Source of the DNA: Halarchaeum nitratireducens
GTDB taxonomy: Archaea > Halobacteriota > Halobacteria > Halobacteriales > Halobacteriaceae
Direction: 5' to 3'
Length of the DNA stretch: 64,000 nt
Assembly (NCBI RefSeq): GCF_014647155.1
Contig: NZ_BMOQ01000002.1
Coordinates: 372,001-436,000 of the forward strand
Part shown: in pieces, positions 1-64,000 of the stretch
How positions within the stretch are numbered: position 1 is the stretch's first letter
How the letters are laid out: every line of letters starts with the position of its first letter
Notes under the pieces: model-generated
What the model saw: the letters and a program-made list of their open reading frames with translations, nothing else
Databases searched by the model: none
Told to the model about the DNA's origin: nothing
Program-made: the position numbers and the translations under genes

Positions 1-186
1 TACGGCGTGGGTTGTGTGTCGTTGTCCATCAGTGGTTCACGAGGGGTGGAGCGACGAGCGTCCGTGTCCCGACGTCGCCGTCCGAGGTGGTTTCGATAGT
101 CATTATCTTTCGTATTGGGGTAGAGGTGATGCCACACCATATTATGTCTTCTGTTAACTGCCGCGATAGCGGCGTGCGGCCGTCCC
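1..186. other. Intergenic stretch downstream of livF
   Basis: No convincing gene is visible. The stretch is less GC-rich than the coding DNA around it. It carries the 12-mer CATTATCTTTCG (101-112), which occurs again at 1701-1712 upstream of livG. Because both neighbours read leftwards, this could be the promoter region of a leftward gene lying outside the window. Confidence 0.4.
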
Positions 187-897
187 TCAGACCGTTAGGT
201 ATTCGTCCTGTAGCTCCTCGTCGTCGAGGAGCGCCGCGTCGCCCTCGGCGACGATGCGGCCCGTCTCGATCATGTAGCCGCGATCGATGAGCGGGAGCAT
301 CCGCGTGATGTTCTGCTCGACGATCAGCACCGCGCGGTCGTCGGTGACGAGGTCCTCGAGGATGTCGATGACGTCGTCGATGATCGTCGGCGCGAGCCCC
401 TCCGTCGGTTCGTCGAGGAGGAGGAGGTCCGGGTCGGTGACGAGCGCGCGACCGATGGCGAGCATCTGTTGTTCGCCACCGCTCAGCGTTCCCCCGCGCT
501 GCGACTGGCGCTCGCCGAGGCGTTCGAACTGCTCGAAGACCTCCGCCAAGCGCTCCTCGCGCGTCGCCTTGTCGATGTCACGGGGCGCGGCGAGTTCGAG
601 GTTCTCGCGGACGGTCAGCGCCGGATAGATCTCCCGGTCCTCGGGGACGTACGCGATCTTGTCCCGGATGATGTCGTGGGTCTCCCACTCCGAGATGTCC
701 TCGCCGTCGTACACGATCCGGCCCGTCTTGCGGTCGATGCGGTTGACGATGCTGTCGAGCAGCGTCGTCTTCCCCATGCCGTTCCGGCTGAAGATGCCGA
801 CGACGTCGTTGTCGCCGACGTCGATGGAGACGTCGAAGAGGATCTGACTCTCGCCGTAGTAGGCGTTCAGCTCCTCGACGGAGAGCAGGTCACTCAC
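187..897 (-). CDS. livF: Branched-chain amino acid-type ABC transporter ATP-binding protein (LivF family)
   Basis: This is one of two cytoplasmic ATPases of a LivFGHMK-type importer. At 236 aa it has the usual LivF length. Walker A is SRNGMGKTT (37-45), the ABC signature LSGGEQQ is at 138-144 and Walker B LLLLDEP at 158-164. The first glycine of Walker A (normally GRNGMGKT) is replaced by Ser37. The start overlaps the end of livG by 8 nt, so the two are translationally coupled. No permease or binding-protein gene of this family sits next to the pair in the window; they may lie to the left. Substrate is unknown. The catabolic neighbourhood makes an aromatic or other organic acid as plausible as an amino acid. 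Confidence 0.88.
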   Translation of the reverse strand: MSDLLSVEELNAYYGESQILFDVSIDVGDNDVVGIFSRNGMGKTTLLDSIVNRIDRKTGRIVYDGEDISEWETHDIIRDKIAYVPEDREIYPALTVRENLELAAPRDIDKATREERLAEVFEQFERLGERQSQRGGTLSGGEQQMLAIGRALVTDPDLLLLDEPTEGLAPTIIDDVIDILEDLVTDDRAVLIVEQNITRMLPLIDRGYMIETGRIVAEGDAALLDDEELQDEYLTV

Positions 898-1612
898 CGA
901 GGTACACCTCCTTCACCGTCTCGTTAGCGACGACGTCGTCCGGCGACCCGGTGGTGAGGATGGAACCGTTGTGGAGGACGGTGATGCGATCGGAGAGCGC
1001 GCGCACGAGGTCGATGTCGTGTTCGATGACGAGCATCGTGTAGTCGCCGCGCATCTCCTCGAAGATCTGACGGACTTCCTCGGTCTCGGACTGGTTGAGT
1101 CCGGCCGCCGGTTCGTCGAAGAGGATCACCTCGGACTCCATGGCGAGCACCATGGCGATGTCGAGGAACCGTTGTTCGCCGTGCGAGAGGTTCTTCGCGA
1201 CGGTGTCGAGTTCGCCGTCCAGGTGCGCGATCTCGGCGACCTCCTCGATCTCCTCGGTGTAGTCCTCCTGGGGGGTGAACGCGCTCAGGACCGTCCGCTT
1301 CGAGTCGCGCGCCGCGAGCCGGAGGTGCTTTCTAACCGTCATCTCCGGGAAGTACTGGACGACCTGGAAGGACCGACCGATCCCCATGTTGGCGATGGCC
1401 GTCGGCGATCGACCGGCGATGTTCTCCCCCTTGTACGTGATCGTTCCGCGCGTCGGGGAGAGCTCGCCGGTGATGAGGTTGATCGTCGTCGTCTTCCCCG
1501 CGCCGTTCGGACCGATGAGCCCGTGGATCTCGCCGGGTTCGAGTTCCAGATTCAAGTCCTCGACGGCGACGAGCGAACCGAACTCCTTGGTCAGCCCCTC
1601 AATAGAGAGCAC
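890..1612 (-). CDS. livG: Branched-chain amino acid-type ABC transporter ATP-binding protein (LivG family)
   Basis: Partner ATPase of livF, 240 aa, starting at GTG 1610-1612. Walker A GPNGAGKTT is at 34-42, signature LSHGEQR at 142-148, Walker B VILFDEP at 162-168 and the switch histidine in VIEHD near 197. Signature and length fit LivG/BraF. It is the first gene of the visible pair. The nearest good TATA-like stretch (about 1750-1762) is some 140 nt upstream, so either there is a long leader or a weaker promoter is used. A zero-permease arrangement in the window leaves the substrate open. Confidence 0.88.
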   Translation of the reverse strand: MLSIEGLTKEFGSLVAVEDLNLELEPGEIHGLIGPNGAGKTTTINLITGELSPTRGTITYKGENIAGRSPTAIANMGIGRSFQVVQYFPEMTVRKHLRLAARDSKRTVLSAFTPQEDYTEEIEEVAEIAHLDGELDTVAKNLSHGEQRFLDIAMVLAMESEVILFDEPAAGLNQSETEEVRQIFEEMRGDYTMLVIEHDIDLVRALSDRITVLHNGSILTTGSPDDVVANETVKEVYLGE

Positions 1613-1899
1613 GGTACCACCGACCCAGCGGGGAGCGTTCGTCCGCCCGCCGTCCCGGAGTGGCGGACGAAAGCATCTGTGTGAGCATCACTGGTCCGTC
1701 CATTATCTTTCGGGGAGGTTAATGCTTTCGGGGTACGTTCGCTCGTGGCAATATAATAATAGTGCGTGATGGTGGACGGGCGGTCGATCGAGAGAGCGAC
1801 CGGAGCGGCGGCCGACACCTCGACGATGCCGGCGGCCGGGGACGACGGCGGTCGCGCGAAACGAGTGGATACCGGAAGCAGGGGAGAGAGCGTCGGGCG
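1613..1899. promoter_or_regulatory. Intergenic region upstream of livGF
   Basis: 287 nt between the livG start and the 3' end of the CoA ligase gene. It contains an AT-rich TATA-like stretch (about 1750-1762) and the second copy of CATTATCTTTCG (1701-1712). No small gene is convincing here. Confidence 0.35.
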
Positions 1900-3465
1900 C
1901 TACTCGCCGTCGCCGAGTTGCTTGGCGCTGAGGCGGTCGAGTTTTCCGGTGGCGGTGCGAGGGAGGGGCTCGTCGACGAAATGGTACGTTCGCGGGCGCT
2001 CCATCCGTGAAAGGTTGTCGCTGGCGATACACCAGTCGTCGAGGTCGTCGGCGGTGACGCTCGGGTCGGAGCGGTTGACGTAGGCGGTGACCTTCTCGCC
2101 GTACTCCTCGTCTGTGACGCCGACGATCGCCGCCTCCTCGACGCCGGGGTGTTCGTTGAGGCGCTCCTCGATGGGCGCGGGGTAGACCTTGATGCCCTTC
2201 GAGAGGATCATCAGGTCGCTGCGGCCCTCCAGATAGATGAAGCCGTCCTCGCTTCGGTAGCCGAGGTCGCCCGAGTACCACCAGCCGTCCTCGAAGGACT
2301 CATCCGTCTTCGGGGTGTCGCCCCACGCCCACACCGGTGCGTCGGGCGCGTTGATCACGAGCTCCCCGACTTCGCCCTGCGGGACGATGTCGTCGTACGA
2401 CCCGCCCTCCTCGACGATGCGCAGGCGAACGCCCGGGACCGGTTTCCCGACGCTCTCCACGCGTTCCTCGTTCAGCTCCGCGTTCTGCATCACCGTCGAG
2501 AACGACTCCGTCGCCGCGTACATGTTCTTCACTTCGGAGCAGAGGTTCTCGCGGAGGTTGCGGAGCGTCGTGGCGTCCAGCACCTCGCCGGCGGATGTGA
2601 TCGCTTCGAGCGAGGAGACGTCGTGCTCCGCCAGCGCGTCCGAGCGCAGGATCTCGCGCCACATTGTCGGGACGAGCATCCCCGTGGTGAGTTCGTGCGT
2701 CTCGATCATGTCGAGGTAGGTCTCGGCGTCCCAGTTGCTGAGGAAATGGGTCTCGGCGCCGGAGACGAGCGCGGGGAGCATCACCGAATACCACGCGGCG
2801 AACGACGGCGTGAACGTGTTCGGCTGACGCGACGAGCGATTCACCTCCGCGACATCGACCAGCGTGCTGCCGCGGAGGTAGAGGGCGCGGTGGGTGAAAC
2901 ACCAGCCCTTTGGCTGGCCGGTCGTGCCGGAGGTCCAGAGAACGGCGGCGAGGTCGTCCTCAGTGACGCGAATGTCGGGTTCGGCGGCGGACTGGCCCTC
3001 GACGAGGTCGGCCTTCGATTGCTCGTAGTCGGCCTGCGGCTCCGCGAGCGTGATGACGGCGGCGAGGTCCGTGGTGATCTTCTCCCGGACGCGCTCCTCG
3101 AAGAACTCGGCAGTGCGCTCGTCGACGACGAGCACGCGCGGACGGAGTTCGTCGATGCAGTGTTGGACCGTGTTCGGCGACGCCCGGATGTGGAGGTTCG
3201 AGACCGTACACCCGGCTTTCAGCGCCCCGTTCCACAGCGAGACGTGCTCCAGGGAGTTCTGACACAACATCGCTACCCGGTCCCCCTGCGCGACGTACTC
3301 CCGGAGTCCGTTCGCCACCCGGTTGCTCTCCCGGTCGAACTCCTCCCACGTCATCGTCCGTCCTTCGACTCCGCTCCCGAACGCCGTCCCCTTCGGGTTG
3401 TTCTCCGCTGCCATGGCCGAGAGGTCGCTAATCGGGGGAACGTCGTGCTCGGACCCGTGTTGCAT
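1900..3465 (-). CDS. AMP-forming acyl/aryl-CoA ligase (ANL superfamily)
   Basis: Would activate a carboxylic acid to its CoA thioester through an acyl-adenylate. The P-loop-like motif WTSGTTGQPKG lies about 40% into the protein. It is followed by the adenylate motif NMYAATE, the hinge region YSGDLGYRSEDGFIYLEGRSD and the catalytic lysine in LPRTATGKLDR near the C-terminus. I place the start at ATG 3463-3465 (521 aa) because a TATA element (CTATAAG, complement of about 3491-3498) sits about 30 nt upstream; the frame stays open to 3567 but without support. Substrate is not evident. The divergent thioesterase and nearby ring-cleavage genes suggest an aromatic or phenylpropanoid acid, which is inference. 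Confidence 0.85.
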   Translation of the reverse strand: MQHGSEHDVPPISDLSAMAAENNPKGTAFGSGVEGRTMTWEEFDRESNRVANGLREYVAQGDRVAMLCQNSLEHVSLWNGALKAGCTVSNLHIRASPNTVQHCIDELRPRVLVVDERTAEFFEERVREKITTDLAAVITLAEPQADYEQSKADLVEGQSAAEPDIRVTEDDLAAVLWTSGTTGQPKGWCFTHRALYLRGSTLVDVAEVNRSSRQPNTFTPSFAAWYSVMLPALVSGAETHFLSNWDAETYLDMIETHELTTGMLVPTMWREILRSDALAEHDVSSLEAITSAGEVLDATTLRNLRENLCSEVKNMYAATESFSTVMQNAELNEERVESVGKPVPGVRLRIVEEGGSYDDIVPQGEVGELVINAPDAPVWAWGDTPKTDESFEDGWWYSGDLGYRSEDGFIYLEGRSDLMILSKGIKVYPAPIEERLNEHPGVEEAAIVGVTDEEYGEKVTAYVNRSDPSVTADDLDDWCIASDNLSRMERPRTYHFVDEPLPRTATGKLDRLSAKQLGDGE

Positions 3466-3653
3466 ATAACGATAGATAATCCTGCGATTACTTATAGTTT
3501 GAGAGTTCGGATCAACGGGAGTATCGGCGCGTCTCGCCGTTAGCGTCCAGTCGCTCAGGCGAGACACTCCGTCGGCGACGCACGACCGAACTGGTGGGGA
3601 ACGCCGGCGGCGGCACCGAAAGGGATTTGTGTATAACCGTCATCTTCCGGGTG
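3466..3653. promoter_or_regulatory. Divergent promoter region, CoA ligase / thioesterase
   Basis: The complement of 3491-3498 reads CTATAAG, about 30 nt upstream of the ligase ATG, which fits a leaderless transcript. TATAA at 3632-3636 precedes the thioesterase ATG at 3654, but the 20-nt spacing is shorter than usual. Back-to-back arrangement suggests shared control. Confidence 0.5.
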
Positions 3654-4049
3654 ATGTTCGAGCACGAATGGAAGTGTCACTGGGGGCAGGTCGATCCGGC
3701 AGGAATCGCGTACTACCCGCGTCTCGTCGACGCGATGCACGAGGCCGGTGAGGAGTTCATGGAGAGCATCGGGATCTCCTACATGGACGTCAACGAGTTC
3801 GACATGGACCTGCCGCTCGTGGCGATGGACATGGAGTTCCGGAAGCCGGTGTTCGTCGGCGACACGATCAGCATCGAGGTCGAACCGGACATCGGCACCA
3901 AGAGCCTCGGGTTCGACTTCACGGCGCGCCACGAGGACGGCGAGATCGCCTTCGAGGGCCACGAGCAACACGTCTGCGTCGACAAGAACAAACAGAGCAT
4001 GGTCATCCCCGACAAGGTGCGCGATCCGCTCGAAGAAGCGATCGAGTAA
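3654..4049 (+). CDS. Acyl-CoA thioesterase, 4-hydroxybenzoyl-CoA thioesterase-type hot-dog protein
   Basis: 131 aa, the normal size of a single hot-dog domain. The N-terminus FEHEWKCHWGQVDPAGIAYY and the following long helix with an acidic pair (HEAGEEF) match the 4HBT/YbgC family, where the Asp of VDPAG is the catalytic or substrate-contacting residue. I start at ATG 3654 because the fold begins at Phe2; the open frame upstream to 3594 is not needed. It is divergent from the CoA ligase, so the two could activate and release the same acid. Exact substrate unknown. Confidence 0.82.
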   Translation: MFEHEWKCHWGQVDPAGIAYYPRLVDAMHEAGEEFMESIGISYMDVNEFDMDLPLVAMDMEFRKPVFVGDTISIEVEPDIGTKSLGFDFTARHEDGEIAFEGHEQHVCVDKNKQSMVIPDKVRDPLEEAIE

Positions 4050-4190
4050 CGGTTCTGCGTCGTCGTACCGCGTGCGAACCGTCAGCCGGCCGTTTTCTCC
4101 CGTCTCTCGGAACCGTGCGCCCGCGTCGCCCCGCGTAGCCACAGCCCAGCGCGTCTCCCCGGCTCAGCCGCTCGTCCGCGTCCAGCACAG

Positions 4191-4209
4191 TATCCGATAG
4201 TATCGGATA
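4191..4209. promoter_or_regulatory. Perfect 9-1-9 palindrome, putative operator (motif A)
   Basis: TATCCGATA-G-TATCGGATA reads the same on both strands apart from the centre base. Related sites occur at 5185, 9544, 12727, 16114 and 16271. It is 34 nt before a motif B site. Unusually it lies between two convergent genes. Confidence 0.6.
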
Positions 4210-4233
4210 TTGCGTGACATCTCCCGGCGTATA

Positions 4234-4255
4234 TTTACAAATATATTCTCGTAAA
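4234..4255. promoter_or_regulatory. TTTAC-N12-GTAAA inverted repeat (motif B)
   Basis: One of three 22-nt sites in the left 17 kb with identical arms and identical 12-nt spacing (others 12798-12819 and 16184-16205). All three read TTTACA, ATA in the middle and TCGTAAA at the end. Confidence 0.55.
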
Positions 4256-4367
4256 GAAGTGCGTCTTTGGGGAATCTAATCAACCGCGATCGGGCGACGG
4301 TCCACCGATTCCGCCGGTACGGACGTCGACGGGAGGGATTCGAGAGCGTCCGAAATGCTCCGAGAGA

Positions 4368-5150
4368 TCAGGGCTCGCGGGGCGTCCCCGAACCGCCGTA
4401 CTGATAGTTGATGGAGATGCGATTGACCGACTCCTCGATCTTCTGACGGAGTTCCTCCTGGTACGACTCGTTCTGTACGCGTCCCGAGGGGGCGACGATG
4501 TTCAACGCGCCGTGGAGTCGCTCGTCGATGAGGATCGGGACCGCGATCATGCCCATCCCGATCACCTGTTCGTCCCAGTCGACCGCGTAGCCCCGCTCCT
4601 TGATGCGTTCGCGCTCGGCCCAGAGCGCGTCGGGGTCGGTAACGGTCCGCTCCGTGCGCTCCGCCAGCGGCCCGTCGCGCAACAGCGCTTCGGCCTCGTC
4701 GTCCGGGAGGTACGCGAGGATGACCTTTCCGGACGCGTGGGTGTGGAGGGGCGTCATCGCGCCCGGATAGGTCCCGAGGTTCAGCGCCTGGGGACCCTCC
4801 TCCTGATGGAGGATCAGCCCCCGGCCGTCGTGTTCGATCGTGAGCCCGACGAGCTCGTTCGTGTCGTTCGCCACGCGCTTCATCTCCGGTTTCGCGGTCT
4901 GAAAGAGCCGATCGCGGTGCTTCATCCGCCCGGCCATCGTGTATATCCGAGGGCTGAGTCGGTACTCCCCGTCCTCCCGCGTCACGTAGCCGGTCTCGTG
5001 GAGCGTCCGGAGGTAGTCGTACATCGTGCTGCTGGGGAGGTCCATGCGCTTTGCGAGCTCGGTCGGGCCGGCCCCGTTCGTCTCTTGGAGGACATCGAGT
5101 ACTTCGAACGCCCGCCGAATCGTCGTCAGCGAACGGGGATCATCGCTCAT
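4368..5150 (-). CDS. IclR-family transcriptional regulator
   Basis: 260 aa, typical IclR length. Residues about 8-70 form the winged helix-turn-helix (GPTELAKRMDLPSSTMYDYL is the recognition part). Residues about 80-250 form the effector-binding domain with the family's THASGKV and GMGMIAVPI segments. IclR proteins in haloarchaea and bacteria usually control catabolic genes, and this one sits between the CoA ligase/thioesterase pair and the ring-cleavage dioxygenase. Its start at ATG 5148-5150 is 28 nt from a TATA box (complement of 5174-5185), with an imperfect motif A palindrome immediately upstream. That placement suggests autoregulation and makes it the best candidate to read motif A elsewhere in the region. 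Confidence 0.9.
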   Translation of the reverse strand: MSDDPRSLTTIRRAFEVLDVLQETNGAGPTELAKRMDLPSSTMYDYLRTLHETGYVTREDGEYRLSPRIYTMAGRMKHRDRLFQTAKPEMKRVANDTNELVGLTIEHDGRGLILHQEEGPQALNLGTYPGAMTPLHTHASGKVILAYLPDDEAEALLRDGPLAERTERTVTDPDALWAERERIKERGYAVDWDEQVIGMGMIAVPILIDERLHGALNIVAPSGRVQNESYQEELRQKIEESVNRISINYQYGGSGTPREP

Positions 5151-5173
5151 ACCCGTAACTACCGTGACTGATG

Positions 5174-5199
5174 CCGATATATTTTCCGGAATATTCGGA
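5174..5199 (-). promoter_or_regulatory. iclR promoter with motif A-like operator
   Basis: On the minus strand a TATATCGG box (about 5174-5181) lies 28 nt before the IclR start. It is directly preceded by TCCG-GAATATT-CGGA (5185-5199), which shares its outer arms with the palindrome at 4191-4209. Confidence 0.5.
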
Positions 5200-5282
5200 T
5201 GGTCGAAGTGGGGATCGGCTCACGGAAGGGAGGCGTCGCTACGCGGGTAGCGTGCGGAAAAACCGAAGGCGGCCGTCGGGTG

Positions 5283-6218
5283 TCAGTACTGGACGCGCTC
5301 CGTCGACTCGATCTGGCCGATCCACTGGCGATCCTCGAGGTCGCCCTCCTGCCACGCGATGGGCTCCCAGTTGGGGTCGAAGACGAGGTAGCCGCCGGCG
5401 TTGAACTCGATGCGGTGGCCGCTCTCCTCGTCGCGCGCGTAGAGGAACTTCCCGCGGGAGATGGAGTGCTGCCCGATCCCGTCCGTGGGGACGCCGCGCT
5501 CGTTCATCGCGTCGGCGGCGTCGAAGAGGTCGTCGGCGCTATCGACCTTGTAGGCGATGTGGTGGAGTCCCGGGGGCTGTTCCGCCTCGTCGTCGATGAC
5601 CGCGGCCTCGATCTTGTTGCCGTTCGAGCTCACGAACGTCCCCCAGCGCGAGCCGTCCTCGCGGTCGTAGTACTCCTGGACCGTGAAGTCGAAGGTCTCC
5701 TGAAGCCACTCGGCACAGCCCGGCGCGTCGGCGTCCCAGATCTGGACGTGGTCGATCCGACGGGGGGCGACGGGGTTCGTTGTCGTCCGGGAGTACGTCT
5801 TGTTCTTCAGCTTCGAGCGCCGTTCCGCGGGCGGATCGGGCTTCTCCATCTCGTGGTAGAACTCGAAGAGGTGACCGTGCGGCGTCGAGAAGCGGATCGC
5901 CTCGCCCTGTCCCGCCTCCTCGCCGGCGTCGACCCACGTCACGTCGATGTCCTCCTCGGTTTCGAGCAGGTCCGCGTACGCTTCGAGGTCCTCGGGATTA
6001 CGGGTCTGCCAGCCGATGTGAGCGACGCCGGCTCGCTCGGCCTCCGTCAGACTGACCGAGTGGTGATCGAACTCGTCGACCGCGCGGAGGTAGACCGTTC
6101 CGTCCTCCCGTTCGACCTCTTCGAATCCGACCGCGTCCACGAAGAACTCTAAGGACGCGTCGAGGTCAGCCGTTTCGAGCGCGACGTGCCCAATACGTGC
6201 TAGTTCTGGCTCGGACAT
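5283..6218 (-). CDS. Type I extradiol ring-cleavage dioxygenase (catechol/homoprotocatechuate 2,3-dioxygenase-like)
   Basis: Opens a catechol-type ring next to its two hydroxyls using Fe(II) or Mn(II). Two vicinal-oxygen-chelate modules are visible (residues about 5-120 and 152-280). Metal ligands expected in the second module are present: His157 (RIDHVQI), His219/220 (GLHHIAYK) and Glu271 (HRIEFNAGG). The segment GQHSISRGKFLY and GHRIEF resemble homoprotocatechuate 2,3-dioxygenases more than XylE. An HpcH/HpaI aldolase 3 kb away would fit that pathway. The start at ATG 6216-6218 has a CTTAATG TATA-like element 28 nt upstream. The hydrolase, dehydrogenase and hydratase of a full meta pathway are not in the window. 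Confidence 0.85.
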   Translation of the reverse strand: MSEPELARIGHVALETADLDASLEFFVDAVGFEEVEREDGTVYLRAVDEFDHHSVSLTEAERAGVAHIGWQTRNPEDLEAYADLLETEEDIDVTWVDAGEEAGQGEAIRFSTPHGHLFEFYHEMEKPDPPAERRSKLKNKTYSRTTTNPVAPRRIDHVQIWDADAPGCAEWLQETFDFTVQEYYDREDGSRWGTFVSSNGNKIEAAVIDDEAEQPPGLHHIAYKVDSADDLFDAADAMNERGVPTDGIGQHSISRGKFLYARDEESGHRIEFNAGGYLVFDPNWEPIAWQEGDLEDRQWIGQIESTERVQY

Positions 6219-6382
6219 ACGTGAACATCATTCGTGACTCATCATTAAGCCTTCCGTACCACTGAGACTGAATGGGAATGAGAGCGCTCGGACGACCGGG
6301 CGCGGTGAGCGATACCGAGTACCGCGGCCGCTCGGAGCGATATATAACTATTTGTTGGTGGGGACACAACGGTCGGGTAGCA

Positions 6383-7894
6383 ATGAGTAAGCAAGACGCC
6401 GTGCCGCCGGCAGCGGAGGCGCTACCCGATCCGGCCGACGCGGACAACGTCGTGTACGACCCCAGCGAAGAGCGGTTACGGGAGTTCTCCGCGCACCTGG
6501 AGACGACGACCGAGTTCGGCTCGCCCGCGTACGTCAGCGAGCAGCGCTCGCGCTCGTCTGGCCGGACGAAGAACGACGTCGACGACGAGTTCGGAAGCGA
6601 GGACTACGGCCGAATCAGAGACGCGATCGCGTACGCGCGCGAGCACGAGATGCTCTGTATCGACCGACAGGTGGGGCGTCACCCCGAGCACACGTACTGC
6701 TATCGGTACTACGTCCCGAAGGCGTACGGCCGCATCGCGCTCGCCGTTACCCGCCTCTTCGAGCCCGCGCCGGCCGACGCTGACCCCGACTTCCTCACCG
6801 TTCAGCTGCCGGACCACGACGAGCTCGCCATTCGCGCCGTTCCGGACGCCGGCGTCACCGCCGTACTCGGAAGCGACTACACGGGCGAGGCGAAGAAGGC
6901 GGCCCTCCGCCTCTTCATGTACCGCGCGAAGCGAGCCGGCGGGCTCGGCCTCCACGCGGGGAGCAAGCGCGTGACGGTCCGCGACGACGAGGGCGACCTC
7001 CGAACGGTCGGACAGGTCTTCCTCGGGCTCTCGGGCACCGGCAAGTCGACGCTCACCGCGCACGGCCTCGGCCTCGACGATCCCGAGGACGCCGTCATGG
7101 TACAGGACGACGTCTGCGCGCTCCTACCGAACGGAACCGTCGCCGGGAGCGAGGGCAACGGGCTGTACCTCAAGACGATCGGCCTCGACGCCGACGAGCA
7201 GCCCGAGGTGTACGACGCCGTCACGCACGAGTCCGCCGTCCTGGAGAACGTCGACATCGCCGAGGACGGGACGGTCGACTTCGACAGCGATCGATACACC
7301 AGCAACGGGCGCGCCACCGTGCTCCGCGAGCACCTCGACTCCGCGGCCGAGGAGATCGACCTCGAACGCGCACAGCAGGTGTTCTTCATCACCCGGAATC
7401 CGACGATGCCCCCCGTCGCGAAGCTCCCGGCGGACGCGGCCGCGGCCGCGTTCATGCTCGGTGAGTCGGTCCAGACGAGCGCGGGCGATCCGTCGAGCGC
7501 CGGGGAGGCCATCCGCGTGGTCGGGACGAACCCCTTCATCATCGGCTCCGAGGGCGAGGAGGGCAACCGCTTCCGCGACCTCGTCGACGACCTCGACGTC
7601 GAGTGTTACGTCCTCAACACCGGCTCCCTCGGGGACGGGGTGAAGTCCATCGGCGTCGAGGAGTCGACGACGATCCTCCGCGAGATCTCGCGCGGGCGCG
7701 TCGAATGGGACGACGCCGCCGAGCGCGGGTTCGCCGTTCCGACGTCCGTCCCCGGACTGGACGTAGACGAGTACGACGTCGCCGACTACGTGATGGACTA
7801 CGATCGAAAGCGCCGAGAGCTCCGTGCGGAGCGCCGTGACTACCTCGAGGGCTTCGACGACCTCGACGAGAGTATCGTCGAGAACGTCTACTGA
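6383..7894 (+). CDS. pckA: Phosphoenolpyruvate carboxykinase (ATP)
   Basis: Converts oxaloacetate to phosphoenolpyruvate, the entry to gluconeogenesis. 503 aa from ATG 6383, close to the ATP-type enzyme's usual 520-540. P-loop GLSGTGKST is at 215-223 and the metal-binding kinase-2 motif VMVQDDV near 240. The RSSGRTKND segment near 57-65 corresponds to the substrate-binding RSPKD region. I reject the longer frame from 6272: the sequence TATATAAC (6341-6348) is a strong TATA box whose transcript would begin around 6370. Its presence inside a catabolic cluster fits growth on acids or aromatics that feed the TCA cycle. Confidence 0.9.
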   Translation: MSKQDAVPPAAEALPDPADADNVVYDPSEERLREFSAHLETTTEFGSPAYVSEQRSRSSGRTKNDVDDEFGSEDYGRIRDAIAYAREHEMLCIDRQVGRHPEHTYCYRYYVPKAYGRIALAVTRLFEPAPADADPDFLTVQLPDHDELAIRAVPDAGVTAVLGSDYTGEAKKAALRLFMYRAKRAGGLGLHAGSKRVTVRDDEGDLRTVGQVFLGLSGTGKSTLTAHGLGLDDPEDAVMVQDDVCALLPNGTVAGSEGNGLYLKTIGLDADEQPEVYDAVTHESAVLENVDIAEDGTVDFDSDRYTSNGRATVLREHLDSAAEEIDLERAQQVFFITRNPTMPPVAKLPADAAAAAFMLGESVQTSAGDPSSAGEAIRVVGTNPFIIGSEGEEGNRFRDLVDDLDVECYVLNTGSLGDGVKSIGVEESTTILREISRGRVEWDDAAERGFAVPTSVPGLDVDEYDVADYVMDYDRKRRELRAERRDYLEGFDDLDESIVENVY

Positions 7895-7897
7895 CGC

Positions 7898-8665
7898 TCA
7901 CTCGCGCGGCGTCGCGTCGAAGATCGCCTTCAGGTTCGCGAACGACTCGACCGTGCCGTCGCTCGTCTCGATTTCGAACAGCGCGCGGGCGTCCGCGTCG
8001 GCCTCTCGGAGGACGGTCTCGACGCGCTCGCGCGTCGCGCCGTCGAGCGATTGGGCGGCTGCCCACGCATCGAAGTCGAGCGTCTTCTTGAATCGCGCCG
8101 TCCGCTCGACCTCGAACCCCGCGGCGCGAAGCCACTCGCGCCACCGCTCGACGGTGTAGGACTCGACGTGACTCGGATCCCGGAGGCGCTCGACGCGGTT
8201 GAGGAAGGCGGCGAGGTCGGCGTCCGCGGGCGCGACGTTGTCCTCGATCACGAGGCGACCGTCCGCGGTGAGGACGCGCGCCGCCTCCGCGAGGAAGGCT
8301 TCGGGATCGGGGAAGTGGTGAGCGGCGATACGACACGTCACCGCGTCGACGCTGTCATCGGCGACCGGGAGACGTTCGGCGTCACCGACGACGCCAGCGA
8401 CGCCGTCGAAGGCGTCGGTCGCGGTTCGCACCATCTCCGGAGACGCGTCGAGTCCGACGACATCCGGAACGCCTCGATCGGCGACCGCGCCCGCGGCGTG
8501 GCCGGCACCCGTGGCGACGTCGAGGGCGGTCGTCGCGTCGGCGCACCAGTCCGCCAGCGTTTCGAGGTCGCGGCCCTCCCCGTGAACGTCGCTCGCCAAG
8601 TAGGCGTCCGTCGCCGAGCCGAACGACGCCGCCGTCTCTCGTTTCTGATCCGTGTGGTCCGTCAT
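7898..8665 (-). CDS. Class I SAM-dependent methyltransferase (UbiE/YcgJ-like)
   Basis: 255 aa cytosolic protein with a Rossmann-type methyltransferase fold. Motif I LDVATGAGHAA is near residue 50, the acidic end of strand 2 is in VVGLDASPEM, and the post-motif region CRIAAHHFPDPEAFLAEAARVL matches the UbiE/Methyltransf_11 group. It is convergent with pckA (3 nt between stops). The target molecule cannot be read from the sequence. Confidence 0.8.
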   Translation of the reverse strand: MTDHTDQKRETAASFGSATDAYLASDVHGEGRDLETLADWCADATTALDVATGAGHAAGAVADRGVPDVVGLDASPEMVRTATDAFDGVAGVVGDAERLPVADDSVDAVTCRIAAHHFPDPEAFLAEAARVLTADGRLVIEDNVAPADADLAAFLNRVERLRDPSHVESYTVERWREWLRAAGFEVERTARFKKTLDFDAWAAAQSLDGATRERVETVLREADADARALFEIETSDGTVESFANLKAIFDATPRE

Positions 8666-8725
8666 TACCTCTCCTTCGTGCCGGAAGATGAAGAAGCGTC
8701 CCGTCTCGTGACGGGCGAGCGGGCG

Positions 8726-9508
8726 TTATCGGAGGTCGTCGATCCGATCGAGACGCTCGCTCAGGACGGACTTCGCGGAGGAGAGGTCGCCGCCCATCCG
8801 GATGATCTGGTGGCCGTCGTCGATGGCTTCGGCGACCGCCTCGGGCTCGTTCGCGATGCACCCCATCGGGACGCCGGCGTCGAGACACTGCCGTTGGATG
8901 TCGGCGATCTGGTCTCGGACCTCGGGGTGGGACTTCTCGTTCGGATGACCCATCTGCACGGAGAGGTCCGAGGGGCCGATGAACACGAAGCCGAGTTCCG
9001 GGACGTCGAGGATGTTTTCGAGGTCGTCGACGGCGGTCGTCTTCTCGATCATGACGCCGAGACAGACCTCCTCGTCCTCGGTCTCGACGTAGTCGTCCGC
9101 GCTCCCCCACGTCCGGGAGCGCCCGCTGGCGAGGCCGCGCTCGCCGGGTTCGCCGTCGTAGACGAAGCGCGTCGCCTTCGCGGCCCGGCGGACCTCCTCG
9201 GCGGAGTCGACGCGCGGGATGAAGACGTTGCGGACGCCCGCGTCGAGGACCTTCCGGATGAGCGCGGGGTCGGCGGAGGGGAGGCGAACGAAGAGTTCGG
9301 TGCCGCCGACCTCGGCGGCACGCGTCAGGTCCTCGAAGAGCGTGCTGTCGTACGGGCTCGGGCCCTGGTGTTCGAAGTCGAGCCAGACGAAGTCGATACC
9401 GAGGTCGCCGTACACCTCGATGACCGTCGGCGAGAACGTCACGGAGCGAGCCCCGAGGACGACTTCGCCGTTCTCGATGCGCTCGCGGAACGAGTTGTGT
9501 TGATCCAT
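8726..9508 (-). CDS. HpcH/HpaI-family class II aldolase
   Basis: Would cleave a 4-hydroxy-2-oxo acid to pyruvate and an aldehyde, the last carbon-carbon cleavage of meta-cleavage pathways. 260 aa. The strand DFVWLDFEHQ places the general base at His47. The substrate arginine segment is PGERG, the metal site includes Glu in VMIEKT (about 154), and IGPSDLS is the classical second metal motif. Start ATG 9506-9508 has CTATAAC 28 nt upstream. A motif A half-site (9544-9558) abuts that TATA box, tying it to the presumed regulon. It could also be a 2-dehydro-3-deoxyglucarate-type aldolase; motifs do not separate these. Confidence 0.85.
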   Translation of the reverse strand: MDQHNSFRERIENGEVVLGARSVTFSPTVIEVYGDLGIDFVWLDFEHQGPSPYDSTLFEDLTRAAEVGGTELFVRLPSADPALIRKVLDAGVRNVFIPRVDSAEEVRRAAKATRFVYDGEPGERGLASGRSRTWGSADDYVETEDEEVCLGVMIEKTTAVDDLENILDVPELGFVFIGPSDLSVQMGHPNEKSHPEVRDQIADIQRQCLDAGVPMGCIANEPEAVAEAIDDGHQIIRMGGDLSSAKSVLSERLDRIDDLR

Positions 9509-9535
9509 ACCGTCTGGTCGTGCACGGCCTCCGAA

Positions 9536-9558
9536 GTTATAGATTCCGATAGATCGAA
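9536..9558 (-). promoter_or_regulatory. Aldolase promoter with motif A half-site
   Basis: The complement of 9536-9543 gives TCTATAAC, 28 nt before the aldolase start. The adjacent 9544-9558 reads TTCCGATAGATCGAA on the plus strand, containing one clean TCCGATAG arm and a degenerate second arm. Confidence 0.4.
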
Positions 9559-9617
9559 CGAGTGGAGCGGGTGCTACGCGGCGGTCGCGCGATAAAAGAC
9601 GGGTGGTCGTGGCGGCG

Positions 9618-9986
9618 TTACTCGTCGTCTTCGACCATCTGGAAGCGACGGCCGTCGGGGTCGCGGAAGTTCGTGATGGTGCGACCCGTGTGCTCGACGT
9701 AATAGGGATCGGAGACCTGATCGACGTTCTCGTCCTCCTTGAGCTTCTCCGTGATCGCCTCGATGTCGTCGACGGCGTAGGCGATGTGGTTGATGCCGGG
9801 GACTTCCTCGCCCTCGACCGTGTGGATCTCGAAGAGCGGGCCGTCGCCTTCCTCGGGCACCAGTTCGAAGGACTGGCCGTGGTGGGTCGTCTCCCGGTGC
9901 TCCTCGTAGCCGAGGGACTTCAGGAACTCCGCCATCTCTTCGGCGTCACTCGCCTCGATTTCGATGTGGTCGATATCTCCAAGCAC
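9618..9986 (-). CDS. Small VOC (glyoxalase/bleomycin-resistance) family protein
   Basis: 122 aa, one vicinal-oxygen-chelate module from a GTG start at 9984-9986. Potential metal ligands are His7 (DIDHIEIE), Glu near 53 (LFEIHTVEG), His near 67 (GINHIAYAV) and the C-terminal DPDGRRFQMVE Glu. The pattern resembles lactoylglutathione lyase-like or methylmalonyl-CoA epimerase-like proteins, but no substrate can be assigned. It stands between the aldolase and folD, all on the minus strand. Confidence 0.75.
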   Translation of the reverse strand: MLGDIDHIEIEASDAEEMAEFLKSLGYEEHRETTHHGQSFELVPEEGDGPLFEIHTVEGEEVPGINHIAYAVDDIEAITEKLKEDENVDQVSDPYYVEHTGRTITNFRDPDGRRFQMVEDDE

Positions 9987-10076
9987 GCGCGAGAGTTCGC
10001 TCGCACCGGTAGTAAGCGTTGTGGTGTGGGTGAAACGAGCGTCAGCGCCCGGCCGCGAGGCGCGTGGGAATCCGCC

Positions 10077-10976
10077 TCAGGCGTCCGGGAGGTCGACGTC
10101 GACGTCGTGCTGGAGGCCCGCCGCCTTCACGGTGTTGTAGAGCAGCATGGCGATGGTCATCGGGCCGACGCCGCCGGGAACGGGCGTGATGGCGTCCGCC
10201 TTCTCCTCGGCGCTCTCGAACTCGACGTCGCCGACGAGTTCGTACCCCTTGTCCGTGTCCGCATCGACGCGGTTGACGCCCACGTCGATGACGGTCGTCC
10301 CCTCGCTGAGCATCGAGCCGTCGATGAGTTCGGGAACGCCGACGGCCGCGACGACGATGTCGGCGCGGCGTGTCTTCTCCTCGAGATCCTGCGTTTTCGA
10401 GTGGCAGACGGTCACGGTGGCGTTCGCGTTCTCGCCGGACTGGACGAGGAGGTTCGCCAGCGGCTTGCCGACGATGTTGGATCGCCCGACGATGGTGACG
10501 TCCTTTCCGGTCGTGTCGACGCCCGCGGCGCCGAGGAGGATCTGGACGCCGTGGGGCGTACAGGGCTTGAAGCGCGCGTCGCCCGCGACGAGTCGCCCGA
10601 CGTTCTCCGGGTGGAAGCCGTCGACGTCCTTCATCGGGTCGATGCGCTGGAGGACCTTGCGCTCGTCGACGTGATCGGGGACGGGCATCTGGACGAGGAT
10701 CCCGTGGACCTCGGGGTCGTCGTTCAGCTCGTCGACCTTGTCGAGGAGTTCCTGCTCGGGGGCCTCGGGGTCGATCTCGACGTGCACGCTGTTGATGCCG
10801 ATGTTCTCGCAGGCGCGCTGTTTCATCGAGACGTACGTCTCGCTCGCGCCGTCGTCGCTCATGAGCACGGTCGCGAGCCCCGGCGTCACGTCCTCGTCGG
10901 CGAGGGCGTCGACGTTCTCGCTCAGTTCGTCCTTGATACGATCGCTTACCGCGTTCCCGTCGATGATGTCAGCCAT
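10077..10976 (-). CDS. folD: Bifunctional methylene-THF dehydrogenase / methenyl-THF cyclohydrolase
   Basis: Interconverts 5,10-methylene-, methenyl- and 10-formyl-tetrahydrofolate with NADP. 299 aa. The catalytic lysine is in YVSMKQRACENIG (about 52). The folate-site motif is QMPVPDH, the dinucleotide motif GRSNIVGKP, and the C-terminal signature PVPGGVGPMT, all as in FolD. Downstream of the LigM-like demethylase gene and near MetF and PurU, it would carry the methyl-derived C1 unit one step towards formyl-THF. It also serves ordinary purine and thymidylate synthesis, so it is not exclusive to catabolism. Confidence 0.95.
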   Translation of the reverse strand: MADIIDGNAVSDRIKDELSENVDALADEDVTPGLATVLMSDDGASETYVSMKQRACENIGINSVHVEIDPEAPEQELLDKVDELNDDPEVHGILVQMPVPDHVDERKVLQRIDPMKDVDGFHPENVGRLVAGDARFKPCTPHGVQILLGAAGVDTTGKDVTIVGRSNIVGKPLANLLVQSGENANATVTVCHSKTQDLEEKTRRADIVVAAVGVPELIDGSMLSEGTTVIDVGVNRVDADTDKGYELVGDVEFESAEEKADAITPVPGGVGPMTIAMLLYNTVKAAGLQHDVDVDLPDA

Positions 10977-11207
10977 GTCTGAGTAGCACCTTGTTGTCGC
11001 CGCGAGCCCCGGACGACGCGTCGGATCGCCGAACCGATGGCGGCGAACGTGGCCTCGGGGTCGTTACGAGAACAGAGGACGCGCAGCGCACAAAATACCT
11101 TCGATGCGCTCGGGAAACGCGGGATGGGACAAAAGCCGCGCAGGGGGCCGCGAGTTACATGCACGCCCCCTCACGAGGAGGGGAACTCGCGGGTCGGGAG
11201 GGTGGTG

Positions 11208-12560
11208 TTACCGCTTGTCCTCGCCGTAGGGGGCGGGGTGGACGGTCGCGGAGATCTCGGTCTGCTCGTGGCGCTCGACGACCGGGTTGCCCTCGCCGCC
11301 GTCGGGCTCGCCCCAGACGATGGTGACCTCGGTCCCGGGCTCGGTGTACTCGGTGTCGAGGACCGCGAGGGAGAGGAACTTCCGCTCGTTGTAGACGTAG
11401 CTCTTGTCGGTAGAGACGCCGACGTGCTCGCCGTCGACGAGGACCTCGTCGTACGGGCAGGCCGCGTTACGCGGGTGCGGGAAGTTCATGTACTCGTTCG
11501 TCTCGCCCTCCTCGAAGAGGGAGCCGCGGACCTTCTGGAGGTCGTCGGCGTCCCATTCGAGCGTGACCTTCTCGCGCTCGGGGTTGTCGATTTCCTCTTC
11601 GAGAGCCTCGCGGCCGACGAAGTCGTTGTCGAAGCTGACGATGTGGTCGTAGCCGAGCTCGATGGGCGTGACGTAGTAGTCCGAGATGTCGTCGGAGTCG
11701 AAGCTCCCGCCGACGGAGAGGAGGCCGTCGCGGACGTCGAGCCACTCGCGATACTCCTCCATCTCGTCGCTGAAGATGGCGGGGACGACGAGCGGGAGCC
11801 ACCCGAGGATGACGTTGGCCGTCTGGTAGCTCTCGGCACCGAGGCGGCGGATGTCGTAGTCCCCACCGGCTTCGAGGATCGCGGAGCGGATCTCCTCGCG
11901 CTCCTCGTAGGGACCCCAGAACTCGAACCCGGACTCGCCCGCCATGCCGTGGCGGAGGAGGTTCGTCTCCACGCCGTCGATCGTGATCGTCTCGAAGTTG
12001 AAGAAGCCGAGATCCGGGAGCGGGTCGTCGGCGGCCTCGCGCATGACCTCGACGGCGTCGGGACCCTGAACCTGGTAGCGGTAGTCGTTGGGGTCGTTCC
12101 CCGTCGCGGCGGGGCGCGGCTGGTACTCGTACTCGACGTCGTAGTCGCCGGTCTCGATGTTGTAGCGCAGCCAGTTGTGACCGGCCTGCGCACCGACGCT
12201 CAGGAGGTTGTTCTCCTCCTCGTGGAAAAGGATGGCGTCACCGAGGAAGTTCCCGTTGGGGTTGGCGACGACGAGCTGCTTCGCCTGCCCGACCTCGTAG
12301 CCCTCGAAGTTGTTGACGGCGAAGTCCGAGAGGAACTCGACGGCGTCGGGACCCTTGATACGGAGGTCCGACATGTGGTAGGACTGGTCGGCGAAGGCGA
12401 CGGATTCGGCCCAGGAGCGCTGCTCTTCGATCCAGTGCGTGTACTCGTCGGGGACCTCGGTGAACTTGCCGACGCCGAGGTTGCGCATCAGGTCGAGCGG
12501 GCTTCCGGCCGCTTCGACTGCCTCTTCCATGCTGTCGCTGAATGACCACTCTCTGCTCAT
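11208..12560 (-). CDS. GcvT-like tetrahydrofolate-dependent O-demethylase (LigM/DesA-like)
   Basis: Likely transfers a methyl group from an aryl methyl ether (vanillate- or syringate-type) to tetrahydrofolate, leaving a catechol. 450 aa from ATG 12558-12560, near the about 470 aa of LigM and longer than glycine-cleavage GcvT (about 370) or DmdA. GcvT-family features run in order: DQSYHM (58-63), YQVQGPDA (162-169), LLRHGMAGESGFEFWGP (201-217), GAESY with Tyr245, and ALEEEI after GREALE. LigM has a functionally important tyrosine at about the same place. A TATA box (about 12591-12600, complement ATTATATAGA) precedes it. The one-carbon genes folD, metF-like and purU on both sides support methyl transfer to THF. 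DMSP demethylase or a sarcosine-type enzyme are weaker alternatives. Confidence 0.75.
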   Translation of the reverse strand: MSREWSFSDSMEEAVEAAGSPLDLMRNLGVGKFTEVPDEYTHWIEEQRSWAESVAFADQSYHMSDLRIKGPDAVEFLSDFAVNNFEGYEVGQAKQLVVANPNGNFLGDAILFHEEENNLLSVGAQAGHNWLRYNIETGDYDVEYEYQPRPAATGNDPNDYRYQVQGPDAVEVMREAADDPLPDLGFFNFETITIDGVETNLLRHGMAGESGFEFWGPYEEREEIRSAILEAGGDYDIRRLGAESYQTANVILGWLPLVVPAIFSDEMEEYREWLDVRDGLLSVGGSFDSDDISDYYVTPIELGYDHIVSFDNDFVGREALEEEIDNPEREKVTLEWDADDLQKVRGSLFEEGETNEYMNFPHPRNAACPYDEVLVDGEHVGVSTDKSYVYNERKFLSLAVLDTEYTEPGTEVTIVWGEPDGGEGNPVVERHEQTEISATVHPAPYGEDKR

Positions 12561-12726
12561 GGTGAGTCGTAACTCATCAGTTGTGCCTGGTCTATATAAT
12601 ACTTTCGTGGTTCGATTCACCATACCGCTCAGAGGCGGACGTCGCGCGCGGGTCAAACAGTTCTGTCGCCCGGCGTCACCGACGCGGGCTCGACCGTCGG
12701 TGCCACGCGATCCGCCAGCGAATCTG

Positions 12727-12741
12727 TCCGATATGATCGGA
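12727..12741. promoter_or_regulatory. Motif A palindrome
   Basis: TCCGAT-ATG-ATCGGA, a perfect 6-3-6 inverted repeat with the same arms as the site at 4191-4209. It lies 64 nt (centre to arm) before a motif B site. Confidence 0.55.
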
Positions 12742-12797
12742 AAATTTGAGAGAGTGAGCGTGTGAGCGGATCGCTCCCCGAGCAGGACACGCGTTCA

Positions 12798-12819
12798 TTT
12801 ACATCGATACTCTCGTAAA
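12798..12819. promoter_or_regulatory. Motif B, TTTAC-N12-GTAAA
   Basis: Second of the three 22-nt sites, arms and spacing identical to 4234-4255 and 16184-16205. Confidence 0.55.
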
Positions 12820-13001
12820 ACGACGGTGTTCAGACGGCAGTCAAGACCGCGAGAGCGCGCGATTCGGTGGTGGGACTGGGCACAGCTCCGTGTACGTCCG
12901 AGATACGCGGAATTCGCGTGCTCCGTCTGTTCGAGCGCTCGGCGGTTCAGCGGCGATGTTGAGGGGAAGGCTTATAGTGCTGATCGCGCATAATGTAGGT
13001 G

Positions 13002-13082
13002 ATGTACCGTGCGTACGTTCGACCGACTCGGCTGACAGCCGCCGCACGCGACGGTGGGCCGGCGGTGGGACGACCGCGGTAG
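13002..13082 (+). CDS. Possible leaderless 26-aa leader ORF upstream of the MetF-like gene
   Basis: ATG 13002 lies 28 nt downstream of the CTTATAGT TATA box, exactly where a leaderless transcript should start, and the frame runs 26 codons to TAG 13080-13082. The peptide begins MYRAYVRPTRL and is basic and Arg/Ala/Pro-rich, unlike haloarchaeal cytosolic proteins. It ends 13 nt before the MetF-like ATG, with GGAG at 13086-13089 placed as a ribosome binding site for that gene. It may couple or attenuate translation, or be chance. Confidence 0.35.
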   Translation: MYRAYVRPTRLTAAARDGGPAVGRPR

Positions 13083-13095
13083 ACCGGAGACAATC

Positions 13096-13947
13096 ATGGC
13101 ACAAACCACATCGACGTCCCGCGACTCCACGACACTGCTCGCAGACCCGCGCTACGAACTGATGCCGTTCGATACGTTCGGCGATCAGATCGAACACCTC
13201 CCCGACGGGGCGACGGTCACGATCACCGCCTCGCCACAGCTCGGTATCGAGCGGACGATCGAGGCCGCCGAGGAAGCGGCCGAGCAGGGCTTCGAGGTCG
13301 TCCCGCACGTCTCCGCGCGATACGTCCGCGGCGACGACCACCTCGCCGAGATCGCGGAACAGCTCACAGAGATCGGCGTCGACGACATCTTCGTCCCCGG
13401 GGGCGATCGCGAAGAGCCGATCGGTGACTATGAGTCCGCGTACGACCTCCTGCAGGGGCTCGAACGCATCGACTACGACTTCGAGGAGATCGGGATCACC
13501 GGCTACCCCGAGGGTCACGACTTCCTCTCGGACGAGACGCTCGCCGAGTCGATGGACAACAAGGCGCCGTACGCGACGTACATCGCCACGCAACTCTGCT
13601 TCGATCCGAACGCGGTGCTCGAGTGGATCGAGGAGATCCGGGCGCGCGGCGTCGACCTCCCCGTCGTCGTCGGGATCCCGGGCGTCATGAAGTACTCCCG
13701 CCTCCTCTCGATCTCGCGGAAGGTCGGCGTCGGCGACTCCATTCGCTTCCTCCAGAAGACGAACGGGATCCTCGGCTTCCTCCGCCAGTTCATCGGCTCG
13801 CGCGGGAACTACACGCCCGACGCGCTGATCGACGGCCTCCAGCCGCACGCCGACGACCCCGAGTACAACATCCAGTCGCTCCACATCTACACCTTCAACC
13901 AGGTGCCGGACACGGAGTCGTGGCGGAAGAGTCGGCTGGGCGAGTAA
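13096..13947 (+). CDS. metF: Methylenetetrahydrofolate reductase-like protein (MetF family)
   Basis: 283 aa TIM-barrel protein from ATG 13096. The segments VTITASPQLGIERTI, VPHVSARYV near residue 75, DDIFVPGGDRE and the C-terminal LHIYTFNQV match the MetF/MTHFR fold, which uses FAD to interconvert 5-methyl- and 5,10-methylene-THF. The usual N-terminal glutamate motif of bacterial MetF (FEFFPP) is not recognisable, so this is a divergent subfamily. Placed back to back with the LigM-like demethylase, it would oxidise 5-methyl-THF made by demethylation. GGAG (13086-13089) offers a ribosome binding site, consistent with a transcript starting near 13002. Confidence 0.78.
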   Translation: MAQTTSTSRDSTTLLADPRYELMPFDTFGDQIEHLPDGATVTITASPQLGIERTIEAAEEAAEQGFEVVPHVSARYVRGDDHLAEIAEQLTEIGVDDIFVPGGDREEPIGDYESAYDLLQGLERIDYDFEEIGITGYPEGHDFLSDETLAESMDNKAPYATYIATQLCFDPNAVLEWIEEIRARGVDLPVVVGIPGVMKYSRLLSISRKVGVGDSIRFLQKTNGILGFLRQFIGSRGNYTPDALIDGLQPHADDPEYNIQSLHIYTFNQVPDTESWRKSRLGE

Positions 13948-14085
13948 CGGCCGGGGCCGACTCGACGGTCGGCGTTCGGCGACCGGGTGAGTAACAGGGA
14001 GGATACCGTCTATCGGGGGTCTTCTGAGCGGACTTCTCCGCGACTTTTCCCCGCGAGCGAGAGCGCTCGGACGCGTCCGCGTCGC

Positions 14086-15000
14086 TCAGTTCCGGTCGGT
14101 CGGCTCGGACGGATTGAGCTCTCGGATCTCCATGGGAAGACCGAGATCGGCGTCCGCGTCGTCGACGTACGTTCGCCCGTCCGCGACTTCGAGCGCGCCC
14201 TGAACGTGGAGCCGGACGGCTTCGATGAGCGCGTCGGCCTCGAGCGGTTGGCCCTGCTCTTTGAGGTCCGCCTCCTCGGCGTCGTCCGGGACGTTGAACG
14301 CGCGCTGCGTGATGATCGGGCCCTGATCGAGATTCGGCGTGACGTAGTGGGCGGTGACGCCCGCGATCCGCGCGCCCCCGTTGACGGCCTGTCGGTAGGC
14401 GGCCGCGCCCGGGAACGCCGGAAGGAGGCTCGGATGCACGTTGATGATCCGGTTCTCGTAGTGGAAGACGAGTTCCGGGCTGATTATCTGGATGTAGCGC
14501 GCGAGAGCGACGACGTCGACGCCGTGCTCCTCGAGCAGGCGGAGGATCTCGCTCTCGTCGGGGTTCCCGTTCTCGTCGCCGACGTCGTAGAAGGGGACAT
14601 CGTGTTCCTCGGCGATATCGGCGAGCGTCGAGTGGTTCCCGATGACGACCTCCACGTCGGCGTCGAGGGCACCGCTCTCGACCGCCTCGAGCATCGCCTC
14701 GAGGCAGTGGCTCTCTTTCGTGACGAGGATACCGAGCGAATCGCCGCCCTGATCCTCGGGGAAGCGGACGCGCAGATCGACGCCGAGATCGTCGCAAGCC
14801 GCCGCGAGGTCCGCCTCGAGGGCCGACTCGTCCGCGTCGGACGTGTCGGCGAGCGCTTTGACGCGGAACACGCCCTGTTCTTCCTGCTGGTCGAGTTCTT
14901 CGAGTTCGACGTCGTGCTCGAACAGCACGGACGTGACTCGGGTGAGTACCCCGGTATCGTCGTCACCGATAACGGTGACCTCGGTTAGGTTCGGATTCAT
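14086..15000 (-). CDS. purU: Formyltetrahydrofolate deformylase
   Basis: Hydrolyses 10-formyl-THF to formate and THF. 304 aa: an N-terminal ACT domain (about 5-80) then a formyltransferase-like domain (about 88-290). The catalytic triad of the family is present as Asn187 and His189 in INVHPSLLPAFPG and Asp225 in NLDQGPI. I start at ATG 14998-15000; a TGGATAAATC TATA box lies about 40 nt upstream and would be too close to the alternative ATG at 15036. In this neighbourhood PurU would regenerate free THF and discharge the methyl-derived carbon as formate, closing a demethylation cycle. Confidence 0.93.
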   Translation of the reverse strand: MNPNLTEVTVIGDDDTGVLTRVTSVLFEHDVELEELDQQEEQGVFRVKALADTSDADESALEADLAAACDDLGVDLRVRFPEDQGGDSLGILVTKESHCLEAMLEAVESGALDADVEVVIGNHSTLADIAEEHDVPFYDVGDENGNPDESEILRLLEEHGVDVVALARYIQIISPELVFHYENRIINVHPSLLPAFPGAAAYRQAVNGGARIAGVTAHYVTPNLDQGPIITQRAFNVPDDAEEADLKEQGQPLEADALIEAVRLHVQGALEVADGRTYVDDADADLGLPMEIRELNPSEPTDRN

Positions 15001-15141
15001 CTGTGACACCAGCACGTGACCGTGCTCGCTGTGCATCCCGATTTATCCAACGGGTGCAAAAACCTATCGGTCAAACGTCGCGCTCGGGGGAGCCGTCGGC
15101 GCAATCGGCACGCACAAGTGACGCGCCCGAGATGCACGCCT

Positions 15142-16095
15142 ATGCGAGCGATCGTCGATCAGGACATCACGCCGAGCGGACGACTGACGAACGCGCTCCC
15201 ATCGTCGTGGGACGTCAGAATCGGGATCGAGAAGGGCGGCGGCGCGCTCCTCGACGCCGTCGAGGGAGTCGAGGTCGTCTTCGTCACCTCGCGGATCCCG
15301 ATGACGCGCGAGGTCATCGAACACGCCGAGGACCTCGAGATCATCGCCAAGCTCGGTACGGGCATCGATTCGGTCGACCTGGAGGCGGCCGCCGAGCACG
15401 GGATCACCGTGACGCACACGCCGGGACACAACGCGCTCTCGGTCGCCGAGCACGCGATCTGTCTCGCGCTGGCGAGCGCGCGGCGGCTACCGACGGCGCG
15501 CTCGATCATCGAACGCGACGAGTGGCGCGACGAGTACCCGCTGGGAACGCGCCTCTCGCAATCGACCGTCGGGATCGTCGGCTTCGGCGACGTCGGCAAG
15601 CGCGTCGCCTCGTTGCTCTCGGGGTTCAACGTCGAGCTGTACGCGAGCGATCCCTACGTGCCGAGCATCGACGCCGACTTCTCCGGGGCCGAGCTCACGT
15701 CGCTCGACGAGACGCTGGCCCACAGCGACTTCGTCATCGTCACCGCCGAGCTGACCGAGGAGACGACGGATCTCATCGGCGCGGCGGAGTTCGAGGCGAT
15801 GCGAGACAGCGCAATCCTCGTCAACACGGCCCGCGGTCCCGTGGTCGACGAGGCGGCGCTGCTCGACGCGCTCGACTCGGACGCGATCGCGGGCGCGGGC
15901 CTCGACGTGTACGAGACGGAACCGCTCCCGAGCGACCCGCCGCTCCTCGACTTCGAGAACGTTGTCACGACGCCGCACGTCGCGGCGATGACGGAAGCGA
16001 GCCGGGAAGACACGATCGACCAGCTGACGGAGAACGTCCGGAACATCGTCGAGGGCGAGCGAGTGGCCGATCAGTACATCGCCACGTCGCCCTGA
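15142..16095 (+). CDS. D-isomer-specific 2-hydroxyacid dehydrogenase
   Basis: 317 aa NAD(P)-dependent oxidoreductase from ATG 15142. The nucleotide motif VGIVGFGDVGK (143-153) is followed by the catalytic Arg231 in NTARGPVVDE, Glu260 in DVYETEPLP and His279 in TPHVAAMTE, the standard triad. It resembles phosphoglycerate dehydrogenase without a regulatory domain; the true substrate (glycerate, hydroxypyruvate or a related 2-oxo acid) is unknown. It is divergent from purU and lies just before the motif A/B sites of the next intergenic region. Confidence 0.85.
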   Translation: MRAIVDQDITPSGRLTNALPSSWDVRIGIEKGGGALLDAVEGVEVVFVTSRIPMTREVIEHAEDLEIIAKLGTGIDSVDLEAAAEHGITVTHTPGHNALSVAEHAICLALASARRLPTARSIIERDEWRDEYPLGTRLSQSTVGIVGFGDVGKRVASLLSGFNVELYASDPYVPSIDADFSGAELTSLDETLAHSDFVIVTAELTEETTDLIGAAEFEAMRDSAILVNTARGPVVDEAALLDALDSDAIAGAGLDVYETEPLPSDPPLLDFENVVTTPHVAAMTEASREDTIDQLTENVRNIVEGERVADQYIATSP

Positions 16096-16113
16096 GGGCC
16101 CTCGCGACACGCG

Positions 16114-16128
16114 TCCGATAAAATCGGA
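16114..16128. promoter_or_regulatory. Motif A palindrome
   Basis: TCCGAT-AAA-ATCGGA, perfect 6-3-6 inverted repeat. It is 63 nt (centre to arm) before motif B, almost the same distance as at 12727/12798. Confidence 0.55.
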
Positions 16129-16183
16129 TGTTTTCGACTGTCCGGCGATCGTTCGGGAGATAAGCACACGCCTCCGGATTGCG

Positions 16184-16205
16184 TTTACACGCATAACGTC
16201 GTAAA
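16184..16205. promoter_or_regulatory. Motif B, TTTAC-N12-GTAAA
   Basis: Third of the three 22-nt sites with identical arms and 12-nt spacing. Confidence 0.55.
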
Positions 16206-16250
16206 TATCCGTCGGGTCGGGCGTCGATCGAGGGCGAAAGAATCACTTAT

Positions 16251-16289
16251 TTCCGACACGAATCGGAAAATATCCGATACTCGCGGATA
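16251..16289. promoter_or_regulatory. Double inverted repeat related to motif A
   Basis: 16251-16268 is a perfect 6-6-6 inverted repeat (TTCCGA...TCGGAA). 16271-16289, TATCCGATACTCGCGGATA, has the length and outer arms of the 19-nt palindrome at 4191 with a degenerate centre. Confidence 0.45.
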
Positions 16290-16407
16290 CGTTCCGTCGG
16301 TCCGATTCGGCTGTGGCTCGCGTCGAACCGGGGGAGACGCGGTGTCGTGAGAGCGTCCGGCGACGGGAGCGAAAAGAGCAAGGAATAAACGGATGCCAGT
16401 CCACTGA

Positions 16408-17349
16408 ATGGTAATGCCAGACGAGCTTCCGGACGTGCAGGCATCGGCACCGGACGTCTCGGTGGGGTTGAGCCACGTGGGCGTGACGGGCGTCGAGAAG
16501 CTAGTGACGCTCGAACGCTCGGAGAAGCGCCCCGTCGTCCTGATGGCGGAGTTCGAGGTCTACGTCGATCTCCCGCGGGAACGCAAGGGGATCGACATGA
16601 GCCGAAACATGGAGGTCATCGACGAGACGCTCCAGTCGGCGATCGACCAACCGACGTACCAGGTCGAGGACGTCTGTGGCGAGGTGGCCGATCGACTCCT
16701 CGAGAAGCACGACTACACCTCGCAGGCGGTGGTCTCGATGGAGGCCGCGTACATGACGCGAGAGGAAACGCCCGAGTCGGAGCGCGCGACCCAGTCGACG
16801 CTGGACATCATCGCGTCGGCGACGGCACGCGAGGGAGAGGAGACCCGAGAGGAGGTCGGCGTCCGCGTGACCGGGATGACCGTCTGTCCCTGCAGTCAGG
16901 AGATGATGTCGGCGCGCGCCGCAGAGCGGCTCGCCGACCTCGGCGTAGACGAGGACGACGTGAAGTCGTTCCTCCGCGACGTCCCGCAGGCCGGTCACTC
17001 GCAGCGGGGACACGCGACGCTGACCGTCGAGACCGCCGGAACGCCGGACGTGGATCTGCGCGACCTCATCGAGATCGCGCGCGACGCGATGAGCGCGCGG
17101 ATCTACAACCTCGCGAAGCGCCCGGACGAGGACCACATGACGTACGAAGCGCACGCGAACGCCCGGTTCGTCGAGGACTGCGTGCGAGCGATGGCCGAGC
17201 GGGTGGTCGACGAGTATCCGGACCTGCCGGACGGGACCGTCGTCACGATGAAGCAGTCGAACGACGAGTCCATCCACCAGCACAACGCCCACGCCGAACG
17301 CGTCGCTCCCCTCGCGCAGCTCCGCGAGGAAGTCGACGGCGGCGAATAG
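16408..17349 (+). CDS. mptA: GTP cyclohydrolase MptA (FolE2/type IV family)
   Basis: Opens GTP to a dihydroneopterin phosphate, the first pterin step. In haloarchaea this MptA-type enzyme supplies folate synthesis. 313 aa (or 311 from ATG 16414). Family features are the [11 protein letters not shown] segment (56-66), the metal/catalytic cysteine region [10 protein letters not shown] (Cys160, Cys162) and [14 protein letters not shown]-like GGAATAAACG lies about 25 nt upstream, so the transcript is probably leaderless. Being next to a folate-dependent catabolic group and ahead of the p-aminobenzoate genes, it may help raise the folate supply, but it is also an essential housekeeping gene. Confidence 0.92.
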
Positions 17350-17385
17350 GGAGTCCGCGGCCGCGGCGCCGCGAGTCGCGGACCG

Positions 17386-18237
17386 CTAGTAGTGCGCCGC
17401 CTCGACCGCCGCGTCGAAGCGGGCCGCGAGCCGCTCGGTGAGGGGACCGACCGGGAGCGCCGTCCCGTCGACGTCGACGAGCGGTCGGATTTCCCACGTC
17501 GTGTTCGTCAGAAACGCCTCGTCGGCGCGCCGGAGAGCCACCGGGTCGTACGTTCCGGTCTCGACGTCGATCCCCTCGCGTGCGGCGAGATCGAGGACGG
17601 CGCGTCGCGTCACGCCCGGGAGAACGTCGCCGTCGAGCGTCGGCGTGTGGAGGGTGTCGTCGCGAACCCAGAAGGCGTTGCTCGTCGCGCCCTCGGCGAG
17701 TCGGCCGTCGACGTCACACAGGAGCGCTTCGTCCTCTCCGTCGAGTTCGTTCCGCGCGAGGATGCCGTTCAGGTAGTTGTGCGTCTTCGCGGCCGCGGGA
17801 ACGGCCGCGTCGGGCACGCGGCGCGTCTCGACGACGCGTGCGCTCGCCGGGGCGTCCCAGACGTCGTCGCCGGCGGTACCGCCGCGCGGGAGCGGTTTCG
17901 TGACGACGATCACGGTCGGGTCCGCGGGGCCGGGCGTGAGTGCGCCCGGCTGGGCGCCGCGCGTGACGGAGACGCGAACGTAGGCGTCGGCGAGGTCGTT
18001 CGCGGCGAGCGTCTCCCGGACGCGCGCGCGGATGTCGGCGGCGTCCGGATACCGCTCGAAGCCGAGCGCGTCGAGCGTGTTCCGGAGGCGCGCCGCGTGG
18101 TCGTCCCACCGGAAGACCGTCCCGCCGTAGGCGCGGAGGGTCTCGAAGGCCGCGTCACCGTAGCGAAAGCCCCGGTCGGCGACGCTCACGCTCGCCGCGT
18201 CGGCGTCCACGAGCGCGCCGTCGACGTGGTACTGCAT
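17386..18237 (-). CDS. pabC: Aminodeoxychorismate lyase-like, class IV PLP aminotransferase
   Basis: 283 aa from ATG 18235-18237, two nt after the pabA stop. The PLP lysine is Lys151 in AAAKTHNYLNGIL and the phosphate-binding region is EGATSNAFW. Class IV enzymes include branched-chain and D-amino acid aminotransferases. The tight linkage to pabA and pabB argues for 4-amino-4-deoxychorismate lyase, which makes p-aminobenzoate for folate. Last gene of the three-gene operon. Confidence 0.82.
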   Translation of the reverse strand: MQYHVDGALVDADAASVSVADRGFRYGDAAFETLRAYGGTVFRWDDHAARLRNTLDALGFERYPDAADIRARVRETLAANDLADAYVRVSVTRGAQPGALTPGPADPTVIVVTKPLPRGGTAGDDVWDAPASARVVETRRVPDAAVPAAAKTHNYLNGILARNELDGEDEALLCDVDGRLAEGATSNAFWVRDDTLHTPTLDGDVLPGVTRRAVLDLAAREGIDVETGTYDPVALRRADEAFLTNTTWEIRPLVDVDGTALPVGPLTERLAARFDAAVEAAHY

Positions 18238-18239
18238 CG

Positions 18240-18860
18240 TCACTGCTGGCGCTCCGCGCCCGTGCCCGCGAGGAAGTTCGCCACGAGCCGACGGCCGAGC
18301 GAGAGATCCGCGGGATCGTCGGGTCGGCCGGTGAGAACGCTCTCCGGGTGGAACTGGACGCCGACGTGCGGTTTCTCGCGGTCCCGCACCGCCATGACGA
18401 CGTCGTCGCGCTCGCCGTCCGCCGTCCACGCGGTCTCGGCGAGTCGCGCGGGGAGCGTGTCGGCGTCGACGGCGAGCGAGTGGTACCGACCGACCGTGAC
18501 GGCGTCGGGGAGGTCCGCGAAGATCCCGGTACCGTCGTGGCGGATCGCGGACGGCTTGCCGTGGACGACGGCGTCGGCGCGGACGACGTCGGCACCGCGG
18601 GCGGCGCAGAGCGCTTGGTGGCCGAGACAGACCCCGAGAATCGGATAGTCGGTGTCGAAGAGCGGCACGGAGACGCCGGCTTCCGCGGGCGTCCCGGGAC
18701 CCGGGGAGACGACGACGGCGTCGGGGTCGAGCGCGCGAACGTCGTCGACGTCGATGGCGTCGTTCCGGCGGACGACGACGTCCGCGTCGCTCTCGCTCGC
18801 CACGTAGTCGACGAGGTTGTACGCGAACGAGTCGTAGTTGTCGACGACGAGGACGGTCAT
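18240..18860 (-). CDS. pabA: Aminodeoxychorismate/anthranilate synthase glutaminase subunit
   Basis: Class I glutamine amidotransferase that passes ammonia to the chorismate-converting subunit. 206 aa. Catalytic triad Cys78 (LGVCLGHQ), His171 and Glu173 (QFHPES). Oxyanion-loop motif SPGPGTP is at 52-58. The start overlaps the pabB stop by 4 nt. It could serve TrpE as well as PabB since this subunit is often shared. Confidence 0.9.
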
Positions 18861-20362
18861 TTCGAGACCTCCATCCCGCCGGCGTCGGCGGCGAGCGCGC
18901 GATCGAGCGCGTCGACGAGGGCCTGGGCCTTATCGAGCGTCTCGTCGTACTCGGCGTCGGGATCCGAGTCGTGCACGACGCCGGCACCGACGCGGAGGGC
19001 GTACTCGGCGTCCGTGCGGACGAGCGTCCGGATGACGATGTTGAACGCGGCGTCGCCGTCGAACCCGATCGCCGCCATGCTGCCCGTGTACGGTCCGCGG
19101 CGGGTCGTCTCCACCGACTCGATCAGCTCCATCGTCTTCGGCTTCGGGGCACCCGTGATCGTCCCCCCGGGGAAGACGGCCTCGACGGCTTCGCCGAGCG
19201 ACGTATCGGGCGCCATCCGGCCGGTGACGAGCGAGACAAGGTGCATGACCCGCGAGTAGCGATCCACGCGGCGGTACTCCTCGACGGCGACCGATCCCGG
19301 CTCCGAGACCCTGGCGAGGTCGTTGCGTTCGAGGTCGACGAGCATCGCGTGTTCGGCGCGTTCCTTCTCGTCGCCGAGGAGGTCGGCCTCGTACTCGACG
19401 TCCTCGGCGTCGCTCTCGCCGCGCGGCCGCGTCCCCGCGATCGGTTCCGTGACGAGGCGATCGCCCGCCCGTTCGAGCAGGAGCTCGGGGCTCGCGGAAA
19501 CGAGATCGCAGGACGGGAACTCGACGAGGCCAGCGTAGGGCGCGGGGTTCACGTCGCGGAGCGCCGTATACGCCTCGACGGGATGGACGGCGGCCGGCGC
19601 ACGGAGGCGCTGGCTGACGTTCGTCTGAAACGTATCGCCCGCGCGGATCGCCTCCTTGATCCGAGCGACGCGCCCGGCGAACGCCTCGCGGCCCGCGTCG
19701 CTCTCGAACGCCGCCGTCGTCGCGTCCGGCGCGGGCGCCGGCCCGACGGCCGGATCGCCCTCCCGGGCACGCTCGGCCAGCGCCGTCGCCCGCGACAGCG
19801 CGGCGTCGTAGGCCTCGTCGATCGAGTCGTGCGCGTCGAGGCGGAGCGCGGCGACCACGCGGAGGTCGTCGCCCGGTTCGAACGGCGCCTCCCACGCGGC
19901 GAGGCACTCGTAGGCGGCGAGTTCGAGGCGCGGGAGGGCACGGTCGTCGGTCGTCGTCTCGGGGATGGCCTCGGTCTCCCGCGCCGCGTCGTACGAGAGG
20001 TAGCCGAAGAAGCCGCCGGGATACGGGACGTCGCAGCCCCCACGAACGAGCGTCTCGTCCGCGAGGAGCGCGTCGATGGCCGCGAAGGCCCCCTCGTCTT
20101 CGGGACCGATGGTCGTCACGTCCGCGGGCGTGACACCGAAGTAGCCCCAGCCGTCGGCGTCCCCGCCCGTCTCGTAGAAGAACGACGGCTCGCGCGTCCC
20201 GACGTCCGCCACGCGCCCGCCGCGTGCTCGGCGGTAGGCCTCGAACGGGTCCTCGACGGAGAGGCGGACTTCGACCGGGACGCGCGCGCCGTCGGGTGCG
20301 TCACGCGCCGCCGCGCGGAACGTTCCCCGGTCGGTGACGGGACGAACGTACTGCTTGCTCAC
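18857..20362 (-). CDS. pabB: Aminodeoxychorismate synthase component I (PabB/TrpE family)
   Basis: 501 aa from GTG 20360-20362 (start less certain; the frame is open to 20467). The chorismate-binding domain is intact: [12 protein letters not shown], the PIAGTRPRG motif, [15 protein letters not shown] and [13 protein letters not shown]. Typical PabB has PIKGT, whose lysine takes part in catalysis, whereas anthranilate synthase has PIAGT. Here the motif is the alanine type. The adjacent class IV lyase favours p-aminobenzoate synthesis, but an anthranilate synthase role is not excluded by sequence alone. Confidence 0.8.
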
Positions 20363-20483
20363 GCGCGTAGTCGGATGCGAACGAACAAACCAGTTTCGGT
20401 GGGTGTAGCATGGCCGACAGCACCAGTCGGTAACGTCGACGGTGGCGGTCCGAACCGCCCGGAGCAACGCGGCCGGGGGTGCG

Positions 20484-20876
20484 CTACTCCGAGACGCTCT
20501 GGACGACGACCGGGCGCTCGGCCTCGAGGATGACGCGCTGCGTCGTGCTTCCGAAGACCGCTTTGCCGGTCGGGCTCCGCGAGCGGCCGGCGAGCGCGAT
20601 GAGGTCCGCGTCGAGGTCGCGGGCCGCCTCGACGATCTCGGTCGAGGGGTCCCCGCTCCGTTCGATCAGGTTCGTCTCCACGCCCGCGTCGTCGAGTAAG
20701 TCCTGGGCCTCGTGGACCGACTCGATCTGTCCGACCGACGCGCCCTCCGGGTTGTCCGTGAACACGTGGAGGAGCGTCACGCGGACCTCGTCCATCTGGA
20801 GTGGCATATCGAGGATGGACTCGATCTGTTTATCGGCGCGATCCGGGTCGTCGAGCGGCACGAGGATCTCGTACAT
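20484..20876 (-). CDS. Universal stress protein (UspA family)
   Basis: 130 aa single-domain USP from ATG 20874-20876. N-terminal strand [10 protein letters not shown] and the ATP-type C-terminal loop [20 protein letters not shown] are present, the latter close to the G-2x-G-9x-G-S/T signature. Such proteins bind ATP or adenine nucleotides and respond to stress; the partner is unknown. A second USP is at 55598-56032. Confidence 0.88.
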
Positions 20877-21170
20877 CTACGTACGCACCCTCGACAGCCG
20901 CTCGGTTCGCAGTGTTGTCGATACGACCCGCGTCCGTTCGGTTCGGCCAGCGCGCATGTTTTCGAGTTGGATCCCATCGGTAATCATAGTTTGGTTCGTC
21001 CGCGGTCTCGATGCCGACTCGAAACGAACCCCCGATCGCACGTGGGACGGTCCAAGCCGGGAAGATACCACCGAATAATCAGATACACACATAGTCTAGC
21101 AACGAGGTAATTCCGCCGTCGCGTCATCGCGCGCGCTAACTACATATGTGTGGGTGGCGTACGTGGGGGT
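20877..21170. other. Divergent intergenic region, USP / msrA
   Basis: 294 nt without a gene. ACATATGTG (about 21141-21149) lies 28 nt before the msrA ATG and is its probable TATA region. Nothing else stands out. Confidence 0.35.
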
Positions 21171-21710
21171 ATGACTGCGACCGAGACCGCGACGTTCGGT
21201 GGCGGGTGTTTCTGGTGTATCGAGGCGGCGTTCGAGGAACTCGAAGGCGTCGTCGACGTCACGTCCGGCTACGCCGGCGGGAGCGTCGAAGATCCGACGT
21301 ACGAGGCGGTGTGCAGGGGCGAGACGGGCCACGCGGAGGTCGTCCAGATCGAGTACGATCCGGGCGTCGTCTCGTACGCCGACCTGCTGGAGGTGTTCTT
21401 CACGATCCACGACCCGACGCAGGTGGACCGGCAGGGTCCCGACGTCGGCTCGCAGTACCGCTCGATCGTCCTCACCCACGACGACCGCCAGCGTGAGGAG
21501 GCGGAGGCGTACATCGAGGCGCTCGACGGGGAGTACGCGGACGACGTCGCGACGGAGATCGAACCGCTCGACGCCTTCTACCGCGCCGAAGAGTACCACC
21601 AGAACTACTTCGAGAAGAACCCGAACGACGCGTACTGCACGATGCACGCGCGCCCGAAGGTCGAGAAGGTGCGCGAGGCCTTCGAGTCGAAGGTGGAACC
21701 CTCGGCGTAG
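21171..21710 (+). CDS. msrA: Peptide-methionine (S)-S-oxide reductase
   Basis: Repairs methionine-S-sulfoxide in oxidised proteins. 179 aa from ATG 21171, the normal size. The catalytic motif GGCFWC gives Cys13 as nucleophile (with Cys16 nearby), and GYAGGS, HAEVVQIEYDP and the DVGSQYRS loop are all canonical MsrA. The C-terminus carries a further cysteine (DAYCTMH) that may resolve the disulfide. Followed 86 nt later by the HtpX-like protease gene. Confidence 0.95.
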   Translation: MTATETATFGGGCFWCIEAAFEELEGVVDVTSGYAGGSVEDPTYEAVCRGETGHAEVVQIEYDPGVVSYADLLEVFFTIHDPTQVDRQGPDVGSQYRSIVLTHDDRQREEAEAYIEALDGEYADDVATEIEPLDAFYRAEEYHQNYFEKNPNDAYCTMHARPKVEKVREAFESKVEPSA

Positions 21711-21796
21711 GACGCGGAGCCGAGGGCGACTCGATCGACCGGCGGGAACGGCGACCGCCGGAACGCGTTTCGGGCAGGCGACCGTAGACGCGAGCG

Positions 21797-22756
21797 ATGA
21801 AGCGACTCGGGCTCCGACTGGCGATGGCGGCGGTCGGTGTCGCGCTCCTCGTCGGATACGTCGGCGCCGCGGCCCTCGCGTACTGGGTGCTCGCCGTCCT
21901 CTGGACGACTCGACCGGATCCGACGACGGCGCTCACGATCGTCGCCGTCGCCGTGATCGTCGTCGGCTCTCTCAGCTACGCGTTCGGGACGCGACACCTC
22001 CTGGCGCGACTCGACGCTGAGCCGATCGCACGGGAGCGCGCGCCCGGACTCTACGACCGGGCGGCGACGCTCTGCGAGCGGATGGACACGGACGTCCCGG
22101 CGTTCTACGTCGGCCGGATGGCGATGCCGAACGCGTTCGCACTCGGCGGCATCGGGACCGGCGTCGTGGTCCTCGATCGCTCGCTCTTCGGTCTCCTCAC
22201 CACGACGGAGCTCGACGCCATTCTCGCGCACGAACTCGCGCACTTAGAGAGCCACGACGGGTTCGTCCGGACGCTCGCGTTCAGCGTCGGCGAGACGCTC
22301 ACGGGGCTCCTGTCGATCGTGCTCTTCCCGGCCGTCCTGTCGACGACCGGGCTGGCGAAGGCCTGGGCGTGGTTCAGCGGTCGACCGGACACGTGGACGC
22401 AGAACCCGGTCGGACGGGTTCGGCGCGTCCTCGATGGGGTGATCGGGTTCGGCCTCATCGCGCTCACGTTCGCCGTCAACGCGCACTCGCGACACCGGGA
22501 GTTCGCCGCGGACGACCGCGCGGCCGACGTGACCGACGACCCGATCGCGCTGGCGCGGGCGCTACGGAAGATCGAACGCGCGAGCCGGCCCACGTGGGCG
22601 GTCCTCTCGCCGTTCTACGTGCACAGCGACGACGACGACGTGGAGAACCCGATCGAGCGGTGGTTCTCCACGCACCCGGATCTCGACGAGCGAGTCGAGC
22701 GTCTCCGGGAGAAGGCGGCCGCGTCGGACGACACCGTTCAGGTTCGTGTCGAGTGA
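21797..22756 (+). CDS. HtpX-like membrane zinc metalloprotease (M48)
   Basis: 319 aa integral membrane protein. Two N-terminal membrane segments (about 8-36 and 43-63) precede the zinc motif HELAH (His145, Glu146, His149); the third ligand is the Glu in HREFAADDRAAD near 231. A further pair of hydrophobic segments lies around 160-190 and 205-225. The family degrades misfolded membrane proteins. The gene ends just before the replication-origin repeats. Confidence 0.88.
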   Translation: MKRLGLRLAMAAVGVALLVGYVGAAALAYWVLAVLWTTRPDPTTALTIVAVAVIVVGSLSYAFGTRHLLARLDAEPIARERAPGLYDRAATLCERMDTDVPAFYVGRMAMPNAFALGGIGTGVVVLDRSLFGLLTTTELDAILAHELAHLESHDGFVRTLAFSVGETLTGLLSIVLFPAVLSTTGLAKAWAWFSGRPDTWTQNPVGRVRRVLDGVIGFGLIALTFAVNAHSRHREFAADDRAADVTDDPIALARALRKIERASRPTWAVLSPFYVHSDDDDVENPIERWFSTHPDLDERVERLREKAAASDDTVQVRVE

Positions 22757-22802
22757 TTCGACGTTCCGATAATCTGCAACCTGAGACGGTCACGACCGAC
22801 GA

Positions 22803-22822
22803 TACTGCGGACAGAGTGGTGT
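22803..22822 (+). repeat. Origin recognition box 1
   Basis: TACTGCGGACAGAGTGGTGT. Exact reverse complement of 22937-22956. Confidence 0.75.
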
Positions 22823-22936
22823 CGGTCGCGCTGGGCCAAGACGGAACAGACGCACATCGATCCACCGATCCCGAACTCTATCGACGGCTATCGTCCCCGT
22901 CGACGGTGCAACAGCGAGGGACTGGATCGACGGGCA

Positions 22937-22956
22937 ACACCACTCTGTCCGCAGTA
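22937..22956 (-). repeat. Origin recognition box 2
   Basis: Perfect 20-nt inverted partner of box 1, 114 nt further right. Confidence 0.75.
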
Positions 22957-23178
22957 AATCGGTCCGAGACGGAAGCAGACGGTGCAGTTGGACGATCGGT
23001 TCACGGCCGAAGAGTCGAAAGGAGTACGAGCCGACGACGTGTGTCGGTCACACGAGTCGAGAGCGAGACGGTACGACCGGGTGGCGACAACCGGCGTGAT
23101 TCGAGACGATGACCGACGAGGGACACCCCACGATGTCCGCTGTTCTTCGAGCGTCCGCGATCCGCGACGACGGGACGA

Positions 23179-23205
23179 ACCCTCCCCCCACTTTGTCCGC
23201 AGTAA
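23179..23205 (-). repeat. Origin recognition box 3
   Basis: 27 nt identical to the reverse complement of 23449-23475, including a G-rich tail that points away from the AT-rich core. Confidence 0.82.
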
Positions 23206-23299
23206 TCGCGTTCGGGGGCACGGACGGGGGGAGAAAGAAGAAGTGTATATTGCTGGTAAATGCGGCACGAGGATATTTTCACCGCCTCTGTCGGGATCG

Positions 23300-23448
23300 G
23301 TAAAGGACGACGCTGTCGGGAACTCCAACGTTTCTAATAACTAACATTTCCTTAATAACCCAGTACGGGTACTATTTGCTATACTCCTACTTAGAACTAT
23401 CGTCCATCTAGAAACTCTTCTCTCACTCCCGCCCCACTATTTTTCTCG
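23300..23448. other. AT-rich candidate duplex-unwinding element
   Basis: Runs such as TTTCTAATAACTAACATTTC and TTGCTATACTCC make this the most AT-rich part of the intergenic region. It lies between the inverted boxes 3 and 4. Confidence 0.65.
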
Positions 23449-23475
23449 TTACTGCGGACAAAGTGGGGGGAGGGT
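23449..23475 (+). repeat. Origin recognition box 4
   Basis: Begins TTACTGCGGACAAAGTGGGG and extends 27 nt as a perfect inverted copy of box 3. Confidence 0.82.
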
Positions 23476-23526
23476 CGTGGCCGAAATCTTGATGTGCCAT
23501 CGTTCGTCGTATATATATTCTGTAGA

Positions 23527-23551
23527 ACTGCGGACACTGCGGACGCGGTGG
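23527..23551 (+). repeat. Origin recognition box 5, overlapping the orc1 promoter
   Basis: ACTGCGGAC is repeated in tandem (23527-23535, 23536-23544) and the second copy continues as GCGGTGG. It touches the TTTTATTA TATA box of orc1, so Orc1 binding here could repress its own gene. Confidence 0.65.
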
Positions 23552-23559
23552 TTTTATTA
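23552..23559 (+). promoter_or_regulatory. orc1 TATA box
   Basis: TTTTATTA centred about 28 nt before ATG 23584, consistent with a leaderless mRNA. Confidence 0.6.
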
Positions 23560-23583
23560 TGCGATCCGACGAGGGGTGTTCGT

Positions 23584-24906
23584 ATGGGACTCTTCGAGCG
23601 GGACACCGATATCTATCGGGACCGCGACGCGCTTCGGGAGGACTACCAGCCGGCCGAGCTGGTCGGGCGGGACGAGGAACTCTCCACCTACACGTCCGCC
23701 CTCCAGCCGGTCATCAACGGCGAGCAGCCGAACAACGTCTTCCTCTACGGGAAGACTGGCGTCGGGAAGACCGCCGCGACGCGCTACCTCCTCGACCACC
23801 TCCGGGAGGACGCCGAGGAGTACGACGACATCGCCCTCGACATCATTTTCCTCAACTGTGACGGGCTCTCCTCTTCCTATCAGGTCGCGACCCATCTCGT
23901 GAACGAACTGCGCGCCGAGCACAATCAGATCAGCACGACGGGCTACCCGCTCGCGACGGTGTACGAGATGCTCTGGGAGGACCTCGATTCCCACGGCGGG
24001 ACCGTCCTCATAGTCCTCGACGAGATCGACAACATCGGCGACGACTCCATTCTCTATCAGCTCCCGCGCGCCCGTGCGAACGGCAAGCTCGAAGACACGC
24101 AGGTCGGCCTCATCGGCATCTCCAACGACTTCTCCTTCCGCGACGACCTCTCCCCCAAGGTCAAGTCCTCGCTCTGTGAGAACGAGATCCACTTCCCCGC
24201 CTACGACGCCACCGACCTGAAGGCCATCCTGAAACAGCGCGCGGACGTCGCGTTCCACGACGGCGTTCTCGACGACGGCGTCATCCCGCTCTGTGCGGCC
24301 TACGGCGCGAAGGACGCCGGCGACGCCCGCCAGTCGATCGACCTCCTGATGAAGGCGGGTGACGTCGCGCGCGACGACGAGGCGACCACGATTACCGAAG
24401 ACCACGTCGATCGCGGCCGCACCGCGCTCGAACGCGGCCGCATCGAAGAGGGGATCAGGGGGCTCACCGAACACGGCCACCTCGTCCTCTACGCGCTCGT
24501 GACGAACGATCTAGAGGGCGAAACGCCGATCCGCTCGCGCGACGTCCGCCCGCGGTACACGCGCTTCGCCGAACTCGCGGAACGCGATCCGCTCGTCCCG
24601 CGCCGGATGCGCGATCACCTGAGCGAACTCGCCATGCTCGGGATCATCTCCGTGACCGAGCGCAACGAGGGCCGTCGCGGCGGGACGTACCGGGAGTACG
24701 AACTCGACATGCCCGTCGAGCAGGTGTTGAGCGCGCTCTCGGAGACCGTGAAACTCGTCGGCGTCCACGAGTCCGTCGTCGAACTCGCCGAGGACGCTAT
24801 GCCGGATCTCACGACGGCGGTCGCCAGCACCGAGGGCGACGGATCGGATGGTGAGACACGGGCCGACCCGGATCGCTCGGACGCGTCGTTGGCGTCCTTC
24901 GAGTAG
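23584..24906 (+). CDS. orc1: Orc1/Cdc6 replication initiator
   Basis: Binds origin boxes and recruits the MCM helicase. 440 aa from ATG 23584, chosen over upstream in-frame starts because of the TATA box spacing. AAA+ motifs: Walker A YGKTGVGKTAATR (GKTGVGKT 56-63), Walker B VLIVLDEIDN (141-150), sensor-1 region GLIGISNDFSF. The C-terminal third is the winged-helix DNA-binding domain (about 320-410), followed by an acidic tail. Flanking boxes with one shared sequence suggest this protein is their cognate binder. Confidence 0.95.
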   Translation: MGLFERDTDIYRDRDALREDYQPAELVGRDEELSTYTSALQPVINGEQPNNVFLYGKTGVGKTAATRYLLDHLREDAEEYDDIALDIIFLNCDGLSSSYQVATHLVNELRAEHNQISTTGYPLATVYEMLWEDLDSHGGTVLIVLDEIDNIGDDSILYQLPRARANGKLEDTQVGLIGISNDFSFRDDLSPKVKSSLCENEIHFPAYDATDLKAILKQRADVAFHDGVLDDGVIPLCAAYGAKDAGDARQSIDLLMKAGDVARDDEATTITEDHVDRGRTALERGRIEEGIRGLTEHGHLVLYALVTNDLEGETPIRSRDVRPRYTRFAELAERDPLVPRRMRDHLSELAMLGIISVTERNEGRRGGTYREYELDMPVEQVLSALSETVKLVGVHESVVELAEDAMPDLTTAVASTEGDGSDGETRADPDRSDASLASFE

Positions 24907-24956
24907 CGCTCCCCGAGCGGGGCCAGCGGCCCCGCCCGCCGTCCCTCCGCGATCGA

Positions 24957-24979
24957 TTACTGCGGACACGGTGGGGTAG
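24957..24979 (+). repeat. Origin recognition box 6
   Basis: Starts TTACTGCGGACACGGTGGGG, 50 nt after the orc1 stop. Confidence 0.7.
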
Positions 24980-25020
24980 GCGGTGGCCCCGTCCGCCGTC
25001 CCGATCGGTCACGCCGACGA

Positions 25021-25044
25021 TTACCGCGGACGCGGTGGTGTCGG
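25021..25044 (+). repeat. Origin recognition box 7
   Basis: Starts TTACCGCGGACGCGGTGGTG; one mismatch in the TACTGCGGAC core. A weaker copy may follow near 25050-25070. Confidence 0.55.
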
Positions 25045-25160
25045 TGCGGAACGGCGGACACGCCGGGGTCGTTCGTCGTCGGTCCTCGTCGCCCGTCTCG
25101 ACGAGCGATCCACCGTTCCGAACCGAAAGCCCCCAGTAGCACCTCGTCCTCCGTACGTTC

Positions 25161-25994
25161 GTGCGCGTCCTCGTCACCGGCGCGACCGGTCGATACGGCT
25201 ACGCCGCCGCGCTCGCGCTCCGTCACGCGGCCGTCGACGTCACGGCGCTCGTCCGCGACCCGGACGCCGACGCCGCCGGCGACCTCGCGGAGCGCGGCGT
25301 CCGCCTCGCCCGCGGCCGGCGTGACCAACTCGACCACGTCGAGGACGCCCTCGCGGACGCCGACGCCCTCTTCCTCGCCGTCGGCGGTCCGGGTGCGAGC
25401 GCGCGAACCGCGGCCGAACGGGCCGACACGCTCGTGCGCGCCGCCGACCGCACGGACGCTACCGTCGTCCACGCGTCGCTCCTCGCCGCCGACACGCGCC
25501 CCGGCGTCCCCCTCGTCGACGTCCGCGGTCGGATCGACGCGGACCTCGTCTCCAGGGACGTCACGCACGTCTCGTTGCGTCCCGGCGTCCCCCTCGATGC
25601 CTTCGAGCGCGTCCGCGGAACCGTCGAGACAGAGGGACGACTCCCGTTCCCGCTCGACGGACACGCGCGCGTCCCGCTGACCGACCCGCGCGACGTCGGT
25701 CGGGCCGCCGCGGCCGCGTTCACGGACGAGCGCGCGCCCGCGGGCGAACGCCTCCCCATCGTCTCCGGGACGCACTCGCTCTACGACGTCGCCGACGTCC
25801 TCGAAGCCCTCCTCGATCGATCGATCACGGCCGATCCCCGGGGACCGAGAGCCGCCCCGCGCGCGCTCACCGCCTTCTACCGGTGGGCGAACGAGGGGGC
25901 GCTCCTCGGCGCCGACACCGACGCGCTCCGGGAACGCTACGGCGTCGCCCCGTCGCCGATCCGCGACTACTTCGAACGCGCCGGGTGGGCGTAA
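25161..25994 (+). CDS. NAD(P)-binding Rossmann protein, NmrA/SDR-atypical type
   Basis: 277 aa from GTG 25161. The N-terminal dinucleotide motif VLVTGATGRYG and the strand ending in LVRDPDAD identify an atypical short-chain dehydrogenase of the NmrA/QOR2 kind. The catalytic YxxxK motif is not recognisable, as in NmrA sensors and several quinone reductase-like members. Whether it is an enzyme or a redox sensor cannot be decided. It is 2 nt from the convergent aldo/keto reductase stop. Confidence 0.75.
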   Translation: MRVLVTGATGRYGYAAALALRHAAVDVTALVRDPDADAAGDLAERGVRLARGRRDQLDHVEDALADADALFLAVGGPGASARTAAERADTLVRAADRTDATVVHASLLAADTRPGVPLVDVRGRIDADLVSRDVTHVSLRPGVPLDAFERVRGTVETEGRLPFPLDGHARVPLTDPRDVGRAAAAAFTDERAPAGERLPIVSGTHSLYDVADVLEALLDRSITADPRGPRAAPRALTAFYRWANEGALLGADTDALRERYGVAPSPIRDYFERAGWA

Positions 25995-25995
25995 C

Positions 25996-26796
25996 TCACT
26001 CGTTCCACGGCGCCGCGGGGAAGTCGACGAGTCGCTCCTCGCGCTCGATTCCGTCGATGCGCGCGACGTCCCCATCATCGAGATCGAGGTCGAGCGCGCC
26101 GTAGTTCTCGACGATGTGCGCCTCGGAGGTCGCCTTCGGAATCGCCGCGACGTTCTCCTTCGAGAGGAGCCACGCGAGCGACACCTGATACGGCGTCGCG
26201 TCGTGCTTCCCGGCGATCTCGACGAGTTCGGGGACGTCCGCGACCTGCCCGCGCGCCACCGGGCAGTAGGCGACGAGCCAGTGGTCGTCGGCGAGCGCGC
26301 GCTCGTGGAGGCCGTCCTGCTGGAGGAGCGGGTGCATCTCGACTTGATGAGCGAAGACCGGGCTCTCCAGGTGCTCGATGGCCTCTTCGAGGAGGTCGGG
26401 CGTGAAGTTCGACAGCCCGACGTTGCGGATCGCGCCCTCGGTGCGCAGGGTGTCGAGCGCGGGCAGCGTCTCCGCGGGGTCGTAGCCGTCTATCGGCCAG
26501 TGGACGTAGAGGAGATCGACGTACTCCGTGTCGAGCGCTTCGAGGCTCTCCGCGGTCGTCTCGTGGACCGCGTCGCGCGCGAGGTTGTCCGTGTCGAGCT
26601 TCGTGGCGAGGAAGACCTCGTCGCGCTCGACGTCGGCGTCGGCGATACCTCCCCCGACGTACGTCTCGTTGTCGTACATCTGTGCGGTGTCGACGTGTCG
26701 GTATCCGGCTTCGAGCGCCGCTCGAACGGCGTTCCGACAGTCCGCGGGATCGGTGTTCTCGTACGTCCCGAGGCCGAGCCGGTGGAAGTCGCTCAT
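25996..26796 (-). CDS. Aldo/keto reductase
   Basis: 266 aa NADPH-dependent (beta/alpha)8 oxidoreductase from ATG 26794-26796. The catalytic tetrad is complete: Asp36 and Tyr41 (VDTAQMYDNE), Lys66 (ATKLD) and His99 (YVHWP). The cofactor-binding IPKATSEAHIVEN segment is near the C-terminus. Similar to bacterial 2,5-diketogluconate reductase-type AKR5 enzymes; the natural carbonyl substrate is unknown. Confidence 0.9.
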   Translation of the reverse strand: MSDFHRLGLGTYENTDPADCRNAVRAALEAGYRHVDTAQMYDNETYVGGGIADADVERDEVFLATKLDTDNLARDAVHETTAESLEALDTEYVDLLYVHWPIDGYDPAETLPALDTLRTEGAIRNVGLSNFTPDLLEEAIEHLESPVFAHQVEMHPLLQQDGLHERALADDHWLVAYCPVARGQVADVPELVEIAGKHDATPYQVSLAWLLSKENVAAIPKATSEAHIVENYGALDLDLDDGDVARIDGIEREERLVDFPAAPWNE

Positions 26797-26993
26797 CGCG
26801 CCGACGTACGTCCGTCGGCCCGAAAACACTACGGGCCCCGGCGCGCCTCACACGACTCGTCGCCCCCGGTTCTCGGTCCGCTTCGTCTCGTCGGCTCCCT
26901 GCCCGTCCGCCTCCCGACGACTCCGACGCGGCCGTGTCCGCTCGCCCGCACCGCCGTCACGCCTATATTCGAGACCGCCTTTCGTCCACACGT

Positions 26994-27440
26994 ATGACAC
27001 GACGCAACCCATTCGACGACATCGACCGGCTCTTCGATCGGCTGAACCGTCAGTTCGAGGACGCGGCCGAGATGTTCGACGCGGAAGGCGGCGACGCGCT
27101 CACGGGCGGTTTCGCCGCCGACGTCGAGGACGCCGGTGACGAGTTCGTCGTCACCGTCGACCTCCCCGGCTTCGAGAAGGAGGACGTCGACGTCCGCGTG
27201 CAGGACCGCGCGCTCTCCATCACCGCCGAGCGGACCACGGAGACGGGGTCGAGCGAGGGCGACGACGACGAATCGACGTACGTCCGCCGCGAACGCCACG
27301 GCCAGTCCGTCTCTCGTCGGCTGACGCTCCCCGAGCCGATCGACACGGACGACGTCGCCGCGACGATGAAAAACGGCGTGCTCACCGTCACGCTCGGAAA
27401 GGAAGACGGCTCCGGCGGCCACCGCATCGAAGTCGAGTAA
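26994..27440 (+). CDS. hsp20: Small heat-shock protein, Hsp20/alpha-crystallin family
   Basis: ATP-independent holdase chaperone. 148 aa from ATG 26994, with CCTATATTC about 30 nt upstream as TATA region. The alpha-crystallin core spans about 40-140 (VVTVDLPGFEKEDVDVRV) and ends with the signature NGVLTVTLGK. An acidic insertion near residues 85-95 is typical of halophiles. Monocistronic. Confidence 0.93.
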   Translation: MTRRNPFDDIDRLFDRLNRQFEDAAEMFDAEGGDALTGGFAADVEDAGDEFVVTVDLPGFEKEDVDVRVQDRALSITAERTTETGSSEGDDDESTYVRRERHGQSVSRRLTLPEPIDTDDVAATMKNGVLTVTLGKEDGSGGHRIEVE

Positions 27441-27477
27441 CGCCGCGCTCTCCCGTGTCTTCGGCTTTCGATTCCGT

Positions 27478-28305
27478 TCAGACGTCGACGACGCGTTCGA
27501 TCCGCGCGCCGGGCTCCGGATGATCCGCGCCGTCGAGTCCGGCGACGGCGTCCATGAAGGCGACGCGATAGCTCGCCGGCCCCTCGTAGTCGCCGAACGC
27601 GCCTTCGGCCGCGACCTCGCCCGCGACGCCGAAGGAGAGCGCGCCGGCGAGCGCCGCCGTCTCCGCGTCGTCGAGCGCCGCGGCGAAGGTCGCCAGCGTC
27701 ACGCCGAGCATGCAGCCGGTGCCGACGATCCGGCCGAGCATGGCGTTGCCCGCCGCGACCTCGTAGGCCGCGTCGGCCGTCGCGACGACGTCCGTCTCGC
27801 CGGACGCGACCACTACCGCGTCGGTGTCTCGCGCGAGCGCCACCGCCGTCTCCGCGACGTCGGCGTACTCGCCCACCGATTCGACGCCGCGGACGTCGGC
27901 GTCGTCGCCCGCGAGCGCCGTGATCTCGCCGTAGTTCCCCTTGACGACCGCCGGATCGAGGTCGGTGACGAGCGCGTCGGCGACGCGGTCACGGGTCGGC
28001 GTCGCGCCGACGCCGACGGGGTCGATAACGAGCGGGACGCCGTGCTCGTTCGCGGCCCGTCCCGCCGTCATCATCGCCGCCTCGCCGGCCTCGCTGACGG
28101 TCCCCATGTTGAGGAGACAGCCCTGCGCGCCCGCGACCATGTCGCCCACCTCGCGCGCGTCGTCGGACATCACGGGGAGGCCGCCCCAGTGGAGGGCGAC
28201 GTTGGCGACGTCGTTGACGGTGACGGCGTTCGTCACGCAGTTGATCAGCGGCTGTTCGTCCCGGATCGTGCCGAGGCAGTCGGCGATGGTGAAGTCGGTG
28301 GTCAT
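27478..28305 (-). CDS. thiM: Hydroxyethylthiazole kinase
   Basis: Phosphorylates the thiazole alcohol in thiamine salvage. 275 aa. Recognisable ribokinase-fold segments include INCVTNAVTVNDVANV, LVIDPVGVGAT, VVKGNYGEI and the catalytic cysteine loop VGTGCMLG. The start overlaps the thiE stop by 4 nt, so the two genes form one operon supplying thiazole phosphate to ThiE. Confidence 0.95.
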   Translation of the reverse strand: MTTDFTIADCLGTIRDEQPLINCVTNAVTVNDVANVALHWGGLPVMSDDAREVGDMVAGAQGCLLNMGTVSEAGEAAMMTAGRAANEHGVPLVIDPVGVGATPTRDRVADALVTDLDPAVVKGNYGEITALAGDDADVRGVESVGEYADVAETAVALARDTDAVVVASGETDVVATADAAYEVAAGNAMLGRIVGTGCMLGVTLATFAAALDDAETAALAGALSFGVAGEVAAEGAFGDYEGPASYRVAFMDAVAGLDGADHPEPGARIERVVDV

Positions 28306-28946
28306 GGGCTTCCTCTCGCGCTCCGTACCGCCTCCGCGAGTTCGCGCGTCGCCGCCTCGGGATCGTCCGCGGCGGTGATCGCGGAGACGACAGCGACGCC
28401 GTCCGCGCCCGCCTCGATCACGTCCGGGGCGTTCGCGGCCGTGATCCCGCCGATCCCGACGATCGGAACGTCGACGGCGTCCGCGACGGCAGCGACGGTC
28501 TCGGGTCCGATCTCCGCGTGTTCCTCGCGGACGTCCTTCGAGTCAGTCGCGTAGACGGCCCCGACGCCGAGATAGTCCGCACCCGCCTGCACGGCCCGTC
28601 TGGCGGCCTCCACGGAGGACACCGAGCGCCCGACGATCGCCCCGTCGCCGAGCACGTCGCGCGCGGCGGCGACCGGGAGGTCCTCGTCCCCGAGGTGGAC
28701 GCCGTCCGCGTCGACGGCCGCCGCGATGTCCACGCGGTCGTTGACGAGGAAGGCGACATCCGCGTCGCGCGTCTGCTCGCGCAGCGCGCGCCCGAGGTGG
28801 TAACGTTCGCGCGCCGTCGCGCCCTTCTCGCGCAACTGCACGACGTCGACGCCGCCGGCGACGGCGGCCGCGACGATGTCCTCGGTCGTCCGCCCACGCG
28901 ATCGACTCCCCTGCGTGACGAGGTACGTGCCGAACTCGATATTCAC
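28302..28946 (-). CDS. thiE: Thiamine-phosphate synthase
   Basis: Joins thiazole phosphate and HMP-PP to thiamine phosphate. 214 aa TIM barrel from GTG 28944-28946. Family motifs: VVQLREKG, LVNDRVDIA, GVHLGDEDLPV, IVGRSVSS and IVGIGGITAANA. First gene of the thiE-thiM operon. A perfect 7-2-7 palindrome (28945-28960) covers the start codon, which makes repression at this point plausible. Confidence 0.95.
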   Translation of the reverse strand: MNIEFGTYLVTQGSRSRGRTTEDIVAAAVAGGVDVVQLREKGATARERYHLGRALREQTRDADVAFLVNDRVDIAAAVDADGVHLGDEDLPVAAARDVLGDGAIVGRSVSSVEAARRAVQAGADYLGVGAVYATDSKDVREEHAEIGPETVAAVADAVDVPIVGIGGITAANAPDVIEAGADGVAVVSAITAADDPEAATRELAEAVRSARGSP

Positions 28947-28960
28947 GGGTTGTAACCCGT
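28945..28960. promoter_or_regulatory. Palindrome over the thiE start
   Basis: ACGGGTT-GT-AACCCGT, perfect 7-2-7 inverted repeat. It overlaps the thiE GTG codon and lies in the short divergent gap before the alpha/beta hydrolase gene. Candidate operator or mRNA hairpin. Confidence 0.45.
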
Positions 28961-29033
28961 AGTGGTCCGCGCGCCGAGAAAACCGTTGTGGTCAGCGCTG
29001 GCGCCGATGGGTGCGTTCGCCACCCACACGTAC

Positions 29034-29861
29034 ATGGTGATCGATGACCTCCGAACGAGTGTGTTCACTGTTACCTCGGCGGACGGCACGGCGATCGCCT
29101 ACGAGCGCATCGGTGACGGGCCGCCCCTCGTGCTGGTCCACGGCACCGCCGGCCATCGAATCGACTGGCGAGAGGTCGAACCCGCGCTCGCCGAGTCGTT
29201 CACGCTGTACGTCGTCGAGCGCCGCGGACGTGGAGAGAGCGGCGACGCCGAGGGGTACGACATCGAACGGGAGTACGCGGACGTCGCCGCGGTCGTGGAA
29301 CGCGCCGCGGCCGAGGCCGATCCCGACGCGCCCGTCTCCCTTCTCGGGCACTCGTACGGCGCGATCTGCGCGCTCCACGCCGTCCGCGAGACCGACGCCG
29401 TCGATCGGCTCGTCCTCTACGAACCGCCGCTCGGCGACGTCCCCGAACCGGACGGCGCGGCGGCCGACATCGAGCGCCTGCGCCGCGAGGACGGTCCCGA
29501 CGCCGCGACCGCCGCGTTCCTCCGCGACGCCGTCGGTTTGAGTGACGTCGTGATCGACTCGATGCGCGGCGACGAGCTCTGGCGCGCCCGCCTCGACGCG
29601 ATCTCAACGGTTCCGCGCGAGATCCGCGCGACGCAGACCGACCGCTTCGATCCGGCCGCGTTCGCCGACGTCGCGGTCCCGACGACGCTCCTCCTCGGTG
29701 GCGATAGCCCGCCCGCGATGCGACGCGCCGTGGCGTCCGTCGCCGACGCACTCCCCGACGCCGCCGTCGTGACGGTAGAGGGGTGCGCGCACATGGCGAT
29801 GCACGCCGACCCGGCGCAGTTCGTCGCGGCCGTGCTGGACGCCCTCGACGAGTCCGACTGA
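29034..29861 (+). CDS. Alpha/beta-fold hydrolase
   Basis: 275 aa from ATG 29034 (an earlier in-frame start at 28962 is possible). The oxyanion region LVHGTAGHRIDW, the nucleophile elbow GHSYG (Ser), the acid loop LLLGGDSPP (Asp) and the final histidine in GCAHMAMHADP form a complete triad. The general look is an esterase, lactonase or haloperoxidase-like hydrolase; substrate unknown. Divergent from thiE. Confidence 0.85.
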   Translation: MVIDDLRTSVFTVTSADGTAIAYERIGDGPPLVLVHGTAGHRIDWREVEPALAESFTLYVVERRGRGESGDAEGYDIEREYADVAAVVERAAAEADPDAPVSLLGHSYGAICALHAVRETDAVDRLVLYEPPLGDVPEPDGAAADIERLRREDGPDAATAAFLRDAVGLSDVVIDSMRGDELWRARLDAISTVPREIRATQTDRFDPAAFADVAVPTTLLLGGDSPPAMRRAVASVADALPDAAVVTVEGCAHMAMHADPAQFVAAVLDALDESD

Positions 29862-29882
29862 GCACCGATCGACCTGCGCTCC

Positions 29883-30794
29883 TCACAGACGGTCGAGCAC
29901 CCGCTCCGCGACCCGCTCGTACGCCCGCTCGCGGTCGTCGCCGCGGACGCCGACGATCACGTGATCGACGCCCCACGCGTCGAGCTCCCGGAAGTAGTCG
30001 CGGAACCACGCCGCGCCCGCGCGAAAGCCCTGATTCACGTGCTCCGGGTCGGCCTCCGGATCCCCCGCGAGATCGACGGTACAGGTCGTCACGAACGGGG
30101 CCGCCGTCCGCTCGTTCCAGTCGTCGAGATAGCTCCGCAGGGCGTCCTCGGGGAGGTGGTAGAAGAGCCAGCCGTCGCCGTGTGCGGCGATCCACTCGCG
30201 GGACTGGCGGCTGTTGCCCGTGACGAGCAGCGGGAGGTCGCCCGCGGTCGGCTTCGGTACGACGTCCAGCGTTCCGTCGAGCGTCCCCCACCGGGTCTCT
30301 ACTTCGGGATGCGCGTCGCGCCACGCCGCCCGGAGGACCTCGACGCTCTCGCGGAACGCCGCACCGCGTTCGTCCTCCGCGACGCCGAACGCCTCGTACT
30401 CCGGCGGCCGGTCGCCCGACGCGACGCCGAGGACGAGTCGCCCCTCCGAGAGGTGATCGAGCGACGCCGCCTGCTTCGCCACGTGGAGCGGATGCCGGAG
30501 CGTGAGCACGACGCTCGCCGTTCCGAGCGCGACATCGTCCGTCCGCGCGGCGACCCGGGACAGCCACGTCCACGGGTCGAAGGTCTGGCCGGTGTCGTCG
30601 AACTTCGGCCAGTCCGTCGGCACGTCGCGCGCCCACAGCCCGTCGAACCCCAGCGCTTCGAGGCGTTCGGTGAGCGCGAGCTCGCGTCCGACGTTCGGAC
30701 GGGTCGTCCGGGCGCTCGTCAGCGGGAACGTCGCCCCGACCGTCAACCCGTCGTCCCCGAACAGCCGCTCGTACCCCCGATTAGCGTTCTCCAC
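29883..30794 (-). CDS. Luciferase-like monooxygenase (F420/FMN-dependent LLM family)
   Basis: 303 aa from GTG 30792-30794 (start uncertain). TIM-barrel features of the bacterial luciferase superfamily: GFDGLWARD, RTDDVALGTASVVLTLRHPL, LDHLSEGRLVLGVASGD and LLVTGNSRQS. In archaea many members use coenzyme F420, which fits a haloarchaeon. Substrate unknown. Convergent with the hydrolase gene (21 nt). Confidence 0.85.
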   Translation of the reverse strand: MENANRGYERLFGDDGLTVGATFPLTSARTTRPNVGRELALTERLEALGFDGLWARDVPTDWPKFDDTGQTFDPWTWLSRVAARTDDVALGTASVVLTLRHPLHVAKQAASLDHLSEGRLVLGVASGDRPPEYEAFGVAEDERGAAFRESVEVLRAAWRDAHPEVETRWGTLDGTLDVVPKPTAGDLPLLVTGNSRQSREWIAAHGDGWLFYHLPEDALRSYLDDWNERTAAPFVTTCTVDLAGDPEADPEHVNQGFRAGAAWFRDYFRELDAWGVDHVIVGVRGDDRERAYERVAERVLDRL

Positions 30795-30899
30795 GCACGC
30801 ACTGGGGGACGCGACGACCAAAAACCGCCGGTCCCGCGTACTGCGCCACCCGATCCGGCGTCCACTACGCTATTGTATCACCGCGTGATATCCCCGGGC

Positions 30900-30947
30900 A
30901 TGCCGTTCACGATCCCGACGCGCGCCACCGCGGAGGTGGCCGCGTGA
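30900..30947 (+). CDS. Possible 15-aa leader ORF coupled to thiD
   Basis: ATG 30900 opens [15 protein letters not shown] and stops at TGA 30945-30947, overlapping the thiD GTG by GTGA. TATTGTATC near 30871-30879 sits about 28 nt upstream of the ATG, and GGAGGT at 30931-30936 is inside the ORF as a ribosome binding site for thiD. Arrangement resembles the one before the MetF-like gene. Confidence 0.35.
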   Translation: MPFTIPTRATAEVAA

Positions 30948-32152
30948 CCCGACGCGCCGCTCCGGTCGACTACCCCGTCGCGCTCACGATCGCCGGCAGC
31001 GACTCCGGCGGGGCCGCGGGCGTCCAAGCCGACGTGAAGACGATGGAAGCCTGCGGCGCGTACGGGACGAGCGTCGTCACGAGCGTCACCGCGCAGAACA
31101 CCCGCGGCGTCCACGGCGTCCACCACCTTCCGCCCGAAGACGTCACCGCGCAACTCGACGCCGTCACCGACGATTACGACGTCCGCGCGGCGAAGACGGG
31201 AATGCTCGGTACGCTCGAGACCCTCGACGCGGTCGTCGACGCCGTCACCGACTTCGACGGCCCGCTCGTCGTCGATCCCGTCCTCGTCGCCACCGCGGGC
31301 GACGTGCTCGCCGACGACACCGTCGCCGCGGCCTACGACGCGCTCTTCGCGCACGCGACGCTCCTCACGCCGAACGCGGACGAGGCCGCGACGCTCACCG
31401 AGACGGCCATTCAGACCCGCGACGACGCCGTCGCCGCCGCCCGAGCCCTCCGCGAGCGAGGGGCCGACGCCGTCCTCCTCACCGGCGGCGACTCGTACAC
31501 CGACGACGAGCGGGCCGTCGACGTCCTCGTCACCGACGACGCGGTTCGGACGTTCGTGGGCGAGCGCGTCGACACCGAACGCACCCACGGCTCCGGCTGT
31601 ACGATCTCGAGTGCGATCACGGCCCGACTCGCGCGGGGCGACGACCTCGAAACCGCCGTCGCCCGCGGGATCGACGTCGTCGCGCGCGCCATCCGGTACC
31701 CCCACGCCGTCGGCGGCCCCACCGGAAGCGTTCACCACCTCGCCACGCTGCGCGACGACGCCACCCGGGACGACGTCGCCACCGTCGTCCGCGACCTCGC
31801 GGGGCTCGATCCCGTCGCCGACGCCGCGGGCGCGACGCCGTACGCCGAATCGCTCGCCGACGTCGCGGGCGGCGCGGGTGGTCGGTTCGGCGACGCCGGC
31901 CGCCTCGGCGAGGTGCTGCTCGCCGCGCGCGAGCGCGACCCGGCCTATCGCTACGCGCTCACGCTCGACCGCGCGGACGCGCTCGCGGCGGACGCGACGC
32001 CGGTCGACCTCGATGCCGCCGACCTGCCCGCGCAGCGCGTCGCCGAGACCGCCGTCGCCGCGGACGCCGACGGCGCGGCGGTACGCGACCCCGACGGGAC
32101 GGCAACGCTCCTCGCGCCGAGCGCCGCGGCGCTCCGCGATCGCCTCGCCTGA
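30944..32152 (+). CDS. thiD: Hydroxymethylpyrimidine (phosphate) kinase with C-terminal ThiN-like domain
   Basis: Makes HMP-PP for thiamine. 402 aa from GTG 30944 with GGAGGT 7 nt upstream. Residues about 10-265 are the ThiD kinase: [38 protein letters not shown] and the catalytic [12 protein letters not shown]. Residues about 275-402 look like a shortened ThiN thiamine-phosphate synthase/regulator domain ([16 protein letters not shown] is the recognisable part); full ThiN is about 160-180 aa. As thiE is present nearby, this domain may sense rather than synthesise. Confidence 0.88.
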
Positions 32153-32164
32153 GAACGCCGCGCG

Positions 32165-32548
32165 CTACTCGCGGTACTCCGCCAGGAGGTCCTCCAGGAG
32201 GAGCGCCCGGGGATCCGCCGGCGAATACCGACCGTCGAGGAGCTCGGTCGCCGTCTCGACGTCGCCGCGTATCGCCAACTGGCGGACGCGGGCGGCCGTC
32301 CGGATGAACTCGTCGTCCATCGACCCCTCCTCGGATCCGTCCTCGCCCGGCCCCTCGTCCGGGAACACCTCGGCGTACAGTTCGTCGTAGTCCAGCATCG
32401 CCGGCTCGTACTCCTCGTCGACCTGTTCGAGGACGCACTCGACGGCGAAGCGCTGGAACTCGGAGCGGTTCGTGAAGAGCCCGCGCTCGACCAGTTCCTC
32501 GGCGGCGTCGAGCACCTCCTCCGGGAACCGGACCGTCGATTTCACCAT
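32165..32548 (-). CDS. Ribbon-helix-helix (CopG/MetJ-type) protein
   Basis: 127 aa. Residues 1-45 form a ribbon-helix-helix motif (STVRFPEEVLDAAEELVERG then TNRSEFQRFAVEC). The rest is an acidic helical region with no recognised domain. Probable transcription regulator or antitoxin-like protein; no toxin gene is adjacent. It sits 43 nt downstream of ureF on the same strand and could be the distal cistron of the urease operon. Confidence 0.75.
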   Translation of the reverse strand: MVKSTVRFPEEVLDAAEELVERGLFTNRSEFQRFAVECVLEQVDEEYEPAMLDYDELYAEVFPDEGPGEDGSEEGSMDDEFIRTAARVRQLAIRGDVETATELLDGRYSPADPRALLLEDLLAEYRE

Positions 32549-32591
32549 TCTCGTAGGCAGTGGGGTTCGATCGGCGTAAAACTACCCCCGC

Positions 32592-33353
32592 CTAGCTCAG
32601 GAAGAGCCGCCGGTCGGCGCGCTCGTGTTCCATCGCGTGTACGTCCACGAGCGGTGCGAACGCCTCCATCCGCTCGATATCCCGGTCTTCGTTCGCCGCG
32701 ACGACGGCCGCCGCGACGGGCGCGAGGTCGTCGAGGACGCGCTGGGCGGTGACGTGCCCGAGACTCAGGAGCCGCTGGGCCGCCCCGAGCATGTCCGTGA
32801 GGAAGGAGTGGGCGTGCACCAGACAGGCCTCCCCGGCGTCGATACCGCGCCGCGCGGCCACGAGCCCGAGCGCGACCGGGTAGTTCCCCGGCGCGTCGCC
32901 GCTCGCCACCCGCTCCTCGTACGCCGCGACGACGGGATCGCCGCCGGTCTCGGCCTCGACTTCGAGGAGCCGTCGACCCGCTTTCGTCGCGCTCTCGCGG
33001 AACTCGGCGGCGAGCGTCGTCGCCCGCACCGTCTCGTCGACGTCGCGGACCGCATCGAGGTCGTCCGCGGCCGCGTGCGCCGCCCGGATCGCCACCGTCT
33101 CGCAGGGGCCGACCTGTCGGCGGAGGTAGCTCTCCAACACCTCGCGTAGGTCGTCGCCGTCGGCGACAGCTCCCGATTGGACGAACTGCTCCAGCCCGTA
33201 GGAGACCGTGTTCCCGCCGACCGGGAGGAACGAATCCGCGAACCGATACGCCGCGAGTCGCGTGCGCGCGTCGGTCGCGTCCGTACTGTCCGCCGTTGTA
33301 CCGCTCGTATCCGTACCACCCGCGCCCGGGTCGCTCGCGTCCCCGTCGTTCAC
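32592..33353 (-). CDS. ureF: Urease accessory protein UreF
   Basis: GTPase-regulating accessory factor for nickel insertion, acting with UreD and UreG. 253 aa, all-helical. A Thr/Asp-rich N-terminal tail (1-30) precedes the conserved RFADSFLPVGGNTVSYGLEQFV. Its GTG start overlaps the ureE stop by 4 nt. Last gene of the tightly overlapping block. Confidence 0.92.
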   Translation of the reverse strand: MNDGDASDPGAGGTDTSGTTADSTDATDARTRLAAYRFADSFLPVGGNTVSYGLEQFVQSGAVADGDDLREVLESYLRRQVGPCETVAIRAAHAAADDLDAVRDVDETVRATTLAAEFRESATKAGRRLLEVEAETGGDPVVAAYEERVASGDAPGNYPVALGLVAARRGIDAGEACLVHAHSFLTDMLGAAQRLLSLGHVTAQRVLDDLAPVAAAVVAANEDRDIERMEAFAPLVDVHAMEHERADRRLFLS

Positions 33354-34024
33354 GACGCGTCACCCTCCGGCGTCCGCACGCCACCGTGCGCGTGGTGAGC
33401 GTCTCCGTCCTCGTGGATGCGATCGTGCTCCTCCTCGCCGCGTACGTGGTCGTGATCGCTCCCGTCGTGCGCGTGGTCGCCGATCCCCCCGCCGTGCCCG
33501 CCCCCTCCCTCGTCGTGGGCGTGATCCGGCGTCGCGTCGTCGAACAGCGTCGGATCGACCTCGCGGACGTCGACCGTCGCGCCGTCGGGGAGGTGGTCCG
33601 CGACTTCCGCGCGCTGACGTTCGATCGACTCCGAGACCGCGATCAGGACGTCGCTCCCCCGCACCGCCAGATCGCGGTGGCGGTTCCCGACGACGTGGCC
33701 GAGCTTCGCCGCCAGTGCCATCGCCGTCGGCGTCGCCGTCGCCTCGTCCATCGAGACGACGAGCGCCTCGCGCGCGGCGAGGCCGACGACGAGCAGGCGC
33801 CCGTCCTCGCCCGCGAGGACGTCGCCGGGTTCGAGGCCGCCCGCGTCGGTCGTCACGACGCCGACGTCCGTGCCGTCGTCCGTCTCCGTGCGGAAGCGCG
33901 AGCGCCGTCTCGTCGTCTCGTCCAGCGTGACGCGCCGGACGTCGCCGTCCTCGCTCGCCGCGACGCGCGCCGCGACGTCGTCGTCCGTCCGTTCGTTCCC
34001 GAGGTAGGTGTCGTAGAGTTCCAT
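33350..34024 (-). CDS. ureE: Urease accessory nickel chaperone UreE
   Basis: Delivers Ni(II) to the UreDFG-apourease complex. 224 aa. N-terminal peptide-binding domain, middle metal-binding domain with GHVVGNRHRDL, and a long His-rich tail from about 165 (repeated DHAHD, HDHV, HHAHGG). The tail is a nickel store as in Klebsiella UreE but interspersed with acids, as expected for a halophile. Confidence 0.92.
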   Translation of the reverse strand: MELYDTYLGNERTDDDVAARVAASEDGDVRRVTLDETTRRRSRFRTETDDGTDVGVVTTDAGGLEPGDVLAGEDGRLLVVGLAAREALVVSMDEATATPTAMALAAKLGHVVGNRHRDLAVRGSDVLIAVSESIERQRAEVADHLPDGATVDVREVDPTLFDDATPDHAHDEGGGGHGGGIGDHAHDGSDHDHVRGEEEHDRIHEDGDAHHAHGGVRTPEGDAS

Positions 34025-34036
34025 CGTGTCTCCGCG

Positions 34037-35095
34037 TCAGTATTTACGCTGGTCTGGGGCCGGGGCGTCCAGCAGGGCGCGACTCGCCTCGTCCCACGCC
34101 GCGTCGAGCGCCTCGCGCACGTCGTCCGCCCGGTCACCGAGCGCGCGGACGAACGCCCCGCCGTCGCGCGGGAGCGCCGTCGCACTCGCACGCGCCGGGC
34201 CGTCTGTGAGCCGCTCCGCCAGTCGGTCGCTCATCGCCGTCGAATCGACGTCGCGCGTCGTCACCACGTAGCACGTCCCGAGCACCGCGTAGTCGCCGAG
34301 GACGCCCGCGCGGCGCGGATCCGTTCCCCCGCTCCCGGGTGCGAGGTGCGTCGTATCGGAGAGGATCCGTCCGCCGGGACCGTCGACCGTGGTGCGCGCG
34401 TAGTAGCGCTCGAAGTCGAACGCCTCGTCGCGCGCCAGCCGACCCGGAACGACGACGTCGGTCAGGATCGCGCTCGCGTCGCGTCCGAGCGTCACGGCCG
34501 TCTCGCCGCAGTAGCGCGCGTTCGGGTGGAGGATCGTCTGCTCGGGGACGTACTCGACGTGCGCGCCGTCCCCGACGACGAACGTCGCGTCGACGCGCCC
34601 GTAGTTCGCGTCCATCGAGAGCACCTTGCTCGCGCTCCCAGTGCTGACGTGCGCGCGCGCGTCCGCCTCCGCGGTGACGACCATCCGGTTCCGGTCGCCC
34701 TGCGCGACACCGCCGGTCGGACTCTGCACGTACGCCGACGCGAAGTCGGGCCGTCCGACGTCGTGATCGAGCGTTCCGCTCAGGTGGTACGGGACGCGCG
34801 CGTAATCGGCGACGAGGTCCGTCGTCCCGTCCACGCCGACGGCGAACGTCGCCTCCAACTCCCCGGTCTTCCCCGGAGACCCCACCCCGACCTGCGGGAG
34901 CGGCTCCTCCGCGTACGGCTCGAACGCCGGCGGGAGGTCTCGCGCGTGCGCGAAGATCACCCCGTTCTCGTCGTTCTTCGCGGCCCACCCTTCATCGCTC
35001 CTCGCGACGTCCGCCGCCGTCGTCTCCCCACTCTCGTCGTCCTCGTCGCGCGCCGCCTCGCTCCCGCCGGTCGCGTGCGCTTCGTCCGTCGCCAT
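34037..35095 (-). CDS. ureD: Urease accessory protein UreD/UreH
   Basis: Scaffold that binds apourease and channels nickel. 352 aa, with an acidic N-terminal extension of about 55 residues not seen in bacterial UreD. Core motifs follow: LPPAFEPYAEEPLPQVGV, TGGVAQGDRNRM and YVPEQTILHPNARY. Directly abuts the ureG stop (no intergenic base). Confidence 0.9.
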   Translation of the reverse strand: MATDEAHATGGSEAARDEDDESGETTAADVARSDEGWAAKNDENGVIFAHARDLPPAFEPYAEEPLPQVGVGSPGKTGELEATFAVGVDGTTDLVADYARVPYHLSGTLDHDVGRPDFASAYVQSPTGGVAQGDRNRMVVTAEADARAHVSTGSASKVLSMDANYGRVDATFVVGDGAHVEYVPEQTILHPNARYCGETAVTLGRDASAILTDVVVPGRLARDEAFDFERYYARTTVDGPGGRILSDTTHLAPGSGGTDPRRAGVLGDYAVLGTCYVVTTRDVDSTAMSDRLAERLTDGPARASATALPRDGGAFVRALGDRADDVREALDAAWDEASRALLDAPAPDQRKY

Positions 35096-35725
35096 CTACG
35101 CGAACAGCACCTCGGTGCGGACGTGGTCGATGACGTCCTCGACGCCCGTCTCCGCCTTGCAGTCCGTGAGGACGTGGGGCCCCTCGCGGACGGCCTCGGC
35201 GTCGCGTTCGATCTTCTCCAAGTCCGCCCCGACGTGGGGCGCGAGGTCGGTCTTGTTGACGACGAGGAGGTCGCAGTCGACGACGCCCGGCCCGCGCTTC
35301 GCGGGGATGTCGTCGCCCTCCGCGACCGAGATGACGTAGAGCGAGTAGTCCGCGAGTTCGGGATCGAACGTCGCCGCGAGGTTATCGCCCCCGCTCTCGA
35401 CGATCACGAGGTCGAGCTCGGGGTGTTCGTCGACGAAGTCGTCAATCTGTCGGAGGTTCATCGAGGGGTCCTCGCGGATGCCCGTGTGAGGGCACGCGCC
35501 CGTCTCGACGCCCGCGACGAGGTCCGCGGGCACGACGCCGGCGAATCGCTCGCGCAGGGCGTCGGCGTCCGCCTGCGTCAGGATGTCGTTGGCGATGACG
35601 CCGACGTCGAGGCCCGCGTCGCGCAGCCGGGGGACGACCTCGCTGATGAGCGATGTCTTCCCGGAGCCGACGGGACCGCCGATCCCCACGGTGGCGACGT
35701 CGCGGTGCGTGAGACGCGAACTCAT
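35096..35725 (-). CDS. ureG: Urease accessory GTPase UreG
   Basis: SIMIBI GTPase that powers nickel transfer. 209 aa from ATG 35723-35725. P-loop GPVGSGKT (17-24), the nickel/metal CPH-type motif [24 protein letters not shown] and the guanine-specificity motif NKTDLA. Start overlaps the ureA stop by 4 nt. Confidence 0.95.
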
Positions 35726-36054
35726 TCGCTCCCGACCTCGCGCGCGGTGTCGGTGCGGATCGGATCGTGCACCGTGACGAGCTTCGTCCCGTCGCGGAAC
35801 ATCGGCTCGACCTGCACCATGTCGATCATCTCCGGGACGCCGTCCATGACGTCCTCGCGGCCGAGGAGACCGGTCGCGCCCGCCCGCAGCTCCGCGACGT
35901 CCCTTCCCTCGCGCGCGCCCTCGAAGATCCAATCGGAGATGTACGCGACGGCCTCCGGGTGGTTGAGTTCGATGCCGCGCTCCTTGCGGTCGCGCGCGAG
36001 CTGCGCCGCCGTGTAGATCGTGAGCCGTTCGCGTTCCTTCGGCGTGAGATTCAT
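35722..36054 (-). CDS. ureA: Urease subunit gamma
   Basis: Structural subunit, 110 aa against about 100 in bacteria. Family motifs [20 protein letters not shown] and [20 protein letters not shown] are intact. Overlaps ureC by 4 nt (ATGA). The gene order ureB-ureC-ureA differs from the usual bacterial ureA-ureB-ureC. Confidence 0.95.
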
Positions 36055-37751
36055 AGCATGTAGCGTTGGGTGAGAGGCAGTTCAGCGGCCGGTTCGCAGG
36101 TGACGTGTTCGCCGTCGACGCGCACCTCGAAGGTCTCGGGGTCGATCTCGATGTCGTCCGGCCGGGTCGCGTTGCGCACCATGTCGCCCTTGTCGATAGT
36201 CCGTGTGCCGGAGACGGCGACCGTCTCCGTATCGAGGCCGTACTCGTCGCCGACGCCGCGCTCTTTCGCCGCGGGGCTGACGAAGGCGAGCGAGAGGGCG
36301 TGTTTGGCCTTTCCGACCGCGCCGGCGCGCGGGCGCTGCATGATCGGCTCGCAGGTCATCAGCGAGCCGTTCGACTCGCCCATCTCGCCGTAGACCGGGA
36401 ACCCGCCCTTGAACGTCACGTGGGGCTTGCTCCCGAAGAATGCCGGGTCCCAGAGGACGAGGTCGGCGAGCTTCCCGGGTTCGAGCGTGCCGACGTGATC
36501 GTCGATCCCCGCGGTGATCGCGGGGTTGATCGTGTACTTGGCGAGATAGCGCAGCACGCGCTCGTTGTCGCCCGCGCCGTCCTCGGCGAGCGGCCCGCGC
36601 TGGCTCTTCATCTTGTGCGCCGTCTGCCACGTCCGCGAGACGACTTCGCCCATCCGCCCCATCGCTTGGGAGTCGCTCGTCATCATCGAGATCGCGCCCG
36701 TGTCGTGGAGCACGTCCTCGGCGGCGATGGTCTCCGCACGGATGCGCGATTCGGCGAACGCCACGTCCTCGGGGACGTCCGGGTTCAGGTGGTGACAGAC
36801 CATCACCATGTCGAGGTGTTCGTCGAACGTGTTCTCGGTGTACGGCATCGAGGGGTTCGTCGACGACGGCAGGACGTTCGCGTCGCCCACGGCCTCCATG
36901 ATGTCCGGGGCGTGCCCGCCGCCCGCCCCCTCGATGTGGAAGAGGTGGATCGTCCGGCCGTCGATGGCCGCGACGGTGTTCTCCAGGAACCCGGTCTCGT
37001 TCAGGGTGTCCGTGTGCATGGCGACGTGGACGTCCTCCTCGTCGGCGACGGTGAGGCAGGTGTCGATGACGTCGGGCGTCGCGCCCCAGTCCTCGTGGAT
37101 CTTCAGCCCGCACGCCCCGGCCTCCAACTGCTCGCGCAGCGGTCCGGGTTCGCTCGCGTTCCCCTTCCCGTAGAAGCCGACGTTGACCGGCCACTCCTCG
37201 GCCGCCTGTAGGAACCGCTCGACGTTCACGGGCCCGGTCGTCGTCGTCGCCGCACCCCCGCCGTAGCCGCCGCCGAGCATCGTCGTCACGCCGGAGGCGA
37301 GCGCGTGCTCGTAGAGTCCGGTCGAGTTGAAGTGGATGTGGACGTCGAGGCCGCCCGGCGTGACGATCTTCCCCTCCGCGGGGTAGACGTCCGTCGACGG
37401 CCCGATCACCATATCGACGTCGTCCATCGTGTCCGGGTTTCCGGCGTTTCCGATCCCCGCGATCCGGCCGTCCCGGATCCCGACGTCCGCCGCGACGACG
37501 CCGATGACGGGGTCGAGGACCGTCGCGTTCGTGATCACCCAGTCGAGCGCGCCCTCGGATTGCGTGACGCCCGGAGCCATCCCCATCCCGTCGCGGATCG
37601 TCTTCCCGCCACCGAAGACCGCCTCGTCGCCCGGCGTCCGATAGTCCGCCTCGACTTCGACGCGGAGGTCCGTGTCGCCCAGCCGAACCTGCCCGCCGAC
37701 GGTCGGCCCGTACAGCTCCGTGTACGCCTCGCGGGAGACGTCGCGGGTCAC
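36051..37751 (-). CDS. ureC: Urease subunit alpha (catalytic)
   Basis: Hydrolyses urea to ammonia and carbamate at a dinuclear nickel centre. 566 aa, full length. Nickel ligands are His138 and His140 (DVHIHF), carbamylated Lys217 (GLKIHEDWG), His246, His272 and Asp360. The mobile flap Cys319-His320 (MVCHHLNP) is present. All active-site residues are therefore intact. GTG start overlaps the ureB stop by 4 nt. Confidence 0.97.
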
Positions 37752-38155
37752 GACTCCTCGCCCTCCCCGACGTCGTCGACGGCCGTGTCAGCGTACCCCG
37801 CGTCGCGCAGGCGTTCGAGCGCCGCGGCCGGATCGACGGTCACACTCCCGTTCACGAGCCCGTTCATCCCGTACGCGCGGCCCTTCCCCCCGAACGCGAC
37901 GAGCTCGACGTCCTGTTCGTCTCCGGGCTCGAAGCGGACCGCCGTCCCCGCCGGGACGTTCAGCCGCATCCCGAACGCGGCCTCGCGGTCGAACGCGAGC
38001 GCGGCGTTCGCCTCGAAGAAGTGGAAGTGCGAGCCGACCTGCGCGGGCCGATCCCCGGTGTTCGACACCGTCACGCTCGTCGTCTCGCGGCCCTCGTTGA
38101 TCGTCACGTCGCCCTCACCGGGGTCGATCGCCCCCGGGACGAGTCGGTCCGTCAT
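37748..38155 (-). CDS. ureB: Urease subunit beta
   Basis: Structural beta-sheet subunit, 135 aa. Conserved core [20 protein letters not shown] and [18 protein letters not shown]. First gene of the operon; ATG 38153-38155. An AT-rich TAGAATATCC element (complement of about 38200-38212) is the nearest promoter candidate, implying a leader of about 20 nt. Divergent from the urea transporter operon. Confidence 0.95.
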
Positions 38156-38250
38156 CGGCTCGCCCTCGACACGTGATCCTGATCCGATCTCTCCATCCTA
38201 TGCGGGATATTCTAGCCATATCGTAATAAGAACGGGCACAGAAGACAATA

Positions 38251-38262
38251 TTTGCACGCAAA
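38251..38262. promoter_or_regulatory. Palindrome TTTGC-AC-GCAAA
   Basis: Perfect 5-2-5 inverted repeat in the urease/urea transporter divergent region; candidate regulator site. Confidence 0.4.
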
Positions 38263-38429
38263 ATACCGAGGACAGAGCGTATATAGAAAACGACCGCGTT
38301 CGGACGGCTCCGCCCAGTAGACGACGGTTTCGTGCGGCTCTGCGACCCCTCACTGATTCCGTACCTGTCCGATATAAGATCTCGTACGTGGACGAACGGG
38401 CGCGCTTTCACCGCGTCTGTACGCACACC

Positions 38430-38450
38430 TTAAACAATTTAATCCGGATT
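38430..38450. promoter_or_regulatory. Overlapping palindromes upstream of urtA
   Basis: TTAAA-CAA-TTTAA overlaps the perfect 10-nt palindrome AATCCGGATT. Candidate operator. Confidence 0.4.
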
Positions 38451-38615
38451 GGACAATGAATGCGATTCGATGGAAAAGCCTTTTCAGCCCGTCTCGAATT
38501 CGGGGTGACGTCGAGAAAACATGGACGATAGCTCAAAATATTCTGCCCACGGTGCTCGTATCACCAAACTCAACTGCAAATACTCATCTATTGACCAGGT
38601 TGTGGGGTGTCACGA

Positions 38616-39890
38616 ATGAGCGGGAAACGCTCGGGGCTCTCGCGGCGTTCGTTCCTCGCCACCGGCGGTGCGATCGGTGGGGCGGCGCTCGCCGGCTGTC
38701 TCACCGGCGGCGGGAGCGGCGAGGAGACGGTGAAACTCGGGATCATCGAGGACCGCTCGGGCAACTTCGCGCTCAACGGCACGCCGAAGTACAACGCGAG
38801 CATGCTCGCCATCGAGGAGCTCAACGAGGAAGGCGGCATCCTCGGAAACGAGATCGAGACGTTCGCGCCCGACCCGCAGTCCGACAATCAGCGCTACCAG
38901 CAGCTCACGCGGCAGGCGATCAACGAGGAGAACGTCGACGCCCTCTGGGCGGGTTACTCCTCGGCGACGCGCGAGACGATCCGGCCGATCATCGACCAGA
39001 ACGAACAGCTCTACTTCTACACGACGCAGTACGAGGGCGGCGTCTGTGACTCCTACACCTTCTGCATGGGTGCGACGGCGCGCCAGCAACTCGGCAGCGT
39101 TCTCCCGTACATGGTCGAGAACTTCGGCACCGACATCTACACCATCGCCGCCGACTACAACTTCGGTCAGCTCTCGGCGGACTGGGTCCGCGTGCTCGCC
39201 GACGAGAACGACGCGAACGTCATCGGCGAGGAGTTCATCCCGCTCTCCGTTACCGACTTCGGCTCCACGATCAACAACATCCAGGACGCCGACCCGGACT
39301 TCGTGATGGCCCTGCTCGTCGGCGCGAACCACACCTCCTTCTGGAACCAGCGGACCTCCGCGGGTCTCGACGTCCCGATGGGGACCTCGACGGTGATGGC
39401 GCAGGGCTACCAGCACAAGCGCCTCGACCCGCCCGCGATGGCGAACGTCTACGGCGGCTTCAACTACATGGAGGAGATCCCGACCGACCGCAATCAGGAG
39501 TTCGTCAGCCGGTACTACGAGAAGTTCCCGGACGCCGCGTACATCAACGAGGAGGCGGTCAACAACTACTTCTCGATCAAGATGTACGCTCGCGCCGCCG
39601 AGGCCGTCGGCTCGACGAATCAGGCCGACATCATCGAGGAACTCGAAAAGGGCATGGACGTCTCCGCGCCCGAGGGCGACATCTCGCTCCAGGGGCCGGT
39701 CCACCACATGACGCACAACATGCGCGTCTTCCGGTGCGACGAGGACCACACCATCACCGTCGAGGACGAGCAGCAGATCTCCGAGCAGTTCCTCTCGGAG
39801 ACGGTCGGCTGTAACCTCCGCGAGAACGAGGAGACGACCCAGTATGTCCCCGCGGACTACTACGAGGAGGCCGACGCCACGCAAGAATGA
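38616..39890 (+). CDS. urtA: Urea-type ABC transporter substrate-binding lipoprotein
   Basis: Captures substrate outside the membrane. 424 aa from ATG 38616 (a GTG at 38607 is in frame). Twin-arginine motif SRRSFLA (9-15) and lipobox ALAGC give lipid-anchored Cys28, the usual haloarchaeal Tat lipoprotein. The mature part has the periplasmic-binding fold of the AmiC/UrtA group: VKLGIIEDRSGNFAL, YTTQYEGGVCDSYTFCMG. The adjacent urease operon makes urea the most likely ligand; short amides are the alternative. Confidence 0.88.
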   Translation: MSGKRSGLSRRSFLATGGAIGGAALAGCLTGGGSGEETVKLGIIEDRSGNFALNGTPKYNASMLAIEELNEEGGILGNEIETFAPDPQSDNQRYQQLTRQAINEENVDALWAGYSSATRETIRPIIDQNEQLYFYTTQYEGGVCDSYTFCMGATARQQLGSVLPYMVENFGTDIYTIAADYNFGQLSADWVRVLADENDANVIGEEFIPLSVTDFGSTINNIQDADPDFVMALLVGANHTSFWNQRTSAGLDVPMGTSTVMAQGYQHKRLDPPAMANVYGGFNYMEEIPTDRNQEFVSRYYEKFPDAAYINEEAVNNYFSIKMYARAAEAVGSTNQADIIEELEKGMDVSAPEGDISLQGPVHHMTHNMRVFRCDEDHTITVEDEQQISEQFLSETVGCNLRENEETTQYVPADYYEEADATQE

Positions 39891-40762
39891 ACGCCCTCAA
39901 CCTGTTGTTCCAGTTCGCCGACAACTTCGCGTTCGTCGTGCTCGCGGCGGTCGGACTCGCCGTCATCTTCGGGATGATGGGCGTCATCAACCTCGGTCAC
40001 GGCGAGTTCATCATGATCGGCGCGTACGGCACGACGCTGTCCGCGAACGCGGGCGCGCCGCTCCCGGTGGCGATGGCGATCGGCGTCCTCGTCACCGCGG
40101 TCATGGGGCTCATCTTGGAGCGGACGATCATCCACCGACTGTACGATCGGCTCTTCGACTCGATGGTCGCGACGTGGGCGCTCGGGCTCATCCTCACGCA
40201 GGGGATGCGGATCCTCTTCGGGAACTCGATCCCGCAGGTCTCGACGCCGCTCGGGAACATCGCGTACGGCGAGTTCTCCTACTCGACGTACCGCGTCCTC
40301 CTGTTGCCCGTCGCGCTTCTCGTGCTCGGTGGCCTCTACGTCCTCTTCACGCGCACGGAGTTCGGTATCCGCGCCCGGGCGACGATCCAAGACCCCGACA
40401 CGGCGCGCGCCCTCGGCGTCGACACCGACCGGATGTACACCGCGACGTTCGTCATCGGCTCCGCGCTCGCGGGCCTGACCGGCGCGCTCTACGCCCCGAC
40501 GCTCACCGTCGTCCCCGGGATGGGGTCGTCCTTCCTCGTCGAGGCGTTCGTGGCCGTCGTCGTCGGCGGTCCTTCGGTCCTCCTCGGGACGACGCTCTCC
40601 GGCGGTCTGCTCGGCACCATCGACGCCGTGTTCACGAACCTCTTCGGGACGTTCTACGGCCAGATCGCCATGCTCCTGACGGCCATCGTCGTCATCCGCG
40701 TCCTGTCCGACGGCCTGACCGGGCTCGTCGAAACCGTCCGCAACCGCGTGGAGGGCGAGTGA
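39887..40762 (+). CDS. urtB: Urea-type ABC transporter permease (UrtB, LivH-like)
   Basis: 291 aa integral membrane permease with about seven hydrophobic segments. It shows the LivH-type GMMGVINLGHGEFIMIGAY and the cytoplasmic coupling region TEFGIRARATIQDPDTARALG. Start overlaps urtA stop by 4 nt. Confidence 0.9.
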   Translation: MNALNLLFQFADNFAFVVLAAVGLAVIFGMMGVINLGHGEFIMIGAYGTTLSANAGAPLPVAMAIGVLVTAVMGLILERTIIHRLYDRLFDSMVATWALGLILTQGMRILFGNSIPQVSTPLGNIAYGEFSYSTYRVLLLPVALLVLGGLYVLFTRTEFGIRARATIQDPDTARALGVDTDRMYTATFVIGSALAGLTGALYAPTLTVVPGMGSSFLVEAFVAVVVGGPSVLLGTTLSGGLLGTIDAVFTNLFGTFYGQIAMLLTAIVVIRVLSDGLTGLVETVRNRVEGE

Positions 40763-41851
40763 ATGGGCCTCGCTGACGCCCTCGACCGCCTCCGCCGGCC
40801 ATTCGAGGGCCCGAACACGCTCGGTAACGGCCGCGCGTTCTGGGTCGGCTTCCTCGTCGTCCTCGTCGGCCTCGTCGGCTACCCGATCGGCTTCGGGAGC
40901 TACGCCGCCTCCAGCGCCGCGCTCTACTTGCTCTACGCCATTCTCGCGCTCTCGCTCACCGTCATCTGGGGGTACACGGGGATCCTCAGCTTCGGACAGG
41001 TGGCCTTTTTCGGCGTCGCCGGCTACTCCTTCGCCCTGCTCAGCATGAACTTGGAGAGCGCGCTGACGACGATGCTCGCGCTCCCGGTCGCCGTCGGGAT
41101 CGCCGCGCTCGCCGCGCTCGTGCTCGGCTACTTCATGTTCTACGGCGAGGTCCGCGACGTCTACGTCACGATCCTGACGCTCGTCGTCGCGCTCGTCCTC
41201 AACACCTTCATGGCGCAGACCGCCGGCTCGGAGTGGACGGTCGGCTCGGTCGCGCTCGGCGGCTTCAACGGGATCCCCGCCATTCCGAGCCTCACCTTCG
41301 GCGTCGGAGAGACGGCGATCACCCTCGACGGGGCGGCTTTCTACTGGTTCACGCTCGCCGCGCTCGTCGCCAGCTACCTCGGCCTCCGCGCGCTCGTCAA
41401 TGGCCGCTTCGGCTACGCGATGGTCGCCACGCGCGAGGACGAGGACCGCACGGAGATGCTCGGCTACGACGTCCGGCGAGTCAAGCTGCTCGTCTTCGTG
41501 CTCGGCGGTGCGCTCGCCGGGCTCTCGGGCGTCCTCTACGCGACGTGGGGGAACTACATCAGCCCCTCCGTCTTCGGGATCACCTTCGCTTCCATCCCCG
41601 TCGTGTGGGTCGCCGTCGGCGGTCGCCGCTCGCTGCTCGGCGCCGTCGTCGCCACCGTCGTCATCGAGTGGTTCCGCCAACAGCTCTCCGCGACCGGGAG
41701 CCAGTACGCGCTGATCGTCGTCGGCGTCGTCCTCCTCGCCTCGATCCTCTTCGTCCCCGAAGGGGTCGTTCCGCGACTCGACGCGGCGATCCGCGGCGCG
41801 CGCGATCGCTTCGGCGCGAGCAACGACGCACCTGAAGGTACGCCAGAATGA
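40763..41851 (+). CDS. urtC: Urea-type ABC transporter permease (UrtC, LivM-like)
   Basis: 362 aa second permease, about nine hydrophobic segments. LivM-like motifs GYTGILSFGQVAFFGVAGY and ATREDEDRTEMLGYDV are clear. Its ATG follows the urtB stop with no gap. Confidence 0.9.
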   Translation: MGLADALDRLRRPFEGPNTLGNGRAFWVGFLVVLVGLVGYPIGFGSYAASSAALYLLYAILALSLTVIWGYTGILSFGQVAFFGVAGYSFALLSMNLESALTTMLALPVAVGIAALAALVLGYFMFYGEVRDVYVTILTLVVALVLNTFMAQTAGSEWTVGSVALGGFNGIPAIPSLTFGVGETAITLDGAAFYWFTLAALVASYLGLRALVNGRFGYAMVATREDEDRTEMLGYDVRRVKLLVFVLGGALAGLSGVLYATWGNYISPSVFGITFASIPVVWVAVGGRRSLLGAVVATVVIEWFRQQLSATGSQYALIVVGVVLLASILFVPEGVVPRLDAAIRGARDRFGASNDAPEGTPE

Positions 41852-42753
41852 CCGCGACAGACACGGACATCGACACGGAGACGACGGAGGTATCGACCGC
41901 AGAGACGACGGACGCGTCGGAGACGGCGAGACCGGACGGCGGGACCCCGGACGCCGCCGACTCGGGGACGACGGACGCGACGAGAGCGACCGATACGTCC
42001 GGTCGGCAATCGCCCGCCGTCGCCGCCACCGGCCCGGGGACCGACACCCTCCTCCAGACGGACGGCCTCACGAAGCGCTTCGGCGGCTTCACCGCCATCG
42101 ACGACGTCGACTTCAGCGTCGAGACGGGCGAGCTCCGCTGTCTCATCGGACCGAACGGGGCCGGGAAGTCCACGCTGTTGAAGCTCATCACGGGCCGCCA
42201 CGACGCGACGAGCGGCGCGATCTACTACGACGGCACGGACATCACGACGCGTCGTCCGAACGAGCGCGTCGACCTCGGGATCGGGATGAAGTTTCAGGTG
42301 CCCTCGGTCTTCGACGAACTCACCGCGTACGAGAACATGCGCCTCTCGGTCCAGCGGACGCACGCCGACGCGCACCTCGACGAGGCGATCCTCGACGCGC
42401 TCGAACGCATCGACCTCGCCGCGCGCGCCACCACCCCGGCGGGTGAGCTGTCGCACGGCCAGCAGGGCCGCCTGGAGATCGGGATGGCCGCCGCACTCGA
42501 ACCCGACCTCCTGTTGCTCGACGAACCGGTCGCCGGTCTCTCCGTCGAGGAGCGCAACGAGGTCGCGGACCTCGTCACCGAACTCAACGACGACGGCATC
42601 GCGTTCATCGTCATCGAGCACGACATCGACTTCGTCGCGGAGATCGCCCACGAGGTGACCGTCCTCCACGGCGGCGAGGTGTTCCGCGAGGGCTCGATCG
42701 AAGCGATCCGCGACGACGACGACGTCCGGCGGATCTACTTGGGGGGTGAGTGA
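41848..42753 (+). CDS. urtD: Urea-type ABC transporter ATPase (UrtD)
   Basis: 301 aa. Residues about 1-65 are a Thr/Asp/Ala-rich extension (TDTDIDTETTEV onward) with no domain, and the ATPase starts near 70. Walker A IGPNGAGKST, signature ELSHGQQGRLEIG, Walker B LLLLDEPVAGL and the IEHD switch are intact. Overlaps urtC by 4 nt. An ATG inside the extension's end is not available, so the extension is probably translated. Confidence 0.9.
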   Translation: MTATDTDIDTETTEVSTAETTDASETARPDGGTPDAADSGTTDATRATDTSGRQSPAVAATGPGTDTLLQTDGLTKRFGGFTAIDDVDFSVETGELRCLIGPNGAGKSTLLKLITGRHDATSGAIYYDGTDITTRRPNERVDLGIGMKFQVPSVFDELTAYENMRLSVQRTHADAHLDEAILDALERIDLAARATTPAGELSHGQQGRLEIGMAAALEPDLLLLDEPVAGLSVEERNEVADLVTELNDDGIAFIVIEHDIDFVAEIAHEVTVLHGGEVFREGSIEAIRDDDDVRRIYLGGE

Positions 42754-42756
42754 GCC

Positions 42757-43464
42757 GTGCCGCCCGTCCTCGACTGCGAGGGGGTGTCCGCGGCGTACGA
42801 CTCCACCCTCGTCCTCCGAGACGTCGACCTCACCGTCGAAGACGGCGAAATCGTCGGCGTCATGGGGAAGAACGGCGCGGGGAAGTCGACGCTGATGAAG
42901 ACGATCATCGGCCTGCTCGAACCCGCTTCCGGCGTCGTCCGCTACGAGGGGACGGATCTCGCGGGGACGACCGCCGACGAGCGCGCGAACGCGGGCATCG
43001 GCTACATCCCGCAGGGCCGCGACGTCTTCCCCGACCTCACCGTCGAGGAGAACCTCCTCGTCGGCGAGGGCGTCAACCGCGATCGGGAACGCGACCTCTA
43101 CGACGCGGTGTACGACTACTTCCCGATCCTCGACGAGCGCCGCACCCAGAAGGCCGGGACGATGAGCGGCGGCCAACAGCAGATGCTCGCCATCGGGCGC
43201 GCGCTCGTCGGCAACCCCGACCTGCTCCTCCTCGACGAGCACAGCGAGGGCGTCCAGCCCTCTATCGTCGAGGAGATCAGCGAGAACCTCCGCGAGCTCA
43301 ACGCCGAGCTGGGGACGACCGTCCTCTTCGTCGAGCAGAACCTCGGCGCGATCCAGGACATGGCCGATCGGTGTTACGCCATGGAACGCGGGCGCATCGT
43401 CGACGAAGTCGGTCCCGAGGAACTGCAGGACGAGGACGCCATCGCCTCGTACTTGGCCGTCTAA
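42757..43464 (+). CDS. urtE: Urea-type ABC transporter ATPase (UrtE)
   Basis: 235 aa from GTG 42757. Walker A GKNGAGKST, signature MSGGQQQMLAIGRAL and Walker B LLLLDEHSEGVQPS. The His in place of Pro after LLDE and the EGVQPS run are typical of UrtE, separating it from LivF. Last gene of the operon; its stop overlaps the convergent gene by 4 nt. Confidence 0.92.
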   Translation: MPPVLDCEGVSAAYDSTLVLRDVDLTVEDGEIVGVMGKNGAGKSTLMKTIIGLLEPASGVVRYEGTDLAGTTADERANAGIGYIPQGRDVFPDLTVEENLLVGEGVNRDRERDLYDAVYDYFPILDERRTQKAGTMSGGQQQMLAIGRALVGNPDLLLLDEHSEGVQPSIVEEISENLRELNAELGTTVLFVEQNLGAIQDMADRCYAMERGRIVDEVGPEELQDEDAIASYLAV

Positions 43465-43769
43465 GGCCCGGGGAGCACGTCCTCGCGCTCGACGGCGTAC
43501 CGGTAGAGGGTGGCCTCCCCGTCGATGAGGGGCGCTATCTCGGACTGGAACGCGTCGAGGTGCGCGCTGTTCTCGTGGGCGTCGAAGGCCGCCTCGTCCT
43601 CGTAGCGCTCGACGATGTGCGCGACGTTCGGCTCCTCTACGTCGGTCGTCACGCGGTAGTCGACGACGCCGGCCTCCGCGCGCGATTCCGCGGCCATCGA
43701 CGCGAGGACGTCGAGCGCGCGCTCTCGCGTCTCCGGGACGAGCGGGACCTCGGAGAGCGCGACGATCAC
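43461..43769 (-). CDS. ABM-domain (antibiotic biosynthesis monooxygenase-like) protein
   Basis: 102 aa from GTG 43767-43769, which overlaps the upstream stop as GTGA. A single dimeric alpha/beta-barrel domain: VIVALSEVPLVPETRERALDV, the central VDYRV strand and VERYEDEAAFDAHENSAHL. Members act as cofactor-free monooxygenases, heme-related proteins or enzymes of unknown role. Translationally coupled to the metallo-hydrolase gene. Confidence 0.8.
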   Translation of the reverse strand: MIVALSEVPLVPETRERALDVLASMAAESRAEAGVVDYRVTTDVEEPNVAHIVERYEDEAAFDAHENSAHLDAFQSEIAPLIDGEATLYRYAVEREDVLPGP

Positions 43770-44500
43770 GACCCGACCCCGGGGTCGTCCCCGTCCCACT
43801 CCGGTTTGTTCGGGAACTCCACGTACGCCTCGAGGCGCTCGCGCGCCCGATCCAGTACGGACGAGCCGTGATAGACGAGCCCGACCTCGAACTCGTAGTC
43901 GAGCAGCCGCTCCAGATTCCGCTCCGCGGCGACGAGGTCGTGCGAGTAGATCGCTTCGGGGAGGAGGAAGTAGCCGGCCGGGAGGCCGCGTCGATCGGCG
44001 CCGATGACCGCGTCGCCGAGGATGCCGAGGTCGCGTCCCTCGTCGACGAACGCGTAGTTGTCCGGCTTGTGCCCGGGGACGTGGACGGCCTCGAAGCCCG
44101 CGACGTCGTCCCCGTGACCGTAGCGCACGTCCGGGGGTGTGGCGACGTCGTCCGCGACGTCCGACTCCCGCGGCACGTACGTCTCGACGTCGAACGCGTC
44201 GACGACGGCGTCGTATCCGCCCACGTGGTCGAAGTCCGCGTGCGTGACGACCAGCCGCTCAACCTCGACGCCGAGGCCTCGGAGCCGCTCGATCAGCGTC
44301 TCGTTCGTCTCGGCCGGACCGGCGTCGAAGAGCGTCGGGCGCTCGCCGGTCACGACGTACGCGCGGAAGTAATCGCTCCCGTCGGGCCCGAGCCGGAGTT
44401 CGCGGACGCCCTCGGCGGGCGAGCGCACCCCGTCGCTCCCGGTCTCGGTCGCGGATCGTCTCTGATCGGGCGCGTCGGCCGTCGGCGGTCGATCGGTCAT
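43766..44500 (-). CDS. Metallo-beta-lactamase-fold hydrolase
   Basis: 244 aa from ATG 44498-44500, with a TTATCC TATA-like element about 30 nt upstream. The zinc motif THADFDHVGGYD (HxDxDH-type) and VPGHKPDN (third histidine) are present, plus LGDAVIGAD carrying the bridging Asp. Glyoxalase-II-like thioesterase, lactonase or other MBL enzyme; substrate not deducible. Confidence 0.85.
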   Translation of the reverse strand: MTDRPPTADAPDQRRSATETGSDGVRSPAEGVRELRLGPDGSDYFRAYVVTGERPTLFDAGPAETNETLIERLRGLGVEVERLVVTHADFDHVGGYDAVVDAFDVETYVPRESDVADDVATPPDVRYGHGDDVAGFEAVHVPGHKPDNYAFVDEGRDLGILGDAVIGADRRGLPAGYFLLPEAIYSHDLVAAERNLERLLDYEFEVGLVYHGSSVLDRARERLEAYVEFPNKPEWDGDDPGVGS

Positions 44501-44726
44501 CTTCGACCGGCGTCTCCACACGGACGCGGATAAGCGCTTTCCACGTACTGTTGGGTACTGGACCAAACAATCCGTATCCGTCCACCGTCCGGGGGTGACC
44601 TTATACAATATGTGTTGGTTATACCCGTGGTCATCGACCAAACCCGACCCCACTCCTATGCCTCCAGTTGGTGGATATAAGAGAAAAGCCTTTCAGTAGA
44701 AAACAAAACGCATAGAATGCGCCAAT
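44501..44726. promoter_or_regulatory. AT-rich promoter region of the second ABC/ureohydrolase operon
   Basis: GGATATAAG (44672-44680) is the best TATA box. GAGAAAAGCCTTTCAG follows it, similar to the urtA leader. ACCAAAC occurs twice (near 44560 and 44637). Divergent from the metallo-hydrolase gene. Confidence 0.5.
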
Positions 44727-45899
44727 ATGGATGGCAAAACAGAACCAAAAAAGAATATAACAAATAGAATGGGCACTTCAAGGCGGTCGTACCTGACCGG
44801 TGCGGCGGGGAGCGCGTTCGCCCTCACGGGACTCGCCGGCTGTCTCGGCGGTGGCGGCGGATCGGGCTCCTCGACCGAGACGACGGTGACGCCGACCGAG
44901 GACGACCCGCTCGTCGTCTCCGTCTTCGGGGGCGTGTTCAAGGAGGTCCTCGACGAACACCTCATTCAGCCCTTCCGCGAGGAGACGGGGATCCCGGTGG
45001 AGTCCCAAGCACAGGGCGGTGCGGCGAACGTCCTGCCGAAACTCGAGAGCGCCGTCCGCGGCGGGAACGCGCCCGTCGACGTCGCAGACATGTCCGCGAT
45101 CGGGACTCTTCGCGGTCGTCACTCGGACCTCTGGATGTCGTGGTCCGACGACGAGTTCGACAACGTCCCGAAGGTCTCAGACGACCTCATCACCCGCGCG
45201 AGCGACAGCGACGAGATCATCGGCGTCGGCTCACAGGCCTGGTTCATCAACCTCGTCAGCAACACGGAGGTGCTCGCCGACCCCCCGACGTCGTGGACGG
45301 CTCTCTGGGACTCGCAGTACGAGAGCCAACTCGGGCTCTTGACGCCCGCACAGACGAGCTTCCTCCTCGACATCACGGCGGCGACGCACTTCGATGGAGA
45401 GGACCTGCTCTCGACGAAAGACGGTATCACGCAGGTCTTCGAGAAGCTGGCGGCGGTCAAACCGCAGTCCAGTCTCTGGTACACGAACGAGGCGAACTTC
45501 GAGGCGCAGCTCAAGAGCGGCGACGCGCCCGCCGGCATGCTCTACAACGACGTGACGGTGGTGATGGAGGAGAACGGGGCTCCGGTCACCTCGACGTTCG
45601 TCGACGAGGGGTCGCTCCTCGACAGCGGTCGGTGGGTCGCCCCGCGGACGAGCGACAAGCGCGGCGCGATCGTCGAGTTCATCGACTACGCCTCCCGACC
45701 CGAGGTCCAGGATACGGTCTCGCGGAACCTCTACACCGCGCCGACGGTCGAGCAGCAGCACTCCTCGCTCGACGACCAGACGTTCGAGAAGATCGTCGGT
45801 CCCGGCCTCGATGCGGCGATCGTCCCCAACTACGAGATGTACATCGAGCGCGAGCAGTTCATCAACCAACAGTGGAACGAGCTGATCATCCAGTCGTGA
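44727..45899 (+). CDS. Polyamine-type ABC transporter substrate-binding lipoprotein (PotD/PotF-like)
   Basis: 390 aa. Twin-arginine motif TSRRSYLTG (Arg19-Arg20) and lipobox GLAGC with Cys39 mark a Tat-exported lipoprotein. ATG 44769 is an alternative start that shortens the n-region. The mature protein belongs to the type 2 binding-protein group for spermidine/putrescine and related cations (VVSVFGGVFKEVL, VGSQAWFINLV, GMLYNDVTVVMEENG). With ureohydrolases in the same operon a guanidino compound such as agmatine is a reasonable ligand, by inference. Confidence 0.85.
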   Translation: MDGKTEPKKNITNRMGTSRRSYLTGAAGSAFALTGLAGCLGGGGGSGSSTETTVTPTEDDPLVVSVFGGVFKEVLDEHLIQPFREETGIPVESQAQGGAANVLPKLESAVRGGNAPVDVADMSAIGTLRGRHSDLWMSWSDDEFDNVPKVSDDLITRASDSDEIIGVGSQAWFINLVSNTEVLADPPTSWTALWDSQYESQLGLLTPAQTSFLLDITAATHFDGEDLLSTKDGITQVFEKLAAVKPQSSLWYTNEANFEAQLKSGDAPAGMLYNDVTVVMEENGAPVTSTFVDEGSLLDSGRWVAPRTSDKRGAIVEFIDYASRPEVQDTVSRNLYTAPTVEQQHSSLDDQTFEKIVGPGLDAAIVPNYEMYIEREQFINQQWNELIIQS

Positions 45900-45900
45900 C

Positions 45901-46992
45901 ATGACCGGAATCGTTCTCGAAGGCGTCGACAAGTGGTACAACGACGACGTGCACGCCGTCGACGGCGTCTCCCTCGTCGTCGAGGACGGCGAGTTCGTCA
46001 CCCTCGTCGGCCCCTCGGGGTGCGGGAAGACGACGACGCTGCGGACCATCGCGGGGTTCGAGTCGCCGACCAGCGGGACGGTCGGCATCGACGGCCGCGA
46101 CGTGACGGACGTCGCTCCGGACGACCGCAACGCCGGGATGGTGTTCCAGGATTTCGCCCTCTTCCCGCACATGACGATCGCCGAGAACGTCGCGTACGGC
46201 CTGCGCGTTCAGGACGGCCACGAGGACGTCGACGTCGACGCCCGCGTCGAGGAGATGCTGGATCTGGTCGAACTCCCCGGGACGGCCGACCGAACGCCGG
46301 AACAGCTCTCCGGCGGCCAACAACAGCGCGTCGCGCTCGCGCGTGCCCTCGCTCCCCGGCCCGACGTCCTCCTGCTCGACGAGCCGCTAGCGAGCCTCGA
46401 TAAGAAACTGCGCGAGACGATGCAGGTCGAGATCAAACGCATCCAGCAGGAGACGGATATCACGACGCTGCTCGTCACGCACAACCAGACCGAGGCGCTC
46501 ACGATGTCCGATCGGATCGCCGTGATGAACGACGGACACCTGGCGCAGGTCGGCCCCCCGGAGGAGATCTACAACGACCCGAACTCCCGGTTCGTCGCCG
46601 ACTTCATCGGGACCGCGAACGTCCTCGAAGGGACGGTGACGCGCCTCGACGACGGCGTCGCGACCGTCGACTGCGGCGATCACGCGCTCCGGGCGACCGC
46701 CGACGAGGTCGCGGGGCCGGGTGACGACGTCTCCGTCGTCGTCCGCCCAGAGCGGACCGCGCTCGACGCGACGGCCGCCGACGGCGGTGCGGACCCGGAC
46801 GTGAACGCCTTCGAGGGGCGGATCGAACTCCGCCAGTTCATGGGCGATCGCGTCGAGTACCACGTCGACACCGGCGAGCGAACGCTCATCTCGGTGCGCG
46901 ACGCGGAGAGTCCGGGACTCGACGTCGGCGATCCCGTCGTCGCCAGCGCCCCCGTCGACGACTGCCTACTCGTCGGGACCACGGATGACTGA
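45901..46992 (+). CDS. Polyamine-type ABC transporter ATPase (PotA-like)
   Basis: 363 aa. Walker [11 protein letters not shown] (37-46), Q-loop [12 protein letters not shown], signature [15 protein letters not shown], Walker [12 protein letters not shown] and switch [11 protein letters not shown]-terminal TOBE domain (about 270-360) is typical of the CUT1/PotA/FbpC group. Starts 1 nt after the binding-protein stop. Confidence 0.92.
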
Positions 46993-47905
46993 TACGACCC
47001 ACGTCGACGCCGACGACCGCCGCGCCTTCACCGGGTCGCTCCCGTCGCCGAAGTACCTCGTCGCCTCGTACCCCGTGGCGATGCTCGTGGTGCTCTTCGG
47101 CGTCCCGTTCTGCCTCCTGCTCGTCTTCAGCTTCTACCAGAACGTCGAAGGCGGCTACTTCGCGCCGGGGTTCACCCTCGAAAACTACGCTCGCTTCCTC
47201 ACGAGCGACCTCTACCTCGGTCGGACGCTGTTCACCTTCGAGGTGTCCGTCGCGACCGCCTTAGCGTGTCTCGTCCTCGGCTACCCGCTCGCGTACTACC
47301 TCGCGCGCCTCGACGGCGGCTTCCGCCGCCAAGCGTACCTGACGACGGTCGTCTCGACCCTCTGGCTGACGTTCATCATCCGCGGCTACGCGTGGCAGGT
47401 CCTGCTCGGCGAGCGCGGGATCGTCACGCGCGCGCTGGCGGCGCTCGGTCTCGTCCCGTCCGGGGAGGCGCTCACGCCCGGCCTCGGCGCGCTCCTGGTC
47501 GGGATGGTCTACGTCTTCCTCCCGTTCATGGTGCTCTCGCTCTACACCACGATCAAGGACATCGACCGGAGCCTCGAGGAGGCGTCGCGGAACCTCGGCG
47601 CGGGGCCGGTCACGACGTTCCTGCGCGTGACCCTCCCGCTCTCGAAGAACGGGATCGCGAGCGGGACGACGCTCGTCTTCATCCTCTCGCTCGGCGTCTA
47701 CGTCCTCCCCCGTCTCCTCGGCGGGCCGTCGCAGTGGACGCTCCCCGTCCTCATCGGCAATCAGGTCGGCGTCGAGGGGAACGTCCCCTTCGGGGCCGCG
47801 ATCAGCGTCGTGTTGGTCGTCTTCATCGCCGTCGTCGTCGGCGGCGTCGCGCTCATCGTCCGCGATTCCGATCCCGACCCGAGCGACGCGGAGGTGGAGG
47901 CGTGA
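46985..47905 (+). CDS. Polyamine-type ABC transporter permease (PotB-like)
   Basis: 306 aa inner-membrane permease with about six hydrophobic segments. The EAA coupling loop is SLEEASRNLGAGPVTTFLRV near 195-215. Start overlaps the ATPase gene by 8 nt. Pairs with the next permease. Confidence 0.9.
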   Translation: MTDTTHVDADDRRAFTGSLPSPKYLVASYPVAMLVVLFGVPFCLLLVFSFYQNVEGGYFAPGFTLENYARFLTSDLYLGRTLFTFEVSVATALACLVLGYPLAYYLARLDGGFRRQAYLTTVVSTLWLTFIIRGYAWQVLLGERGIVTRALAALGLVPSGEALTPGLGALLVGMVYVFLPFMVLSLYTTIKDIDRSLEEASRNLGAGPVTTFLRVTLPLSKNGIASGTTLVFILSLGVYVLPRLLGGPSQWTLPVLIGNQVGVEGNVPFGAAISVVLVVFIAVVVGGVALIVRDSDPDPSDAEVEA

Positions 47906-48699
47906 ACACGCGTATCCGGGACGCGATCTGCCGGCTGGCGCTTCGCACGTACGTCTCCGCGGTGCTGGTGTTCATCCTCCTCCCGCTGGTGACGATCGCC
48001 GCGATGTCGTTCACCCCCGGCGAGTTCCTCCAGTTCCCGCCCCAGGGGTTCTCGCTCCGGTGGTACCACGAGCTCGCCGCGTCGTCGCAGTGGATGACGG
48101 CGCTCCGCAACAGCCTCGTCGTCGCCCTCGGCTCCGCGATCCTCGCGACCACCATCGGCGGGGCGTCGGCCTACGCGCTCTACCGGTACGACTACCGCTT
48201 CGGGGCGCTCCTCGCGGGGCTCACGACCGTCCCGACGCTCCTCCCGCCCGTCATCCTCGGCGTCGCGTTCATGACGTTCTTCGTCAGCCTCGGCGTCGTC
48301 GGCCAGGTGTCGAACCTCGTCGTCGCGCACGCCGTCTTCGTCACGCCGTTCCCCTTCGTGCTGATCTCGCAGGGGCTCGACGAGGTCGACCGGAGCTACG
48401 AGGAGGCCTCGCGGAACCTCGGCGCGTCGCGGCTGACGACGCTCCGAACCATCACGCTCCCGCTCGTCCGAGCGAACGTCTTCTCCGGCGCGCTCTTCGC
48501 GTTCATCCTCTCGCTCAACGAGTACATCATCGCGTGGCTCGTCGCCGGCTTCGCGTTCAAGACGATCCCGATCCAGATCTTCACCAGCCTGCGCTACTCC
48601 TACTCCCCGATCATCGCGGCGATCAGCGTGGTGTTCATCCTCGCGACCGTCGCCGTGATGTTCGGCATCGACCGGCTCTCCGGGGGGATCTGGGAGTGA
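47902..48699 (+). CDS. Polyamine-type ABC transporter permease (PotC-like)
   Basis: 265 aa from GTG 47902, which overlaps the upstream stop as GTGA and has GGAGG just before it. About six hydrophobic segments and an EAA loop (SYEEASRNLGASRLTTLRTI). The frame is open far upstream but those codons lie inside the first permease gene. Confidence 0.9.
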   Translation: MNTRIRDAICRLALRTYVSAVLVFILLPLVTIAAMSFTPGEFLQFPPQGFSLRWYHELAASSQWMTALRNSLVVALGSAILATTIGGASAYALYRYDYRFGALLAGLTTVPTLLPPVILGVAFMTFFVSLGVVGQVSNLVVAHAVFVTPFPFVLISQGLDEVDRSYEEASRNLGASRLTTLRTITLPLVRANVFSGALFAFILSLNEYIIAWLVAGFAFKTIPIQIFTSLRYSYSPIIAAISVVFILATVAVMFGIDRLSGGIWE

Positions 48700-48742
48700 C
48701 GACACGCCCGCACAGGACCGCAACCACCCACCATCGACACAC

Positions 48743-49723
48743 ATGAGTCACGAACCCACCGACGCAGCGTACGAATCGCTTCCCGAACTCAGCTTCGCCG
48801 GCGCATCGACCTTTCTGAAGGCGCCGTCGGCCGATCCCGAAACGGTCGACGCGGACATCGCCGTCGTCGGCGCGCCCTACGACGGCGCCGTCTCGCGGCG
48901 TCCCGGAACGCGGTACGGGCCGAAGGCGCTCCGCGAAGCGAGCGCGTGGTACGAGTACTTCGTCGGCGCGCCCGACGGCGCGTACAACGTCGATACCGAG
49001 CGCACCGTCGACTACGGCGAGATCGAGATCCGCGACTGCGGCGACGTTCCCGTCGTCCCCAACGACGTCGATCGCACCCGCTCGCAGATCGAGGGGTACG
49101 TCGAGACGGTCGCGGAGCGGGCCTTCCCCGTCGTCCTCGGTGGCGATCACTACTGCACGTACCCGGCGTTCTGCGGGTACGCCGACGCCGTCGACGCCGA
49201 CGTCGGACTCGTCCACCTCGACGCGCACAGCGACACGACGGACGACAGCGACCTCTACGGCGAGCACTGGCACGGGTCGCCGATGGCGCGCATCGACGAC
49301 TCCGAGCACGGCGGCTACGAGAACCACGCGATGATCGGCCTCCGCGGGTACGAACGCCCCGCGTTCGCCGATCTCGTCTCGGACGGCGACGTCCACCTCG
49401 ACACCGCCGCCGACGTCCGCGAGCGGGGGATCGATGCCTGCGTCGCCGACGCGATCGAGCACGCGAGCGACGGCGTCGATCACGTCTACCTCACGGTCGA
49501 CATCGACGTCACCGACCCCGCCTTCGCCCCCGGGACGGGCACGCCGGAGTTCGGCGGGATCTCCGCCGCCGACCTCTTCCGCGCGATGGACCTCCTCGGC
49601 GACTGCGACGCGATCGGCGCGATGGACCTGATGGAGGTCGCCCCGGGCCTCGACGCGAACGAGATGACGCCGATGCTCGGCGCGAACGCCGTCGTCCGCT
49701 TCCTGGAGAGTCGATTCCTGTGA
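48743..49723 (+). CDS. Arginase/agmatinase-family ureohydrolase (first copy)
   Basis: Releases urea from a guanidino substrate with two Mn(II) ions (nickel in some relatives). 326 aa. All metal ligands are present: His136 (LGGDHY), Asp160, His162 and Asp164 (LDAHSDTTD), Asp253 and Asp255 (VDIDVTDPAFAPGTGTPE). The HWHGSPMARI segment fits agmatinase-like rather than arginase enzymes. It starts 43 nt after the permease gene, so transporter and enzyme are co-transcribed. Substrate could be agmatine, guanidinobutyrate, guanidinopropionate or guanidine itself. Confidence 0.88.
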   Translation: MSHEPTDAAYESLPELSFAGASTFLKAPSADPETVDADIAVVGAPYDGAVSRRPGTRYGPKALREASAWYEYFVGAPDGAYNVDTERTVDYGEIEIRDCGDVPVVPNDVDRTRSQIEGYVETVAERAFPVVLGGDHYCTYPAFCGYADAVDADVGLVHLDAHSDTTDDSDLYGEHWHGSPMARIDDSEHGGYENHAMIGLRGYERPAFADLVSDGDVHLDTAADVRERGIDACVADAIEHASDGVDHVYLTVDIDVTDPAFAPGTGTPEFGGISAADLFRAMDLLGDCDAIGAMDLMEVAPGLDANEMTPMLGANAVVRFLESRFL

Positions 49724-50439
49724 TCCCGACGGACGGCTCCCCGATCGGCGACACGCCGGCGCTCCTCGTCATCGACCTCCAGCAGGGAGACCCCGAGACC
49801 GACGAGGCGATGGTCTCCGACGCCGGCTCCGTCGCGGGCGGCTACGACGCGATCATCGAGCACACGAACGAGCTCGTCGCGGCCGCCCGCGACGCCGACG
49901 TGCCCGTGATCTGGTTCAAGGAGCTCCACCGCCCCGACTTCGCGGACTACGGCGCGGAACTCGAGTCCTGCGAGCCGCCACACACTCTCCGCGGGTCGGC
50001 CGCCGAGCGGTTGCACCCCGACCTCGACGTCGATGCCGACGGCGACGACCTCCCGCCCGCGGAGTACGTCGTCGAGAAGCGCCGATACAACTGCTTCCAC
50101 CGGACGGAGCTCGAACACCTGCTGGCGACGTACGACGTCGATACGGTCCTCCTCGCGGGAACCATGACGAACGTCTGCGTCCACTACACTGCCCACGGCG
50201 CTCACGAGCGCGAGTACGCCTTTCGCGCCGTCGAGGAGTGCGTCGCCGCCCCGACGGCGGAGCTCCACGAGATCGGCCTCCGCTGTATGCGCTACCTCCA
50301 GCCCCGCGGGGTCCGCGGGCTCGACGACGTGACGGGCGCGTTGGCCGACTACGACGGGAACCCGGTCGTTCGGCGCGTCACAGAGACGGGCCGCGTCACG
50401 GACGACGTCGGCGCGGTATCGACGGACGTGAGCAAGTAG
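49720..50439 (+). CDS. Isochorismatase-like cysteine hydrolase
   Basis: 239 aa from GTG 49720, overlapping the upstream stop as GTGA. The catalytic triad of the family is Asp19 (LVIDLQQGD), Lys120 (VVEKRRYNCF) and Cys153 (GTMTNVCVHYTA), with the usual cis-peptide at GTMT. Relatives are nicotinamidase, N-carbamoyl amidohydrolases, biuret hydrolase and ureidoacrylate hydrolase. Between two ureohydrolases, a role on a carbamoyl or amide intermediate is plausible but unproven. Confidence 0.88.
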   Translation: MIPTDGSPIGDTPALLVIDLQQGDPETDEAMVSDAGSVAGGYDAIIEHTNELVAAARDADVPVIWFKELHRPDFADYGAELESCEPPHTLRGSAAERLHPDLDVDADGDDLPPAEYVVEKRRYNCFHRTELEHLLATYDVDTVLLAGTMTNVCVHYTAHGAHEREYAFRAVEECVAAPTAELHEIGLRCMRYLQPRGVRGLDDVTGALADYDGNPVVRRVTETGRVTDDVGAVSTDVSK

Positions 50440-50440
50440 G

Positions 50441-51358
50441 GTGCGCGACCCGCTCCAAACGCCGCGTTTCGCCGGCGTCGCGACGTTCATGCGCTCGCCG
50501 CACCGCCCCGACTTGGACGGGACTGACGCCGACGTCGCCTTCCTCGGGGTCCCGTACGACGACGCGACGACGTACCGCTCCGGCGCGCGATTCGGTCCGC
50601 GCGCGATCCGCGCGGCGTCGACCCTCCTCAAACCGTACAACCCCGCCACGGACACATCGCTCGGCGACCTCTCGATCGTCGACCACGACGACGCGCCGGT
50701 CGTCCCCGGCTACACCGAGGCGACCTTCGAGGCGGTCGAGTCGCGCGTCGCGTCCGTGCTCGCCCGCGGCGTCTTTCCGGTTCTCGCGGGCGGTGATCAC
50801 TCCACGACGCTTCCCGTCCTGCGCGCCGTCGCCGCCGAGCACGGTCCGGTCTCGCTGGTGCAGTTCGACGCCCACGCCGACCTCTGGATGGAGTACTTCG
50901 GGAAGCCGTACAACCACGGCACGACCGTCCACCACGCGATCGAGGAGGGGCTGATCGACCCCGAGACGTCCATCCGGATCGGCGACCGCGGCGGCCTCTA
51001 CGGCGCCGCGGACGTCGAGCGATTCGCGGACGCCGGGATCGACTACTTTACGATGGACGAGTTCGCGGCCCACGACGTCGCGTCGATCGGCGACGCCATC
51101 GCTGCGCACGTCGACGGCCCGACGTTCGCCACGATCGACGTCGACGTCGTCGATCCGGCGTTCGCTCCCGGAACGGGGACGCCGATGCCGGGCGGAATGA
51201 GCGCGCGCGAGCTCCTGTCGCTCACGCGCGACCTCGTCGGCGTCGACGTCGTCGAGGTCGCGCCGCCGTACGATCACGGCGACGTGACGGCGGTGCTCGC
51301 CGCGAACGTCCTCTTCGAGGCGCTGTGCGCGGCGCGCGAGGGCGGGTCGATCGCCTGA
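50441..51358 (+). CDS. Arginase/agmatinase-family ureohydrolase (second copy)
   Basis: 305 aa from GTG 50441, 1 nt after the previous stop. Metal ligands His120 (AGGDHS), Asp143, His145 and Asp147 (FDAHADLW), Asp233 and Asp235 (IDVDVVDPAFAPGTGTPMPGG). It diverges from the first copy around the substrate loops (KPYNHGTTVHHAIEEGLID, close to classical agmatinase). The two copies either act on different substrates or form a hetero-oligomer. Confidence 0.9.
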   Translation: MRDPLQTPRFAGVATFMRSPHRPDLDGTDADVAFLGVPYDDATTYRSGARFGPRAIRAASTLLKPYNPATDTSLGDLSIVDHDDAPVVPGYTEATFEAVESRVASVLARGVFPVLAGGDHSTTLPVLRAVAAEHGPVSLVQFDAHADLWMEYFGKPYNHGTTVHHAIEEGLIDPETSIRIGDRGGLYGAADVERFADAGIDYFTMDEFAAHDVASIGDAIAAHVDGPTFATIDVDVVDPAFAPGTGTPMPGGMSARELLSLTRDLVGVDVVEVAPPYDHGDVTAVLAANVLFEALCAAREGGSIA

Positions 51359-51401
51359 CTCCTCGGGACGGGGAGAGAGGGAGAACTCGCGTTGCCGCGC
51401 C

Positions 51402-51929
51402 TCACGTACCGCGGCGGAGCGCGCCGACGCCGAACAGCCCGGTCCCGACGGCGACCGTCGCGGTCCCCGCGATCAGCAGTCGGAGGCCGACGACGTGCGG
51501 GCCGAAGAAGACGAGGCCGTACGGCACGCGCCCGACGCTGATGAGGCTGTAGCCGGTGAGCATCGTGAGGACGGCGGGCGTGTCCGCGCCCCGATCGCGC
51601 ATCCGGTCGATGATGGGGTAGACGGCGTACGGTCCGCCGGGGACGAGGCCGGCGACGAGACCGGCGGCAACGACCTCGTGGGCGCTCGCGGACGCGCCGA
51701 GGAACTCGGCGAGCCTCTCTTCCGGGAGGAGCTCCCCGATGGCGCTCGCGAGGAAGAACGCGGCGACGATGGTCGTGGCGAGGCTCGTGATCGTCGAGAG
51801 CCCGCCCGCGAGGCCGGCCCGGGCGACGCCCGGGTCAGTGACGGCCAGATAACCGTAGAGGATGAGCGTGCCGAGGACGACGACGCGCTGTCCCCACGAG
51901 TCGCCGACGAGCACGTCGAGACGACTCAC
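51402..51929 (-). CDS. Half-size membrane permease, DUF318/nucleoside-recognition-like (paralogue 2)
   Basis: 175 aa from GTG 51927-51929 with four to five hydrophobic segments. The glycine-proline motif GLVPGGPYAVYPII and RVPYGLVFF repeat almost unchanged in the neighbouring gene, so the pair arose by tandem duplication. The look is that of one half of a DUF318-type (YraQ/ArsP-like) permease; substrate unknown. Start overlaps the upstream gene by 4 nt (GTGA), which suggests a heterodimer made in equal amounts. Confidence 0.65.
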   Translation of the reverse strand: MSRLDVLVGDSWGQRVVVLGTLILYGYLAVTDPGVARAGLAGGLSTITSLATTIVAAFFLASAIGELLPEERLAEFLGASASAHEVVAAGLVAGLVPGGPYAVYPIIDRMRDRGADTPAVLTMLTGYSLISVGRVPYGLVFFGPHVVGLRLLIAGTATVAVGTGLFGVGALRRGT

Positions 51930-52441
51930 GCACCGATCACCACCGCGATGACGGCGGCGAACGCGACCGTCACGACGACGCCGATGGCGACGCGTGCGGC
52001 GACGATCCGCTCCTCGAAGAAGACGAGGCCGTACGGGACGCGCAAGAGCCCGATCCCGCCGTAGCCGACGAGCAGCGCGAGGACGGCCGCCAGTCCCGCG
52101 CCGTTGTCCGCGACCTCGGCGATGATGGGGTAGACGGCGTAGGGACCGCCGGGGAGGGCGCCCCCGACGAGGCCGGCGAGCACGACGCCCGGCACGCCCG
52201 CGGCACCGCCGATCAGTCCGGCGACGGCGTCTCGCGGGAGGAGTCGGCCGATGGCGCTCGCCAACAGGAGCGCGGCGAGGACGAGCGTCGTGAGCATGCC
52301 CAGCGTCTTCGCCCCGCGTTCCGCCGCCGCGCGCGCCGTCGACGGCCGACGTACGGCCAGATAGCCGTAGAGGACGAGCGTTCCGACGACGACGACGCGT
52401 TGGCCGACACTCGCGCCGATCAGGAGATCCAGGACCGACAT
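51926..52441 (-). CDS. Half-size membrane permease, DUF318/nucleoside-recognition-like (paralogue 1)
   Basis: 171 aa from ATG 52439-52441. Similar N-terminus to its neighbour (VLDLLIGASVGQRVVVVGTL versus RLDVLVGDSWGQRVVVLGTL) and the same GGPYAVYPII and RVPYGLVFFEE motifs. Four to five hydrophobic segments. First gene of the two-gene operon; divergent from the acetyltransferase. Confidence 0.65.
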   Translation of the reverse strand: MSVLDLLIGASVGQRVVVVGTLVLYGYLAVRRPSTARAAAERGAKTLGMLTTLVLAALLLASAIGRLLPRDAVAGLIGGAAGVPGVVLAGLVGGALPGGPYAVYPIIAEVADNGAGLAAVLALLVGYGGIGLLRVPYGLVFFEERIVAARVAIGVVVTVAFAAVIAVVIGA

Positions 52442-52570
52442 ACGGTCGCTGTCGTCCGCGATTCGCTTGTAGGTGGGCGATTCCCTATCCACGCAGACAA
52501 CATATCTAGTGAAAATATGGGCACAAAAACCTATTTGTATGATGCGTACGTACACAGATTCGAGAACAAG

Positions 52571-53119
52571 ATGTCGAAAAGCCCCTCTGAATCCGAAATC
52601 GGTACCACTTCGTCAACTAACGGTGGCGTCCACGTCGCCGCCGTCACCGATCGCGCGGGGCGACAGCTCGACATCACCGGACATCGCGGTGTCCTCCCGG
52701 ACGGCGACGCGGACGCCCTCGCCGGGATGTACGGGACGTTCGGGTTCGAGGACCGCGCGCAGGGGCTCCCGCCGATGGGGCTCGACGCCGTCCGGTCATG
52801 GATCGAACGCCTCGGCGACCTCGGCGCCCAACACGTCCTCGTCGAGCACGACGGCGACCCCGTCGCCCACGCCGTCCTCGTCCCGGACGGCGACGCGCAC
52901 GAACTCGCCATCTTCGTCCAGCCCGACTATCAGGGCGCCCGCGTCGGGACGCACACGATGGAGGCGCTCTTCGAATACGGCCGCGAGCGCGGCGTCGAGA
53001 CGGTCTGGCTCCACGTCGAGAAATCCAACGGCCCCGCGGTATCGCTCTACCAGCACTACGACTTCGAGATCACGGAGGAGCGCGCCCTCGAATTCGAGAT
53101 GGAGCGCGACCTCGCCTGA
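52571..53119 (+). CDS. GNAT-family N-acetyltransferase
   Basis: 182 aa from ATG 52571 (an upstream in-frame ATG at 52517 exists). Acetyl-CoA motif A is VQPDYQGARVGTHTMEAL and the C-terminal KSNGPAVSLYQHYDFEI is typical for GNATs acting on amino groups of proteins or small molecules. Acceptor unknown. Its AT-rich upstream region holds the divergent promoters. Confidence 0.85.
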   Translation: MSKSPSESEIGTTSSTNGGVHVAAVTDRAGRQLDITGHRGVLPDGDADALAGMYGTFGFEDRAQGLPPMGLDAVRSWIERLGDLGAQHVLVEHDGDPVAHAVLVPDGDAHELAIFVQPDYQGARVGTHTMEALFEYGRERGVETVWLHVEKSNGPAVSLYQHYDFEITEERALEFEMERDLA

Positions 53120-53124
53120 TCGGA

Positions 53125-54141
53125 TCAGACCTCGATGACGACCTTCCCGGTGTGCTCGCCGTTCCAGACGTAGCGGTACGCCGCGGTCGCGTCCTCGAAG
53201 TCGAACATCCGATCGACGACCGGCTCGATCCCGTTCGCGTCGATCGCGCGCGCCATCCGGTCGAACGCCGCCCGACTCCCGACGCTCACGCCGCGCACGC
53301 TGCTCGCGTTCTCCAGGATCGCGCGCGGCGCGATCTCCGAGTTCGGGTCCGAGAGCACGCCGATGAGGTGCACCTCGCCGTTGTACCGCACCGCTCGGAG
53401 CGAGCGTTCGAGCGTGCCCGCCCCGCCGACCTCGACGACGTGATCGACGCCGACGCCGTCCGTCGCCTCCAGGACCGCTTCGTCCCACTCCGGGGTCTCC
53501 TCGTAGTTGATCGTCGCCTCGGCCCCGCGGGTCTCCGCGAGTTCGAGTTTCGCGTCGCTGGAGGACGTGACGATCGGGGTCGCGCCCGTCGCGTCCGCGA
53601 ACTGCAGGGCGAACGTCGAGACCCCGCCGGTCCCGAGACAGAGGACGCTCTCGCCCGCCGTCAGGTCGCCGTGCTCTTCGAGCGCCGTCCACGCCGTCAA
53701 CCCCGCGCACGTGAGCGTGCAGGCTTCCTCGTAGTCCAGCGACGCCGGCATCCGCGGCGTCGCGTCCGCCGGGAAGACCGCGTACTCCGCGAGCGTCCCC
53801 GGTCGGTTCCCGCCTGTCGCCGTGTGCGTCTTCTCCGGCGTCGCCGGGCCGTCCACCCAGTCGGGGAAGAACGGCGCGACGACCGGATCGCCGACTTCGA
53901 GGCGTTCGACGTCTTCGCCGACCTCGACGACGTCGCCCGCGCCGTCGCAGAGCGGTATCATCGGATACTCCTCGCCCGGATAGCCGAACTCCGTCGCCGC
54001 GATGGCGAGGTCGCGGTAGTTGAGCGAGGCCGCCTCGATCTCCACTAGCACCTCGTCGGGGCCGGGTTCGGGGCGTTCGCGCTCGACGATCTCCAGTCCC
54101 TGGAACTCGGGGTCGTGCTCTCGCAGTTCGTACGCGCGCAT
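53125..54141 (-). CDS. Zinc-type alcohol dehydrogenase/quinone reductase-like (MDR) oxidoreductase
   Basis: 338 aa from ATG 54139-54141. GroES-like N-terminal domain (SLNYRDLAIA, LCDGAGDVVEVG) and a Rossmann domain with LCLGTGGVSTFALQFA. The cysteine cluster for structural zinc and the usual catalytic Cys are missing (NYRD instead of CHTD), so it belongs to the zinc-free quinone oxidoreductase-like MDR branch and likely uses NADPH. Substrate unknown. Convergent with the acetyltransferase (5 nt). Confidence 0.87.
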   Translation of the reverse strand: MRAYELREHDPEFQGLEIVERERPEPGPDEVLVEIEAASLNYRDLAIAATEFGYPGEEYPMIPLCDGAGDVVEVGEDVERLEVGDPVVAPFFPDWVDGPATPEKTHTATGGNRPGTLAEYAVFPADATPRMPASLDYEEACTLTCAGLTAWTALEEHGDLTAGESVLCLGTGGVSTFALQFADATGATPIVTSSSDAKLELAETRGAEATINYEETPEWDEAVLEATDGVGVDHVVEVGGAGTLERSLRAVRYNGEVHLIGVLSDPNSEIAPRAILENASSVRGVSVGSRAAFDRMARAIDANGIEPVVDRMFDFEDATAAYRYVWNGEHTGKVVIEV

Positions 54142-54295
54142 ACGGGACGATGGACCGGACGGGGCTTGTAGCTCCGGGAGGTGTCGGAAACCACCGGCTC
54201 TGGTGACCCCCCGAAACCGCTCTCGGAGAGACGTTCGTCCTTTCACGCCCGGGCGCGTCGTACCCGGAGACTCCGAGCGCGTTTCAACAGAGCTA

Positions 54296-54970
54296 ATGAT
54301 CCGACGACGGGTGGTCTCCATGATGCCCTCCGACGATATCGAGCGGCCACCGGAAGCGCTCGACGTCGTGACGCGCTATCTCAGGCGAGAACGCCCCGTT
54401 AGCGCGCTCGTCGTCGTGCTCGCGGTGTCGCTGTTCCTCGGGACGTACCTCGCGACCTCACTGCTACCAGCGGTCGTCGTCGCGGCCGTCCTGCTCGTCA
54501 CCGCACGCTCTCCAGTCCTTCAATCGAGGGGGACGTTTCGACTCCGAACGGACGCGGAGCGTGACGCGGTCGTCGATGAGTTTACCGGCCCGATCCCGCC
54601 CGTGCTCGCACTTCAGTGGGGCGCGGCCGACGAGGTAACCACGGACGACGGCGTCGCTATCTACACCGTCTCGTACCTTTTCGGACTGCGCTCCGTCGCG
54701 GTGAGCGTCCGCACGCGAACGGACGCCGCACCAAACGGCGACTGTCTGGTCGAATCAGAGGTCACGGTAAACGCTCAGCCCTGGGCCACGTACACCTCGA
54801 CGATCGGTGAGACGAACGACCGTACCGTCATCGAGGTTGAATATACCTCGAATCGCCGCTTCGGCCTACGACGCATCCCCCAACAGCTCGTCGCGAACCG
54901 GTACCGCGACGACGCGCTCGCGGCGCAGGGATACACCGTCGTTGAGCGAGACGCGCACTTCGGTCTCTGA
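54296..54970 (+). CDS. Hypothetical membrane-anchored protein
   Basis: 224 aa from ATG 54296 (ATG 54320 also possible). No family recognised. Two close hydrophobic segments (about 39-72, SALVVVLAVSLFLG and LLPAVVVAAVLLV) would form a hairpin or anchor. The rest is a soluble beta-rich domain (VAIYTVSYLFGLRSVAVSV, TVIEVEYTSNRRFGLRRI). Codon use is slightly less GC-biased than its neighbours. Confidence 0.6.
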   Translation: MIRRRVVSMMPSDDIERPPEALDVVTRYLRRERPVSALVVVLAVSLFLGTYLATSLLPAVVVAAVLLVTARSPVLQSRGTFRLRTDAERDAVVDEFTGPIPPVLALQWGAADEVTTDDGVAIYTVSYLFGLRSVAVSVRTRTDAAPNGDCLVESEVTVNAQPWATYTSTIGETNDRTVIEVEYTSNRRFGLRRIPQQLVANRYRDDALAAQGYTVVERDAHFGL

Positions 54971-55125
54971 GCACGACGCCGATCGGTCATCCCTCGGTCA
55001 GCGCGACCGACCGACGGTGTGCGTGAACCGGGCGATGGTGCGCTCTCGGCGTCTGTCGGACGCTTCTTTACGGCTTCGACGGAGCCACACTATCACGATC
55101 GCCATCGACTCCGGACGAGCGTGGC

Positions 55126-55542
55126 TCAGCCCTCGGCGTCCACGACGGTGAGTTTGACGTGGTGAACGCCTTCGAGGGGACGGAGGCTGTCGAGGAGGGC
55201 CTCGATGCGCTCGCCGTCGCCCTCGACGGCGATGGATTCGAGGCAGAGGTGGTCGCTGAGGTGGACGTGGTGGACGGCGATGATGGTGTCCGCGAAGTCG
55301 TGCTGGAGGTCGGTCATGGCCGCGGCGACGCCGCTGTGGTCGTGATCGTAGAGGACGACGACGGTGCCGCTGAGCGCCCCGGCGAGCCCGGTCTGCCGAT
55401 TGAATTCGGTGACGAACGCCCGGAGCGCGTCGCGCGTCGCCTCCGAGCGGCTCGCGTAGTCCCCCGTCTCCACCACGTCGTCGAGGGTGTCGCGGAGGTC
55501 GGACGGGACGGTGACGCTCATTCGTTCGAGGCCGTCGCTCAT
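55126..55542 (-). CDS. nikR: Nickel-responsive regulator NikR
   Basis: Represses nickel uptake when Ni(II) is bound. 138 aa, standard size (or 131 from the second ATG at 55521). N-terminal ribbon-helix-helix RMSVTVPSDLRDTLDDVV and C-terminal ACT-like domain. The four nickel ligands of NikR have exact counterparts with the right spacing: His81, His92, His94 and Cys100 (VHHVHLSDHLC). Logical partner of the nickel-dependent urease 17 kb to the left, although no nickel transporter gene is in the window. Confidence 0.92.
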   Translation of the reverse strand: MSDGLERMSVTVPSDLRDTLDDVVETGDYASRSEATRDALRAFVTEFNRQTGLAGALSGTVVVLYDHDHSGVAAAMTDLQHDFADTIIAVHHVHLSDHLCLESIAVEGDGERIEALLDSLRPLEGVHHVKLTVVDAEG

Positions 55543-55597
55543 GACCGGTCGTTCGGTACTGGTCCGGTTAAGCGGTCCGCCTCGTCGCCGCGTGCCC

Positions 55598-56032
55598 CTA
55601 CTCGTGGTCGGTCGCGCGGACGACGAGGACGGGGACGTCGGCGCGGCGGAGGACGCGCTCGGTCGTACTGCCGAGAACGGCGCGCGCGGCGCCCTCGCGG
55701 CCGTGCGTCCCCATCACGACGAGGTCGATCGCGTTGTCGGCGACGTAGGAGAGGATCTCGTCCGCGGGGTCGCCCTCGGTGATCTCCGATTCGGCGCCGA
55801 GGCCGGCGCGGTGGGCCGCCCCCTCGATCGACGCGACGGCGTTCTCGCCCGTGACGCGGAGGTCGTCGTCCGGGAACGCGGCGTCACCGAGGCGCTTCCG
55901 GAGGCTCCCATCGACGACGTAGAGCGCGTGGACCGTCGCGCCGGCGCGTTCCGCGATGTCGAGCGCCTGCGTCACCGAATCCTGCACGCCGCCGCTCCCG
56001 TCCGTCGGCACGAGCACGTTCTCGTACGTCAC
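55598..56032 (-). CDS. Universal stress protein (UspA family)
   Basis: 144 aa from GTG 56030-56032. N-terminal VLVPTDGSGGVQDSV and the ATP-binding loop MGTHGREGAARAVLGSTTERVL (G-2x-G-9x-G-S/T) are complete, so it should bind ATP. Unlinked to the first USP by sequence details. Confidence 0.9.
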   Translation of the reverse strand: MTYENVLVPTDGSGGVQDSVTQALDIAERAGATVHALYVVDGSLRKRLGDAAFPDDDLRVTGENAVASIEGAAHRAGLGAESEITEGDPADEILSYVADNAIDLVVMGTHGREGAARAVLGSTTERVLRRADVPVLVVRATDHE

Positions 56033-56183
56033 ACCAGCTCACCCGTAGCGCTTCGTCGCACGGGCGTCCCTTCGCCGTCCCCGATGAAGTAGGTTGGGCT
56101 CGCGGCGCGCTCCCGACGCGCCGGTCCCGCCGCGCCCCGGGGCACCCCGAAATCGCCTTGCCTCCGCGGGCGCTAGTCGGGGC

Positions 56184-56792
56184 GTGCACGATCTGGACGA
56201 GACTGACCGGGAGATCCTCCGACTCCTCCACGCGGACGCGCGTCGACCGTACAGCGAGATCGCGGACGAGGTCGGCCTCTCCGGGCCCGCCGTTTCGGAT
56301 CGCGTCTCGCGGCTCCGGGAGGCGGGCGTCATCACTCGTTTCACCGTCGACGTCGACCGTTCGACGTTCGCGGACCGCGTGGCGTTCCTCGTCGACGTCG
56401 CCGTCGACCCCGGTCACGCCACGGACGTCTATGCGGGCCTGCGCGAGGCCGAGGGCACCCAACACGTCTATCGGAGCGCGGACGCGCGCGTCGTCGCGCA
56501 CGTCAGCCTCCCGAACGCGGACGTCGAGTCGTGGCTGGCGGACGCGCTCGACACGGCCGTCGTCGCCGACTACGACGTCTCCGTTCTCGCGGCCAGCGAC
56601 TGGACGAACGACCTCGCGGACGCGGATCTCGCCGTCGCCTGCGCGGAGTGCGGGAACACCGTCACGGACGAGGGGACGAGCGCGCGCCTCGGCGGCGAAC
56701 GCTATCGGTTCTGCTGTCCGACCTGCGAGGCGCGCTTCGTCGAGCGGTACGAGGAGCTCGCGGACGGGATCGACGGATCGGGAGAACCGTAG
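56184..56792 (+). CDS. Lrp/AsnC-type regulator with C-terminal TRASH metal-binding domain
   Basis: 202 aa from GTG 56184. N-terminal AsnC-type winged helix (LDETDREILRLLHADAR, then SGPAVSDRVSRLREAGVI), a middle ligand-type region, and a C-terminal TRASH finger with CAECGNTV and YRFCCPTCEARF. Archaeal regulators with this architecture respond to copper or related metals and control a nearby exporter/chaperone. Here an HMA chaperone and a YHS-containing permease lie 1-3 kb downstream, which fits. Confidence 0.87.
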   Translation: MHDLDETDREILRLLHADARRPYSEIADEVGLSGPAVSDRVSRLREAGVITRFTVDVDRSTFADRVAFLVDVAVDPGHATDVYAGLREAEGTQHVYRSADARVVAHVSLPNADVESWLADALDTAVVADYDVSVLAASDWTNDLADADLAVACAECGNTVTDEGTSARLGGERYRFCCPTCEARFVERYEELADGIDGSGEP

Positions 56793-56825
56793 CCCTCCCC
56801 TTTCTCCATCTTCCGGGTCGTCCCG

Positions 56826-57878
56826 CTAGTCGTCCGCGTCGGCCTCGACGTCGGCGTTTCGATCGTCGCCGTCCTCGTCGCCATCGCTCGATGCGTCTCC
56901 CGGCGCGTCTTCCGGCGTCGGGATCGTCACCTCCGGGAGGTTCGTTTCGATCTCCTCGCGTCGGTCCTCGAATCTCCCGGGGAGGACGAGGCGGCCGCCG
57001 AGGTCGTCGAGGGGTTCGTCGCTCGCGTAGCCCGGGTCGGACGTGGCGAGCTCGAAGAGGACGCCGTCGAACTCCCGGAAGTAGACGGAGCGGAACCAGT
57101 GGCGATCGATCTGCTGGGTGGGACGGAGCCCCATCGAGCGGACGGCGGTGCGCATCTCGTCCTGGTCGTCGTCCGTCGGCGTCTGGAAGGCGACGTGGTG
57201 GACGGTGCCGTGGCCCTGCCGGCTCGCGGCCACGGTCGGGAGGACGTCCACGTACGTGCCGACCGCGCCGGCGGCCGCGAAGCGCGTGCGCTCGTCGCCG
57301 GGGGTGTCGCTCGGGGACTGCTCGGTGCCGGCCCGTTCGAGCCCCATCGTTTCGAGGAGGTCCATCGTCCGGTCCGGATCGGTGAGCCAGAGCGTCACGG
57401 AGTGGAACCCCCGGATCGCGTGCTCGGCGGGGACGAACGCCTCCCACGGGACGGTCGGATCGTCGTCGGGGATCTCGACCGCGACGAGCTCGACCGGGAG
57501 GCCGTCCGGGTCGCGGAAGGGGAGGACGGTTTCGCCGAAGCGCTCCACCCGGTCGTCGTAGTCGACGCCGTAGTCGTCGAAGCGCGCCTCCCAGTAGTCG
57601 AGACTCCCCGCGGGGACGCGGAAGGCGGTCCGGGCGACCTGCCCGGATCCGACTTTCCCCCGTCGCATATCGCCCCACGGGAAGAACGTCATGCTCGTCC
57701 CGGGCGTCCCCTCCGCGTCCGCGAAGAAGAAGTGGTAGGTGCCCGGGTCGTCCTGATTGATCGAGCGCTTCACGAGGCGGAGGCCGAGCGTCTCCACCCA
57801 GAAGTCGAGGTTCTGTTGCGGGTCGCTCGCCACGCAGGTCACGTGGTGGATGCCCGGCGTCGGGTTCGGGTCTGCCAT
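56826..57878 (-). CDS. Ring-cleaving dioxygenase of the VOC superfamily (PcpA/LinE/MhqO-like)
   Basis: 350 aa from ATG 57876-57878. Two paired VOC modules; metal ligands would be His11/12 (GIHHVTCVA), His near 216 (GTVHHVAFQT) and Glu near 269 (VLFELATSDPG). The family opens hydroquinone-type rings or detoxifies quinones. A disordered acidic tail (about 315-350) is a haloarchaeal addition. Substrate class is by family resemblance only. Confidence 0.83.
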   Translation of the reverse strand: MADPNPTPGIHHVTCVASDPQQNLDFWVETLGLRLVKRSINQDDPGTYHFFFADAEGTPGTSMTFFPWGDMRRGKVGSGQVARTAFRVPAGSLDYWEARFDDYGVDYDDRVERFGETVLPFRDPDGLPVELVAVEIPDDDPTVPWEAFVPAEHAIRGFHSVTLWLTDPDRTMDLLETMGLERAGTEQSPSDTPGDERTRFAAAGAVGTYVDVLPTVAASRQGHGTVHHVAFQTPTDDDQDEMRTAVRSMGLRPTQQIDRHWFRSVYFREFDGVLFELATSDPGYASDEPLDDLGGRLVLPGRFEDRREEIETNLPEVTIPTPEDAPGDASSDGDEDGDDRNADVEADADD

Positions 57879-57986
57879 AGGTACTCGAAGGAGCGCGAGC
57901 GCCTTCAAAGCGCGCTAACCCCGACGTCACCGCCCCGATCCGGGGTCGATTCGCGTGTCGGCGCGACCCCGGCACCCGCCGCGCGC

Positions 57987-59417
57987 TCAGTCGACCGCGA
58001 CGTCCCCGCCTTCGCGGCCGTACGCGTGTTCCCCCTCGTGGTGATCGTGAGCGTGTTCCTCGTCGTGACCGTGATCGTGGCCGTGGCCGCCGCCCCCGCC
58101 GCCGTCCGTCGCGCCGTCGCCCGTCCGGTGGAGCCAGTAGAGGACGGCGAAGACGACGACGGCGATCGCGTTCAGCGCCGCCTTGTAGTTGAGCTCGATG
58201 TGCAACTCCGTCACGGTCACCGTCGCCGGATCGGGGACGAAGACGATCCCGGTGAGGCCGTGGAGCGCGACGAAGACGCCGTGGAGCAGGGCGCCGGTGA
58301 CGACCGCGGCGACGAAGATGAGGGCTGAGAGGACGGCCGCGAACGTCCCGCCGTAGTACTCCCGGTACGCCTCCACGATCGGCGGGATGACGAGATCCGC
58401 GTAGATGTAGGAGAGGACGCCGCCGAAGGGGAGCCCCTTCGTGTAGAGCAACGCGCCGAAGGGGACGTTGCCGACGGAGCAGACGAAGGTGACGACGCCG
58501 ACGACCGCACCGAGGAGCGCCATCGAGACGACGGTGATCGCGGGCGAGCCGAGGACCTCGGCGCCGAAGAGCGCCGTCCAGACGGACTGGGGGACGAAGC
58601 CGGCGAGGATCCCGGCGAAGACGAAGCCGAGCGCGATCTCGTCGTAGAGCATCCCCCACTCCTTCCACTGCTTGTCGGCGAGGTCGCGCCAGCCCGCGAG
58701 CGACGTCGCGCGCTCCCGGATCGTCGTGTTCGCGGCCTCGGGGTCCCACGACTCCACGCACGAGCGCGAGCAGAAGTAGTAGGTCGTCCCCTCGACCTCG
58801 CGGGTGTACTCCGTCTCGTCGGGGTCGACGTCCATCCCGCAGTTCGGACAGCTGACGGTGTCGTCGTCGTCCGTCGCGTGCTCGCGGGCGCGTTCGAGGA
58901 GGTCGTCGGGGACGAGGTAGCGGAAGGCGAGCGCGAGGAGGACGATGAGGACGAGGCCGCCGAGGAAGTCCGCGAGGACGAACTGCCAGCCGAGCAGCAG
59001 CCAGATGACGAAGCCGATCTCGATGACGAGGTTCGTCGAGGCGAACATGAACGCGCCGAGGCTCGCGCCGGCGCTCGCGCCCTTCTTGTAGAGGTTCTTC
59101 GCGGTGGCGATCGCGGAGTAGCTACACGAGGAGGAGACGAAGCCGAAGAACGTCCCGAGCGCGAGTTCGCGCGGGCCGTCGCCCGCGAGGTGGTCGGCGA
59201 TGTCGTCCGAGTCCACCCACGCCTCGACGCCGCCCGCGATGGCGAAGCCGAAGACGAGCGCCCACCACGTGATCCACACCATCGCGGCGGTCGTGCTCGC
59301 GGCCTCGATCGCCCCGTCGAGGAGGAAGGCGTCGAGCGGCTTCGTCGTCGCTATCGCGCCGACGACGACGACCAGTACGGCCATTCCGGCGAGTATCAGG
59401 TAGTCGCGCGTGTCCAT
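57987..59417 (-). CDS. DUF318-type permease with YHS/TRASH insert and His-rich tail
   Basis: 476 aa membrane protein. Hydrophobic segments in two halves (about 5-180 and 255-430). Between them is a soluble metal-binding insert with SCPNCGMDVDPDE and TTYYFCSRSCVESWD. The tail (about 435-476) is rich in His-Asp. The fold resembles ArsP/YraQ permeases, which export organoarsenicals or metals. The metal-binding insert plus neighbouring TRASH regulator and HMA chaperone suggest a metal or metalloid efflux role, by context. Confidence 0.82.
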   Translation of the reverse strand: MDTRDYLILAGMAVLVVVVGAIATTKPLDAFLLDGAIEAASTTAAMVWITWWALVFGFAIAGGVEAWVDSDDIADHLAGDGPRELALGTFFGFVSSSCSYSAIATAKNLYKKGASAGASLGAFMFASTNLVIEIGFVIWLLLGWQFVLADFLGGLVLIVLLALAFRYLVPDDLLERAREHATDDDDTVSCPNCGMDVDPDETEYTREVEGTTYYFCSRSCVESWDPEAANTTIRERATSLAGWRDLADKQWKEWGMLYDEIALGFVFAGILAGFVPQSVWTALFGAEVLGSPAITVVSMALLGAVVGVVTFVCSVGNVPFGALLYTKGLPFGGVLSYIYADLVIPPIVEAYREYYGGTFAAVLSALIFVAAVVTGALLHGVFVALHGLTGIVFVPDPATVTVTELHIELNYKAALNAIAVVVFAVLYWLHRTGDGATDGGGGGGHGHDHGHDEEHAHDHHEGEHAYGREGGDVAVD

Positions 59418-59528
59418 CGGTGACGTTCGTGCTGGGCGGATCGGCGGTCGGTTCTCCCGTCGACGCGCGACGACGGCCGGCGCGACGGGGCGTTCTGCGG
59501 ACCGGTGGCGGTCGACTCGCGGCCGGCG

Positions 59529-59726
59529 TTACGCCGAGGCCTCGTAGCCGGCCTCGTCGACGGCGGCGACGACTGCGTCGTCGTCCGGCTCGCCCTCGAC
59601 GACGAGCGTGTCCGCCTCGTTGTCGGCCTCGGCGTCTTCGACCCCGTCGAGCTCGCCCACCGCGTCCTCGACGCTCTGCTCGCAGTGGTCACACGACATT
59701 CCCGTGACGGTGTAGGTCTTCGTCAT
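59529..59726 (-). CDS. HMA-domain copper chaperone-like protein
   Basis: 65 aa from ATG 59724-59726, one complete heavy-metal-associated domain. The metal site is GMSCDHC (Cys12, Cys15). Equivalent free-standing proteins (CopZ) carry Cu(I) to exporters. The partner ATPase is not in the window; the permease gene 112 nt downstream is the nearest candidate. Confidence 0.92.
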   Translation of the reverse strand: MTKTYTVTGMSCDHCEQSVEDAVGELDGVEDAEADNEADTLVVEGEPDDDAVVAAVDEAGYEASA

Positions 59727-59925
59727 GACGGATACTCGTAGGGTGGCCCCACTTACGCCGTTTGCGCCTTCGGAAGCGAACTCCGATCGGCGTTCGGCTT
59801 CGGATTCCCAACTCGATCGGTGCGCCGCGATGTCGTCTGTGCCGTCCGACGATCGACGATGCCGATGCACGCGGCCGTGGCTGGGCGCCCCCGCCGACTT
59901 TGACGCTGGCGCGCGAAGGCAAGTC

Positions 59926-60483
59926 ATGGGCTTTCACACGTTCGACACCGAGAAGGCCGCGGCCCTCGAGGACGCGGCCGACCGCTACCGCTACTGTTCG
60001 CGCGAGGAGCTTCTCGGGTCGCTCGCTCCCGATCCCGGAGCCGCCGTCGCCGACCTCGGAAGCGGGACGGGGTTCTACGCGGACGACGTCGCCCCCTTCG
60101 TCGGGACGCTGCACGCGGTCGACGTCCAACCCGAGATGCATGACTACTACCGCGAGAAGGGAGTCGCCTCGAACGTCGACCTCGTCGCCGCTGCCGTCGG
60201 TGATCTGCCGTTCGCCGACGACGCCCTCGACGGCGCGTACGGCACCATGACGTTCCACGAGTTCGCGGACGAGGCGAGCGTCGCCGAGCTCGCGCGGGTC
60301 TGCCGACCCGGGGCTCGCCTCGTTGTCGTCGACTGGAGCGCCGCCGGCGCGGGGGAGACCGGCCCGCCGCTGAGCGAGCGTTACGATGCCGACGCGGCCG
60401 CGACGATGCTCGCCGACGCCGGCTTCGACGTCGAACGCGCGGACGAGCGCGTCGAGACCCTCGCCGTCACCGCGATCCGGTAG
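59926..60483 (+). CDS. Class I SAM-dependent methyltransferase
   Basis: 185 aa from ATG 59926. Motif I VADLGSGTGFYADDVA, acidic residue in HAVDVQPEMHDYY, and CRPGARLVVVDW. Member of the Methyltransf_11 group. Metal-associated arsenite methyltransferases carry conserved cysteines, which are lacking here; target unknown. Confidence 0.82.
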   Translation: MGFHTFDTEKAAALEDAADRYRYCSREELLGSLAPDPGAAVADLGSGTGFYADDVAPFVGTLHAVDVQPEMHDYYREKGVASNVDLVAAAVGDLPFADDALDGAYGTMTFHEFADEASVAELARVCRPGARLVVVDWSAAGAGETGPPLSERYDADAAATMLADAGFDVERADERVETLAVTAIR

Positions 60484-60514
60484 CTCCTCCGTTCCGCCGG
60501 GCTACTCGGTCCCG

Positions 60515-60985
60515 TCAGTCCTCGACGTCGACGACTTCGACCTCGAACGTCAGCGTCTCGCCCGCCAGCTCCGGGTTGAAGTCCACGCGGACCGTCTCCT
60601 CGTCGACGTGCACGACCTCGCCCTGCTGGCCGTTCTGCGCCTGCAGGTACGCGCCCTCCTCGGGCGTCTCGCCCAGCATCCCGCGCAGCTCGTCCGTCTC
60701 GAACTCCTGTACCGCCTCCTCGCTCCACTCGCCGTACGCCTCCTCCGGCGGGATCTCGAACGTCTCCGCGTCGCCCGCCGAAAGGCCGCGCAGGCCGTCC
60801 TCCATGCCCTCGATGACCGCGCCGGCCCCGACTTCGACCGTCAGCGGGTCGTAGTCGCGCTCCGGTTGGGCGTCCGCCAGTCCCTCCTCGGCCGCGACGT
60901 CCTCGCGCGAGGTGTCGAAGACCGTGCCGTCGTCCAGTCGTCCAGTGTACTCGAACGTGACCGTGTTGCCGTCGGTGATACTCAC
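60515..60985 (-). CDS. FKBP-type peptidyl-prolyl isomerase, SlyD-like
   Basis: 156 aa from GTG 60983-60985. FKBP core EYTGRLDDGTVFDTS, GAGAVIEGMEDGLRGLSAGD and PPEEAYGE, interrupted by a chaperone-like insert (about 85-135), the SlyD/archaeal FKBP arrangement. The His-rich nickel tail of bacterial SlyD is absent. Assists folding in the cytosol. Confidence 0.9.
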   Translation of the reverse strand: MSITDGNTVTFEYTGRLDDGTVFDTSREDVAAEEGLADAQPERDYDPLTVEVGAGAVIEGMEDGLRGLSAGDAETFEIPPEEAYGEWSEEAVQEFETDELRGMLGETPEEGAYLQAQNGQQGEVVHVDEETVRVDFNPELAGETLTFEVEVVDVED

Positions 60986-61065
60986 ACTCGGGAGAGTGCC
61001 CCCACGCGGAAAAGCGATGGTATCGAGGCGCGCCGCGGGCACCGTGCGCCGCGACGCCAGTCCTT

Positions 61066-61497
61066 ATGCCCGCGGCCGTCCCAGTCGCCGATGTGAACCA
61101 CGATGACGACGTCGCCGCCATCGAGCGACTCAAACACCGGTACGCGTACCGCATCGACGACGGTGACTACGACGCGTGGGTCGCCCTCTTCACCGACGAC
61201 GGCCGCTTCTGTGGCGACGACGGAACGGCCTTCGAGGGCCACGAGGAACTCCGGACGTTCGCCACCGAGGTCTTCGACGACGCGTACGTCGAGACCGCCC
61301 ACACCCTGACGAACGGCGTCGTCGACGTCGAGGGCGACACGGCTACGGGCCGCTGGTACCTCGCGCTCTACCAGGAGACCGCCGACGGCGAGACCGCCGT
61401 CCAGCAGGCCACCTACGAGGACGCCTTCGAGCGCGTCGACGACACGTGGCGAATCGCCGACGTCGACCTCACCTACGGCGTCCGACTGCCGCGCTGA
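61066..61497 (+). CDS. SnoaL-like (NTF2-fold) protein
   Basis: 143 aa from ATG 61066, or 134 aa from GTG 61093. The CTTATG element at 61062 sits about 29 nt before the GTG and supports the shorter form. NTF2-like cone fold with LKHRYAYRIDDGDYDAWVAL and FTDDGRF, the pattern of SnoaL_4 proteins such as dehydratases and ring-hydroxylating dioxygenase small subunits. Function unknown. Confidence 0.8.
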   Translation: MPAAVPVADVNHDDDVAAIERLKHRYAYRIDDGDYDAWVALFTDDGRFCGDDGTAFEGHEELRTFATEVFDDAYVETAHTLTNGVVDVEGDTATGRWYLALYQETADGETAVQQATYEDAFERVDDTWRIADVDLTYGVRLPR

Positions 61498-61529
61498 ATC
61501 GGGATTTCAGGCGACGACGGTGTCGCGCC

Positions 61530-61551
61530 CACACACCCGACACCGAGTGAA
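61530..61551 (-). repeat. Iteron 1 (reverse)
   Basis: Four mismatches from the consensus whose core is TCACTCGTTGTGGGGTGTGT; reverse orientation. Confidence 0.55.
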
Positions 61552-61585
61552 AGAACGATAGTCCGAGTCGTGTCCGACCTACCTG

Positions 61586-61607
61586 GTCACTCGTTGTGGG
61601 GTGTGTC
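61586..61607 (+). repeat. Iteron 2 (forward)
   Basis: Identical over 22 nt to iteron 5; core TCACTCGTTGTGGGGTGTGT. Confidence 0.75.
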
Positions 61608-61641
61608 TGGCGGCAGTGCATCACTCCCTTCGACCCCGTCA

Positions 61642-61663
61642 GTCACTCGTTATGAGCTGTGTC
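61642..61663 (+). repeat. Iteron 3 (forward)
   Basis: Three mismatches from iteron 2 (TTATGAGCTG in place of TTGTGGGGTG). Confidence 0.65.
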
Positions 61664-61695
61664 TCCACTCACGCCTTTTCGCCTCTCAACGACGG

Positions 61696-61717
61696 GACAC
61701 ACCGGACACCGAGTGAC
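61696..61717 (-). repeat. Iteron 4 (reverse)
   Basis: Reverse complement has three mismatches from iteron 2. Confidence 0.65.
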
Positions 61718-61765
61718 TTCGACGACTACCGCGATTGGCTCCCCCCTTCGTGCGACGATTCCGGA

Positions 61766-61787
61766 GTCACTCGTTGTGGGGTGTGTC
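61766..61787 (+). repeat. Iteron 5 (forward)
   Basis: 22 nt identical to iteron 2. Confidence 0.75.
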
Positions 61788-61820
61788 CGGTCGGTAGTAC
61801 GTCCCCCTCCGATCCCGTCA

Positions 61821-61842
61821 GTCACTCGTTGCGGGGTGTGTC
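61821..61842 (+). repeat. Iteron 6 (forward)
   Basis: One mismatch from iterons 2 and 5 (TTGCGGGG). Confidence 0.72.
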
Positions 61843-62051
61843 GGTCGCTCCGCTCCGTCGACGACGTGACGACCTATTCCCCCACCGCCTCTTCCACGAC
61901 CGTCGACCATCTTTTTCGGGTTCGAGTCGCCTCCGGCGACCGCTCACCGCAAAAACACGGTCCGCGCGAGCAACGCGAGTGCGCGACTAGCGGGGCCGCA
62001 GGTCCCGCGAGGGTGAAAAATTCCGAGCACTTCGCGCTCGACGTTCCCGCT

Positions 62052-64000
62052 CTACTCGCCGACCGCTTCTTCCATGATCTCGATCTCCTCCTTGGTGAGG
62101 TCGTAGAGGTCGTAGACGATCTCGTCGATCAGCCGATCCGTCTCCTCGATCTTCTCGTCGAGCTCCGCGGCGCGCTCCCTCGTCTCCGCGTAGCGTTCGA
62201 GGTCCGCCGCGACGTCGTCGGGATCGGGGAGCGTGATCGCTTTCAGGCGGTCCACGAGCGAGTTCGTCTTCGTCGCGTTGTCCCGAAAGCCCGCGAACCC
62301 GTCCGCCTCCGCGACGGCGACGGGGACGAACGCCTCGATCAGCGTCGCTTCCGTCTCGTCGAGGTCCGCGAGCGCGAACGCCTCGTGGTAGTCCGTCTCC
62401 GTGTAGCCCCAGCGGTCCGTCTCGTGTGCGTCCTCGTCCTCCGGCTTGTAGCGCGCCGTCGCCTCCACCGTCACGCGACGGCCGTCGCGGACCGTCCGCA
62501 CCTCGCCGACGCGCAGTTTCTCGTACGCCTCCGTCGTCGCGTCCAACACGGTCGCGCCCGTCGGCTGATAGAGCCCGACGTCGGGCAGTTTCGGGCCCTC
62601 GGCGTAGTTCCCGAGGTAGTCGAGGAGGGAGAGATTGAGGGATGCGCGGTCAGATTTGTGTGAAAGGATCCGTCGCACCAAGTAGGAAATCGCTTCTTGA
62701 TCGGGGTTTTGTTCCCGAATCGCTTCGTAGGGCATCGCTTGCACCTCCCCGGGATCACATAGCATCTCACCGAATGACTTCTCTACTGGTGGGATTGGGA
62801 TAGCGGAGAGATACGATGCGAGTGTATGCCGGAAATCTCCTTCAAGAACCGGCGAATTATGATAGATATAAAACCACGCTGGGGTGCTGTTTAGGATTCC
62901 GAGGAGATATGCTCTCATCCCTTTCGTATTTTCCTTCGGAACAAGCCCGTACCCAGAATTTGGTATATACACTCCCCCTTCGTCATCGATGGTGAATTCA
63001 CTCCGCTCACAGATGTCCGGTACGAGGAGTTTCGGGCTCTCCCAGAGGGATTTCTCACGCGGACGCCACAGCGCGTGCCATGAAGGATACTCCATAGTCT
63101 TGCTTCCCCTGTCGCCCAGCCGCTCTCTAAACGAACCCAGATACTCGTACGTTTTTGGGTATTTAGATTTAATAATATCCTCGCTAATCAGCTCAGTGGA
63201 TCCCGAGTCGATACTATACGGATATATCACTGCCAAGTCTGTCTTTAGCGGCGAATACCTATATATCTCATCTCCGGCTATCAGTGGATGCACGAGATCA
63301 CTCTCTATCGGATACTCGTTCCCGTTCACGCTTGACTTGATTCGAGTTTCATTCCCCCGTTCTTCCACTACCTCCACGAACAGCACGTCGTTATCGCCAG
63401 AAACGACCCCTTCGGAGATGTATTCGGTGTACGTCTCCAGTCGGTTCCCGACTGTCTCCATCTGCGAAAGAATTGGCTTCTCCCTCGGCCCCACCAATGT
63501 CCACGGATTGTCGTCTAAATCTTCTAACTCGACTTCAACGCTCGGCAACGACCCCACCTCTTCTGGGCTGTCAACACCATCATACGCCTCGATATACTGG
63601 AACTGATCTTGCCGCTCCGATAACGACATTATACAGGTGTACGTGATCGCTCCATCGAATACCTGAAAATCACCGAAGTCAACGATCTCGGAGATGGCTT
63701 GCTTATCGAGTAGGTATTCTCTGAGACCCTTTCCGCCGTCGGATTTGAAGAATTTATTCGGGAGTATGTACGTCAAACGTCCTTTTGACGCTAATGAGTA
63801 TCCGCGCTCAACGAACGGCGCATAAATATCGAACCGTGCCTCCGTTGTTGTGTACTCCGGACTATTCACCAGATAATCGGCTAGCTCTGAGTGACTCTGT
63901 CGGAGATTTTGTATCTTCACGTACGGCGGATTCCCGATCACGGCATCGAACCCCGCGTTCGCCAGCCGTTCGCCGTCGTCGCCGTAGAAGGCGACGGGGA
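62052..64000 (-). CDS. Type IIG-like (Eco57I-type) DNA N6-adenine methyltransferase/restriction protein, 5' end outside window
   Basis: About 649 codons are visible and the frame stays open to the window edge, so the N-terminal part is missing. The methyltransferase motif IV lies in FDAVIGNPPYVK at about 63906-63950; a GTG at 63939-63941 is internal, not the start. ILPNKFFKSDGGKGLREYL follows as in Eco57I/BREX PglX-type enzymes, then a target-recognition region with GILNSTPAWFYIYH, and a C-terminal coiled-coil ending in YDLYDLTKEEIEIMEEAV. The recognition part (about 62640-63900) is clearly AT-richer than the last 600 nt. No partner gene of an R-M or BREX system is visible. Confidence 0.87.
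   Translation of the reverse strand, partial: PVAFYGDDGERLANAGFDAVIGNPPYVKIQNLRQSHSELADYLVNSPEYTTTEARFDIYAPFVERGYSLASKGRLTYILPNKFFKSDGGKGLREYLLDKQAISEIVDFGDFQVFDGAITYTCIMSLSERQDQFQYIEAYDGVDSPEEVGSLPSVEVELEDLDDNPWTLVGPREKPILSQMETVGNRLETYTEYISEGVVSGDNDVLFVEVVEERGNETRIKSSVNGNEYPIESDLVHPLIAGDEIYRYSPLKTDLAVIYPYSIDSGSTELISEDIIKSKYPKTYEYLGSFRERLGDRGSKTMEYPSWHALWRPREKSLWESPKLLVPDICERSEFTIDDEGGVYIPNSGYGLVPKENTKGMRAYLLGILNSTPAWFYIYHNSPVLEGDFRHTLASYLSAIPIPPVEKSFGEMLCDPGEVQAMPYEAIREQNPDQEAISYLVRRILSHKSDRASLNLSLLDYLGNYAEGPKLPDVGLYQPTGATVLDATTEAYEKLRVGEVRTVRDGRRVTVEATARYKPEDEDAHETDRWGYTETDYHEAFALADLDETEATLIEAFVPVAVAEADGFAGFRDNATKTNSLVDRLKAITLPDPDDVAADLERYAETRERAAELDEKIEETDRLIDEIVYDLYDLTKEEIEIMEEAVGE

Follow-up and report, generated by a model that had tools for sequence, protein, structure and literature searches.

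A probable oriP-cdc6K-type replication origin on a Halarchaeum megaplasmid, with a candidate operator array before its orc gene

INTRODUCTION

Haloarchaea hold many orc genes and several replicons, and the locus described here touches on the question of how each replicon has its own copy level. In iteron-type plasmid control, a single initiator has sites within the origin, in the promoter of its own gene and, as extra copies, elsewhere. In archaeal oriC1, the ORB and mini-ORB elements are two-part sites made of a recognition part and a G-rich end. Inverted boxes with a G-rich end are also found in an intergenic region adjoining an orc/cdc6 gene of Halarchaeum nitratireducens, within a 64-kb stretch of DNA that is called the window throughout this work. 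A sequence-only reading of the window had taken the locus for a replication origin with a distinct ORB sequence, by which this Orc could be paired with its origin. Is the locus an origin, which replicon would it serve, and are its boxes tied to its own Orc?

RESULTS

Boxes and inverted repeats around orc

All positions refer to the whole 64-kb window, in which the box pattern was scanned on both strands with mismatches counted (Table 1). The seven boxes that the sequence-only reading had placed around orc1 were recovered, five of them exact and two with two mismatches (23535+ and 25022+). Its geometry was also reproduced: boxes 1 and 2 are a perfect inverted repeat, as are boxes 3 and 4, which lie 243 nt apart with the A+T-rich core between them and their G tails pointing outward, and two boxes (24958+ and 25022+) follow the orc stop at 24906. 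Two additional boxes with two mismatches (23128- and 23526+) had been overlooked, as had the array that the latter forms in tandem with the 23535+ box (two mismatches), 9 bp away. At the place of the 23128 box, the other three congeneric genomes have AACAGCGGACANNGTGG (two genomes) or AACTGCGGACACGGTGG (one genome), and the second downstream box is likewise present in all three.

Table 1. Features of the orc locus, in window coordinates
Feature	Position	Strand	Remarks
Box 1, left arm of the outer inverted pair	22803..22822	+	Exact TACTGCGGACANNGTGG; pairs with box 2 as a perfect 20-nt inverted repeat
Box 2, right arm of the outer inverted pair	22937..22956	-	Exact TACTGCGGACANNGTGG at 22940
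Extra box AACAGCGGACATCGTGG	23128..23144	-	2 mismatches; overlooked by the sequence-only reading
Box 3, left arm of the inner pair, G-rich tail	23179..23205	-	Exact TACTGCGGACANNGTGG at 23188; pairs with box 4 as a perfect 27-nt inverted repeat
A+T-rich core, probable unwinding element	23206..23448	.	51.9% A+T, between boxes 3 and 4
Box 4, right arm of the inner pair, G-rich tail	23449..23475	+	Exact TACTGCGGACANNGTGG at 23450
Upstream TATA-like element	23510..23518	+	Sequence
Candidate operator array: half-box pair with a 9-bp step, GTGG at its end, no G tail	23526..23551	+	Sequence
TTTTAT, probable orc TATA box	23552..23557	+	Abuts the array; 32 nt from its first T to the ATG
orc1/cdc6 initiator gene, 440 aa (AAA+, lid, winged helix)	23584..24906	+	TIGR02928 441.8 bits (cut-off 181.3); Pfam Cdc6_lid, Cdc6_C
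Downstream box	24958..24974	+	Exact TACTGCGGACANNGTGG
Second downstream box	25022..25038	+	2 mismatches

The set of boxes around orc exceeds chance. Nine matches with at most three mismatches occur in the 64 kb, a number reached by none of 100 dinucleotide shuffles (shuffle maximum, 4). All five exact matches in the 3.14-Mb, 27-contig genome fall at this locus, as do 9 of the 23 boxes found genome-wide at up to two mismatches, compared with 9 genome-wide matches to the reversed pattern. The core is markedly richer in A+T than the window (51.9% versus 32.1%), and 24 of 3,188 sampled 243-nt windows were equally A+T-rich. The nearest named relative by Orc is Halarchaeum rubridurum (98% identical). 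PDB relatives of the window Orc include 2qby and 2v1u, and among its solved relatives are Sulfolobus Cdc6-1/-3 and Aeropyrum ORC1. As a separate observation, GACTGCGGACAGCGTGG recurs elsewhere in congeners (G000:C9:17801 and several contigs of G001 and G002).

The replicon and its GC skew

The window lies in contig C2 (443,506 bases), which holds one of the 27 TIGR02928 matches of the genome, partial ones included. When C2 was compared with plasmid pCBA1220-01 of Halarchaeum sp. CBA1220 (602,938 bp), 190,798 bases were matched in 167 pieces, and a contig of H. rubridurum covered 374,938 bases of C2. The first and last long C2 matches fall at 362,602 and 362,595 of pCBA1220-01 and at 366,858 and 366,783 of the H. 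rubridurum contig; since both ends map to adjoining bases of these two sequences, we infer from synteny that C2 is circular. A terminal overlap was sought in C2 and none was found. A chromosomal nature of C2 was rejected because the contig has no believable tRNA gene, is circular and is similar to pCBA1220-01; ARAGORN made two weak tRNA calls on it, of which the inspected one (tRNA-Asn) sits in coding-like sequence. A phage match was also sought, and none was found. Genes for aminotransferase class IV, a chorismate-binding protein, hydroxyethylthiazole kinase and thiamine phosphate synthase lie at 17386-28946 of the window, and because these metabolic genes sit on it, the megaplasmid may be chromid-like, with household functions.

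The cumulative GC skew of C2, one of the checks named in the sequence-only reading, agreed with an origin: its maximum (395,677) is located 93 bases past the orc ATG (395,584), and its minimum (188,204) is nearly opposite. On the orthologous replicon of H. rubridurum, the maximum (324,564) falls inside the interval matching the core, between boxes 3 and 4 (324,422-324,700). Contig C13, which bears an oriC1-type orc and boxes, shows a skew of the same sign, peaking at the origin. However, other replicons count against the pattern. The skew peaks of pCBA1220-01 and pHH400 are 29 and 31 kb from the origin, which lies 7% and 4.5% of the range below the maximum, respectively, and no skew peak was found at the chromosomal orthologue of Halospeciosus flavus. 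Of the earlier proposal, the origin stood; the locus is read as the origin of a megaplasmid with one orc, and not as one of several chromosomal origins.

Conservation across haloarchaea

The search for relatives yielded 61 named loci. The 59 with an orc at least 72% identical, which come from five families, were scanned for boxes together with the window, and closely related species enter these family counts as separate rows. The counts leave out L157 (55%) and L160 (52%), and at this Orc identity (52-55%) no box with three or fewer mismatches was found in either locus. Between -170 and -100 of the orc ATG, all 60 family loci, window included, have a plus-strand box, and beyond -200, across the core, a minus-strand one. 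Furthermore, a downstream box occurs in 55 of the 59 family loci having at least 400 nt available, and the family total amounts to 590 boxes, compared with 18 for the reversed pattern. At the level of the order, a box with at most one mismatch was found in 80 of 243 genomes. The box search in relatives that the sequence-only reading had suggested therefore placed the box around the same gene in every named relative with an orc at least 72% identical (59/59). A box peculiar to this species was rejected, given that these 59 relatives of five families carry it.

In some relatives, the downstream boxes form regular, iteron-like arrays, with a step of about 34 bp in Halobaculum saliterrae (L126, +296..+500 after the orc match), about 39 bp in L153 (+240..+514) and about 45 bp in L163 (+577..+713). 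The copy of Halospeciosus flavus (L106; G243:C1, about 1,497,600-1,499,500) lies on a 3.18-Mb chromosome and is perhaps an integrated megaplasmid origin.

The Orc family forms one clade that includes the Cdc6K of pHH400 (29 rows on one side of the branch, SH-aLRT 100), and in plasmid records the orthologue sits on megaplasmids, pHH400 among them. The pHH400 orthologue is the gene at bases 1-1245, and the same boxes and promoter array are found at the published origin of this plasmid. The text of PMC3528665 sets origin families at Orc identities of at least 80%; the window Orc is 73.9% identical to Cdc6K, and by that cut would represent a separate family. Here, the window locus and oriP-cdc6K were grouped as orthologues by tree and box.

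Pairing of Orc and box within the genome

The pairing scan considered 50 orc loci from four congeneric genomes, with own-genome loci partly entered twice. Three or more boxes at up to two mismatches were confined to seven loci, namely the window orc and its orthologues (L026 and L044 to L047) and the C9 locus, entered twice (L031/L058). The proposed pairing of Orc and box was thus supported, and orthologues in other genera retain the box. The C9 orc (C9:72387-73544, 47% identical) has the box TTATGCGGACANGGTGG, two mismatches from the window box, at 72080-, 72240+ and 73788- (L031; G000:C9:72080-73804). Because the two boxes differ by only two letters, cross-binding between the C2 and C9 systems is possible, and so are cross-recognition or incompatibility. 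The other orc genes of the genome adjoin other repeats: CCCCGTTCTGCAAA at C4, AACACTTGCA at C7, ACCTGCGGAAA at C12 and TTCCA...GAAACGAAGGGG at C13. It is important to consider that "distinct", as the box had been called, is valid only within this genome, where the C9 box is two mismatches away; across haloarchaea it did not hold, because the widespread oriP-cdc6K family has this box in common. Another orc clade (L312, L313, L317, L318 and L319) has TTTCACCGGAAAC..GGTG boxes directly before the ATG, in an apparently different layout.

A half-box array on the orc promoter

The array before orc reads AACTGCGGACACTGCGGACGCGGTGGTTTTAT. Its second half-box is completed by GTGG to the full box core, and TTTTAT takes the place of the G tail. 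The survey of this feature covered 61 family loci (the 59 named ones, the window and pCBA1220-01). At least two tandem 9-bp units were present in 56 of them (35 with two, 18 with three, 1 with four and 2 with five); 3 had a single unit, and in 2 the anchor was absent, which in one case is due to an unread base (N). A TATA-like hexamer was found in 54 of the 59 loci analysed, and in 51 of these 54 it lies 17-21 nt before the first CGGA. The number of units varies in whole 9-bp steps (1 to 5) at nearly fixed distances to the flanking TATA-like elements. The array is also found in Haloferax mediterranei pHME505.

No account of half-boxes arrayed at 9 bp on the promoters of archaeal orc genes was recognised in the text of the open-licence literature, nor were tandem half-sites on an initiator promoter described in the parts of the ORB/mini-ORB literature consulted. 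The box letters TGCGGACA together with cdc6 were found in the text of no haloarchaeal paper of the open-licence literature, although PMC3528665 probably displays the box in its logos. The candidate operator may be new, and the origin belongs to a known kind.

Periodicity at other orc promoters

For other orc promoters, 60 orc loci were taken, of which 2 had no start codon found (L303 and L052). Among the 58 left, 3 belonged to the oriP family, and the other 55 came down to 48 once near-duplicate upstreams (72% alike or more) were removed. Not among the 60 were truncated loci, second copies of one locus, and loci (some of oriC1 type) whose profile match was split, partial or divergent. Between -100 and -30 of these 48 non-family upstreams, the mean autocorrelation was 0.335 at lag 9; every other lag from 3 to 24 gave 0.234-0.289, with the harmonic lag 18 in second place. 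None of 1,000 dinucleotide shuffles reached the lag-9 value, and the signal is sited at -80..-51.

The raw lag-9 value (0.335) was no higher than chance draws from 1,245 first-ATG ORF upstreams (0.326), a comparison that fails to separate the two because the ORF controls are largely coding, with elevated values at every multiple of 3. With the mean of lags 3, 6, 12 and 15 subtracted, lag 9 stood at 0.080 versus 0.003 in the controls (0 of 20,000 draws), and a non-coding-like control subset (322) had a mean lag-9 value of 0.277, with none of 20,000 draws reaching the orc value. Additionally, GTGGTTTTA at up to one mismatch was found between -60 and -18 in 12 of 48 orc promoters versus 5 of 1,245 control ORFs, some of which may be orc promoters, since all three control replicons carry an oriP-family orc. 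Promoter 8-mers were shared with the own distal DNA more often than with other loci (7.8 versus 3.1; 0 of 5,000 permutations), but in no more than 9 of 48 loci did the own distal DNA rank first, alone or tied, as 8-mer partner, which counts against this relation. Individually, 13 of 48 promoters were significant at 0.01 versus 8 of 100 controls; only part of the loci carries the signal.

DISCUSSION

Boxes beyond chance, orthology to a proven origin and a skew turn at the locus sustain the claim of a replication origin. On these grounds, replication of the circular, 443.5-kb Halarchaeum megaplasmid very probably starts at this locus alone, an orthologue of oriP-cdc6K. According to the text of PMC3528665, pHH400 has one orc gene, cdc6K, and oriP-cdc6K is ARS-positive. 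The text of PMC3936714 identifies oriP-cdc6K as the pHH400 origin by marker frequency and reports that its deletion was impossible. In Haloarcula hispanica, others have shown oriP and cdc6K to be essential. The two loci share the orthologous Orc, the boxes, the upstream inverted boxes, the downstream boxes and the promoter array, and differ in box number and spacing. Moreover, oriP-cdc6K is the sole published origin of a 400-kb-class megaplasmid, and C2 is circular, 443.5 kb long and endowed with one orc. In the text of PMC4441112, oriP-cdc6K appeared confined to Haloarcula; however, origins of this type occur on megaplasmids in genera besides Haloarcula. Like the ORB and mini-ORB, the window box combines a recognition part with a G-rich end, but its sequence is unrelated to theirs.

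In the mechanism that we propose, Orc1/Cdc6 would bind the outward-facing boxes on either side of the A+T-rich core, open the core and load the helicase; firing by Orc at boxes 3 and 4 is proposed because of homology and the published relative. The same Orc would bind the 9-bp-phased half-box array on its own promoter, where it would hinder TBP/TFB at the abutting TTTTAT and so limit its own synthesis. The boxes behind orc would soak up initiator. Such titration by the downstream boxes may be supposed by analogy with oriC2D of H. hispanica, a box cluster behind cdc6E that, as stated in the text of PMC3936714, restrains the origin, likely via titration of Cdc6E. A box cluster behind the initiator gene is common to both systems, although oriC2-cdc6E has another Orc, is chromosomal and counts 11 boxes, whereas the window locus has two, known from sequence.

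From its sequence and position, we infer that the array is a candidate autoregulatory operator of orc. It covers the region where, with either TATA-like element, TFB/TBP would sit or transcription would start, and for this reason autorepression, by which Orc would limit its own synthesis, is given an even chance; the array may act by activation instead. A less probable alternative, which nonetheless deserves weight, is that the array consists of two more origin boxes with no regulatory role, its adjacency to the TATA box being a by-product of orc adjoining the origin. Other boxes do lie near the array, and boxes occupy many sites around the gene. Yet the array, unlike the origin boxes, has no G tail, it differs between loci by whole 9-bp units with a nearly constant spacing to both TATA-like elements, and the promoters of other orc clades also have 9-bp phasing and a GTGG-TTTTA junction. 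Neutral slippage at G+C-rich promoters could likewise give a 9-bp periodicity, as short tandem units can expand in this way and the unit number does vary. This is improbable, because no comparable excess is seen at other lags from 3 to 24, the promoter 8-mers match their own distal sequence above permutation, and the array is kept over haloarchaeal families.

For the origin itself, a dormant state, with the megaplasmid replicated from another, unrecognised site, is still more improbable. Dormant orc-adjacent origins of H. mediterranei pHM500 are published (text of PMC4595724), and it counts against our reading that pHM500 has two orc genes, of which one is published as dormant and either may be the orthologue. 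C2, however, has a single orc gene by TIGR02928 and its skew maximum at the locus, and the orthologous origin is, in the text of PMC3936714, the only one on pHH400 and undeletable. That the boxes are partition or transcription-factor sites and no origin is hardly credible: centromeres and operators, too, can consist of repeated inverted sites close to a gene, and H. mediterranei has a ParA-family gene about 2.4 kb behind orc, but no partition gene is among the nine Pfam-classified neighbours of the window orc, the boxes track this Orc clade across genera, the skew turns at the locus, and the pHH400 relative has ARS activity according to the text of PMC3528665.

A probable sole origin with a candidate operator invites comparison with iteron control and with autoregulated dnaA, the latter cited in the text of PMC3936714. 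All of these have sites, candidate ones in our case, at the origin, on the initiator's own promoter and in extra copies elsewhere. Those systems use Rep or DnaA, whereas the window locus has an AAA+ Orc1/Cdc6, an archaeal TATA promoter and tandem half-sites at 9 bp.

Since one Orc clade is tied to one box across families, origins become assignable by sequence. If the array is an operator, archaeal initiator autoregulation would be testable by a reporter gene in H. hispanica. We tentatively suggest, at somewhat less than an even chance, that haloarchaeal Orc1/Cdc6 proteins generally control their own production through a dedicated operator of 9-bp tandem half-sites of their own box, with GTGG against the TATA box, clade-specific in sequence and shared in geometry. 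If this is true, each replicon of a multi-replicon archaeon would possess a private initiator circuit of origin boxes, operator and titration boxes, and such circuits would be comparable in logic to iteron plasmids.

What the first reader, a model, noticed from the sequence alone, without database searches (positions are those of the whole stretch)
61530..61842. Six 22-nt iterons at about 55-bp spacing with mixed orientation
Copies start at 61530(-), 61586(+), 61642(+), 61696(-), 61766(+) and 61821(+); start-to-start steps are 56, 56, 54, 70 and 55. Two copies are identical. The sequence is unrelated to the orc1 boxes at 23 kb, but G-rich inverted iterons of this length resemble origin or partition sites. 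They lie just downstream of a DNA methyltransferase gene, so they might instead be sites of a plasmid-like or defence element.
Basis: seen in the sequence. Interest (0 to 1): 0.6.

Follow-up and report, generated by a model that had tools for sequence, protein, structure and literature searches.

The report
Orphan replication-initiator binding-site array
Between two ordinary genes of a salt-loving archaeon lie six intact docking sites for a DNA-replication starter protein (type Cdc6D), but neither that protein's gene nor the easily melted DNA of a real origin is there, so the array is probably a sponge for the starter protein or a preserved relic rather than a start site.

Summary
Six copies of TCACTCGKTRNNNGGTGTGTS lie at 61530(-), 61587(+), 61643(+), 61696(-), 61767(+) and 61822(+) in a convergent intergenic gap; shuffled sequence gives none. 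The repeats are origin recognition boxes (ORBs) of one Orc1/Cdc6 lineage. In other haloarchaea the same box, at the same ~55-bp pitch, surrounds an orc1 gene of a single clade that includes Cdc6D of Haloarcula hispanica (oriC3-cdc6D). A matrix built only from those foreign boxes scores the six window boxes like genuine ones and finds no other site in 64 kb. The window array is not an origin of the known plan. No orc1 lies within 9 kb, no Cdc6D ortholog was found in the genome (best 54%), there is no AT-rich element (peak 48% against 64-78% at linked origins), and the GC-skew peak sits at the orc1 at 23.6 kb. The array recurs beside the same gene in two sister species; 2 of 195 core positions deviate, so the boxes look maintained. 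Best reading: an orphan Cdc6D-type ORB array working in trans as an initiator-titration or incompatibility site, with a preserved relic as main rival. The protein that reads it is unknown. The neighbouring Type IIG restriction gene shows no link.

The parts
61530..61550 (-). ORB 1 (TCACTCGGTGTCGGGTGTGTG)
   Evidence: score 31.0 with matrix built from foreign Cdc6D-linked boxes (their median 31.3)
61587..61607 (+). ORB 2 (TCACTCGTTGTGGGGTGTGTC)
   Evidence: score 33.5
61643..61663 (+). ORB 3 (TCACTCGTTATGAGCTGTGTC; one core mismatch, G15 to C)
   Evidence: score 28.8
61696..61716 (-). ORB 4 (TCACTCGGTGTCCGGTGTGTC)
   Evidence: score 30.5
61767..61787 (+). ORB 5 (identical to ORB 2)
   Evidence: score 33.5
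61822..61842 (+). ORB 6 (TCACTCGTTGCGGGGTGTGTC)
   Evidence: score 33.1
61498..62051 (.). convergent intergenic gap that holds the array; 37% A+T, no 50-bp stretch above 48% A+T
61066..61497 (+). left neighbour: SnoaL-like protein gene (PF13577)
62052..64000 (-). right neighbour (3' part; runs out of the window): Type IIG restriction-methylase, Eco57I / DrmMI-like, 1439 aa in full

Best explanation
The six repeats are origin recognition boxes of the Cdc6D dialect that form an orphan array, without an initiator gene and without an unwinding element. SHOWN by comparison: box identity, box pitch, absence of a linked orc1 and of an AT-rich element, no Cdc6D ortholog found in the genome, preservation of the box core at the same locus in three species. 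INFERRED: an Orc1/Cdc6-type initiator supplied in trans (another Orc1 of the cell, or one carried by incoming replicons of the Cdc6D type) binds the array, and the array works as a titration or incompatibility site that lowers firing of replicons using that initiator, as the ORB-rich region oriC2D does for Cdc6E in Haloarcula hispanica. It does not itself start replication.
For: 1) The class-wide pattern scan finds the box in 121 of 391 haloarchaeal genomes, mainly as arrays. 21 of about 35 box regions fetched from other genera contain an orc1 of one clade (the Cdc6D clade, 100/100 support, or its sister, 100/99) inside the array; plasmid pHTUR04 shows the same. 2) The clade includes H. hispanica Cdc6D: G116 has contigs of 488,918, 405,816 and 2,995,271 bp, and an IS200/IS605-type insertion splits its boxes as published for oriC3-cdc6D (PMC4441112). 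3) A matrix from 93 linked boxes, none from this genus, scores the six boxes 28.8-33.5 (linked median 31.3) and finds nothing else in 64 kb at >=10. 4) Same pitch: 57/56/53/71/55 here; 53-58 is the commonest spacing at linked arrays, e.g. 54/56/56 in L159 and 53/58/54 on pHTUR04. 5) No orc1 in the 19.5 kb around it; best genome match to Cdc6D 54%, 42-45% in the two sister species that hold the array. 6) A+T peak 48% against 64-78% at 14 linked origins. 7) The GC-skew maximum lies at the 23.6-kb orc1, 38 kb away. 8) In 13 boxes of three species 2 of 195 core positions deviate; G000-G003 flanks differ by 8.6% and all 5 differences in the two outer boxes fall on degenerate positions (chance 0.002); G001 spacers are unalignable yet its five boxes are intact but for one base. 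9) Precedent: oriC2D (11 ORBs in 722 bp) has no ARS activity and lowers replication of an oriC2 plasmid in trans (PMC3936714); Cdc6 proteins act in trans.
Against: No candidate reader is identified: no Orc1 shared by the three array-bearing species is close to Cdc6D, and one candidate lineage (C7:171077 type) does not track the array across genomes. Titration is by analogy only. The draft genome (98.2% complete) could lack a replicon that carries cdc6D. Preservation in three related species could partly reflect recent common ancestry or repeat homogenisation. One box (61643) has lost a core G. Orphan arrays in Haloarcula look like recent losses of cdc6D.
Confidence: 0.5

Rival explanations
1. 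Relic: an oriC3-cdc6D-type origin (or an integrated Cdc6D plasmid) once stood here; initiator gene and unwinding element were lost, and the boxes persist without function.
For: Origin gain, loss and disruption around cdc6D is documented in Haloarcula (PMC4441112). Orphan arrays without cdc6D also occur in other genomes (G213, G289, G390, G181, G186). Box number varies: 6, 5 and 2 in three species.
Against: Box cores are almost unchanged (2/195) while flanks and degenerate positions vary; position kept in three species although the initiator is missing in all three.
Confidence: 0.33
2. Trans-served or dormant origin: the array fires when another Orc1 loads on it.
For: Inverted ORBs; Cdc6 proteins can act in trans (PMC3936714) and dormant origins exist in haloarchaea (PMC4595724).
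Against: No AT-rich element; known dormant origins have adjacent cdc6 genes; an orc1-linked origin with a GC-skew peak lies only 38 kb away; the comparable gene-less cluster oriC2D had no ARS activity.
Confidence: 0.1
3. The boxes belong to the adjacent Type IIG restriction gene (defence element or its regulation).
For: In the genus the array and this gene copy occur together in three species and both are absent at the locus in G002.
Against: Boxes lie at the 3' end of the gene, not its promoter; pattern hits in the genus fall at this locus and not at the gene's paralogs elsewhere; arrays in other genera sit at orc1 genes or beside other genes.
Confidence: 0.04
4. Partition (centromere-like) site.
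For: Iterons of this size in general.
Against: No ParA/ParB gene beside the array; linked arrays elsewhere contain orc1 genes, and no consistent par gene was seen among the ORFs listed there.
Confidence: 0.02

Closest known systems
oriC3-cdc6D of Haloarcula hispanica and relatives (PMC4441112)
   Same: same box sequence, ~55-bp pitch, mixed orientation
   Different: there the boxes flank cdc6D and an AT-rich element; here both are missing
oriC2D, the ORB-rich region downstream of cdc6E in H. hispanica (PMC3936714)
   Same: dense ORB cluster (11 in 722 bp there; 6 in 313 bp here), acts or would act on an initiator without being an origin
   Different: oriC2D adjoins its own initiator gene and origin; the window array has no cognate initiator in the known genome
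datA of Escherichia coli (DnaA titration locus; cited in PMC3936714)
   Same: initiator-binding boxes away from the origin
   Different: different initiator family; function not tested here
Two-dialect origins such as Hla_3512 and HQ2959A (PMC3528665)
   Same: boxes of a dialect that does not belong to the nearby initiator
   Different: those have an orc1 gene beside them; here none

Membership tests
Cdc6D-type ORB | matches the box consensus of loci linked to the Cdc6D clade | tested here: met
   scores 28.8-33.5 against linked median 31.3; unique in 64 kb
Cdc6D-type ORB | bound by Cdc6D or another Orc1 | not testable with these tools
   needs gel shift or ChIP
orc1/cdc6-adjacent haloarchaeal replication origin | orc1/cdc6 gene directly adjacent | tested here: not met
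   no Orc1 by tblastn in 19.5 kb around the array
orc1/cdc6-adjacent haloarchaeal replication origin | AT-rich unwinding element between inverted ORBs | tested here: not met
   A+T peak 48% per 50 bp against 64-78% at 14 linked loci
orc1/cdc6-adjacent haloarchaeal replication origin | inverted ORBs with halophile G-string | tested here: met
   two - and four + boxes ending in a G-rich GGTGTG stretch
orc1/cdc6-adjacent haloarchaeal replication origin | GC-skew extremum at the site | tested here: not met
   maximum at 22-23 kb, not at 61.5 kb; only a shallow local dip near 63 kb
orc1/cdc6-adjacent haloarchaeal replication origin | ARS activity or replication-profile peak | not testable with these tools
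   experiment needed
initiator-titrating ORB cluster (oriC2D-like) | dense ORB cluster without unwinding element | tested here: met
   6 ORBs in 313 bp, 39% A+T
initiator-titrating ORB cluster (oriC2D-like) | adjacent to the initiator it titrates | tested here: not met
   no cognate orc1 found
initiator-titrating ORB cluster (oriC2D-like) | lowers activity of the cognate origin | not testable with these tools
   plasmid assay needed
common dispersed repeat | many copies scattered over the genome | tested here: not met
   6 copies here, only scattered weaker single matches elsewhere

The most novel reading that the evidence does not exclude
Haloarchaeal chromosomes keep orphan ORB arrays for initiators they do not encode, as decoys that soak up the Cdc6D initiator of incoming plasmids: a DNA-only incompatibility barrier against foreign replicons.
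Probability: 0.12. Interest if true: 0.8.

Novelty: new variant of a known kind. Interest (0 to 1): 0.5.

Why it matters
Haloarchaeal replicons are described as matched pairs of initiator gene and box set. An intact box set kept in three species without its initiator breaks that rule, gives a test of whether other Orc1 proteins read foreign dialects, and suggests a simple DNA element for copy control or plasmid exclusion. It also shows that box searches alone will call false origins.

Tried and rejected
Small zinc-finger gene on the minus strand: the boxes read as TRCxVCGR-like peptides, but frames break and BLAST matches of that stretch in relatives are the EF-1alpha-like gene by chance. C7:171077-type Orc1 as the trans reader: its kin at G023 has two such boxes, but it carries its own iteron dialect and does not track the array (G004, G008 and G015 have it without arrays; G001 lacks a close one). 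Viral source: no exact box in viral contigs, no Cdc6D in phage records. Identifying the H. hispanica protein as Cdc6E/oriC2 was considered and replaced by Cdc6D/oriC3 after the insertion and one-box-per-side layout matched the published account. In the tree, rows L179, L190 and L197 were mis-framed and are ignored.

Full report
OBSERVATION. The six copies are present with the stated coordinates and orientations. Core: TCACTCGKTRNNNGGTGTGTS. Resampled sequence with the window's dinucleotide make-up gives none with at most two core mismatches; the window has six. The genome otherwise holds only scattered weaker single matches. The array fills most of the left half of a 554-bp gap between the ends of two convergent genes, a SnoaL-like gene and a Type IIG restriction-methylase gene.

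WHAT THE BOX IS. A scan of relatives and of 391 genomes of the class showed the same box, mostly in arrays, in 121 genomes. I fetched about 35 such regions from other genera. In 21 of them an orc1/cdc6 gene sits inside the array, boxes on one or both sides, often one box inside the gene. A tree of 54 Orc1 rows puts these genes in one clade (18 rows, 100/100) plus a sister pair (100/99); none of the window genome's own Orc1 proteins falls inside. The clade includes Cdc6D of Haloarcula hispanica: genome G116 has contigs of 488,918, 405,816 and 2,995,271 bp (the 489-kb minichromosome is in PMC4441112; the other two sizes are from memory), and an IS200/IS605-type insertion splits the box set as described for oriC3-cdc6D. 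Named relatives carry the same layout, e.g. Haloterrigena turkmenica plasmid pHTUR04 and contigs of Halobellus captivus and Halorubrum halophilum.

INDEPENDENT TEST. A matrix built only from 93 boxes at linked loci of other genera scores the six window boxes at 28.8-33.5 (linked boxes: median 31.3, quartiles 29.6-33.5) and nothing else in the window reaches 10. Box pitch agrees: 57, 56, 53, 71, 55 here; 53-58 is the commonest spacing in linked arrays.

WHAT IS MISSING. No Orc1 in 19.5 kb around the array. The genome encodes some 14-16 Orc1 proteins, most with their own box dialect, the closest to Cdc6D being 54% identical with the dialect TTCACTCTTGATCAGGGGTGT. No AT-rich element: highest 50-bp A+T 48%, against 64-78% upstream of 14 linked genes. 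The GC-skew maximum of the region is at 22-23 kb, where an orc1 with inverted boxes lies. So this is not an origin of the described plan.

CONSERVATION. Two sister species keep an array at the same place, next to the same gene: G003 with the two outer boxes, G001 with five boxes spread over two contigs that share a 20-bp end inside a box. In 13 boxes of the three species 2 of 195 core positions deviate from consensus, while the degenerate positions vary freely. G000 and G003 flanks differ by 23/269; the five differences in their outer boxes all fall on degenerate positions (chance 0.002). G001 spacers cannot be aligned, yet its boxes are intact but for one base. The fourth species, G002, has the left neighbours but neither the array nor the restriction gene there. 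This favours selection on the boxes, though common ancestry and repeat homogenisation weaken the argument.

MECHANISM. PMC3936714 shows that an ORB-rich region without an origin (oriC2D, 11 ORBs in 722 bp) lacks ARS activity and reduces replication of an oriC2 plasmid in trans, likely by titrating Cdc6E, and that Cdc6 proteins work in trans. The window array has the same anatomy minus the neighbouring initiator. I therefore propose titration or incompatibility towards an initiator supplied in trans (0.5), with a preserved relic next (0.33).

GENERALITY. Orphan boxes of this dialect also occur without a cdc6D in other genomes: arrays with no orc1 close by (G213, G289, G181, G186, G390), and boxes placed beside a different Orc1 (G009 and G023, where that Orc1 has its own second dialect; G132, G179, G237). 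Literature that I could search describes origins with two dialects (PMC3528665) and gain, loss and disruption of cdc6D origins (PMC4441112), but I found no description of initiator-less arrays kept across species; many papers are outside the library.

Noticed in passing
L160:5312, L159:5695, L156:5897, L207:10184 and others: A Cdc6D-type box lies inside the cdc6D coding sequence at about +210, where TCACTCGTTACGAGGTGTGTC reads SLVTRCV directly after the Walker A motif; the box is kept in many species.
   Followed up: partly
L041:8792-10909 (G009); L078:9500-10300 (G023): Origins with two box dialects at one locus: the resident Orc1's own boxes plus Cdc6D-type boxes, in genomes without a close cdc6D.
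   Followed up: partly
G000:C12 (43,535 bp; L043, L109, L110): Contig with overlapping ends (circular plasmid) carrying ParA, orc1 and an integrase; one Cdc6D-type box (4465) lies about 25 bp from a GCGGAAACGGTGGTGTGG box of the plasmid's own dialect.
   Followed up: partly
window 22000-25000: Sharp maximum of cumulative GC skew at the orc1 gene 23611-24705 with inverted boxes ACTGCGGACAAAGTGGGGGG at 23176(-) and 23451(+): a likely long-used chromosomal origin.
   Followed up: partly
L104:6100-7950 (G000:C7): Orc1 gene flanked by iterons of the type AGTACRTTTCGTATG without a G-string, an unusual dialect shared with G023 (L078).
   Followed up: partly
window 61850-62050: Non-coding stretch right of the array, about 91% identical in G003 and absent in G001; function unknown.
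   Followed up: no
window 61066-61497 and L036:14491-14859: Two SnoaL-like paralogs (54% identical) flank the array plus restriction gene; G002 has one copy and neither array nor restriction gene there.
   Followed up: partly
L040:160-4280 (G001:C161): The Type IIG gene of G001 is split or frameshifted and strongly diverged in its middle part (about 41% identity), as if the specificity region had been swapped.
   Followed up: no
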